A stretch of 34,093 nt of DNA from a virus, in the IMG/VR virus record IMGVR_UViG_3300025162_000118, positions 1 to 34,093 of that record, one strand, 5' to 3'. Numbering within the stretch: the stretch's first letter is position 1; every line of letters starts with the position of its first letter. The notes under the pieces are model-generated. The model saw only the letters and a list, made by a program, of their open reading frames with translations, was not told the DNA's origin and made no database searches. The position numbers and the translations under genes were made by a program. Of this stretch, positions 1-34,093 are shown one piece after another.

Positions 1-14
1 TTTCGGAGGGGTGT

Positions 15-97
15 GCTGGTTCGCTACGCTGGTTCGCTACGCTGGTTCGCTACGCTGGTTCGCTACGCTGGTTCGCTACGCTGGTTCGCTATGCTGG
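15..97 (+). repeat. Tandem array of a 13-bp repeat, left arm
   Basis: About six head-to-tail copies of GCTGGTTCGCTAC run from 15 to 92, the last with one change, and end in a partial GCTGG followed by AATG. There are no spacers between units, so it is not a CRISPR. The same unit appears in inverted orientation at 457-591, and the flanking GCTGGAATG is also mirrored there. The two arms could pair into a long stem around a loop of about 360 bases. Confidence 0.9.
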
Positions 98-456
98 AAT
101 GTAGTGCGGGTGGGTTGCTGGTTTTGGGGTGAGGATATTCTGGGGGGTACTAGGTAAGCCAAAACTGGTTCCATATAAAACCATTTCGTGTTTTCGGAGG
201 GGGTGCCATAAGAGTAAATCATGCCAGAAAAAACCCAAAAGTTCTGGAGGTAAGGACTGGATATTGCAGTGGTATTTTCAGAGGGGTAAATAGCTGGTAT
301 TACAAGACAATCTCACGGTACATAACAGCCATTATGGCATGTGAAAAAGGTATAAGAAAAAAAATATTGGATTGTTGGCCAATATTAAATAAAATCATAG
401 AATTACTGGTTGGAAATTTGCTGTTGATCTAGATCAATATAAGCCAGCACCGCATT

Positions 457-591
457 CCAGCGTAGCGAACCAGCGTAGCGAACCAGCGTAGCGAACCAGC
501 GTAGCGAACCAGCGTAGCGAACCAGCGTAGCGAACCAGCGTAGCGAACCAGCGTAGCGAACCAGCGTAGCGAACCAGCGTAGCGAACCAGC
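457..591 (-). repeat. Tandem array of a 13-bp repeat, right (inverted) arm
   Basis: Ten perfect copies of CCAGCGTAGCGAA run from 457 to 586, followed by a partial CCAGC. This is the reverse complement of the left array. The unit length is not a multiple of three, so every frame across it gives the same 13-residue peptide repeat; such open frames are taken as by-products of the repeat and not as genes. Confidence 0.92.
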
Positions 592-760
592 ACCACGCAC
601 GCCAGCATCACCGCCAGAATTATGCCAGAGATCCACCAGCACCCGGATATTTCCCAATGCTTTCCATGGCTTAACTCCAGAATAGGCTCATACCACACTG
701 CCAGCACCACCGGACCTCTCTGTTTTCAGCATACCTTGTGTGGAAGGTCCTTATTGTTAC

Positions 761-787
761 TTTAGTGAATTTAGTCAATTTAGTGGG
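761..787. repeat. Three 9-bp direct repeats (iteron-like)
   Basis: TTTAGTGAA, TTTAGTCAA and TTTAGTGGG follow each other without gaps. Spaced short direct repeats of this kind occur at replication origins and operators, but three imperfect copies in AT-rich DNA can also arise by chance. No neighbouring initiator gene was recognised. Confidence 0.35.
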
Positions 788-1131
788 GTATAAAGTGAAT
801 TGTCAGGACTGGATAAGTAAGGGCATAAATTAATCACCAACAACACGATGTAAGACGTGAACGCTGGCTGATGTAAGGACTTTACCAGTGGGACCAAAGT
901 CTTTAAGGACTGTTATGCTGTCGGGTATTAATGTTATTTGATAGTGTCGGAAGGGCTCATCTTGAGGTATGACGCTGAATATTTCCGGGTATTGGAAAAC
1001 ACTGCACAGAAAGTCCAGCCTTCCGCCAGCACATATAAACACACATTCAAAACGAATAAACACGCCAGCACCTCTGGAAATGGTGTTTTTGGCAGTGTGT
1101 TGGAAAAAATGAAAAAACTTCACTTTTACCC

Positions 1132-1158
1132 TTAAGTTTTTCCACCATCGACCGATAA
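1132..1158 (+). promoter_or_regulatory. Sigma-28 (FliA/SigD)-like promoter 1
   Basis: TTAAGTTT at 1132-1139, 11 bp, then ACCGATAA at 1151-1158. The known sigma-28 consensus is TAAAGTTT-N11-GCCGATAA, so this matches 7/8 and 7/8 at the exact spacing. Directly downstream lies the perfect inverted repeat TTATTG-TAAG-CAATAA (1161-1176), placed where an operator or 5' leader hairpin would be. It precedes the gene at 1230. Confidence 0.75.
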
Positions 1159-1229
1159 GTTTATTGTAAGCAATAAAAGTTAAGTATGAGGGAAACGCGA
1201 ACGGAAAAATCTTAAAGGGAGGAGACACA

Positions 1230-1526
1230 ATGAAACGATATGACTGTGTTACTTCGGAAAGTTCAAATCATTCCACGCCTTACGGGAAAATGGTGGAGGA
1301 TGCCGCTGGGGAGTATGTGAGGCATGAGGATGTAGAGGAAAAACTGGAGGTGCTTGACCAGATTGTAACTTATCTGGTTGACGAAGGAGAATGGAGTGCT
1401 GACAGTGTTGATACTATTTTCCACATTCTGGAACGCGCTGGGCTCTTGAAAGCAGATGATCAGGGATATGCAGTTCGCGCTGATGGAAGTAGGGCAAGGA
1501 CTGAATGGTATCGGGAAGAAAAATAG
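1230..1526 (+). CDS. Hypothetical acidic protein, 98 aa
   Basis: I do not recognise this protein. It starts at an ATG behind a strong ribosome binding site (GGGAGGAG). It is acidic and hydrophilic, predicted helical in the middle (about residues 34-75: VEEKLEVLDQIVTYLVDEGEW and following), with no signal peptide or membrane segment. The second half (DTIFHILERAGLLKAD) looks like a small helical fold that could bind a protein partner. It is the first gene behind the first sigma-28-like promoter and is followed directly by the second, so it is probably expressed as a single-gene unit. Confidence 0.7.
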   Translation: MKRYDCVTSESSNHSTPYGKMVEDAAGEYVRHEDVEEKLEVLDQIVTYLVDEGEWSADSVDTIFHILERAGLLKADDQGYAVRADGSRARTEWYREEK

Positions 1527-1528
1527 CC

Positions 1529-1555
1529 TCAAGTTTTTCCAGTTTTTGCCGATAA
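1529..1555 (+). promoter_or_regulatory. Sigma-28 (FliA/SigD)-like promoter 2
   Basis: TCAAGTTT at 1529-1536, 11 bp, then a perfect GCCGATAA at 1548-1555. The inverted repeat TTATTG-TAAG-CAATAA recurs at 1558-1573. From the -10 box on, about 35 bp are identical to promoter 1, so the two leaders are copies of one another. It precedes the broken gene at 1599. Confidence 0.8.
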
Positions 1556-1598
1556 GTTTATTGTAAGCAATAAAAGTTAAGTATAGGAGGGAATGATC

Positions 1599-1914
1599 AT
1601 GGGACAGAGACACCAAATTTATGTGAAATTACCGGATATCTATTTCAACGAGGCCAATCCGAACAATCATAAGGGGGTGGTCATAGGGATACATCATCAA
1701 TGGCTTTGGGGTTCTCGGGCATTGTCTTTGCTGTCTCAATTTTTGGTATTTGGTCTGTGATGACTTTAATTTGGATGAGGAATTGGAGACTGATATAGGG
1801 AGTAGCAAGAGGATAGCGGAAAAGATAGTGATAGCGAGGTTACATCAAGAGATAGCGAGACTGAACATTATTGCGAATTACATCAAGACAGGAGGGAAGG
1901 GCGCACATGAATAA
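1599..1914 (+). pseudogene. Frameshifted phage gene (RHQIYVKLP family)
   Basis: An ATG with a strong AGGAGGG site opens a 53-codon frame (MGQRHQIYVKLPDIYF..., then VIGIHHQWLWG) that ends at TGA 1758-1760. I associate this opening with a conserved phage protein family of unknown function. A second frame, one base ahead, continues without a stop from before the TGA to 1914 and encodes a hydrophilic helical segment (DFNLDEELETDIGSSKRIAE and following). Its stop overlaps the next gene's start (ATGAATAA), as expected for a real coupled 3' end. Together they give about 105 residues. It is either a gene broken by one indel, a sequencing error, or a +1 programmed frameshift at CTG-TGA-TGAC. Confidence 0.6.
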
Positions 1915-2077
1915 AATAAAAGAAAAATATTATATGCTTTATGCTTTATCGACTGGAATAATGGCGGCACTGATTGGCGTGGGTATTAGCTTTCATTTTA
2001 TTGGCTTAGTTATTATTGGAGTTGCTGGACTTTTGATGGATGGATATGCCTTAAATCGCTTTAACAGAATGTTTTGA
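1907..2077 (+). CDS. Small two-helix membrane protein, 56 aa
   Basis: Short hydrophobic protein beginning MNKIKEKYYMLYALSTG. Two membrane segments are visible, roughly residues 9-28 and 30-46, separated by a very short turn (SFHF), so it should be a hairpin in the inner membrane. I chose the ATG at 1907 because AGGAGGGAAGG lies upstream and the start overlaps the stop of the preceding reading frame; an upstream TTG has no support. Function unknown; holin-like size, but there is no lysis context here. Confidence 0.65.
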   Translation: MNKIKEKYYMLYALSTGIMAALIGVGISFHFIGLVIIGVAGLLMDGYALNRFNRMF

Positions 2078-2103
2078 TGGGTAAGGGGGGAGGGAGTAAC
2101 GCC

Positions 2104-2361
2104 ATGGATAGAAAGTATCAATATTTAAAATTCGATAAAGTTCGCGATGCAGTGACGGGCAAGTGGAGGATAGAAAATATAGAGGAGACTGAATATTATT
2201 TCACTTGTGAGCCTGAAAAAATTCTTGCCAGCCTAAAAAAACTGTGTAGATATTCCAGTCAGCAGAAGACTTTTTATCTGGAAATTGGCGCTGGTCTGAT
2301 AGCGGTCTGTACTCGGGTGGCCAGCACTCCCATATTTTTAGTGAAGTTGATTGAAGAATAG
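2104..2361 (+). CDS. Hypothetical protein, 85 aa
   Basis: Not recognised. The protein starts MDRKYQYLKFDKVRDA at an ATG preceded by GGGGGAGGGAG. It is mixed alpha/beta with a hydrophobic C-terminal stretch (YLEIGAGLIAVCTRVASTPI) that is more likely a buried core than a membrane helix. It follows the small membrane protein after 26 bases and ends just before the third sigma-28-like promoter, so it is likely the last gene of the transcript started at promoter 2. Confidence 0.65.
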   Translation: MDRKYQYLKFDKVRDAVTGKWRIENIEETEYYFTCEPEKILASLKKLCRYSSQQKTFYLEIGAGLIAVCTRVASTPIFLVKLIEE

Positions 2362-2364
2362 TCC

Positions 2365-2391
2365 TAAAGTTTTTTCAGTTTGTGCCGATAA
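2365..2391 (+). promoter_or_regulatory. Sigma-28 (FliA/SigD)-like promoter 3, perfect consensus
   Basis: TAAAGTTT at 2365-2372, exactly 11 bp, GCCGATAA at 2384-2391. All 16 consensus positions match, which is very unlikely by chance in one short intergenic gap. The downstream inverted repeat seen at promoters 1 and 2 is degenerate here (ATTGTAAGCAGT), so that element is not needed for the promoter match itself. It drives the gene at 2437. Confidence 0.88.
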
Positions 2392-2436
2392 GTTAATTGT
2401 AAGCAGTGGGGCTTAAACATTAGGAGGAGAACAAAA

Positions 2437-3261
2437 ATGGGTTACACCAATTATTTGAAAATCAATAAGGACAAAATACCAGCAGCTTTTGATTTTTCCA
2501 AATTAAAAAGCACATTACTAGCCATATTGTCTTCCGATGTTGATGAAATAATTCTAGGAGGGCCGACAGGAACAGACGGAGATTGCATTTATGTTGGCGA
2601 TAATGAAATTGCCTTTAATGGTATAGGTGAGGATAGCTATGAAAGCTGTGAATTGCCCTTGTGTCGAGAAAAATGCGAAGAGTTTTCATTTTGCAAAACT
2701 GCTGAGAAACCCTATGATAAGTTTGTATTGGCTTGCTATTTTGCCTATAAACATCATTTGCAAGATGCGGTGGGGGTGGGGACTGATGGGAAGAATTCAG
2801 ATGGAACTTTTGATATTCCAGTTTCTGAAGCTCATTGTTTATTTTTAAAATCGACAAGTCTTAATTATGCTTTGCCAGACTTATTTTCACATGGAAAGAT
2901 TGTACAGTCCGAAGTAATTACCAAAGTGAAGAAGAAAAAAGAAGTTAGAATTTTAAAAAATGCATTAGAAGTCATTAGCAAAAGTTTAAATAAAAGTGAC
3001 CATAATGTAGATTTTGAAATTATCCATAGATTGCCAGACAATAAAGTTATTAAAATCAATATTACTATCGACCAAAATCCAATACAATCTCGATCTGTCA
3101 GTTATAAATGGGATGGGAATCAATGGCAAATAATATTTCATGAGCATTATGGAAATATTCAGTTAGTGAAAAATAAACTCCATTTGAAAAATATTGTTGC
3201 TTCTGATTTTAATGATGATTACCAGAAGTTATTAAAAGTAACGTTAGATATTCTTCGCTGA
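2437..3261 (+). CDS. Phage protein of the MGYTNY/MGYTHY type, 274 aa
   Basis: The N-terminus MGYTNYL, the segment FNGIGEDSYESCELP (about residues 60-74) and FCKTAEKPYDKFVLACYF (about 86-103) resemble a family of conserved phage proteins that usually begin MGYTHY and whose role is not known to me. Four or more cysteines cluster at about 72-87. The second half (from about residue 165) starts with a lysine run and is a separate, more hydrophilic domain. It starts behind AGGAGGAG, is driven by a perfect sigma-28-like promoter and ends at a strong terminator, so it is a stand-alone transcription unit. Confidence 0.72.
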   Translation: MGYTNYLKINKDKIPAAFDFSKLKSTLLAILSSDVDEIILGGPTGTDGDCIYVGDNEIAFNGIGEDSYESCELPLCREKCEEFSFCKTAEKPYDKFVLACYFAYKHHLQDAVGVGTDGKNSDGTFDIPVSEAHCLFLKSTSLNYALPDLFSHGKIVQSEVITKVKKKKEVRILKNALEVISKSLNKSDHNVDFEIIHRLPDNKVIKINITIDQNPIQSRSVSYKWDGNQWQIIFHEHYGNIQLVKNKLHLKNIVASDFNDDYQKLLKVTLDILR

Positions 3262-3289
3262 AACCATTTTTCTAATTTCTTCTTCTTCC

Positions 3290-3325
3290 AAGGCTAGAAC
3301 ATAAAATTCTGGCCTTTTAATTTTT
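3290..3325 (+). terminator. Rho-independent terminator
   Basis: AAGGCTAGAA pairs with TTCTGGCCTT around the loop CATAAAA, a 10-bp stem with a single G-U pair, followed by TTAATTTTT. It lies 28 bases after the stop of the 2437-3261 gene and only 3 bases before the next sigma-28-like -35 box, insulating the two units. Confidence 0.8.
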
Positions 3326-3328
3326 CCC

Positions 3329-3355
3329 TAAAGTTTTTCCGATTGTGTTCGATAA
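3329..3355 (+). promoter_or_regulatory. Sigma-28 (FliA/SigD)-like promoter 4
   Basis: A perfect TAAAGTTT at 3329-3336, 11 bp, then TTCGATAA at 3348-3355 (6/8). As in the other copies, the -35 box is followed by TTCC. It precedes the lipoprotein gene at 3395. Confidence 0.75.
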
Positions 3356-3394
3356 ACCTAGTGAGAGAGAACTAAATTTCATAGGAGGTTAAGT

Positions 3395-4492
3395 ATGAAC
3401 AAGTTCTTAAGTCCCGCAATTTTAGTCGTAGTGACTGCGTGTGGAAGCATCAATTTGACCAATAATGGAAACATCAGTAATGATGTTAACGCCAAGTTGT
3501 CAGTGCCAGGAACAGCAGACACTCCAGCAGTTACGGCGGCAACTCCAGCCACCATCACCACCAGCGCCACCATCACTAGCACTACCGAGCCAGCAATTCC
3601 CACAGTAGCCGCAACAGGAACGCCGATTACCATTGCCAAAACAGTCATAGCCGCAACAACAGAAGCAGCAATAATAGCAGTAGATACCACCGTCACAGAG
3701 CCAACAGCAACGGCAGAACCCACAGTGGTACCAGATGCCCCAATCGCAACGGCAGAACCGACAGTGGTACCAGATGCCCCAATCGCAACGGCAGAACCGA
3801 CAGTGGTACCAGACACCCCAATCCTGACCCCAAGTCCGACCGCTGCAATACCAAGTCACATGGAAACACCAACCCCAACTCCAGCGCCAACAGCTACTCC
3901 AACTCCCAGTCCTACACCTATGCCTACACCTCCACCGGTACCAGCGCAGTTTAGTGATCCATCTTTTTGTGTTAACCGGATTGAAAATGAAGTGTATGTT
4001 TTCTGTGAGGAAATGGTGACCTATGATGTTGCGATGGATAATGTGCCGATGGGTTATTCAGTGCTTCAAATCTCCTTTAAAGCAGCTAATGATCCTAATA
4101 TACCGGATAACTCAGTACCTGATAGAATTCCATTAAAAAATCTCATTAATCCTGAACATGAAACTCGGGCTTGGACATTAGAAGACTGCTCAGAAACCGA
4201 ACCAGGATATCAAAGATATAGTTGCATTCACAGCACAAATGGTTATTCAAACATTATGACCTATAACATCCAATTTATGCCTCAACTTGGCAGGAGGGGT
4301 TACGCTGTTCAAAGCCATGCTATCGATCCGGATATTCCTTTTCAACAAAATTCAAGCGTGTACTGGAATCTAGGCCAAGCTGAATCTCCCACTCTTCCCC
4401 AGTATTGTGGCTGCGTCAGTGGAACCTCATATGCTGGCTGTTATGGATGGGTTTTCTATCCTATGGCTCACCCTCTTTACAAGAAAAACTGA
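3395..4492 (+). CDS. Surface lipoprotein with Thr/Pro-rich stalk, 365 aa
   Basis: The N-terminus MNKFLSPAILVVVTACGS is a lipoprotein signal with lipobox VTA|C (Cys16). Residues about 45-185 form a low-complexity Ala/Thr/Pro stalk that includes three 13-residue repeats (ATAEPTVVPDAPI type) and a run of P-T-P repeats. From about 186 to the end there is a compact domain with at least seven cysteines (SFCVNRIENEVYVFCEE; YCGCVSGTSYAGCYGW), suggesting disulfides and an extracytoplasmic location. The start has a good AGGAGG site. Family unknown. A phage-encoded cell-surface lipoprotein could block receptors or exclude other phages, but that is inference only. Confidence 0.75.
   Translation: MNKFLSPAILVVVTACGSINLTNNGNISNDVNAKLSVPGTADTPAVTAATPATITTSATITSTTEPAIPTVAATGTPITIAKTVIAATTEAAIIAVDTTVTEPTATAEPTVVPDAPIATAEPTVVPDAPIATAEPTVVPDTPILTPSPTAAIPSHMETPTPTPAPTATPTPSPTPMPTPPPVPAQFSDPSFCVNRIENEVYVFCEEMVTYDVAMDNVPMGYSVLQISFKAANDPNIPDNSVPDRIPLKNLINPEHETRAWTLEDCSETEPGYQRYSCIHSTNGYSNIMTYNIQFMPQLGRRGYAVQSHAIDPDIPFQQNSSVYWNLGQAESPTLPQYCGCVSGTSYAGCYGWVFYPMAHPLYKKN
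3707..3823 (+). repeat. Three 39-bp in-frame tandem repeats
   Basis: Three near-identical 39-bp copies (3707-3745, 3746-3784, 3785-3823) inside the lipoprotein stalk, each coding 13 residues (ATAEPTVVPDAPI type). Copy number of such units commonly varies by slippage, which would change stalk length. Confidence 0.9.
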
Positions 4493-4501
4493 AATAAACC
4501 G

Positions 4502-4528
4502 TTAAGTTTTTCCTTTGGTGGTCGATAG
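4502..4528 (+). promoter_or_regulatory. Sigma-28 (FliA/SigD)-like promoter 5
   Basis: TTAAGTTT at 4502-4509, 11 bp, then GTCGATAG at 4521-4528 (6/8). The TTCC after the -35 box is kept. It is the weakest of the five and lies 22 bases before the short frame at 4551. Confidence 0.62.
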
Positions 4529-4550
4529 GTAATGTAGAGGGGAAAAATCC

Positions 4551-4664
4551 ATGAAGAAGAAAAACCAGAATGACCTACAAATTAAGGTGAAGAAGAGTTC
4601 GCAAGTGTGTATAAGGAGGCTGTCCTTGTTCCTGCTGGGCGCTACTAGGAGGTATCCATCATGA
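4551..4664 (+). CDS. Possible small basic protein or leader peptide, 37 aa
   Basis: The ATG follows GAGGGG and opens a short lysine/arginine-rich frame (MKKKNQNDLQIKVKKSSQV...) ending with a hydrophobic patch (LSLFLLGAT). Its TGA overlaps the ATG at 4661. Two AGGAGG motifs lie inside it (about 4614 and 4647), the second being the site for 4661. It may be a real tiny gene or simply a leader. Low confidence. Confidence 0.35.
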   Translation: MKKKNQNDLQIKVKKSSQVCIRRLSLFLLGATRRYPS

Positions 4665-5763
4665 CGAAGCAAGTAATAATAGCGAGTACATAGCCAGCTT
4701 TAAAAGAAAGATAAACCAGTTAGTTGGGAAAATCCATCATTCCCTTACCTTGGAAAAGAGATATCTCGGTAACAAAGCGCATTACCGTTTAGCGGCAGCA
4801 AGGGAAGGCAATATAAACAAACAAACAAAGAAAGATGCAGCGATGTTAAAAAAATCAAAAAAAATGAATCAAAGACTAGCACCAAGAAAAAGAGAGACTC
4901 CACCGGAAAAAGTTGCTGAGATTTGTAAGCTGCGCAGTGAAGAGAAAAGTCATGCGGAAATTGCATCTATTACTGAAATTCCACTGAGTACTATAGGTTG
5001 TATTCTTCGTAAACATTGGTCACCACCGCCATTATTTCCTAACAAAATCCGAAACAGAACACCTCCAGCGCCACCACAATTACAAATAAAGCCTAATCCT
5101 TCTCCTAAACCAGCGCAATCCTCAACAGATAGTAATTATTGTTTTTTCTTTTTCCTTAATGATCCAGGCCAAAAAATCGTAGAGTTCGTGCAGACCGATG
5201 AGTTCAAACGGTTCCTGAGAAAGCGCATCATAGAGACTAAAGATTTACAGTTATTGGCCACTGCATTGCGTTCCTATGAAGAGAATAAAAAGATGAGGGG
5301 GGGACGGGAGGGACTAATCACTTTGGAGCTAATACAGGCATTCCCAGAGTGTTTTGATGCCAATGATATTTTAAAACTTGAAGGACTTTCGGCAGAAAAT
5401 ATAACTGAAGAAATTGCTCATGAAATTCTGGAAAAGAATGACATTGAAAAGTTAATGCCAGAAGTTATTAAGGCTTTGCTGGAAAAAATACCGTTTGAAA
5501 AGAAAATCTCAAGCCAATTTAAAGGAGTGACAGACTATTTTATTAAACATTCTGATTTGGATACACGGCTTACTATTTTCCTTAATAAAAAGTCAGTCTT
5601 TGATCTCGGTGCGATGATCCAATACTTTAATACTATTCCTTTAGAGAAGTTGAAGCCAGGAATAAATGAAGACAATATTTTGTTTTTCCAGGAACAGATA
5701 GTCAAAGCAGAAGACAAAGATTTACTTATCATTTTATGTCGGAAACTCATGCATAAAGAATAG
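4661..5763 (+). CDS. HTH-containing protein with apparent frameshift near its start, about 365 aa
   Basis: The main frame is open from well upstream of 4661 to 5763, and a TTG at 4750 lies in it. The only strong start signal, AGGAGG plus ATG at 4661, is one frame off and stops after 10 codons, so either a base is missing or gained near 4672 or an internal start is used (ATG 4843 is another option). Domains, numbered from 4750: a lysine-rich N-terminus; a helix-turn-helix at about 52-88 (PPEKVAEICKLRSEEKSHAE, then IPLSTIGCILRKHW); a Pro-rich linker at about 91-125; and a helical C-terminal domain. It is probably a DNA-binding protein. It is followed 13 bases later by another HTH protein. Confidence 0.6.
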
Positions 5764-5776
5764 AGGTATATGTATC

Positions 5777-6352
5777 ATGGCAACGAAAATCATCGCATAT
5801 ATAAGACCAAAAGATAAGCTTGCACTGGTGGAACAATTAAGACTTGTCGGAAACTATTTAGGTAATTTAAAACATCAAACAGTTTTTGAAGAAAACCGCC
5901 ATAATATCTTGACTGTTTTGTCTTTCCAGATGGAGCAGGGGGACATTTTGGTTGTGCCATCCGCAAGTATTTTATCTAAAAACCCGATGGAACAGACAGC
6001 CACGCTTGAAAAGTTTATGAAAAAGAACATCAGAGTAATATTTGCCAGAGAAAATATAGACTTATCCACTCATGAAGGCATTCAATATGTGCGAGAACTT
6101 CAAGATTCCATTGCGGATTACAGAAGGAAATTGGCAGAGGTGAGAGGGGAGAGGGGGGGCAGGCACAAGAAGTATTCCAAGGAACAACATCGACGCGCCT
6201 GGGAACTTCGACAGGTAGGATTGACGATGGATCAGATAGCAAAAACAATGAAAGTATCACCAGACCAAGCCAGATATCTTTGGATGAATTACCAGCCAGA
6301 GCCTACCGATGACTTTATAACGACTGAAGTTAATTCAGACATAGCCAGTTAA
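5777..6352 (+). CDS. Resolvase-like protein lacking the catalytic serine, 191 aa
   Basis: The layout resembles a serine recombinase: an N-terminal strand KIIAYIRPKDK (residues 4-14), GDILVVPSASIL (55-66), an IRVIFARENIDLSTHEG stretch (85-101), a linker helix with GGRHKKYSKEQ (127-137) and a C-terminal helix-turn-helix (LRQVGLTMDQIAKTMKVSPD, 144-163). In active resolvases the first strand reads like YxRVS with the nucleophilic Ser; here the position is Lys/Asp, so strand exchange should be impossible. It may have become a DNA-binding regulator. The ATG follows AGAGG. A divergent active recombinase with another nucleophile is less likely. Confidence 0.6.
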   Translation: MATKIIAYIRPKDKLALVEQLRLVGNYLGNLKHQTVFEENRHNILTVLSFQMEQGDILVVPSASILSKNPMEQTATLEKFMKKNIRVIFARENIDLSTHEGIQYVRELQDSIADYRRKLAEVRGERGGRHKKYSKEQHRRAWELRQVGLTMDQIAKTMKVSPDQARYLWMNYQPEPTDDFITTEVNSDIAS

Positions 6353-6364
6353 TGTAAACCTGCA

Positions 6365-6386
6365 CTTGCCAAGTAGTTTTTTTTTT
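6365..6386 (+). terminator. Possible terminator
   Basis: ACTT-GCC-AAGT with flanking CT/AG pairing, followed by ten consecutive T residues (6377-6386). The stem is short and weak but the T tract is long; it separates the resolvase-like gene from the next operon. Confidence 0.4.
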
Positions 6387-6423
6387 GCTACGGTAAATTA
6401 TCAATCGCGAGGCAAGGGTAATA

Positions 6424-6849
6424 ATGTGGTTAGCATCTGAAGATAATTTACTTTGTATTAATTTAGCTTGGATCGAAACATTTTCTCTTCAATTAAAGGA
6501 AAATGCTTCTTCTGGAGTTATTAATTTTCCTTGGGGCAATGAATCTTTGTTCATCCAGGACAATCTATTAGTTTTTGAAATACGGAAACAGCTCTGTTCT
6601 CTTTCCATTCCCAAAAATCACATCAGGACTTTCCATGCTTTTAGTCATATCGGCAATCAAATTTTAATCGATTTAAGTGAGATAAAAGTCATTAAATTAA
6701 TTTCCAACGAGCTGATCTTTTATCGCCGTTATTTTAATGCCAGAAATCATTTCGTGGAGGCGGAGGCTGATGGGGAAATTTCAAAAGCAGATGGTTCTGA
6801 ATGGAAAAACTTATGTGCTGAAATTAACTTCAGATCGTTTAGAAACTAA
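6424..6849 (+). CDS. Hypothetical protein, 141 aa
   Basis: Not recognised. A beta-rich protein starting MWLASEDNLLCINLAWIETF with no signal peptide. It begins a run of six overlapping genes (6424-8110). Its last 80 bases overlap the next gene in another frame, which is long for a phage; a frameshift that originally joined the two, or a later start of the next gene, is possible. The ribosome binding site (AAGGGT) is modest. Confidence 0.5.
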   Translation: MWLASEDNLLCINLAWIETFSLQLKENASSGVINFPWGNESLFIQDNLLVFEIRKQLCSLSIPKNHIRTFHAFSHIGNQILIDLSEIKVIKLISNELIFYRRYFNARNHFVEAEADGEISKADGSEWKNLCAEINFRSFRN

Positions 6850-7165
6850 TGAAAAATTACGTTATTTATCCGAGAGGTTAACCAGTTTTGACATACATAT
6901 TGATGAAAACTCTTTTCTATGGGCTAAGCCATGGTTTGATGAAACTGGCAATGAACCATATTGGCATCTTAACTTTAATACTTTAAAAGCCATTCTCCGC
7001 GAAGACTATAGACACCAGTATTGTGAGGCGAACAATATTGCATTTCAGAATTATGAGTTTGAAGAACTTTTTAATTTTTTGCTTTTGTTTATTAATCAGA
7101 ATATAGATAAGCAAAAAGATATAAATGTTTCAAAAGAGAAATATATCGATGGGGAGTGGATATGA
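6770..7165 (+). CDS. Hypothetical protein, 131 aa
   Basis: Not recognised. I place the start at ATG 6770 (MGKFQKQMVLNGKTYVLKLT) because GGAGGCGGAGG lies just upstream; an in-frame ATG at 6737 has no such site and would lengthen the overlap with the previous gene. The protein is soluble, rich in aromatic residues and Glu/Asn, with a helical C-terminal half. Its TGA overlaps the next ATG (ATGA), a sign of translational coupling. Confidence 0.55.
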   Translation: MGKFQKQMVLNGKTYVLKLTSDRLETNEKLRYLSERLTSFDIHIDENSFLWAKPWFDETGNEPYWHLNFNTLKAILREDYRHQYCEANNIAFQNYEFEELFNFLLLFINQNIDKQKDINVSKEKYIDGEWI

Positions 7166-7524
7166 AAATCATAAAGGCATTAAGATTTAGTCGGTTTAGG
7201 ATTATGAAGAACCAAGAAGACCAAGCTTATTATTTTAAATGGGGATCTCAAATCCTAAAAGCAAGTGAGGAAAAGATAAAAGCCATTCCTTTAAAAACAT
7301 CTCGAAATATTGACATAATGTTTCCCCATTTTTCATCAAAGATATGCTGTTACCAGAAAATACCAGTTCAAATCTCCGACTTTATTATCCATCAAAACCG
7401 TATTGGGTTTGTTTCCTCCTATTGTGATGGAAAACCTGTGGCCTATTTTGCAGAATCAGAAAAAATGGAAAAAATTAATCCATTAGAAATCAGCTTTTTC
7501 ATTGGGAGAATGTCATATGAATAA
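7162..7524 (+). CDS. Hypothetical protein, 120 aa
   Basis: Not recognised. It starts MKIIKALRFSRFRIMKNQED at ATG 7162, overlapping the previous stop by four bases, with GGGGAG upstream; a GTG at 7156 is an alternative. It looks like a small soluble beta-strand protein (repeated VQISDFIIHQNRIGFV-type strands). Being coupled on both sides, it is likely made in step with its neighbours. Confidence 0.6.
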   Translation: MKIIKALRFSRFRIMKNQEDQAYYFKWGSQILKASEEKIKAIPLKTSRNIDIMFPHFSSKICCYQKIPVQISDFIIHQNRIGFVSSYCDGKPVAYFAESEKMEKINPLEISFFIGRMSYE

Positions 7525-7699
7525 TAACTATCATGCACTAAGCTTAATTTTTGTCTGGAATGTAATAACAAATGTCATCTGTTCCGTTTGTGTTGGCGTT
7601 TTCGTTTATTCAAAGTTCGAAAATGAATCTGCAATTTACGCTATTGTCATTGGCAGTATATTTGGCACCAGTATTCTTTTAAGAAAAGCGGTTAGATAA
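7517..7699 (+). CDS. Small two-helix membrane protein, 60 aa
   Basis: It starts MNNNYHALSLIFVWNVITNV with two clear membrane segments (about residues 8-30 and 39-55) joined by a short KFENES loop, and a basic C-terminus (RKAVR). The ATG overlaps the preceding stop (ATGAATAA), and GGGAG lies upstream. Size and topology resemble class II holins, and the next gene is also a one-helix membrane protein, but no endolysin is adjacent. Function remains open. Confidence 0.6.
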   Translation: MNNNYHALSLIFVWNVITNVICSVCVGVFVYSKFENESAIYAIVIGSIFGTSILLRKAVR

Positions 7700-7875
7700 T
7701 GGGAATGATACTAATAATAATGAAATATATTATAGTTCTTTTTATCTTATTTCTTGCGGCTTTAGTCATAGCGAAAACAATTATTAAGTTAGAGAAAATG
7801 GAAGACGAATATCTCAGAAAAAGAGAAGAGAGAGAGAGAGGGGAAAACAATGGAAAGCATAGCATTCTCGGCTAA
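7699..7875 (+). CDS. Small membrane-anchored charged protein, 58 aa
   Basis: A short frame beginning MGMILIIMKYIIVLFILFLA. One membrane helix covers about residues 3-25, followed by a highly charged helical tail rich in Glu/Lys/Arg. This single-anchor plus charged-tail design recalls small inner-membrane spanin or regulator proteins. The start overlaps the previous stop (TAATG) and the end overlaps the next gene by 26 bases, with that gene's GAGGGG site inside it. Real expression is plausible but not proven. Confidence 0.5.
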   Translation: MGMILIIMKYIIVLFILFLAALVIAKTIIKLEKMEDEYLRKREERERGENNGKHSILG

Positions 7876-8110
7876 GTTTTTTTTAAAGCATAAGAATGAA
7901 TTTAAAAGTCCTTTTAAGTTTTATTTTTATCTTTTAATCCGAAATGCTACTGAATTCAATCTATACGAGACAGGAAAAGAAATTGGACTCTCTCGGAAAT
8001 GCACTTATGTTTCCTATTCTAAAATCAAAAAACTGGGATTAGTCACTGAAATCCGCAGAACAAATACTGAAATAACTATCTGTTTTAATAAAAGCTGTTT
8101 AGGGGTTTGA
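7850..8110 (+). CDS. Winged-helix DNA-binding protein, 86 aa
   Basis: Residues about 38-75 read as a helix-turn-helix followed by a wing (YETGKEIGLSRKCTYVSYSK, then LGLVTEIRRTNTEITICF), a common pattern in small transcriptional regulators where the recognition helix is followed by two strands. The N-terminal part is basic and aromatic. The ATG has GAGGGG upstream. It ends the overlapping small-gene operon and lies just before a candidate promoter for the nucleotidyltransferase, so it could regulate either unit. Confidence 0.6.
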   Translation: MESIAFSAKFFLKHKNEFKSPFKFYFYLLIRNATEFNLYETGKEIGLSRKCTYVSYSKIKKLGLVTEIRRTNTEITICFNKSCLGV

Positions 8111-8135
8111 TTTTTCCGCTCAACTAAGGTAAAAA
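8107..8135 (+). promoter_or_regulatory. Weak sigma-70-like promoter
   Basis: TTGATT at 8107-8112, 17 bp, TAAAAA at 8130-8135, upstream of the gene at 8164. The TTTTTCC shared with the sigma-28-like boxes is also present, but the CGATAA core is not. Tentative. Confidence 0.35.
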
Positions 8136-8163
8136 GACATGCCATTGGAGGACAACACACGAC

Positions 8164-9054
8164 ATGAAAAAACTTGTTCACATGCAATTTGGCTCTAAAG
8201 TATATGGCACAAATATTCCAACCTCAGATGATGATTTTAAATATATTTCCCAGCCAGATGCGAGAGAGATAGTCCTGGAAAGAATCAAAAAACAGACTCA
8301 ATTAAAAAACGAGGTAGAAGACACAGAAGGATTTGCCCTAAGTGCGTTCCTGAAACATCTTATCCAAGGACAGATTTTTGCGCTGGATATGCTTTTCACA
8401 CCGAAAGAGTTTCATGTTTGTCCGTCCGATTCTGTGTGGCAAGAAATTCAAAATAATAAATTCAAATTATTATCAAAAAATGTCTCAGCTTTTATAGGCT
8501 ATTGCAAAGCACAAGCCAATAAGTATTGCATTAAAGCAACTAGACTCAAGGAACTGACATTTTTGTGTGAGACTTTAAAAACATTACCTCTGCATAAACG
8601 TCTTAATGAATGCCCTAATTTGGCCGATTATCTTAACCAGGGCATGGTGGAATGTGCTGGCCGCCAGTGTCCTATTACCAGCACTGTAAAGTACGCCCTT
8701 GACCTTTATTCCCACGCTTTAAGCATATATGGCAAGCGCAGTCACAATGCCATGCTGAACCAAGAAATTGACTGGAAAGCTTTATATCATGCAGTCCGAG
8801 TTGCAAATGAAGCATTGGAATTATTAACGACAGGTCATGTTACCCTACCGCGCCCAGAGGCTAAGTTGTTATTGGACATTCGATTAGGAAATTTAAAATA
8901 TGAAACAGTGGCAGAAATAATCGAAACAAGAGTAGTGGAAGTGGATGAAGCTAAACTCAAAAGTTCATTTCCAGATAAACCTGACTATGAATTTATCGAT
9001 GACCTACTGGAACGCCAGAATTTAAAAACAATTTGGGAAGCCTATTTTTACTAA
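8164..9054 (+). CDS. Nucleotidyltransferase, DNA polymerase beta superfamily, 296 aa
   Basis: The N-terminus has the nucleotidyltransferase signature: FGSKVYGTNIPTSDDDFKYI with Gly10-Ser11 and the metal-binding acidic pair Asp22/Asp24. The C-terminal half (WKALYHAVRVANEALELL, then RPEAKLLLDIRLGNLKYETV) matches the helical part of the predicted nucleotidyltransferases found in bacteria and many large phages. These enzymes are thought to add NMP to RNA, protein or small molecules; the substrate is unknown here. The GGAGG site is rather far (12 bases) from the ATG. The tRNA gene on the other strand is the nearest downstream feature, but a link to tRNA repair is only speculation. Confidence 0.75.
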   Translation: MKKLVHMQFGSKVYGTNIPTSDDDFKYISQPDAREIVLERIKKQTQLKNEVEDTEGFALSAFLKHLIQGQIFALDMLFTPKEFHVCPSDSVWQEIQNNKFKLLSKNVSAFIGYCKAQANKYCIKATRLKELTFLCETLKTLPLHKRLNECPNLADYLNQGMVECAGRQCPITSTVKYALDLYSHALSIYGKRSHNAMLNQEIDWKALYHAVRVANEALELLTTGHVTLPRPEAKLLLDIRLGNLKYETVAEIIETRVVEVDEAKLKSSFPDKPDYEFIDDLLERQNLKTIWEAYFY

Positions 9055-9138
9055 AAGAAAAAAGCCATACACAATGTACAGCCTTCGAAGTTTCTCACAG
9101 GATAAATAAACGAAAAAGAAAAGAATGTCAAGAATTTC

Positions 9139-9212
9139 TGGACCGTGTGAGAATCGAACTCACCCAAAATCCGTGCAAGGGATCTTCGCCTGACCTTGGT
9201 ACATGACAGCCC
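9139..9212 (-). tRNA. tRNA-Ala (anticodon TGC), slightly degenerate
   Basis: On the minus strand the acceptor stem GGGCTGT pairs with ACGGTCC (two G-U pairs). The anticodon stem GATCC/GGATT encloses CTTGCAC with TGC at 9175-9177. The T arm GTGAG-TTCGATT-CTCAC is perfect and the discriminator is A. CCA is not encoded. Length is 74. The D arm is poor: the AAGGTCA loop with G18-G19 is there, but only two or three stem pairs form, and position 8 is C instead of U. It is therefore either a decayed tRNA or one with an unusual D arm. It lies directly after the 9218-9520 gene. Confidence 0.6.
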
Positions 9213-9217
9213 AAGAA

Positions 9218-9520
9218 TTAGGCGGCAGTAGGTTGGCTATTAACGGCATCAATAAGGGCAGGCATAGCTGTAGCGATTAAGCTGATAGCAAAATCAACCC
9301 AGCCATCGATTCCAGCGCCTTTAACTTCGGCAGGAATGTTTGAGAGTCCAGAGAATGCGGCAATTCCTTCACTTCGCATTTTGTCACTCACGATACCGAC
9401 CAAAATATCCTTAACTATATCCACTGGCTTTCCAGGATGTTGTTTGATTTCTTTGATAATTAAGCAAACGAGATCAATTACAAATACTTCTATTTCTTTA
9501 ATTTCCTTTAGTTCACCCAT
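9218..9520 (-). CDS. Small helical protein, 100 aa
   Basis: Not recognised. It starts MGELKEIKEIEVFVIDLVCL behind AGGAGG. Two hydrophobic helical stretches (about residues 10-24 and 74-93: VDFAISLIATAMPALIDAV) flank a polar middle. They are amphipathic and need not span the membrane, though a holin-like role would fit the neighbouring coiled-coil protein, lipoprotein and wall enzyme. It is the last gene of the minus-strand run, 5 bases before the tRNA. Confidence 0.6.
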   Translation of the reverse strand: MGELKEIKEIEVFVIDLVCLIIKEIKQHPGKPVDIVKDILVGIVSDKMRSEGIAAFSGLSNIPAEVKGAGIDGWVDFAISLIATAMPALIDAVNSQPTAA

Positions 9521-9558
9521 AAAAATCCTCCTTTGAAAAGCTATTAATTTAGTGTACT

Positions 9559-9954
9559 CTAACTTAAATGGATTTGGGTCAGATACATAGCTTTAACCTC
9601 ATTGGACGTTTCCTTATTAAAAAGAACATCATCAACAGCAGCATTGTTTATTTTCTTCATCATTGATAATACTTTTTCAGGCTGACCGTCATTGAGTGCT
9701 TTCAAAATAATATTGTATAAGTCCTTTTTGGCTACGTCCATTATCATTTGAAATGCTGCCAGATTAGCTTGTTCCCGTTTGGCCTGGCTTGTTGTGGCTT
9801 TTTGATAAGCGGCTTCCTCTGCGGCCTGAGCGTCTTGAAGTCTTTTTAATTCGGCTTCATGATGTTTTTGCATAATGTCAATCAATGCGAATATTCTAGG
9901 CAAGATTAGATTTAATAACTTGAAAAACTCGGCAATGGCAGTAACGATTTCCAT
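9559..9954 (-). CDS. Coiled-coil protein with hydrophobic N-terminus, 131 aa
   Basis: It begins MEIVTAIAEFFKLLNLILPR, an amphipathic or membrane-associated helix (residues 1-27), followed by a long Ala/Glu/Lys/Gln-rich coiled coil (about 28-80, HHEAELKRLQDAQAAEEAAY) and a helical C-terminal domain. Ribosome binding site AAGGAG. The anchor-plus-coiled-coil design recalls inner-membrane spanins of phage lysis systems, and the next upstream gene encodes a lipoprotein as outer-membrane spanins do, but both are larger than typical spanins. Function uncertain. Confidence 0.6.
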   Translation of the reverse strand: MEIVTAIAEFFKLLNLILPRIFALIDIMQKHHEAELKRLQDAQAAEEAAYQKATTSQAKREQANLAAFQMIMDVAKKDLYNIILKALNDGQPEKVLSMMKKINNAAVDDVLFNKETSNEVKAMYLTQIHLS

Positions 9955-9966
9955 GTTTTTTTCTCC

Positions 9967-10974
9967 TTATTGTACTAACCAGGATTTTGTGCTGACTGTA
10001 TATTCCCCATAGAAATACCGTAAAGCTGGTGTGATTCCTTTAACTATATATTTATCTTTTATATTTGGAACCTTGCCAGTATTAGTACCGAGAAACTTAG
10101 TATTGTCAATCTGAACGGCATAAACGACTGGTTTGTTTCCGCTTACATCTTGATCATTAAAAGTGAAACCTATTTGATTTGATTTAATAGCTACAACTGG
10201 CACAGTAATATCTTTAGTGTATTGCTGTACTTCATGAATATAAGTAGCTGACTCGATAATAATCCCATCGTCACCAGGAATCTCATTAACAGCGACCATT
10301 TCATAATCACAGATAATATTACTCTCAAGCTTTACCAGAAAAGGTGTAGAGGTATAATCAGTCCGATATATGATTTTTGGCTCTAAAGAAGAAGAGATTT
10401 CAGACTGAACCTCACCGCAAGCCACAGTAAATTTACCCTTAGGAGTTGTAGGTTTAATTTGCAAAACCGCATCAGCACCATCAGTCTTTTTCTGGTACCA
10501 ACCTACACCATTAAAAGTATCATTACCGATTGAAAAATTAAGTGGTGCATAAGCTGAAATATCCGGCAGTATCTTTATAAAAAACCTGCCAATCATCGTA
10601 TCATCACTTATAAATTTACCGTCTCGAATAGTTCTGGTAATCCCAAAAGAACAAGACTGTTGGTTGCCAGCATTATACATATCCTTTATTTGGAAAATAT
10701 TATCAGAATTATTTGTTGCTACAGCTGAAATGTTTTTGCAGTTATAGCTGGTGAATCCTATGTTTCCACTCCAAAGACTGGGAAGAGTTAGGTTGCCACC
10801 AATTTCAGATATTTTAAAAGCACAGCCACTAATGCCAACACTATGTTTAGCAGTATTACAGTCATTCTTCATCTCAACTGAAAAACGATTAGCAGTATCA
10901 TATGAAGGAGAACCATCTGTGGGAGCTGTGCCGCATGAAACCATTAATAAGAAAAACGGTATTATTTTTTTCAT
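9967..10974 (-). CDS. Phage lipoprotein, 335 aa
   Basis: The N-terminus MKKIIPFFLLMVSCGTAPTD is a lipoprotein signal with Cys14 as the likely lipidated residue (lipobox MVS|C). The rest is beta-rich with scattered cysteines (38, 51, 79, 103 and others by eye), consistent with an extracytoplasmic fold. No known domain was recognised. It has an AGGAGG site, lies 12 bases upstream of the coiled-coil gene in the same transcript, and is preceded by a palindrome and direct repeats at 10994-11036. It could act in lysis, superinfection exclusion or host-surface change. Confidence 0.65.
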   Translation of the reverse strand: MKKIIPFFLLMVSCGTAPTDGSPSYDTANRFSVEMKNDCNTAKHSVGISGCAFKISEIGGNLTLPSLWSGNIGFTSYNCKNISAVATNNSDNIFQIKDMYNAGNQQSCSFGITRTIRDGKFISDDTMIGRFFIKILPDISAYAPLNFSIGNDTFNGVGWYQKKTDGADAVLQIKPTTPKGKFTVACGEVQSEISSSLEPKIIYRTDYTSTPFLVKLESNIICDYEMVAVNEIPGDDGIIIESATYIHEVQQYTKDITVPVVAIKSNQIGFTFNDQDVSGNKPVVYAVQIDNTKFLGTNTGKVPNIKDKYIVKGITPALRYFYGEYTVSTKSWLVQ

Positions 10975-10993
10975 AGCTTATACCTCCTATTTT

Positions 10994-11036
10994 ATTGTGA
11001 CACAATATTATGCTTACTTGAGGATATATGCTTACA
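10994..11036 (-). promoter_or_regulatory. Operator-like palindrome and direct repeats
   Basis: The perfect palindrome ATTGTG-A-CACAAT (10994-11006) sits just before the ribosome binding site of the lipoprotein gene. Two copies of ATGCTTAC (11010-11017 and 11029-11036) follow at 19-bp spacing. Together they look like a regulated promoter region. No clear -35/-10 pair was identified. Confidence 0.4.
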
Positions 11037-11045
11037 TAATCATAA

Positions 11046-11357
11046 TTAAACCGCTATTAAATTAGGAGGTTTTTCATCTTTTTTATGGATAGGATGGTGA
11101 GGAAGTGCGTCATTCCATTTAAAAATAAAGCGATACTTAGCCTGATTTTTAACCAAACACTCAGGGTCATTACAGTTGGTTCTGCACACCAAGTTCCAGT
11201 CTGCTTCTGGCGTTTCCTTCATATAAAGAGCCATTGGTTCCAGTCCTTGGGTCGCACAGTTTAGTAAATATTGTTTTTGGCCAAAACCAACTATGCGAAA
11301 TGGTGTGTCGAGCGGAAGTGCTTTTTTGGGGTAATGAGACTTTGGTTTTCTAAACAT
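11046..11357 (-). CDS. Hypothetical basic protein with Cys cluster, 103 aa
   Basis: Not recognised. It starts MFRKPKSHYPKKALPLDTPF. Four cysteines at about 34, 58, 62 and 67 (LVCRTNCNDPECLVK) could form a small metal-binding or disulfide knot. It starts four bases after the end of the terminase-like gene, so the two are co-transcribed. No signal peptide. Confidence 0.6.
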   Translation of the reverse strand: MFRKPKSHYPKKALPLDTPFRIVGFGQKQYLLNCATQGLEPMALYMKETPEADWNLVCRTNCNDPECLVKNQAKYRFIFKWNDALPHHPIHKKDEKPPNLIAV

Positions 11358-11361
11358 AATC

Positions 11362-12015
11362 CTAGCTTTCCTTGACTGATGGCACGGCTGTTTGTTTTGT
11401 CAATATTTTCAATCTATCTTCGCGACTCATTGAATTATATTCGTCCAACGTTAGACTTTGCAATGCCTTCGGCTGTTCTTCGCCAGAAACATTAACCCTT
11501 GAACCTCCAGCAAGATTGGCTACGTTCACATTAATATTTTGGATATTGTCAATTTTCTCAGTAAGTTTGTGGATTTGATTTACGACAGAAATAAACTTTT
11601 CAAGTCCATATATGTCTTTCGGTATAAACTTACATTCATTTAAGGTAAGTTCTCCACGGATTACTTGCTGCATCTGTTTTGCAATGACCGCAGCCGTTGT
11701 CGCCAGCATAGAATTAACAGTAGATTTTAATACATGTCTGGCTGCGTCTTTACTGTCAATCCCCGCTACGATTTGCTTTTTGTCATACCATTTATGTTTA
11801 AGTGAGGTGAGTATTACTGTATTTAAAGGCCAACCTGTCTGCTCTGCTACCTCAGAATAAGTTCCGCCCAGCAGGTATAACATAAATGCAGACTGCTCTT
11901 TTTCGCCAGATAAAACCGACGCAGCGCCTCTTTCAATCTCTTTTCTCAAGGAGGTTAGATTCGCTGCTGGTAGGTCAGAGGGTGGATCATCTAGGAGATG
12001 TAATAATAATGACAT
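11362..12015 (-). CDS. HTH protein, candidate terminase small subunit, 217 aa
   Basis: Residues about 42-78 read as a helix-turn-helix (AFMLYLLGGTYSEVAEQTGW then PLNTVILTSLKHKW), the N-terminal DNA-recognition module typical of terminase small subunits. A helical middle (about 90-160) could be the oligomerisation domain, and the C-terminus (about 165-217) is polar, as expected for a portal or large-subunit contact region. No terminase large subunit is visible in the window, so this call rests on fold pattern and length only; a transcription factor is the alternative. Confidence 0.45.
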   Translation of the reverse strand: MSLLLHLLDDPPSDLPAANLTSLRKEIERGAASVLSGEKEQSAFMLYLLGGTYSEVAEQTGWPLNTVILTSLKHKWYDKKQIVAGIDSKDAARHVLKSTVNSMLATTAAVIAKQMQQVIRGELTLNECKFIPKDIYGLEKFISVVNQIHKLTEKIDNIQNINVNVANLAGGSRVNVSGEEQPKALQSLTLDEYNSMSREDRLKILTKQTAVPSVKES

Positions 12016-12026
12016 TCAGTTCTTCC

Positions 12027-12422
12027 TTAATCTACATCGATATAATCATCTGGATCGTTATTGTATTTATCGCAAAGTTCCAATCTACCGCTCCACGTAC
12101 TTGACGAATGACCAATTAATAACTTTAGCGCATAAGGACTTATATCAAAACCCCGTTTCCCTATTAATTTTGGAGCAGCCTTATCGTTGATTCTTATTTT
12201 TATACATGGACCGTTTTCTGTTTTCAAACCTATCCAAAAAGGATGAAGTCTCATTTTTCTAGGTAAAGGAATTGCTGCGCTTGGAATATCTTTTCTGAAT
12301 TTCTCTCCGCTCGCTGTATATGATCCAAAAGAACAACGCCCATTACAGCTATATTCATTATAGCCATATGTATAAGACATTAGAGAAAGTGCATGTAATA
12401 AATAAACAGAAATATTACCCAT
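12027..12422 (-). CDS. RlpA-like double-psi beta-barrel protein, candidate endolysin, 131 aa
   Basis: Residues 26-115 match the double-psi beta-barrel of RlpA lytic transglycosylases: CSFGSYTASGEKF (30-42), a PLPRKMRLHPFWIGL strand region (52-66), IKIRINDKAAPKLIGKRGFD (74-93) and ISPYALKLLIG (94-104). Glu40 and Asp80 fall at the positions of the two catalytic acids known from Pseudomonas RlpA. The first 20 residues (MGNISVYLLHALSLMSYTYG) may be an export signal. The start at 12422 is chosen for its AAGGAG site; an upstream ATG at 12470 lacks one. It likely cuts peptidoglycan glycan strands for lysis or entry. Confidence 0.65.
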   Translation of the reverse strand: MGNISVYLLHALSLMSYTYGYNEYSCNGRCSFGSYTASGEKFRKDIPSAAIPLPRKMRLHPFWIGLKTENGPCIKIRINDKAAPKLIGKRGFDISPYALKLLIGHSSSTWSGRLELCDKYNNDPDDYIDVD

Positions 12423-12579
12423 AAAGTTCTCCTTCAAGATAATTTTCCATAACTTTTTGGGCTTCTTCAAAATGATGATAGGGTATTTTTTTCCAATATA
12501 ATTTACCTGTTATCTTGTCATAATTAAAATATTCACTTAATAATTCTACAGAAGTGGTTTCTTTTAATAAACTCTTCAC
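12415..12579 (-). CDS. N-terminal fragment of an HNH homing endonuclease, 54 aa
   Basis: The segment ELLSEYFNYDKITGKLYWKK (about residues 12-31) is the characteristic opening of phage HNH endonucleases, but the HNH motif that should follow is missing; the frame ends after 54 residues and overlaps the RlpA-like start by 8 bases. The start is a GTG (12579) with AGGAGG four bases upstream; an ATG at 12627 has no site. It is probably the remnant of a homing endonuclease deleted down to its first domain, now carrying the ribosome binding site of the next gene. Confidence 0.55.
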   Translation of the reverse strand: MKSLLKETTSVELLSEYFNYDKITGKLYWKKIPYHHFEEAQKVMENYLEGELYG

Positions 12580-12634
12580 GTTTCCTCCTGTTCTCTTGTG
12601 CACCACCGGAAACGCAAAGAAGCGCAAAGGGGTG

Positions 12635-13165
12635 TCAAGCTGGGGTCTTTATCCCCATAGGTGTGATTATTGTGCCTAGATCACCAATTTTTTCAAGGTT
12701 CTCTTCAGAACACTTTCCATAAATAATAAATGCAGCACTTAACCCTTTGTCCAGTCCAACAAAACGGAATGGACCCCGAATAAACTGCACATAAGCCTTG
12801 CCAAACAAGTGATCATGCCAACTAAATGCTTCGGTCCTAGCCGAAATTAAAAATAATATTGTTGAATTTGGCCTCCTAATTACCTCATGACTCGCCAACT
12901 CTAAGAACTTAGCGGCTACCGAAAACGGGGGTACTATAAAAACTGTCTGATCTTGCTCCGAAGTCAATATCATGTCAATAGCAGGATCGAACCTAGAATT
13001 TAAAAAAGTCAATGATCCAAATGCCTCCTGTACCCTCTCTAAGAACCATTCCGGCTCTTTCAACACATCATACTTTTGACGTGATAGCTGGCGTTTGTGG
13101 TGATTAACATCCTGATACGGCAAAGATGATGAAATCGTTCGGTCTGTCCAATAATTATTGTTCAT
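12635..13165 (-). CDS. Dam-like N6-adenine methyltransferase, degenerate motif IV, 176 aa
   Basis: The overall pattern resembles phage N6-adenine methyltransferases: KEPEWFLERVQEAFG (36-50), a short segment ending in the motif IV position (78-81), then LISARTEAFSWHDHLF (106-121), YVQFIRGPFRFVG (125-137) and a final AAFIIYG strand (144-150). Motif IV, normally (D/N)PP(Y/W/F), reads VPPF, so the catalytic Asn/Asp is replaced by Val. It may be inactive as a methylase and act as a DNA-binding or decoy protein, or use a changed chemistry. It is transcribed first in the minus-strand run, divergent from the ribonucleotide reductase. Confidence 0.55.
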   Translation of the reverse strand: MNNNYWTDRTISSSLPYQDVNHHKRQLSRQKYDVLKEPEWFLERVQEAFGSLTFLNSRFDPAIDMILTSEQDQTVFIVPPFSVAAKFLELASHEVIRRPNSTILFLISARTEAFSWHDHLFGKAYVQFIRGPFRFVGLDKGLSAAFIIYGKCSEENLEKIGDLGTIITPMGIKTPA

Positions 13166-13407
13166 TTTATGCTTCCTCGATTTTTTTGTGCATAAATCAG
13201 TTTACATTGTCGCCAGTCATATTTGCAAACTCACCATTTCTAATAATAGCACAAAACAAAGACTTATTTAGTTACCTTCAATAATTATGCTTATTTATCA
13301 TGCAATATCTGGCGTTTTAATCTTATCACTATACACTACCACTAGCGCGTCGGACTGTGTTAAGCTAACCTTTATCCCATAAATTCATTCCACCAACGAG
13401 GTCCCAC
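13166..13407. other. Divergent intergenic region
   Basis: This 242-base gap separates the methyltransferase (minus) from the ribonucleotide reductase (plus) and should hold a promoter for each. I see an AT-rich stretch with TATACA near 13331 but no convincing -35 partner, and no sigma-28-like box or NrdR-type operator. Confidence 0.4.
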
Positions 13408-16400
13408 ATGCAAATACTTGATCCTGGTTCAAAATTTCTTTCCCAATTAGTCCATTACCGTACATATGCAGCAACTCAGCCTGATGGGACAAAAGAAAAT
13501 AAAGAACAAATGTTCCGGCGTGTCGAAGCTATGCACCTCAAAAAATATCCACAACTGGATTACGAAATTAAAGAATCATTCGATGCCGTGATGGAAGGAT
13601 TAGCCTTGCCCTCCATGCGGTCATGCCAATTTGCCGGTAATGCAATCGAAAGGGAAAATACTCGTATCTACAATTGCTTTGGGGCAGAAACTGAATTTTT
13701 AACACCCGAAGGAATTAAAAAATTCTCTGATTGTCGTAATGGAGAAGAAATAACAGTTTTAGCTTCAGGCCATCAATGGAAACCAGCCGTTGTTCGTTCA
13801 TTTGGCGAACAATTATTATACAAACTAACCATACGTAGGGGAAGATCCGAACAAATTATTTTTACGACCGCAGATCATAACTGGTATCGATATAAAAAAA
13901 TCCATAAGGACGGTCCAAAACAGCGAGAAATTGTTTCCACCTTAAGCCTTCAAAAAGGTGATATTCTTCCCACAAATCGACTTACGATTGAAGAACAAAA
14001 GAGAGATATGCATTGGTCTGTTTGTAATATAGAAAAAACAGACCGTATTGAACAAGTATGGTGTGTCACTGAACCTCAAACCTCATCTTTTACATTAGGA
14101 TGCGGAGTTTTGACGGGAAATTGTTCATTTTTGCCAATAAATTCAATAACTTCTATAAGTGAATTGTTTTTTATTCTTTGTTGCGGTGCTGGTGTGGGAT
14201 TAAGTGTAGAGAAAATAAACACTAACAAAATAGACGAAATATCAATTGGATATGATGCTTGGTTCGTCGTTCCTGACTCAAAAGAAGGTTGGGCAGATTC
14301 TGTTAAAAAACTGATCATGAATCCAAAAACTCAATTCGATTATTCTTTGGTTAGGCCAGAAGGGTCGGCTTTATCAACTGGCGGTACTAGCTCAGGTCCA
14401 TCGCCTTTGAAACATTGTCATGAAAAAATTAGAACTATTCTATATAATGCAAGAAATAGAAGACTAGAACCTATTGAATGCGCCGATATATGCTGCTTAA
14501 TTGCCGACTGTGTGGTCGTTGGTTCCGTTCGAAGAAGTGCATTATTAATCATGTTTGATAATGATGACGAGGCTATGTTATGTTATAAATCTGGAGAATG
14601 GTATTTACACTCTCCTCATCGAGCTAGGGCTAATATATCTGCAACTATTTTTAGAAAAGACACAAAAGCTAAACAGTCTTTTAATAGAATATTGAACCAT
14701 TGTTTCGAGAGTGGAAGCGGTGAACCTGGAATAATATGGACTAACGCTCCTAGCAGTGGATGGGGCTTAAATCCATGCCTCTCTGGAGATACATTAGTGG
14801 CAGTAGCGGATGGAAGAAATGCGGTTCCTATTAAAGATTTGATAGGAACAACTTATCCAGTATATGCTATAAAAAAAGGATCTGTTGTTATAAAACAATC
14901 GATAAAAACATGGAAAACAAGAGAAAATGCTGAGATATGGGAATTAACACTTGATGATAATTCAGTTTTAAAAGCCACTCCTGATCATAAAATTATGCTT
15001 AGAGATGGGACTTATAAAGAATTAAAAGACTTAATCGTCGGTGACAGTTTAATGCCATTTAATTCTTTTGTCGATAAAGATAAATACCGTCAAATAGCAA
15101 CAAACAAAGGCAAAGGTAAGTTTCAATATAGAATGATTGCTAAATATTTTAATATTAAAAAAAGCAACCAAGATGTACATCATATAGATAGGAATAGTTT
15201 CAATGATAGTCCTAGTAATTTAATGCCAATGAATAGAAAAGAACACGCTGAATTGCATGGGAAATTTCATACTGGAACAAATAATAGCATTTTTAAAATT
15301 AAAGATAAAGAAAAATGGAGACAACGTCTTAGTGAAAATAAAATAGGATTAAACAATAATAAAGCTTATGAAATAGACAACGCAGCCCTTTTTCTGAAAG
15401 CCATTGAAGAGACTAAAAGAGTAAATCGAAACTTACGCATAGGAGACTGGTTAATATATGCAAAAGAAAATCACTTACCTAGAAAATTTTCAAGTTACCG
15501 AAAAAACGAATTAGGAACCATAAGTGAAATGTTAATGAAAGCTGCTATTGAGGCAAATGTACCTATAACTAGCAAACGAATCCGAAGAGTTCCTATAAAA
15601 GCAAAAAAAATAAAAATTCCTCTAAGCAGACAAGAAATATATGACAGACAATTAATGTCTTTTGCCAAAAAAAAGGCAATAATAAAAAACCAACAGATCG
15701 ATATTTACTTAACACTTAAGCTTGAACTCAACCGAAAACCACAAAAAAAAGAGTGGGTCGAATCATGCAAACAAAAGAACACATCATATGAAATTAGCAG
15801 AAAATCAAGCCCTTTTAAAAACTGGAATGAATTAATAAAAGCTTCCGATATACATAATCATAGAGTTAAGTCTATTAAATTCCTGTGTTATGATGACGTT
15901 TATGATATGACAGTGGAGGAAGTTCATAATTTTGGAGTAATTACTAGTAAAGAAGATGATTCGGCAGTAGTATCTTCTGGTATATTTATCCGAAACTGCG
16001 TTGAAGCATCACTTAGGGATTTCGAATTCTGCAATTTAACATCAACTAATGCCGCAGCTTGTGATAATCTTGAAACATTTTTAAGAGCAGTCAAGGCAGC
16101 AACAACAATAGGGACACTCCAGGCCGGATATGACAAATTAGGCTATTTACGTCCCGAATGGCGCAAAAACATCCAAGAGTCTCGACTTCTAGGTGTCTCC
16201 ATGACTGGAATAGCAGAAGCATGGGATCTATTAACCTCTGATGTTTTGCTTGCAGGCTCAGACCAAATAAACAAAATCAATACTGAAATAGCGGCTAAAA
16301 TCGGGATTAACCCAGCGGCGAGGAAAGGGTGTGTCAAACCGGAAGGGACAGGCAGTGCAGCCCTTGGAGTCTCATCAGGAATTACAGCACATAAGGATGA

Positions 16401-16926
16401 ATACTTCTGGCGCAGGGTGAGAATGGATAAAAATCATCCCTTGTCTGTCTATTTGTCCCTGATGTTACCTGCAATATTTGTCGAGCAAGATGTAATGAAT
16501 CCAAATAATATTGTAGTCAATGTTCCGATTGCTAAGCCAGGATCGCTCACCACAGTTAAGGAAAGTGCAATAGGACTGCTAGAAAGGGAAAAGCGAATCT
16601 ACCAGAACTGGATTTTACCGAGTCACACTTCAGGATTAAACACACATAACGTTTCTATCACTGTCAATTATAAAGAACACGAAAAAGAAGACATACGAGA
16701 ATGGATGTGGAAGAACAGACAATACTATTCTGGCATCGCGCTTTTTCCTGAACTCACTACCATATATCCTCAACTTCCCTTCGAGTCTATGCCTAAAGAA
16801 AAGTATGAGGAAGTCATTAAAGAGCTGCCAGATTTGGATTTATCCATCATTAACTATACTGAGATTGAAGACGACCGTAAACAAGAGGCAGCGTGCGCAG
16901 GAAGTGGCTGTGAATGGGGACAGTAA
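13408..16926 (+). CDS. nrdJ: Class II (B12-dependent) ribonucleotide reductase with two inteins, 1172 aa precursor
   Basis: Makes deoxyribonucleotides from ribonucleotides using adenosylcobalamin. After removal of both inteins (149 and 407 residues) the exteins total 616 residues, somewhat shorter than the 739-residue Lactobacillus enzyme. Catalytic residues are in place: the joined GLNP-CVE has the radical cysteine (Cys864) and Glu866; Cys875, 11 residues on, and Cys239 are the redox pair; Cys1163 and Cys1168 (CAGSGC) form the C-terminal shuttle pair. KPEGTGSAALGVSSG (977-991) is the phosphate-binding region. No small subunit gene is nearby, as expected for class II. The thioredoxin-like gene at 17912 could reduce it. 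Confidence 0.9.
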   Translation: MQILDPGSKFLSQLVHYRTYAATQPDGTKENKEQMFRRVEAMHLKKYPQLDYEIKESFDAVMEGLALPSMRSCQFAGNAIERENTRIYNCFGAETEFLTPEGIKKFSDCRNGEEITVLASGHQWKPAVVRSFGEQLLYKLTIRRGRSEQIIFTTADHNWYRYKKIHKDGPKQREIVSTLSLQKGDILPTNRLTIEEQKRDMHWSVCNIEKTDRIEQVWCVTEPQTSSFTLGCGVLTGNCSFLPINSITSISELFFILCCGAGVGLSVEKINTNKIDEISIGYDAWFVVPDSKEGWADSVKKLIMNPKTQFDYSLVRPEGSALSTGGTSSGPSPLKHCHEKIRTILYNARNRRLEPIECADICCLIADCVVVGSVRRSALLIMFDNDDEAMLCYKSGEWYLHSPHRARANISATIFRKDTKAKQSFNRILNHCFESGSGEPGIIWTNAPSSGWGLNPCLSGDTLVAVADGRNAVPIKDLIGTTYPVYAIKKGSVVIKQSIKTWKTRENAEIWELTLDDNSVLKATPDHKIMLRDGTYKELKDLIVGDSLMPFNSFVDKDKYRQIATNKGKGKFQYRMIAKYFNIKKSNQDVHHIDRNSFNDSPSNLMPMNRKEHAELHGKFHTGTNNSIFKIKDKEKWRQRLSENKIGLNNNKAYEIDNAALFLKAIEETKRVNRNLRIGDWLIYAKENHLPRKFSSYRKNELGTISEMLMKAAIEANVPITSKRIRRVPIKAKKIKIPLSRQEIYDRQLMSFAKKKAIIKNQQIDIYLTLKLELNRKPQKKEWVESCKQKNTSYEISRKSSPFKNWNELIKASDIHNHRVKSIKFLCYDDVYDMTVEEVHNFGVITSKEDDSAVVSSGIFIRNCVEASLRDFEFCNLTSTNAAACDNLETFLRAVKAATTIGTLQAGYDKLGYLRPEWRKNIQESRLLGVSMTGIAEAWDLLTSDVLLAGSDQINKINTEIAAKIGINPAARKGCVKPEGTGSAALGVSSGITAHKDEYFWRRVRMDKNHPLSVYLSLMLPAIFVEQDVMNPNNIVVNVPIAKPGSLTTVKESAIGLLEREKRIYQNWILPSHTSGLNTHNVSITVNYKEHEKEDIREWMWKNRQYYSGIALFPELTTIYPQLPFESMPKEKYEEVIKELPDLDLSIINYTEIEDDRKQEAACAGSGCEWGQ
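13675..14121 (+). other. Mini-intein in the ribonucleotide reductase, 149 aa
   Basis: It begins CFGAETEFLT (block A, Cys90) and contains TTADHNWY (block B, with the conserved Thr and His), VWCVTEPQTSSFTL (block F) and GVLTGN followed by Cys239 (block G). No endonuclease domain is present. The penultimate residue is Gly, where most inteins have His, so C-terminal cleavage relies on another group. The +1 Cys is one of the redox-active cysteines of the enzyme. Confidence 0.88.
14776..15996 (+). other. Large intein with HNH endonuclease, 407 aa
   Basis: It begins CLSGDTLVAV (block A, Cys457), with ATPDHKIML (block B), DVYDMTVEEVHNFGV (block F) and SSGIFIRN before Cys864 (block G). Between them an HNH homing endonuclease motif is seen (VHHIDRNSFNDSPSNLMPMN, then KEHAELHGKFH, residues 590-621), followed by a lysine-rich DNA-binding region (about 625-815). 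The penultimate residue is Arg instead of His. The insertion point is immediately before the thiyl-radical cysteine, so unspliced enzyme must be dead. Confidence 0.9.
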
Positions 16927-16938
16927 CAGAGAAAAAAA

Positions 16939-16967
16939 TTGACTAACTGTCTTTTTAAGTTTAAAGT
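16939..16967 (+). promoter_or_regulatory. Sigma-70-like promoter
   Basis: TTGACT, 17 bp, TAAAGT in the gap between the ribonucleotide reductase and the gene at 17002, which starts 35 bases downstream. Confidence 0.5.
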
Positions 16968-17001
16968 GAATCATCACAATCTCATCATCTAAGAGGTTTT
17001 T

Positions 17002-17304
17002 ATGAATAGACCAGCCTATGCGGTTTTGCAAGCTATGACCAAGACATTCAGTTACGGCAATTATGTCAGAGTTAAGCTAGAAAATGTACCTGTTCTGTCT
17101 GGCGTGACTCACCATGGCTTACCTATATCGGTAAAGATTGACAACAACCCATCCATTCCTTTGAGTAAAAGACAGCTAAACGATATTGCCTCAGTTTTGA
17201 AATTTGATGATACGACAAAATTGGTTGTGCAAATGCTGGAAAAAAACATCATTCACGGTGATGAGATGACCAGAAATACTTTGATTAAGCTGTTTGAAAA
17301 TTGA
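17002..17304 (+). CDS. Hypothetical protein, 100 aa
   Basis: Not recognised. It starts MNRPAYAVLQAMTKTFSYGN behind AAGAGG. The first half is beta-rich (YVRVKLENVPVLSGVTHHG), the second helical with an ISVKIDNNPSIPLSKRQLND junction. No signal or membrane segment. It follows the ribonucleotide reductase on the same strand but has its own candidate promoter, so the two need not act together. Confidence 0.6.
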   Translation: MNRPAYAVLQAMTKTFSYGNYVRVKLENVPVLSGVTHHGLPISVKIDNNPSIPLSKRQLNDIASVLKFDDTTKLVVQMLEKNIIHGDEMTRNTLIKLFEN

Positions 17305-17328
17305 CATATTCAAAAAAAATGCTAAACT
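17301..17328 (+). promoter_or_regulatory. Sigma-70-like promoter
   Basis: A perfect TTGACA at 17301-17306, which includes the stop codon of the preceding gene, 16 bp, then TAAACT at 17323-17328. The ATG at 17366 lies 38 bases downstream with AGGAGG in between, which supports both the promoter and that start. Confidence 0.6.
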
Positions 17329-17365
17329 ACAAATCCGTTATTTGTTTTTTAGGAGGTATGTTTTT

Positions 17366-17596
17366 ATGTTATCGGCAACTTTATTAGCTGTATCATCAAT
17401 AAGTTTAATCGGAATCTGTGGCGAGTCTCAAAACATGGCACCAGCTTGTTATACCAATATTCAAGAATGTCTTAAACAAGAAGAGAGTGTCCGTGAAACA
17501 GATGAAGCCTTCGCTGTTTGTTCAGAATTGGCTGAGCAGAATGATTGGTGGAAACAGTCCCAACAACAACAACAGACTAGTCCATCTCGAAATTGA
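17366..17596 (+). CDS. Small exported Cys-containing protein, 76 aa
   Basis: The N-terminus MLSATLLAVSSISLIGICGE is a hydrophobic signal-like segment; the mature part has three cysteines in a short span (MAPACYTNIQECLKQEE and AFAVCSE) and ends in a Gln-rich tail. AGGAGG lies nine bases before the ATG. A lipobox is not convincing (LIGIC). It is probably a small periplasmic protein. The 3' end overlaps the converging zinc-ribbon gene by 20 bases. Function unknown. Confidence 0.6.
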   Translation: MLSATLLAVSSISLIGICGESQNMAPACYTNIQECLKQEESVRETDEAFAVCSELAEQNDWWKQSQQQQQTSPSRN

Positions 17597-17861
17597 AATG
17601 CAAAATTGGTCCTATGGTACAGCCAGAAGGACAATCACCCTCAACAGACTCTCTAAAATTCTTATAGGGATTACCACACGTCCCACATTCTAAATAAGTC
17701 TCTAAGGACGCTTTGTGGTTGCCATACATTTCACGAGATTCTGGTGTCATTAATTCCCAGTATTGATTAAACTTTTCCACTTCAGCTTTGGCAAAATCAG
17801 CAGAAACTCCCATATGGACCCAGCCACAATTATTGCAGGTCACAAATTTCATGAAAGTCAT
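17577..17861 (-). CDS. Zinc-ribbon protein, 94 aa
   Basis: Two Cys pairs (VTCNNCGWVHMG near the N-terminus and LECGTCGNPYKNF near the C-terminus), about 50 residues apart, with a further CPSGC, form a likely zinc ribbon; the helical centre (EVEKFNQYWELMTPESREMY) separates them. I recall similar small proteins in proteobacteria with no known function. The start MTFMKFVTCNNC at 17861 has AGGA six bases upstream; an upstream ATG at 17927 would overlap the thioredoxin gene by 16 bases. It ends the minus-strand tail module. Confidence 0.65.
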   Translation of the reverse strand: MTFMKFVTCNNCGWVHMGVSADFAKAEVEKFNQYWELMTPESREMYGNHKASLETYLECGTCGNPYKNFRESVEGDCPSGCTIGPILHFNFEMD

Positions 17862-17911
17862 GTCATTCCTTTTCGCTCTTTTGAAAAAATAAGGTTTGTA
17901 CATTGGATGGA

Positions 17912-18172
17912 TTATTTGAGTGAACATAAAGTCTCTCTCAGTTTGTTTAGGTATAAGTCTTTGCCTCCAAGTAAAGCTTTAGACTCACCATCCAGGAAAA
18001 ACTCAACCATTGGAGCTTTGGCAATATGGGGAAAGTCTTCTTTTTTATAGTCATTCAATAAGATTTCATCGTGATCCACACCAGTCTCTTCAATGAATTT
18101 ATCCCATGTTGGCTTCAAAATCCTACATGGACCGCAATTTAAAAGACTGTATTTCACTACACGAATGGTCAT
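17912..18172 (-). CDS. Thioredoxin-like protein, 86 aa
   Basis: The active-site motif Cys13-Gly-Pro-Cys16 (LNCGPCRILKPTW) and a cis-proline at about 54 (KAPMVEFFLDGES) mark a short thioredoxin fold, close in size to phage thioredoxin/glutaredoxin proteins such as T4 NrdC. It would donate electrons to disulfides; the obvious partner in this genome is the class II ribonucleotide reductase, although the gene sits at the end of the tail operon on the other strand. The start overlaps the stop of the gene before it (ATGA). Confidence 0.8.
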   Translation of the reverse strand: MTIRVVKYSLLNCGPCRILKPTWDKFIEETGVDHDEILLNDYKKEDFPHIAKAPMVEFFLDGESKALLGGKDLYLNKLRETLCSLK

Positions 18173-18525
18173 TTTTTCTTGTCTTCTTTCTCTTTAGGCT
18201 TCTTTGCATTCACATCGGCTTGTTGTGCTGCCCTTAGTTCTGTCGCCAAGGCAATGATGGGCTCGGCATCTTTAAGTTCTGTCCCATCCTCACCCCACCA
18301 GTCTGGTTTTTTAAGGATATGGGTATTCAGATTGGAAAGCAATGAAAGAAGGTAATAAATATCATCAGTTTCTAAAATATCTTTGAGCGTTTTATGACGG
18401 ATTTTACCTGCCTCAGCCCTGTCTTTAAGCATTAAAAACAGCTTAACTTCAAAATTACCAACATAACGTTGGCCTGTTACTTCACCAATACAATCAATAT
18501 CCAAAAATCTAATCTCGCTTGTCAT
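18169..18525 (-). CDS. Hypothetical protein, possible tail assembly chaperone, 118 aa
   Basis: Not recognised by motif. It is acidic to neutral in the body with a Lys-rich tail (AKKPKEKEDKKK). The N-terminal part (MTSEIRFLDIDCIGEVTGQR) is beta-rich, then a helical region follows. Position after the tube-like genes is where tail assembly chaperones usually lie. It is coupled by ATGA to the thioredoxin-like gene. The functional call is by position only. Confidence 0.4.
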   Translation of the reverse strand: MTSEIRFLDIDCIGEVTGQRYVGNFEVKLFLMLKDRAEAGKIRHKTLKDILETDDIYYLLSLLSNLNTHILKKPDWWGEDGTELKDAEPIIALATELRAAQQADVNAKKPKEKEDKKK

Positions 18526-18587
18526 CTAAAATTTTCTCCAAATCTACATTAAATATTATGAATTCCGATGCTCATAGTCTAACTCCC

Positions 18588-19034
18588 CTATTTGACCGCA
18601 GCAAACCCACCATGCATAAATGCCGATCCCTTGGTCTTAATAAAGTCTTGTTCCTCAGCAGTGAATTGGTCTGGGACTGGCAATTCTTCAACTTCCCCAT
18701 CTTCTTCAGCCATTAAATCACCAAAGGCATCCTGGGCTTCATTAACATTCTCAGCTATTGTTTCTGAGGTTTTCTTTTCGTTATCTTTTTTGCTTTCACT
18801 GATAATCATGACTTCTAAGACTAAATCATCTAGGGTAAGATCATCAAAAAAAGAAGAGTGAAATGGAATATTAAAATGAGAGGAAATCAAATATTTCATT
18901 CGGTCAACAATAGCCTGTTCATTTTCTAATTCACCCGATACAATCTGTTTGGCACGCTCTATGCCCCGCTGGATTCGTTCTTTGAAAAATGGTTCCTGTG
19001 AGATCAATGTTGCATAAATCTGTTCAATATTCAC
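18588..19034 (-). CDS. Hypothetical acidic protein, possible tail assembly chaperone, 148 aa
   Basis: It starts at a GTG directly after the stop of the third tube-like gene (TAA-GTG), so translation is coupled. The first 80 residues are helical (MNIEQIYATLISQEPFFKER), the rest is strongly acidic and probably disordered (DLMAEEDGEVEELPVPDQF). Tail assembly chaperones are commonly encoded right after the tube gene and are often made as a pair, which would fit this gene and the next, but I see no shared sequence or slippery site. Confidence 0.42.
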   Translation of the reverse strand: MNIEQIYATLISQEPFFKERIQRGIERAKQIVSGELENEQAIVDRMKYLISSHFNIPFHSSFFDDLTLDDLVLEVMIISESKKDNEKKTSETIAENVNEAQDAFGDLMAEEDGEVEELPVPDQFTAEEQDFIKTKGSAFMHGGFAAVK

Positions 19035-19664
19035 TTACAATCCAACTCCACTTAGACTTTTCTGAATACCTTTGAGTCCACTGCTGATACCACTAAGAAA
19101 ACCTTTATCAGAATAAGGTTTAAATTCTTGATATGCCCATTGCTGATACGCCACACCGGTAAAGGTTGCAGATTGTGTTGTCATTTGGCCTCGAGATATC
19201 TGACCCGTTATTCCAGTAAACATTCCTTTTGCATATAATAATGTATTACCATTTGCGTCCTGTAATAACAACTCCACATAGGGCTGGTGAATAAAAGACT
19301 GCATAGTATGGAAAAGTCCGTTCGCTTCTGCCGAATCATCAGGATGAACAAACCGTCTCAATGTTCCTGAAATTTTAATTTGACCAATCGCTACGTCCCA
19401 AGGAAGATTGGTATCTATCGTTCGAATCTCTTCTGTTTCTGCGGTAATAGTGTAATTAAAATCCATCGCCAGAATTAATGGCTTGCCACCTATCTGAATA
19501 AACGTCCTTCCACCTGATGATAATTCTGGGACTGTTGGCACTGCTCCCAAAAAACCGGCCTTCGAAGCAGATTGAACTAGGTTAAGCTGTGTACCTATAT
19601 TTTGAACAGCTTGTAAAGATTTCGCACTATTCTTGGCATTATTTTCAAATTGTTTTAGAGTCAT
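19035..19664 (-). CDS. Tail-tube-like structural protein C, 209 aa
   Basis: The central part looks like a tube-type beta-barrel: a repeated strand pattern through GKPLILAMDFNYTITAETEE, IGQIKISGTLRRFVHPDDSA and YVELLLQDANGNTLLYAKGM, then FTGITGQISRGQMTTQSATF. Tube and tube-initiator proteins show such alternating strands with a long loop. The N-terminal 45 residues are helical and the C-terminus is Gly/Ser-rich. It is third in a row of three structurally similar genes. It could be the main tube or a tube-baseplate adaptor. Confidence 0.6.
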   Translation of the reverse strand: MTLKQFENNAKNSAKSLQAVQNIGTQLNLVQSASKAGFLGAVPTVPELSSGGRTFIQIGGKPLILAMDFNYTITAETEEIRTIDTNLPWDVAIGQIKISGTLRRFVHPDDSAEANGLFHTMQSFIHQPYVELLLQDANGNTLLYAKGMFTGITGQISRGQMTTQSATFTGVAYQQWAYQEFKPYSDKGFLSGISSGLKGIQKSLSGVGL

Positions 19665-19715
19665 AGACTACCACCATTTTGGTTAAGTTATACATTAATG
19701 GTAGCATTTTAGATA

Positions 19716-20468
19716 TTAGATAGATCCCTCTTGAATTACATTGTCAAATACTTCCGAGCTGTGAATTGCCAGAAGGCCCATCACATTTATAGGTTCGTTT
19801 AGCAGTTGTCCTTGAGCTATATTGACACTTCGTCCTGTTAAACGGCAATCCTTAACGGTCATAAATGGAGCTAAATCGTTAATCACACTAATTTTTGATG
19901 GATTATCTTTTATTAATGTTGATTGGTTTTCAAGCAAGCTTAATTGATCTCCACTTCCACTAATATTCAAATAGATTTTAATATCAAAAGTCTCAGAAGT
20001 AAGAATGTTCAAAGCATCAAGATGTTTAAAGATACCAGCCTGTTCAATGATTGAGTTAGACGGATCGAGCTTAATAACATCGGATGTAGTCGTAGAACTT
20101 CCCGATGTATTCGTTACTTTATCGCTAGAAAATGAATAGGTATCCACACTATTCCTTATCGTATTTGAATCAACAAAATTATCATTTCCTGAAGAACTAT
20201 AATAATCTTTTGCTGCCTTTACCCTTGCGTTTCTTGTGGATTGTTTTTGTAATTTTATAATCTGAAGAGTTGCATTTACCGGCATATACTGAACTGGCTC
20301 ATAAGAAACAGGCGTAAATGATCCACAAACCTGAATTGGAACTACATTTACAGATACCCTTAAGCTCATACCAATTGCATAAGCTAACCGATTAAACTTT
20401 CCAGAAGAATCTTCTATTCCAAGAATCATTCTAGGAGCACTTACAAATAAAGGACGTTTACCCGACAT
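19716..20468 (-). CDS. Tail-tube-like structural protein B, 250 aa
   Basis: Shares its end pattern with protein A: FMTVKDCRLTGRSVNIAQGQ then LLNEPINVMGLLAI here, against FKFVDCRFTDYSFDFAPGQL LFENLNYV there. A Ser/Thr/Asn-rich loop at about 88-130 (SSSGNDNFVDSNTIRNSVDT onward) interrupts the fold and should be exposed. It begins MSGKRPLFVSAPRMILGIED. It is probably a virion protein of the tail tube type that arose by duplication. Confidence 0.6.
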   Translation of the reverse strand: MSGKRPLFVSAPRMILGIEDSSGKFNRLAYAIGMSLRVSVNVVPIQVCGSFTPVSYEPVQYMPVNATLQIIKLQKQSTRNARVKAAKDYYSSSGNDNFVDSNTIRNSVDTYSFSSDKVTNTSGSSTTTSDVIKLDPSNSIIEQAGIFKHLDALNILTSETFDIKIYLNISGSGDQLSLLENQSTLIKDNPSKISVINDLAPFMTVKDCRLTGRSVNIAQGQLLNEPINVMGLLAIHSSEVFDNVIQEGSI

Positions 20469-20480
20469 ACTTATCTCCTA

Positions 20481-21056
20481 TTAAAATGTTTCTTGAATTT
20501 GAGAACAAACATAATTAAGATTTTCAAATAACAACTGGCCTGGCGCAAAGTCAAAAGAATAATCCGTAAACCTACAATCTACAAATTTAAATAAAAAATC
20601 AAGTCCGGTTAAAGCATCGGATATTGACTTTATAGTACCATCTTTTTCAAAAATCGCATTCGTTCCTCTTTCATATACATCAATGTCAAATGTAGCTGAC
20701 AAAAGCAAACCAATAGGATTAAAAGCTTTTGTATCCAATAAGGAATTACCAAAAGTATTTGCTAATGTGGTGTCCGCGTCAACTTTTAAATTATGAGGGA
20801 ATACCGTATTAGAGCCATTCGCTTGTGTTCTAATAGCGCCCATTAAACGACTATCCCATCGAACAATTCTAATAGATCCTGATGCCGTTATATAAGTAGG
20901 TTCTAATGCACTAAAACCCATGGACCCTAATCCGCCAACGGGAATTACGGTTGCATTTTGATTAAAAGATACAGATTGGCAATATGCGAACTGAACTTTT
21001 CCGATCCTTATTACAAGCAATCCTCCGCTTACAAATGAAGCTATTTTACCTGCCAT
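20481..21056 (-). CDS. Tail-tube-like structural protein A, 191 aa
   Basis: First gene of the minus-strand tail module. Beta-rich: LLVIRIGKVQFAYCQSVSFN (14-33), PTYITASGSIRIVRWDSRLM (53-72) and a C-terminal VDCRFTDYSFDFAPGQLLFE pattern shared with the next gene. This suggests a tube-type barrel where the last strands form the subunit contact. The start has AAAGGAG upstream. No obvious sigma-70 promoter; TATGAT (21084-21089, minus) lacks a good -35 box, so a phage-specific late promoter is likely. Confidence 0.6.
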   Translation of the reverse strand: MAGKIASFVSGGLLVIRIGKVQFAYCQSVSFNQNATVIPVGGLGSMGFSALEPTYITASGSIRIVRWDSRLMGAIRTQANGSNTVFPHNLKVDADTTLANTFGNSLLDTKAFNPIGLLLSATFDIDVYERGTNAIFEKDGTIKSISDALTGLDFLFKFVDCRFTDYSFDFAPGQLLFENLNYVCSQIQETF

Positions 21057-21109
21057 ATTTTCTCCTTTGTTTTTAACTAATTGATCATACCTTAAAGATT
21101 ATGAGCCTC

Positions 21110-21138
21110 TTGCTTATTTTTATGTTTCAATGTATTAT
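21110..21138 (+). promoter_or_regulatory. Sigma-70-like promoter of the SPFH operon
   Basis: TTGCTT at 21110-21115, 17 bp, TATTAT at 21133-21138, 29 bases before the ATG at 21168. It is divergent from the tail module. Confidence 0.6.
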
Positions 21139-21167
21139 TTAAGTTACAAACGGAGGTTACATCACCT

Positions 21168-21437
21168 ATGCCAGCCAAAATGGAAATCGAAGAATTTCTT
21201 AGACTCTATGGCTTATTAAAAAGGACAGACAGTTTGGACGAAATCACGTATGTAAATGCCAGCACCAAAGCCAGATTTATTGATCCTGAACTTGGGGAAT
21301 ATTGGGCTAAACCATCGGAAATCCTCTATGGCAGCGTGTTAGGACATCCAGCGAAACGAGGTAAGCGAGCTGCGGAAACCAGATTTAAAAACTTTGGAAC
21401 TAAAAAGTTAGGTGGAAGAAAAAAAAAAGGAGTGTAA
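21168..21437 (+). CDS. Hypothetical basic protein, 89 aa
   Basis: Not recognised. It starts MPAKMEIEEFLRLYGLLKRT; the C-terminal third is strongly basic (KRGKRAAETRFKNFGTKKLG and a final Lys/Arg run), suggesting nucleic-acid or membrane-surface binding. GGAGG lies 11 bases from the ATG, and a second ATG (codon 4) is possible. First gene of the SPFH operon; its stop is directly followed by the GTG of the next gene. Confidence 0.65.
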   Translation: MPAKMEIEEFLRLYGLLKRTDSLDEITYVNASTKARFIDPELGEYWAKPSEILYGSVLGHPAKRGKRAAETRFKNFGTKKLGGRKKKGV

Positions 21438-21782
21438 GTGAATAATCATCAACGTAAAGAAAAAAAAATAAAGAGACGACACTTAAGAAAAAGAAATTTT
21501 ATGGATGATAATTGTTGGGATATGAATGAAAATGCAGACTTTGGCGCACTAACAGAATTAATGAAAAACATGGACAAGACTGCATTTTTAAAAGATCATC
21601 CTGACTGTTATCTCTGTGAAAAACCGAGCAAAGAGATTGGCTATACTTTTACTCCATGCGGTAAACCTCTCACCTATACATTATGCGAATTCCATGCAAA
21701 CGAAGACAATATTTTTTCGTCTGAACGTGCAGTTACATTTAAACTTTTTGGTCTGGATGATTTATTTGAGGAGAGCTTATGA
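21438..21782 (+). CDS. Hypothetical zinc-binding protein, 114 aa
   Basis: The GTG start has AAGGAG upstream. The N-terminus is very basic (QRKEKKIKRRHLRKRN). Residues 57-86 hold Cys57-x2-Cys60, Cys74 and Cys83-x2-His86 (CYLCEKPSKEIGYTFTPCGK then CEFH), a likely treble-clef or zinc-finger site. The stop overlaps the ATG of the SPFH gene (ATGA), so the two are translated together. Role unknown. Confidence 0.65.
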   Translation: MNNHQRKEKKIKRRHLRKRNFMDDNCWDMNENADFGALTELMKNMDKTAFLKDHPDCYLCEKPSKEIGYTFTPCGKPLTYTLCEFHANEDNIFSSERAVTFKLFGLDDLFEESL

Positions 21783-22594
21783 AGAAATGTTTTGGATTAT
21801 TGTCATTATTGGCTGCTGTTGGTTGCTCTAAAGTTGAGGCAGGCCATGTTGGGATTATCGTGGATATGTACGGAAGTGATAGGGGGGTGTCTGAGAAAAC
21901 AGTCGGTGTTGGCCGTTATTTTCTAGGATGGAATGAAGAGCTTTTCACTTTCCCGACAAGTCTTCAAAATTATGTATGGACTCGTTCGGTAAATGAAGGG
22001 AAAGCTACAGATGAATCCATTACATTCCAAACCAAAGAGGGACTGAGTGCTAATGGCGATTTCGGGGTAACTTACTCAATTGACCCTGCTAAAGTTGTCG
22101 TTGTATTCCAAAAATATAGAAAAGGAATTGATGAGATAACCGATGTGTTCCTCCGTAATATGGTGAGAGATGCATTTAATACTGAAGCCGCTAAGATGGC
22201 AGTGGAAGAAATCTATGGAACAGGTAAAAAACAATTAATGGATGCTGTCAATAAGAGTGTTAAAGAGCAAACTCATCCTATGGGAATTGAAATCGAAAAG
22301 ATATATCTCATTGGAGAGTTCAGATTGCCACAACAAATTACTGATGCAGTTAATTCAAAAATTGGCGCAACCCAAAAGGCTATGCAAATAGAAAACGAAC
22401 TCCGTGCAACCAAAGCTGAAGCAGAAAAGGTAGTCGTAAAAGCTGAGGCAGAAGCTAAAGCAAATCTGGCTTTACAAAAAAGTCTATCCAAAGATTACCT
22501 GGAATATTTAGCTATCCAAAAATGGGACGGTAAATTAAGCCAAATATCTGGAGGTGCCACACCGTTTATTGACTTAAGGAATGCCACTAAATGA
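21779..22594 (+). CDS. SPFH/prohibitin-family lipoprotein, 271 aa
   Basis: The N-terminus MKKCFGLLSLLAAVGCSKVE carries a lipobox (AVG|C, Cys16). Residues about 22-180 match the SPFH (stomatin/prohibitin/HflKC) core: AGHVGIIVDMYG, TFQTKEGLSANGDFGVTYSI, FLRNMVRDAF and MGIEIEKIYLIGEFRLPQQI. A Glu/Ala/Lys coiled coil (about 195-235) follows, as in family members that form large membrane rings. Usual SPFH proteins have a transmembrane anchor; here a lipid anchor would place it on the periplasmic face. Ser at +2 would favour the outer membrane by the E. coli rule. It overlaps the next gene by four bases. Confidence 0.82.
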   Translation: MKKCFGLLSLLAAVGCSKVEAGHVGIIVDMYGSDRGVSEKTVGVGRYFLGWNEELFTFPTSLQNYVWTRSVNEGKATDESITFQTKEGLSANGDFGVTYSIDPAKVVVVFQKYRKGIDEITDVFLRNMVRDAFNTEAAKMAVEEIYGTGKKQLMDAVNKSVKEQTHPMGIEIEKIYLIGEFRLPQQITDAVNSKIGATQKAMQIENELRATKAEAEKVVVKAEAEAKANLALQKSLSKDYLEYLAIQKWDGKLSQISGGATPFIDLRNATK

Positions 22595-22776
22595 AATATT
22601 CACTCTTCGCACAGATTTTTATTCTTGTTGCGATAATGGGTTTTTTATTGCCGTTTATTTTGAATCACTTGCCAGGAATATTGGTCAGTATACTCTGTCC
22701 TGTATTGTTGGTCTTAACCTTAATATGGCTTGGACTGGTAGCCTATCAGATATATCAAAGGTCAAAATATTTATGA
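22591..22776 (+). CDS. Two-helix membrane protein, 61 aa
   Basis: Two long hydrophobic segments, about residues 5-24 (LFAQIFILVAIMGFLLPFIL) and 29-52, with a short HLPG turn and a basic end (YQRSKYL). The ATG overlaps the stop of the SPFH gene (ATGA), which implies matched production and suggests a complex, in the way cellular SPFH proteins pair with NfeD-type membrane proteins. No NfeD OB domain is present, so this is an analogy only. Confidence 0.65.
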   Translation: MKYSLFAQIFILVAIMGFLLPFILNHLPGILVSILCPVLLVLTLIWLGLVAYQIYQRSKYL

Positions 22777-22790
22777 TAGTTGAGGTATAA

Positions 22791-23111
22791 ATGGATAAAA
22801 TAAGTTTTAAATCTGGACAATATGCACTTCGAAGAGGGGACTGTGCTGTAGGAGATGAAGGGACAGTCCTTGTTTCCCTCGATCCACAAACAGGAGAAAT
22901 GATTGGTGAGAATGGTGATGTCATTATTGGCTGTAGAATCCAGTGCGGCTCAGCGTATGCCAGATCGTACCAATCGCAAGACTGGTGGATGACTTCAATT
23001 GTGAAAGAAATTCTGGAAGTCCATGATGGATATGCAGTGATACAAACTAAGAATAATAAATACTATGTCGGTGATGCAAGGGCTGTTAAAGAGGCTATAA
23101 TAAACATTTAA
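22791..23111 (+). CDS. Hypothetical protein, 106 aa
   Basis: Not recognised. It starts MDKISFKSGQYALRRGDCAV with GAGG upstream. Predicted beta-rich (GTVLVSLDPQTGEMIGENGD, IVKEILEVHDGYAVIQTKNN) with SH3-like character. It ends the SPFH operon, 22 bases before the converging tail sheath gene; only a 5-bp hairpin (AGATA/TATCT) without a T tract lies between, so read-through into antisense of the sheath is possible. Confidence 0.6.
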   Translation: MDKISFKSGQYALRRGDCAVGDEGTVLVSLDPQTGEMIGENGDVIIGCRIQCGSAYARSYQSQDWWMTSIVKEILEVHDGYAVIQTKNNKYYVGDARAVKEAIINI

Positions 23112-23133
23112 GATAGACTTTATCTACTCTCCG

Positions 23134-25977
23134 TTACACTCCACGTTCTGCTGTGACTTCAATTACAAGGGCTTCTAAAGCCTCACTGGGAGTTAGTGAG
23201 ACTTGGCAAGCATATTGATTACCTAAATCTTTTACACTATTGACTTTACCAGTTTTAAGTGCACCTTGTCCAACGTAGGTAGTAATAACTTGGTTTAATG
23301 CGCTGATAACAATGGCTGGTGCAATATCGGTTGTACGCGAACCAATAAAGTTTTCAAGCACACTTCTCATGGTTTGGATTACTTCATCTAAGGTAAATAA
23401 AACATTTACTCTTTCATAAACCCAGCCAGCAGGGTCATTTACTCTTGAGCGTGTAGACAAATCTGGAGAGACTAACTGGACACCAAAGCCAGAGTTAAAC
23501 TTAAATGTTAACAGTCCTGCCTCAATTGCCTCAGAAAGTTTGCCTTGGTCTTCTGGATCAAAGTCTTTAATTAAGGTGTCAGAATAAATACTTTGATTTC
23601 CAATATGTTTTATATCGCTAACATTGAATGATTTTCTTAACATTGAAGTTCCGAGAACAGCTTGGGCTCGTCCTGCACAGATACACGCACCTAGCATCCA
23701 GGGAAGGAACCAGTTGATATTTCCATCTGAACCTACTGCACGAGATAACTGGAAAGTCATTTGGCATCGTTCATACCCAGACTGTCCGGCTTTAAGTTTT
23801 GCATCAGAAAAACTGCCGTGGAAACTCTGCATTCCAAATCTTTCTCGTTTCACTAAAATGCCAGAAGCGGTCGAAGCATTGGCTTTAATCGCAGCATTTA
23901 CAGCATCAATTGTATAAGCAGAGGACGGATCAGTTAAGGCATCATCAATATCATAGATAGCATCACGAGAAAATAATGAGTGAACATAAGCAACATTAAT
24001 CTTTAAAGAAGCAGCAATTCCAGCAGAGATTGCAGAGTTGGTTGTGCTGCCAATCGTTGCTCCCGAAAGGTACCCAACAGAGGCTTCCACATCAGGAAGA
24101 CCACATTTAAGCAGTATAGAACCAGCAGCGAAAGCCAGAATTCCATTAGCATTATCTAAGAAATGTTGTGTCCAGTTAGCGTAGTCTTTCTTAATTCGTC
24201 CATTATAAGCTGAGATAGCAGTGTTGGATAGGATATTAACATTCGTAACCATATCCAGGACAGAACTTAAATAGCCATTGTACTTAATGTCAGATACTCG
24301 ACCGGTAAATCCAGAAAGAGTGTTTATATATTCAACAAGTTCTTTAAGAGTTCTATATTTGGCAGTCACAATTGTAATCGGTGATAATGACCCACCAGTG
24401 AAGGTGATTGTCATTTTGCGACGATAATCAATGCTGAGAGTTGCCGCAGTTACAGAAGCATTATAATAGGAAATTTCAATAACCGAATTTCCACCGATAG
24501 GAGTGTTTGGCCAGACTGAATTGTCTTTGGACCTGCTGGCATCAATATAGACTTCATTCTCAGCAGACGAAACAATTCTAAATGCCGCTATTCCATTGGT
24601 CAGGAAAGCAGATTGATATTTGACAGGTTGAACTCCAGCTATTGCCACAGAAGCTACTGCCGCAATGGAAGATCCACCTACTGGAATTAATTCAAGGGTT
24701 GTATAACTTACTGAATTGACTAGATAGAACCCGACGTTTTCATGAGATGCGCCACAAACTGGAGTGCTGTCGTCAATGTAAATCGTGTCGCCTACAGAGG
24801 GTAAAGATGACCATGTTGTGCCGTCGAGAGTAATAGTAAGCTTACCAGACGCAACAGACGCTGCAATATTGCCCACAAGAAGGCCATTCGAACTGATTAA
24901 ATTACTCCATGCAGAATATTCTATGAAAGCTGAAGAGAAAGCATTTGAGCCTGTACTGTCAGAAAGCTCGAGAGTAGCTCCACTTCCTGCTGTCGTCGTT
25001 TCCGTCACTGTTATAGTCACCGGAGCAAATATTAAAAACTCTGCTGTGGCATATGCGGATTGATCAGCTGAGACAAGTCCTGTCACTGAAGCTGATTCTG
25101 GTGCAAGATAATCAGTATCCACCCCAGACCCATTCCATGACCATATTTTGCGAGCAACAACCGAAGTGGTACTCACCGACTCAATAAGGAAGACACCACC
25201 GTTTCCAAGCCCAGCACCGATTAACCCAGACGCTTGCGGAACCACTAACGTGTCCCCTGAAACAACTGTGCCTAACGAAAAGTTTGTGCCTGTAAAAGTC
25301 AAAGTCATTAATGATCCAGAACCGGTAATAGCCGCATTGACTCCAGTACCTGTCACAACCGTTCGAAGCGTTCCTCCCGCTACCGTTCCATGAGCCCCAA
25401 TAGCTGTAGACATCGCAGACACAACAGCTGGTGCCATCGATGCTGCGGAAAGAGATGAGGTCATTAACGGCTTGCCAGACACATTGATTTTAATCGTCCT
25501 GGTATTCGCTGCGGACGGAATATATGCGGCTGTGACTGTCGGTTTCACTTCGGCTTGCGCTGTCCTGATCTGAGAACGAATCAGATTTCCATCCTCATTC
25601 CACGCCGCAGATACTATACTTCCAAAATTTGAAGGCGAACTTATTACTTTTTCCGCTCTGGTTGTGTCGTTGGTCTTGTATACATAAAGACGATTTAATG
25701 AACCACCAAAAACAACACTCGGCTGCGCACTGAAATATTGACGCGCTGCATCGACAATCGTTCCGGATTTATAATATGAAAGAACACTATTATAATCAGT
25801 GAAGTAGTTAAGCTGTAAATCTAAATAACTAGACGGAACTCCTGAATCAGCCTCTCCAATTATTAACACATTTCTTCCTGCCGCAACTGGAGCGGGTAAA
25901 CTTGGCTGGACCAAAAGGTAACTGTAAACTTGTGGAATTACCGCACGAGCGCCATTTATACTAAATGCTAATGTCAT
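23134..25977 (-). CDS. Contractile tail sheath protein, 947 aa
   Basis: The N-terminal strand with RAVIPQVYSYLLVQPSLPAP and AAGRNVLIIGEADSG (33-46) and the C-terminal region (FTLDEVIQTMRSVLENFIGS, 861-880; YACQVSLTPSEALEALVIEV, 922-941) match tail sheath proteins, whose ends interlock neighbouring subunits. It is unusually long; typical sheaths are about 400-700 residues. The extra length is a Ser/Thr/Gly-rich beta region at about 150-540 holding two similar modules (about 215-290 and 372-435) that probably decorate the outside. GGGAG precedes the ATG. It shows that the phage has a contractile tail. Confidence 0.85.
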   Translation of the reverse strand: MTLAFSINGARAVIPQVYSYLLVQPSLPAPVAAGRNVLIIGEADSGVPSSYLDLQLNYFTDYNSVLSYYKSGTIVDAARQYFSAQPSVVFGGSLNRLYVYKTNDTTRAEKVISSPSNFGSIVSAAWNEDGNLIRSQIRTAQAEVKPTVTAAYIPSAANTRTIKINVSGKPLMTSSLSAASMAPAVVSAMSTAIGAHGTVAGGTLRTVVTGTGVNAAITGSGSLMTLTFTGTNFSLGTVVSGDTLVVPQASGLIGAGLGNGGVFLIESVSTTSVVARKIWSWNGSGVDTDYLAPESASVTGLVSADQSAYATAEFLIFAPVTITVTETTTAGSGATLELSDSTGSNAFSSAFIEYSAWSNLISSNGLLVGNIAASVASGKLTITLDGTTWSSLPSVGDTIYIDDSTPVCGASHENVGFYLVNSVSYTTLELIPVGGSSIAAVASVAIAGVQPVKYQSAFLTNGIAAFRIVSSAENEVYIDASRSKDNSVWPNTPIGGNSVIEISYYNASVTAATLSIDYRRKMTITFTGGSLSPITIVTAKYRTLKELVEYINTLSGFTGRVSDIKYNGYLSSVLDMVTNVNILSNTAISAYNGRIKKDYANWTQHFLDNANGILAFAAGSILLKCGLPDVEASVGYLSGATIGSTTNSAISAGIAASLKINVAYVHSLFSRDAIYDIDDALTDPSSAYTIDAVNAAIKANASTASGILVKRERFGMQSFHGSFSDAKLKAGQSGYERCQMTFQLSRAVGSDGNINWFLPWMLGACICAGRAQAVLGTSMLRKSFNVSDIKHIGNQSIYSDTLIKDFDPEDQGKLSEAIEAGLLTFKFNSGFGVQLVSPDLSTRSRVNDPAGWVYERVNVLFTLDEVIQTMRSVLENFIGSRTTDIAPAIVISALNQVITTYVGQGALKTGKVNSVKDLGNQYACQVSLTPSEALEALVIEVTAERGV

Positions 25978-26096
25978 TTTCTATTTCTCCCTGTAAAGAT
26001 TGCTTTGCTCAAATGAATAAAATTTCTTTCTATTCAATTGTATCTTGCATATTCTTAGAGAGGCGTTAATAGAGACAAAATGAGATAATGGTGAGG

Positions 26097-28118
26097 TTAA
26101 ATTTTGATAACCAATTCCTCGGATAAATGCATGTGTGATTTTCGAACAATTTTTTCAACAATGTAGTTTTTAAACTTTGTAGTTTCATCAACTACAAAAA
26201 GATACATTTCAGCTTTAAACTTTTTTAAACACATTTCTATATAATAATCTGCATCAAAACAATTCTGCCCTGTAAACCAAATTTCTTTGTTTCCATAAGG
26301 AGGGCATGTTAATAAAACCCCATATTCATTATTGTCAATTACTTCTTCGATAGGCTCGACAGCTAAATTAGCCTGTAATGATAAAAACCGCAAAATATCT
26401 TTAGATTCTTTAATAACAGTTCCATTGATATCATATCCTGTATATTTTTTATCGAGTGATAGAGAACCTAACATACGGCCAGAGAATCCCGAAAATGGAT
26501 CAACCACAGTTTTCGCTTTTTCTGCATATTTTTCTAATAACTCTCTCGCTAATGATGGCTGAAAAACCGTTACTCTTGGAGCTATTTTATTTCTTTCGAA
26601 CCCTCTTGCGATTTGTTGACTTGATAGATTTGATCTATATATAAAACGATTCTGTATACATCTCATCAACAGAACTACATCATTCCATGCCATAAAAGGA
26701 GACACTTTACCTTTAATATTACAATGATAAATACTTTGGTGAAAAGAAGTAATTATTGAATTTGCTGGCATTCTTTTTTCATGATAAATATCCTGCCTCT
26801 TTAAATTATTCCAATCTGTTAATAACCTTCTCTCTGTATATTCTGGATAAGGAAAATCACTCAAAACACATTCAGCAAAAATTGAATCGATCCAATCATA
26901 ATAGTGCAAACCTAAAGCTTCTATAATTTCAGGAATAGCCTGTTTTGCATTTAAACCGTCAATTACCAAAAGCTTGACTCCTTCCGGTGCTTGATAGAAT
27001 CTTATTTCGTCGTTTGCTTGCTTGTTGTTATTATAAAAAGGATCTGATTTTAAACAATGAGCAAATTCTCCGTCAGTTTCTATTATTAATACAGGGTTTT
27101 CTTCTTCAAATATCACGAAATCCCATATTTTACCATTCATGTCGTATTGATACTTATAATTGAATCCCCTATTAGATAACATCTCATTAATTATTTTTTC
27201 TGGCTTAGTCATCCCTTTACCTGAAAATACTTTTTCTCTCGTAATTGGATTAAATAAAGGATTTGCATATCCAGTTTTCTCTAATAATCCCTTAACTACT
27301 TTTTTGTGATGTACTTGTCTTTGTTCTTTGCTTTGGTGCGACCAATATTCTTTTATTGATCTTATTTGTTTTAATATTTTTTGTGGATTTCTATTATTTT
27401 CAGTAGTAGTTTTTATCATTTCTTCCTTATTGCTTTCCCACCTTTTTTTCATTCTTTCTCTGGCTAAATTTGCATCTATTTTTCTTCCATATATAACACT
27501 TCTTTCCTCTGAAGTAAGAGTTTGAAAATATGCAAGCAATGATTTTGACTGTTTTGATCTATCTACTGATAAAGAAGCTTGTTTCATTTTTTTGGAAAAC
27601 TCTTCTGTTTGCATTTTATTAAAATGACAATTACGACAACCACTCTCCCCTTTTAATGCAGTTGATAAAAACCTTTTTATAGACTTTTTGCTACTATTAT
27701 TGCATTCTATACAATGCCCTATGATTTTATTTTCTTTAAAGTAATGTTCTGGTAAATCTATTTTCCAAAAAGGACTGACTATTCTTATAACGTCTTCTCT
27801 TTTGTATTTTTCCACATATTTCTTCGAGTTTTCTATAGCAGTTTGCTTCTTTTTCTCGGTTTGACATGCTTTCTTGACGTTTTCTCTCCATGATTCTGGC
27901 CTGTTTTTAATCTTTAATTGAAAACAATCATCGCATTGATAGGAATGGCCATATAATTTTAAACTTTTTAAAGCATCACCAATTTTTCTAAATCCTCTTT
28001 TCTTTTTGCAATAATGACAATAAAACTCTATCTTTTCTGCCGTTTTAATTTCTCTTGTTTTTGTGAATACAGCATTAATTTGTATCAGATATTTTTCTTG
28101 ATATTCAACTGGCTTCAT
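26097..28118 (-). CDS. Endonuclease-DNA methyltransferase fusion, 673 aa
   Basis: Order of parts: three or four Cys pairs (34/37, 62/65, 136/139, 161/164), likely zinc ribbons; a basic helical region (about 170-290); a Vsr/DUF559-like nuclease with Glu307 (TKPEKI), Asp333 (WDFVIF), Glu347-x-Asp349 (IIETDGEFAH) and His354; then a methyltransferase with motif I-like DPFSGFSGRMLG (540-551), GYDIN and the catalytic CPPY (605-608). The start at 28118 has GTAGGAG upstream and lies behind a consensus promoter; an in-frame ATG at 28196 lies upstream of that promoter. Sitting between sheath and capsid genes, it looks like a self-contained homing or restriction-modification gene. Confidence 0.75.
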   Translation of the reverse strand: MKPVEYQEKYLIQINAVFTKTREIKTAEKIEFYCHYCKKKRGFRKIGDALKSLKLYGHSYQCDDCFQLKIKNRPESWRENVKKACQTEKKKQTAIENSKKYVEKYKREDVIRIVSPFWKIDLPEHYFKENKIIGHCIECNNSSKKSIKRFLSTALKGESGCRNCHFNKMQTEEFSKKMKQASLSVDRSKQSKSLLAYFQTLTSEERSVIYGRKIDANLARERMKKRWESNKEEMIKTTTENNRNPQKILKQIRSIKEYWSHQSKEQRQVHHKKVVKGLLEKTGYANPLFNPITREKVFSGKGMTKPEKIINEMLSNRGFNYKYQYDMNGKIWDFVIFEEENPVLIIETDGEFAHCLKSDPFYNNNKQANDEIRFYQAPEGVKLLVIDGLNAKQAIPEIIEALGLHYYDWIDSIFAECVLSDFPYPEYTERRLLTDWNNLKRQDIYHEKRMPANSIITSFHQSIYHCNIKGKVSPFMAWNDVVLLMRCIQNRFIYRSNLSSQQIARGFERNKIAPRVTVFQPSLARELLEKYAEKAKTVVDPFSGFSGRMLGSLSLDKKYTGYDINGTVIKESKDILRFLSLQANLAVEPIEEVIDNNEYGVLLTCPPYGNKEIWFTGQNCFDADYYIEMCLKKFKAEMYLFVVDETTKFKNYIVEKIVRKSHMHLSEELVIKI

Positions 28119-28160
28119 TTGAACTCCTACATTCAGCCTATTAATAACCCAAACGTTATT

Positions 28161-28190
28161 ATTATACCTATTACGCAGGTGTCCTGTCAA
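28161..28190 (-). promoter_or_regulatory. Consensus sigma-70 promoter of the endonuclease-methyltransferase
   Basis: On the minus strand: TTGACA (28185-28190), 18 bp, TATAAT (28161-28166), both boxes perfect. The ATG at 28118 is 43 bases downstream of the -10 box. The strongest sigma-70-type promoter in the window, it lies just after a terminator, giving this gene its own host-type expression. Confidence 0.85.
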
Positions 28191-28220
28191 CAACATATCC
28201 TATACCAATATTTTTATCAT

Positions 28221-28247
28221 AAAAAAAGAGCGTTAATGAAAACGCCC
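28221..28247 (-). terminator. Rho-independent terminator after the capsid gene
   Basis: On the minus strand GGGCGTT-TTCATT-AACGCTC (one G-U pair) is followed by seven T residues. It ends the capsid transcript 35 bases after the stop codon and separates it from the endonuclease-methyltransferase promoter. Confidence 0.85.
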
Positions 28248-28281
28248 TTAGTGTGTATAATTACGATTTTGCTGTATTATA

Positions 28282-29796
28282 TTACAGGCCCTCACGTTGC
28301 TGATATACGTTATCTATAATAGCAAAAGTTCTTGGTCTATCCACAACGCACCCATAGTAACTAGAGTAAACCCATTCCTTGGCTAACCCCCTCAAGCCGA
28401 GTTCCAGCTTGTTTAATAAATTTCCGATTACAGCCAGTTTAGCTCTATTCTTATCGCGAGGTAAAAACAGAACGTTATCCAGGCCAGGAATTAATTTATT
28501 TTTGTCGATAAACGTTGCGCTGGTTTGTCCAGGAGTAACATAAAGTTTACCGATGAACATAGTTTTAGTTACATCACCGGAAGCTTCTTTAGGGCTTCTG
28601 AAAAGTCTCAGCTCAGAAATCTTATTTCCTGCTGGCAAGGTGATAGCTAATGACACAGCTCGGTCTGCCGTCGCGATAGAAAATGGAGCGGCGATATAAA
28701 ATGCAGGGGACATTCCGTACATATTTACAGCTTGGACAGAGTATGAATAGCTTTCACTTACTGCAAAACCGCTGCCAGTAATGGTGCTAGTTGAAGCTGC
28801 CAGTCCGGTGGGGATTTCAGGTTGGAAACCTACACTTCCGTATACAGGTTCTGGACGGAATCGAGTATATTTGAAAACTGTTGGAATCATATCGAGTGAT
28901 CCGCCAACGGTCATAATAGGCAGACTGGTCTGTTCGGTATTATCAACTGACGCACCGCGAATATTATAAGCAGCGCCTAAGTCCCCACGTTCAAAGGGGA
29001 AAAAGGTCGAACGAAATTCGGCAAGCTGAGAAGTCGTGCAGTGTCCTTCTTTAATAGCTCCACGAGAATCGCGTACAGCAGTAACAACTCTGTCTAAAAA
29101 TGCACGGTCAAGTACACCACCTAATTTGTTGAACAACACTGAACGGTTATTGCCATATCCCACGAAATCGCCAGGAATACCACGAGCAGAACTATCGCCT
29201 TCACGAATGTTTGCCGTGATACCACGAATTTCACGGATATTTGCGTTTGGATTTGAAGCAATAGTCGCATCAATATTACCATTGCTATCAATATATCCAT
29301 CACCGCCTACATAGAGCGATCTTTCCATTGCTTCGGCCATACTGATTGCAGCATTGACGTCGTTTTCTTTTTCCAGATCAAGGGTATAGCCACCAACATC
29401 ATTCACCAATTGAGCAAGTTGTGTAATACTCTTGCGTATTCCGTATACTTTTAAAATCTCAGCGACTTTGATGTACTGTGAAGTATCTTCTTGAGGAAGA
29501 AATGCTTCAAAGCCAGCAAGGTCAATTCCAGAACGTACCTGTGTTTTAACAGTGTACATATATACGGTCTGTGTGGACTTTATAGTAGGAATATCCTTAC
29601 TAATTAAAAAGTCCTTATCTTCCATTGTGATAGAACGTAACACAGGGTCAAGCTGGTCTACAGCGAGTGCAGACACGCCGGTTCTGCCAGCATTACTTAA
29701 ACCTTGGTAGCCAGCAGCGAAGGATTTCGCCATATATTCTAATTTCTGCCCTACCTGTTTTGCGAGGTCGGGAGACAAAATTTCAAAACCACTCAT
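28282..29796 (-). CDS. Major capsid protein with FN3-like insertion, 504 aa
   Basis: Long acidic N-terminal region, then ITMEDKDFLISKDIPTIKST (56-75), VAEILKVYGIRKSITQLAQL (111-130) and AISMAEAMERSLYVGGD (150-166), a pattern shared with major capsid proteins of large myoviruses (HK97 fold). Residues about 328-432 (EIPTGLAAS, YSYSVQAVNMYGMSPAFYIA, ELRLFRSP) look like a fibronectin type III domain and would project from the capsid surface. The C-terminal WVYSSYYGCVVDRPRTFAII fits the capsid's last strands. A strong AAGGAG site and a terminator after the gene suggest high expression as a single-gene unit. Identity is inferred, not proven. Confidence 0.7.
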   Translation of the reverse strand: MSGFEILSPDLAKQVGQKLEYMAKSFAAGYQGLSNAGRTGVSALAVDQLDPVLRSITMEDKDFLISKDIPTIKSTQTVYMYTVKTQVRSGIDLAGFEAFLPQEDTSQYIKVAEILKVYGIRKSITQLAQLVNDVGGYTLDLEKENDVNAAISMAEAMERSLYVGGDGYIDSNGNIDATIASNPNANIREIRGITANIREGDSSARGIPGDFVGYGNNRSVLFNKLGGVLDRAFLDRVVTAVRDSRGAIKEGHCTTSQLAEFRSTFFPFERGDLGAAYNIRGASVDNTEQTSLPIMTVGGSLDMIPTVFKYTRFRPEPVYGSVGFQPEIPTGLAASTSTITGSGFAVSESYSYSVQAVNMYGMSPAFYIAAPFSIATADRAVSLAITLPAGNKISELRLFRSPKEASGDVTKTMFIGKLYVTPGQTSATFIDKNKLIPGLDNVLFLPRDKNRAKLAVIGNLLNKLELGLRGLAKEWVYSSYYGCVVDRPRTFAIIDNVYQQREGL

Positions 29797-30077
29797 CTAT
29801 TCTTTCTCCTTTTGAAAGATTTTGTTGATTGAATTCTTAACACTAAATATAGTTTAACAGACGATCTTCTTTTTTCTTTTATTTGCTTTTATTTGTACTA
29901 TACTTGAATAAACAGAGTATCGGCGTTAACCAGTCCCAGACTGAAAAACTTCACTACAAAAAGTTATTCAACAGCCACATAAATAAAAAACAGTACTTAC
30001 TTGCGTTATTTTCTCAAAACGGTTACAGTCGATTGGCCTTATTGTGCCTGCCATTAACTACCATATAAGGAGTTTTT
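29797..30077. other. Divergent intergenic region
   Basis: This 281-base gap separates the capsid gene (minus) from the synthetase-like gene (plus). On the plus strand TATACT at about 29899 could be a -10 box but its -35 partner is weak. On the minus strand TATATT near 29850 has no good -35. The region reads partly open but has no start with a ribosome binding site, so I assign no gene. Confidence 0.4.
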
Positions 30078-31076
30078 ATGAAAAATGTTGTAATCCTCAA
30101 AGCAATAATCTATAGATCCGCGCTCGAATATCTCTGGGATCAGGGTTTCATTGGAGTCCCTTATCCAGGGATAACAAACGCTACTGGCTCATGCGAAGCC
30201 GTCAGTAATGTGTTCAAATTAGATGAACAAAGATTTCAAACTCTCAGTCAAACAGTACAGCTCCATTTAGAGCAAGATATTATTAAGCATGGTTTGCCTA
30301 GAATGTTCAGCACAAATCATAGTTTTAGAAAAGATAATAAGAACTGGATATCGGATGGTAGACACTTAAATCAGTTCCAACTGCTGGAATCGGAGGCCCT
30401 TGATACAGATTTAGTATGGCTTTTATCGCACTGTAAAGGACTACTAAACCACATTTTCAAAAAAGTCATGTCAGTCAGTTCGCTTTACGGACTTCTTACA
30501 CCGGAACAACACCACAATCTTTACTACTACTATGAAAAAGGATTTAGGATTATCAGGTATGAAGATGCTATTGGTATTTTAGGACTGGAATTTGGAACTG
30601 ATTTGAGCAGTAAAGATGAGCAAGAGTTGGTCAATAAGTTTGATAGCAATCTTATGATCACCCATTATCCTGAGAAAATTAAATTCTTCAACATGCTATT
30701 AACAAGAAGGCCCGGATATAATTATGAAGTTTGGAAAGAAGGCTGGCTAACCAAAAATGCTGATAAATGGTATAACGAAAAGCAGACTGTAGATTGTGTT
30801 GACGTTATTTTAAAGCATAGTGGCGAGTCCATAGGTGGGTCTGTAAGGGAATATGATTATGACTTTATCAAAGACAGACTGGACAATGGAATAATGCTGA
30901 CCCAATTGAAAGAAATGAAGGCAAAACATGATGGCAAGCCAGAAGAGGTTGAAGATATGTTTGCAGAATATTTAGCCCTATTTAAAGACAATCCTATACA
31001 GAGATCAGGTATGGGAATGGGCTTTGGCAGGGTGGCGCAATTCATTCTAGGCACAAACGATATTATTCCGTTTTGA
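30078..31076 (+). CDS. Asparaginyl-tRNA-synthetase-like catalytic core, 332 aa
   Basis: Class II aminoacyl-tRNA synthetase motifs of the Asp/Asn branch are clear: the opening GFIGVPYPGITNATGSCEAV (23-42), motif 2 FRKD...GRHLNQFQLLESEA (Arg84, then 94-107), HSGESIGGSVREYDYDFI (247-264, like the AsnRS GGxxR segment) and motif 3 GMGMGFGRVAQFILGTNDI (311-329, Arg318). The N-terminal OB-fold anticodon-binding domain is absent: the core starts at residue 1. Such core-only paralogues can make asparagine or modify other targets, as AsnRS-like AsnA proteins do. The AAGGAG site is six bases from the ATG. Confidence 0.82.
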   Translation: MKNVVILKAIIYRSALEYLWDQGFIGVPYPGITNATGSCEAVSNVFKLDEQRFQTLSQTVQLHLEQDIIKHGLPRMFSTNHSFRKDNKNWISDGRHLNQFQLLESEALDTDLVWLLSHCKGLLNHIFKKVMSVSSLYGLLTPEQHHNLYYYYEKGFRIIRYEDAIGILGLEFGTDLSSKDEQELVNKFDSNLMITHYPEKIKFFNMLLTRRPGYNYEVWKEGWLTKNADKWYNEKQTVDCVDVILKHSGESIGGSVREYDYDFIKDRLDNGIMLTQLKEMKAKHDGKPEEVEDMFAEYLALFKDNPIQRSGMGMGFGRVAQFILGTNDIIPF

Positions 31077-31084
31077 GGAAAGTT

Positions 31085-31261
31085 ATGGATAAAGAGCGCT
31101 ATCAGTATTTATGGGACAATCATGACGCAGAATTAACGGACGAAGAAATCAAAGAAGGTTGGCATTTTTGTTATTCAGAATGGGATGGTTTGTTAATTGG
31201 TCCTGACACTCCTGAGTATGAATGTTGTACATGTAGCTTTAAAAAGACTGATGGAACGTAA
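31085..31261 (+). CDS. Small phage protein with Cys cluster, 58 aa
   Basis: Starts MDKERYQYLWDNHDAELTDE at ATG 31085, nine bases after the synthetase-like stop, with GAGGA upstream. The centre (HFCYSEWDGLLIGPDTPEYE, then CCTC) matches small proteins common in phages and prophages, with a likely metal site at the cysteines. Function unknown. Co-transcribed with the synthetase-like gene; its 3' end overlaps the converging small gene by 23 bases. Confidence 0.65.
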   Translation: MDKERYQYLWDNHDAELTDEEIKEGWHFCYSEWDGLLIGPDTPEYECCTCSFKKTDGT

Positions 31262-31406
31262 GTGAATACCATTTTTTGAAAATTATTAGATCAAAGCAAT
31301 GCCAGCCTGCTTCGTTATCATAGTTAATTGCGAACCATTTTTTAAATTTTCGTTTCGTATTAGCTTTTTCAAATCCAATGTACCATCCTAATATTTGGAT
31401 TTTCAT
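31239..31406 (-). CDS. Possible small aromatic protein, 55 aa
   Basis: The ATG at 31406 lies one base after the TAG of the gene before it (TAGaATG), a set-up for re-initiation, but there is no strong ribosome binding site. The product (MKIQILGWYIGFEKANTKRK and following) is rich in Trp/Phe/Tyr and Lys, with no membrane segment. It overlaps the converging gene at its 3' end. Plausible but uncertain. Confidence 0.42.
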   Translation of the reverse strand: MKIQILGWYIGFEKANTKRKFKKWFAINYDNEAGWHCFDLIIFKKWYSLTFHQSF

Positions 31407-31407
31407 T

Positions 31408-32271
31408 CTAAGCACCAATAAAGGCCATCTTAATAGTTCGGCCAAAATACTTAGTAAACGCTTGAGTTAAATCTGCACGCTTTTGTATCAGCCCTTGTAG
31501 TAATTGAAGCAGATATGAAGCTCCAGGTAAGGTTGCAGACTGAGAAATTCCATCAATACTGACCATTGCCTGTTGGTAAGGGAACAGTTTTGGACCTAAA
31601 TCATTAAGCATACGAATAGTCGCAACAGTTAATATTAAGTCTTTTAAAATTGCTGGAAATCTGTCACTGCTGAAGCCAGAAACGTATTGGACTTCAATCA
31701 TACAAGGCTGGTATGCACCTCTGGCAAATCCAGTTATATACTGAAAAACTCCGGCTGCATTAGCATCACCAGCACTGACCTGACCAATCATTCCACCATA
31801 CGAAGGTGCGATGTTTATTCGGTTTCTTCTCAACATTACCCACGCTGCTGGAATAATATAAGCCTGTAATGGATTGTTTGTTTGTGTATGTGCGAATTTA
31901 AACTTCACATTTAATACCTGAGTTGCTGGCCACCTGCTTAGGATAAGTCCCGTGAAATTTCCAGTAAATATTCCGTCAATGTAATCTGCGCTGTAAAAAT
32001 GTTCGGTTGGCGAAATATCAACACCTAAATCCATAGTTATTTCGCTAATGGCACTGGTGAGATAGTATGCAACGTCATTTTCAGTAATAGGCTCACCCGT
32101 TAATGGATATCTTTTGGGGAGTCCTTTAAGGCCATAGTTTATTAAATCCTTTGGAGTAGGAAAAGAATCGTATATTTTAATGGCACCTTCATAACCATCT
32201 TCCGTAGAAAAAATAGGATAGGTATTGTATGGTTCCAAATAATTTTGACTTGGATCTAAACCAATAGTCAT
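31408..32271 (-). CDS. Virion structural protein, possible neck or connector, 287 aa
   Basis: No motif allows a firm call. The protein begins MTIGLDPSQNYLEPYNTYPI and has an acidic N-terminal part with a helix at about 66-82 (DVAYYLTSAISEITMDLGVD), a beta-rich centre (FTGNFTGLILSRWPATQVLN) and a helical C-terminus (LKDLILTVATIRMLNDLGPK). This order resembles head-to-tail completion proteins. Its ribosome binding site AAGGAGG lies inside the last codons of the GIY-YIG gene, and the start overlaps that gene's stop (ATGA). Confidence 0.5.
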   Translation of the reverse strand: MTIGLDPSQNYLEPYNTYPIFSTEDGYEGAIKIYDSFPTPKDLINYGLKGLPKRYPLTGEPITENDVAYYLTSAISEITMDLGVDISPTEHFYSADYIDGIFTGNFTGLILSRWPATQVLNVKFKFAHTQTNNPLQAYIIPAAWVMLRRNRINIAPSYGGMIGQVSAGDANAAGVFQYITGFARGAYQPCMIEVQYVSGFSSDRFPAILKDLILTVATIRMLNDLGPKLFPYQQAMVSIDGISQSATLPGASYLLQLLQGLIQKRADLTQAFTKYFGRTIKMAFIGA

Positions 32272-32972
32272 GCGGCCTCCTTATATTTATTGCGATTTCT
32301 GTTTCTTTCTGCTAGATCAGGTCGCTTAATTGGAGTCCTGTTTTTAGCATTTTCTTTTCTTGATTTTAATATCTTTTCTCTTAACTCTGGTGTCCATTTT
32401 TTTCCTTTATTAAGTTTTGATATTTTTCCCCTCATTTCATCAGTCCATTCCCGTGTTTTATTGTATTCAATTAAATCAGGACGAGGATTCGTATTGCCTT
32501 TTTTCCCTTTATTTCCTTCGCTTATCTTTCGTTTTGTTTCTTCTGAAAAAGGTTTTCTCGGCTGTCTTAATGTTTTCTTGACCCCTAACATAGACAGTCT
32601 ATGTTTTTCTCTGTAAACAGGATCATTATATTTTTCCTTGATGCTTTTAGCTCTTTTCTTAATAGTTTCTTCTGTAACAAAAGAGGGCTGCCCACATTCT
32701 TGCAAATTATAACCTTCAGGAAAATAAACATTAAATGTCAGGCCATATATCTTTTCTAATTCCAATAACTCCGCATCGGTAGCTATATTATCTATTAAAA
32801 CCATCACCTCAAAATTTTCATAACCATGCTTTTCAATCGACTTTAGGAGAATAGGGTTATGATGTCTTTTCCACCATTTTCTTCCATATCTCTCATAAAA
32901 ACTTGATTTAATCGTTTTCCCAACATAGCATTTACCATTAATTTTATTTTTAATCAGATACACTAAACCCAT
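32268..32972 (-). CDS. GIY-YIG homing endonuclease with NUMOD3 repeats, 234 aa
   Basis: The catalytic domain covers residues 1-95: VYLIKNKINGKCYVGKT (4-20, the GIY/YIG motif in altered form), the catalytic Arg in the SFYERYGR stretch (24-31), the metal-binding Glu at about 73 (LELEKIYG) and Asn89. The C-terminal half has repeated NUMOD3-type DNA-binding motifs (FSEETKRKISEGNKGKKG, 142-159; WTDEMRGKISKLNKGKKW, 176-193) and a basic tail. Such enzymes cut a specific site and spread their own gene. It sits between two structural genes with only four bases on one side and a four-base overlap on the other. Confidence 0.85.
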   Translation of the reverse strand: MGLVYLIKNKINGKCYVGKTIKSSFYERYGRKWWKRHHNPILLKSIEKHGYENFEVMVLIDNIATDAELLELEKIYGLTFNVYFPEGYNLQECGQPSFVTEETIKKRAKSIKEKYNDPVYREKHRLSMLGVKKTLRQPRKPFSEETKRKISEGNKGKKGNTNPRPDLIEYNKTREWTDEMRGKISKLNKGKKWTPELREKILKSRKENAKNRTPIKRPDLAERNRNRNKYKEAA

Positions 32973-32976
32973 ACCT

Positions 32977-33378
32977 TTAATTCCCTGCTATGGTAGGTTT
33001 TCTTGTAATAAAATAATTCTGCAAAAATATGTTCTGCTGGCCGGATTCGGTGAAAGTCACTTTTACTGTGCCGGATATAATTCCTTGAGTGTCAGTAGTC
33101 GTAAGGTTTAAATAGAATAAACTCTTATCGTCCGGTAATTGAATGGCACTTTTGGAAATGGTCTGTTGTACTGGATTGCTTGCCGTAAGGCTTCTGGCCC
33201 TTGGAAACTCAACCATTACTGTACTGCCAGGTGCTGGAATATACCGACGTGCGCCAAGACTATCTTCAACCTGAAGTTGAAAATAAAGTTTTGTGCCTAC
33301 GCTGGGAGTGACTGACCAACTACCCTCTTTAAAGTCATTCGGAATATCAATCATGTCTATTGCGACGATTTTAAACAT
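32977..33378 (-). CDS. Beta-rich virion protein, 133 aa
   Basis: Not recognised by family. It starts MFKIVAIDMIDIPNDFKEGS. Alternating strands (KLYFQLQVEDSLGARRYIPA, SLFYLNLTTTDTQGIISGTV, VKVTFTESGQQNIFLQNYFI) suggest an Ig-like or beta-sandwich fold. The start overlaps the upstream stop by one base (TAATG), so it is coupled to the gene at 33378-34093. Context in the structural cluster points to a virion role. Confidence 0.6.
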   Translation of the reverse strand: MFKIVAIDMIDIPNDFKEGSWSVTPSVGTKLYFQLQVEDSLGARRYIPAPGSTVMVEFPRARSLTASNPVQQTISKSAIQLPDDKSLFYLNLTTTDTQGIISGTVKVTFTESGQQNIFLQNYFITRKPTIAGN

Positions 33379-34093
33379 TATGCTCTTCCTTGCAGTTTGC
33401 TTTTATAAGATTCAAAATTATCCGCTATGTCCACTACTTGTTGTGAGGTTAATGGTATTCCATTTTTTCTTGCGAACATGCCAACGTAATTTGGAGTGAT
33501 TTTATCGGGATGGACATCGGATAATATATCGACCATTTTTCTCGCATGTTCTGGAATGCCAGCAGCGCCTTGAACCAAACTTAACTTACCAGCAGCGGCC
33601 TTTGATTGTGCCAAAGTCGGATGCACTCCGCCTTCTATTTGTCTTTGTTGTTGCATTGCTCGTCCTGGTCCAATTTGATCAGGAACTGCGTGCATACCAA
33701 TATTTTCTCTCTTTTGTTGACTTGCCTGTCTCGCTAAATTAACAGAACTTTCTTTTCGGTATTGGTCAGGATTCACTCTTTCATTATTTGCTCTAACAAC
33801 ATCTTGCTGGCTAAGTCCTGGTTTGGCAATTTCATTGAACGGTTTGGGTTTGCCTGCGTCTCCTTGAATCACACCGAGTTTTCCCTTCATTTTGGAACGA
33901 AGGCGCTGGGTGACTCCAAGCATTTTATTCTTATCTGTTTGTCTTCCTACTTCGCCAGGATTAGGACCGCGAGGTTCTGGATTGTATCCTCCAGAGGCTT
34001 TCATCTGGATAATATTCTTCACTGGTGGCTCTTCTTTAGCTTTTTGTAAAGTTGAAGCTCCACCGCTTGGCAATACTGGCGCTGACTTTTTCA
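33378..34093 (-). CDS. Pro/Gln-rich disordered protein, start just outside the window, about 238 aa
   Basis: The frame is open to the window edge and reads ..KKSAPVLPSGGASTLQKAK. The last two bases on the minus strand are TG, so the ATG is very likely cut by one base; an internal TTG at 34073 is not needed. Most of the protein is polar, basic and probably disordered (QGDAGKPKPFNEIAKPGLSQ, RQASQQKRENIGMHAVPDQI); only the last about 65 residues (ARKMVDILSDVHPDKITPNY and after) look folded and helical. It may be a capsid-interior or scaffolding protein, from context alone. Confidence 0.55.
   Translation of the reverse strand, partial: KKSAPVLPSGGASTLQKAKEEPPVKNIIQMKASGGYNPEPRGPNPGEVGRQTDKNKMLGVTQRLRSKMKGKLGVIQGDAGKPKPFNEIAKPGLSQQDVVRANNERVNPDQYRKESSVNLARQASQQKRENIGMHAVPDQIGPGRAMQQQRQIEGGVHPTLAQSKAAAGKLSLVQGAAGIPEHARKMVDILSDVHPDKITPNYVGMFARKNGIPLTSQQVVDIADNFESYKSKLQGRA

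Follow-up and report, generated by a model that had tools for sequence, protein, structure and literature searches.

Probable flagellar sigma-28 (FliA)-class promoters ahead of small accessory gene cassettes in a large tailed phage

Phages are known to have their genes transcribed with the main sigma factor of the host or to bring a sigma factor of their own, and to our knowledge no phage group has been described that relies on the flagellar sigma factor for whole gene arrays. The present study asks whether five elements in one virus record constitute such an array, and which sigma factor would read them. The window, meaning the whole stretch of DNA that was analysed, is the 34,093-base virus record IMGVR_UViG_3300025162_000118. 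A preliminary description of it, made from the sequence alone, had claimed that five plus-strand pairs of boxes with exactly 11 bp between them, one pair being perfect, each precede a gene or leader, that they are of the FliA/SigD type rather than the sigma-70 type, that they are read by the motility sigma factor of the host or by a phage sigma factor of the same kind, and that accessory gene expression is thereby linked to host motility.

Nearly all of the window recurs at 99.8% identity, with a shift of 26 bases, in the longer record IMGVR_UViG_3300022555_000060 (hereafter G001; 60,795 bases, ~60.8 kb). The genome is A+T-rich (38% GC). The proteins recovered include a major head protein, a tail sheath matched by that of Myxococcus phage Mx1, a DnaB-like helicase, and a B12-type ribonucleotide reductase and a DNA polymerase III alpha subunit that each carry an intein, and the virus is therefore a large tailed phage. 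The inteins observed (window 13408-16926, G001 44267-46618, and G001 54332-59128) are carried by the ribonucleotide reductase, where an HNH domain is present, by DNA polymerase III alpha, and probably by a GroEL-like chaperonin.

The first claim held exactly as stated. Sites of the form TAAAGTTT-N11-GCCGATAA start at 1132, 1529, 2365, 3329, and 4502, all on the plus strand, with 2, 1, 0, 2, and 3 mismatches, so that the third (P3) is matched at 16/16 positions, and the spacing is 11 bp in all five. Each is followed in the correct orientation by a ribosome-binding site (RBS) and an open reading frame (ORF) 22-71 nt downstream. The block is laid out as follows, with putative promoters, predicted transcription starts, and information scores from the FliA matrix described below:

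1132..1158, plus strand: promoter P1, TTAAGTTT-N11-ACCGATAA, 14/16; predicted start ~1166; 16.1 bits, rank 3 in the phage
1230..1526, plus strand: cassette 1 gene, 98 aa, orphan; the sole relative found is in the same phage
1529..1555, plus strand: promoter P2, TCAAGTTT-N11-GCCGATAA, 15/16, immediately behind the gene 1 stop codon; predicted start ~1563; 21.5 bits, rank 2
1593..1760, plus strand: first ORF of cassette 2, 55 aa, preceded by the RBS aggaggg; further small ORFs extend to 2361
1871..2361, plus strand: remainder of cassette 2, with ORF 1871-2077 encoding a small hydrophobic protein and ORF 2074-2361 an unknown protein of 95 aa
2365..2391, plus strand: promoter P3, perfect TAAAGTTT-N11-GCCGATAA, 16/16; predicted start ~2399; 23.3 bits, rank 1
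2437..3261, plus strand: cassette 3 gene, 274 aa, orphan (from the ORF list and a homologue search)
3290..3316, plus strand: terminator-like stem of 10 pairs, loop of 7, with a tail rich in T, separating cassette 3 from P4
3329..3355, plus strand: promoter P4, TAAAGTTT-N11-TTCGATAA, 14/16; predicted start ~3363; 13.7 bits, rank 7
3395..4492, plus strand: cassette 4 gene, a predicted lipoprotein of 365 aa (lipobox VTAC) with Pro/Thr-rich repeats, from reading of the sequence
4502..4528, plus strand: promoter P5, TTAAGTTT-N11-GTCGATAG, 13/16; predicted start ~4536; 14.6 bits, rank 4
4551..4664, plus strand: first ORF of cassette 5, 37 aa, followed by ORF 4750-5763 (337 aa)

Counted from the last base of the -10 box, the ATG lies 71 nt away in P1, 37 in P2, 45 in P3, 39 in P4, and 22 in P5, and a preceding stop codon lies within ~10 bases of P2, P3, and P5. 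The block genes that were tested are orphans confined to this phage: searches of IMG/VR with genes 1230-1526 and 2437-3261 returned no homologues except in the same phage.

Such an array is not expected by chance. The number of matches of this quality expected in the window is 0.50 (sd 0.69), and five were reached in none of 100 dinucleotide shuffles. When the same boxes were sought at spacings of 8-10 and 12-15, the best matches were at most 13/16, and 14/16 was never reached in G001 or in the 70.6-kb relative G003. In each of the five sites, 7-8 of the 8 positions fit the -35 box TAAAGTTT or a functional variant of it; the -10 box GCCGATAA is matched at 7/8 positions in P1, 8/8 in P2 and P3, and 6/8 in P4 and P5, the two weakest, which lack the initial bases or the final A.

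Recognition class was evaluated using a FliA matrix of two 8-mers built from the 25 sites of score >4 in an Escherichia coli FliA ChIP-seq table (PMC4183435), whose own sites, scored leave-one-out, have a median of 15.8 bits (quartiles 12.9-18.4). In the whole-genome scan that the preliminary description had proposed, which we ran on both strands of G001, the five sites rank 1-4 and 7: P3 (23.3 bits), P2 (21.5), P1 (16.1), and P5 (14.6) are the top four and P4 (13.7) is seventh, where ~2.4 matches of ≥12 bits are expected by chance in 60.8 kb; P4 and P5, taken alone, are near the genome-wide chance level. We tested 23 transcription-unit heads of G001, and a sigma-28 site that is significant (p ≤ 0.003) was present only at the five heads of the block. 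The best sigma-70 matches (TTGACA-N16-18-TATAAT) upstream of the block genes reach 7-8/12 (p 0.49-0.94 versus shuffles), which is background, and a few other heads in G001 have plausible but individually weak sigma-70 boxes, such as TTTACA-17-TATATT before 50,369 on the minus strand. The window sites share with the class 3 flagellar promoters of E. coli (PMC4183435) the -35 box TAAAGTTT, the -10 box GCCGATAA, the 11-bp spacer, and the tolerated variants TTAAG/TCAAG and ACCGATAA/GTCGATAA; the ChIP-bound sites of ycgR (TTAAGTTT...ACCGATAA) and tsr (TAAAGTTTTTCC...) closely resemble P1 and P4, respectively. Unlike the E. coli promoters, they lie in a phage and are arrayed before orphan accessory genes rather than flagellar genes. 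The claim of a FliA/SigD rather than a sigma-70 type is thus supported by the ChIP-seq matrix and the background sigma-70 scores, and also by the recurrence of the motif before non-homologous genes that is described below.

A referee might object that the five sites are not five observations. Over 61 nt, P1 is identical to P2 at 87% of positions, with P3 sharing 67%; because these flanks are shared, P1-P3 are partly copies of one another and arose at least partly by duplication, so that the sites lack full independence. The scores of P4 and P5 are lower, and the case for these two rests partly on their position and on the relatives of the phage. A narrow pattern that includes the TTTTTCC spacer had 26 single matches in IMG/VR, and TTCC is a local feature of the window phage. 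Independent support for the motif comes from relatives and not from the window copies.

Relatives were found by a capsid protein search, at 49 to 80% identity; those summarised as bearing the motif have capsids 50-66% identical, and their sites precede unrelated genes. In G003 (capsid 63%, other shared proteins 23-59%), four sites with 16, 16, 15, and 16 of 16 positions matched lie on one strand between 41.4 and 46.3 kb, and the genes just behind them have no homologue in the window block. A 15-kb relative (G013, capsid 57%) has five sites with a spacing of 11 or 12, and G012 and G011 have several each, some with a spacing of 12. In the 169-kb G006 there are ~17 copies of TAAAGTTA-N11-TCCGATAT, along with sites of another class, TTAAGTTT-N13-ACCGATAA, nearly all members of both classes being placed before an RBS and a gene. 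Shuffled controls yield ~0-2 matches of 13/16 or better per record. Two more members of the capsid family, G020 (6-7 sites) and G026 (10), have their sites clustered within 8-10 kb, and G015 and G040 likewise bear sites. The genes behind the sites are mostly unrelated to one another, and conservation between relatives is confined to the pair of boxes, the spacing between them, and the start-site positions, and does not extend to the spacer or the flanks. The promoter has been kept across relatives and the genes have not. In the TTAAGTTT-N13-ACCGATAA class of G006 (96-169 kb), six of seven predicted transcripts start with a stem-loop no more than 1 base from the predicted start; such 5'-terminal stem-loops were found as a consistent feature of this one class only and not of the window promoters, among which the predicted P3 transcript has a 5-bp stem-loop close to its 5' end.

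Beyond this family, an exact search of IMG/VR for TAAAGTTTT-N10-GCCGATAAG returned 72 distinct sites in 62 stretches. An RBS and ORF were found within 200 nt downstream of 60 of the 72 (median 32 nt), versus 135 of 566 random positions (24%; median 98 nt), and these extended sites are likewise promoter-like. Several sites occur in many of the 50 array-bearing records, and none of the 50 contains the pattern in reverse; the records were selected for having one site, and the additional sites were unselected. The capsid family is shared by 7 of the 50. Positions that the search had not fixed agree between the IMG/VR set and the phage family, with a C before the -35 box and a T before the -10 box, and in both sets a T followed by a purine is found 7-8 nt after the -10 box and resembles the start site.

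As to which sigma factor reads these sites, the proposed search for a phage sigma gene was run and found none in G001: the Sigma70_r4 model (PF04545) detected no sigma-70-family gene in G001 or G003, and the FliA/WhiG model (TIGR02479) together with Sigma70_r2 (PF04542) detected no clear gene in 27 of the 29 records searched, which bear arrays or are related, including G001, G003, G006 (169 kb), G013, G015, G026, and G040 (163 kb). A clear FliA was found in none of the 29. The two exceptions encode an RpoD-like protein of 415 aa (G062) and a divergent protein of 331 aa (G019), neither of which is FliA-like above the cut-off. Sub-threshold sigma matches in G035 and G064 fall in frames with internal stops, and partial Sigma70_r4 matches in the distant relatives G004, G005, G006, G008, and G009, of which G006 is array-bearing, fall in frames of ~180-216 aa. 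Since G001, its closest relatives, and most of the array-bearing records yielded no sigma-70-family gene, the FliA of the host is the simplest and likeliest reader, and of the two options in the preliminary description it is the one favoured. Recognition by the host factor is inferred, as neither a host FliA nor any transcript data are at hand, and a phage sigma factor is not excluded, because all of the phage records examined may be fragments and a sigma gene could sit outside them. As a separate observation, G019 (136.8 kb; sigma-like gene at ~116 kb) has nine sigma-28-type sites spread across the genome.

The five elements are, in our judgement, likely to be sigma-28 (FliA)-class promoters of accessory cassettes, read most probably by the FliA of a flagellated host. 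The motif, its statistics, its placement, its conservation in relatives, and the absence of a detectable sigma gene are shown; recognition, timing, and purpose are inferred. Under this model, each promoter would drive one small cassette composed of the promoter, a leader, and one or a few small accessory genes, transcription would start ~8 nt past the GCCGATAA box, and the host FliA holoenzyme would read the promoters of the block while the remaining phage genome would use others. The cassettes may be switched on in motile cells, probably early, in the manner of the host-takeover modules of other large phages, and the putative purpose would be to express accessory (possibly host-takeover) genes at a high level in cells infected while motile. 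The early host-takeover modules of SPO1 and T4 comprise many small orphan genes, each with its own strong promoter, and the window block is like them in having small orphan genes behind individual promoters. Those modules use the housekeeping sigma factor of the host, whereas the boxes in the window are of the flagellar type. The claim that accessory expression is linked to host motility remains an inference only, as neither an identified host nor a mapped transcript stands behind it.

Three rival explanations were considered. The one that survives best, though we regard it as unlikely, is that the promoters are real and are read by a phage-encoded sigma or transcription factor that is made early and mimics the specificity of FliA. 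Large phages often encode sigma factors, the factors of G062 and G019 exist, and the window is a fragment. Against this, 27 of the 29 records, the long G006 and G040 among them, have no clear sigma-70-family gene, the two factors found do not resemble FliA above the cut-off, and the boxes agree with E. coli FliA sites position by position, which a separately evolved factor need not do. A second rival, which we consider very unlikely, holds that the elements are not promoters but cassette-boundary repeats (recombination or insertion sites) that travel with mobile genes. The similarity of P1-P3 extends past the boxes, a stop codon often directly precedes the elements, and the genes behind them are orphans; the limits of conservation in relatives, which exclude spacer and flanks, speak against it, as do the nearby RBS and ORF that most sites face and the match to a FliA matrix that was derived from experimental data. 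The third rival, that the sites are sigma-70 promoters of the host or arise by chance in A+T-rich sequence, could draw on the 38% GC genome and the near-chance scores of P4 and P5 alone; it is very improbable and already contradicted by background sigma-70 scores upstream, five matches versus 0.5 expected, and conservation in relatives.

If the host FliA reading is correct, the motility state of the host would gate phage gene expression, loss of FliA could confer phage resistance beyond that due to loss of a flagellar receptor, and the promoter signature would indicate, from sequence only, that the host of an uncultured phage is flagellated and has FliA. The full-text literature searched yielded no account of arrays of phage genes controlled by FliA; most subscription papers lie outside it, and novelty is thus unproven.

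The identity of the host can be approached only loosely. Among isolated phages, Myxococcus phage Mx1 (OR576727) is the closest relative, as judged by its tail sheath (the only match), its DNA polymerase III alpha, and its major capsid protein, at 24-31% identity. This kinship raises the possibility that the host belongs to the former deltaproteobacteria. No sigma-28-type site was found in the 169.6 kb of Mx1 scanned, and Myxococcus is without flagella; the absence of sites fits a flagella-less host. In Bdellovibrio bacteriovorus, FliA runs most attack-phase promoters, with the consensus TTAAG-N16-CCGATA (PMC3627812), and is essential (PMC5430801). A phage tuned to FliA would be sensible there, because FliA controls the attack phase and cannot be lost. 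These attack-phase promoters (PMC3627812, PMC5430801) are like those of the window in that the FliA regulon reaches far beyond flagella, and differ in that they belong to cellular genes and have a published spacing of N16 versus the N15 counted for the window sites. Bdellovibrio-like predators are an attractive possible host and a lead only; no link to the window phage has been shown, and the bdellophage phi1422 has one weak site only. A bolder reading, which we would hold as a conjecture that falls short of being favoured, is that in one lineage of large phages, and possibly in several phages unrelated to each other, the accessory or host-takeover modules have come under the flagellar sigma factor of the host, gearing infection to the motile or attack stage, perhaps in predators with a FliA-run phase of the life cycle.

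A capsid search of GTDB genomes returned as its sole match a phage contig of 5 kb that is binned with an archaeon. The contig CAIQQL010000021.1 (capsid 65%), which bears two sigma-28-like sites, is placed by GTDB in the bin of an uncultured archaeon and is probably a mis-binned phage contig.

Three further features were observed in the window. The gene at 30078-31076, which adjoins the major head protein gene, matches a class II aminoacyl-tRNA synthetase (Pfam D/K/N model), and 21779-22594 encodes a protein that has a Band 7/SPFH domain and a signal resembling that of lipoproteins (PHROG lipoprotein family). At the start of the contig, 13-base tandem repeats (GCTGGTTCGCTAC) form two arrays in opposite orientation (15-110 and 444-591), which constitute inverted arms of ~96 bp each, ~330 nt apart.
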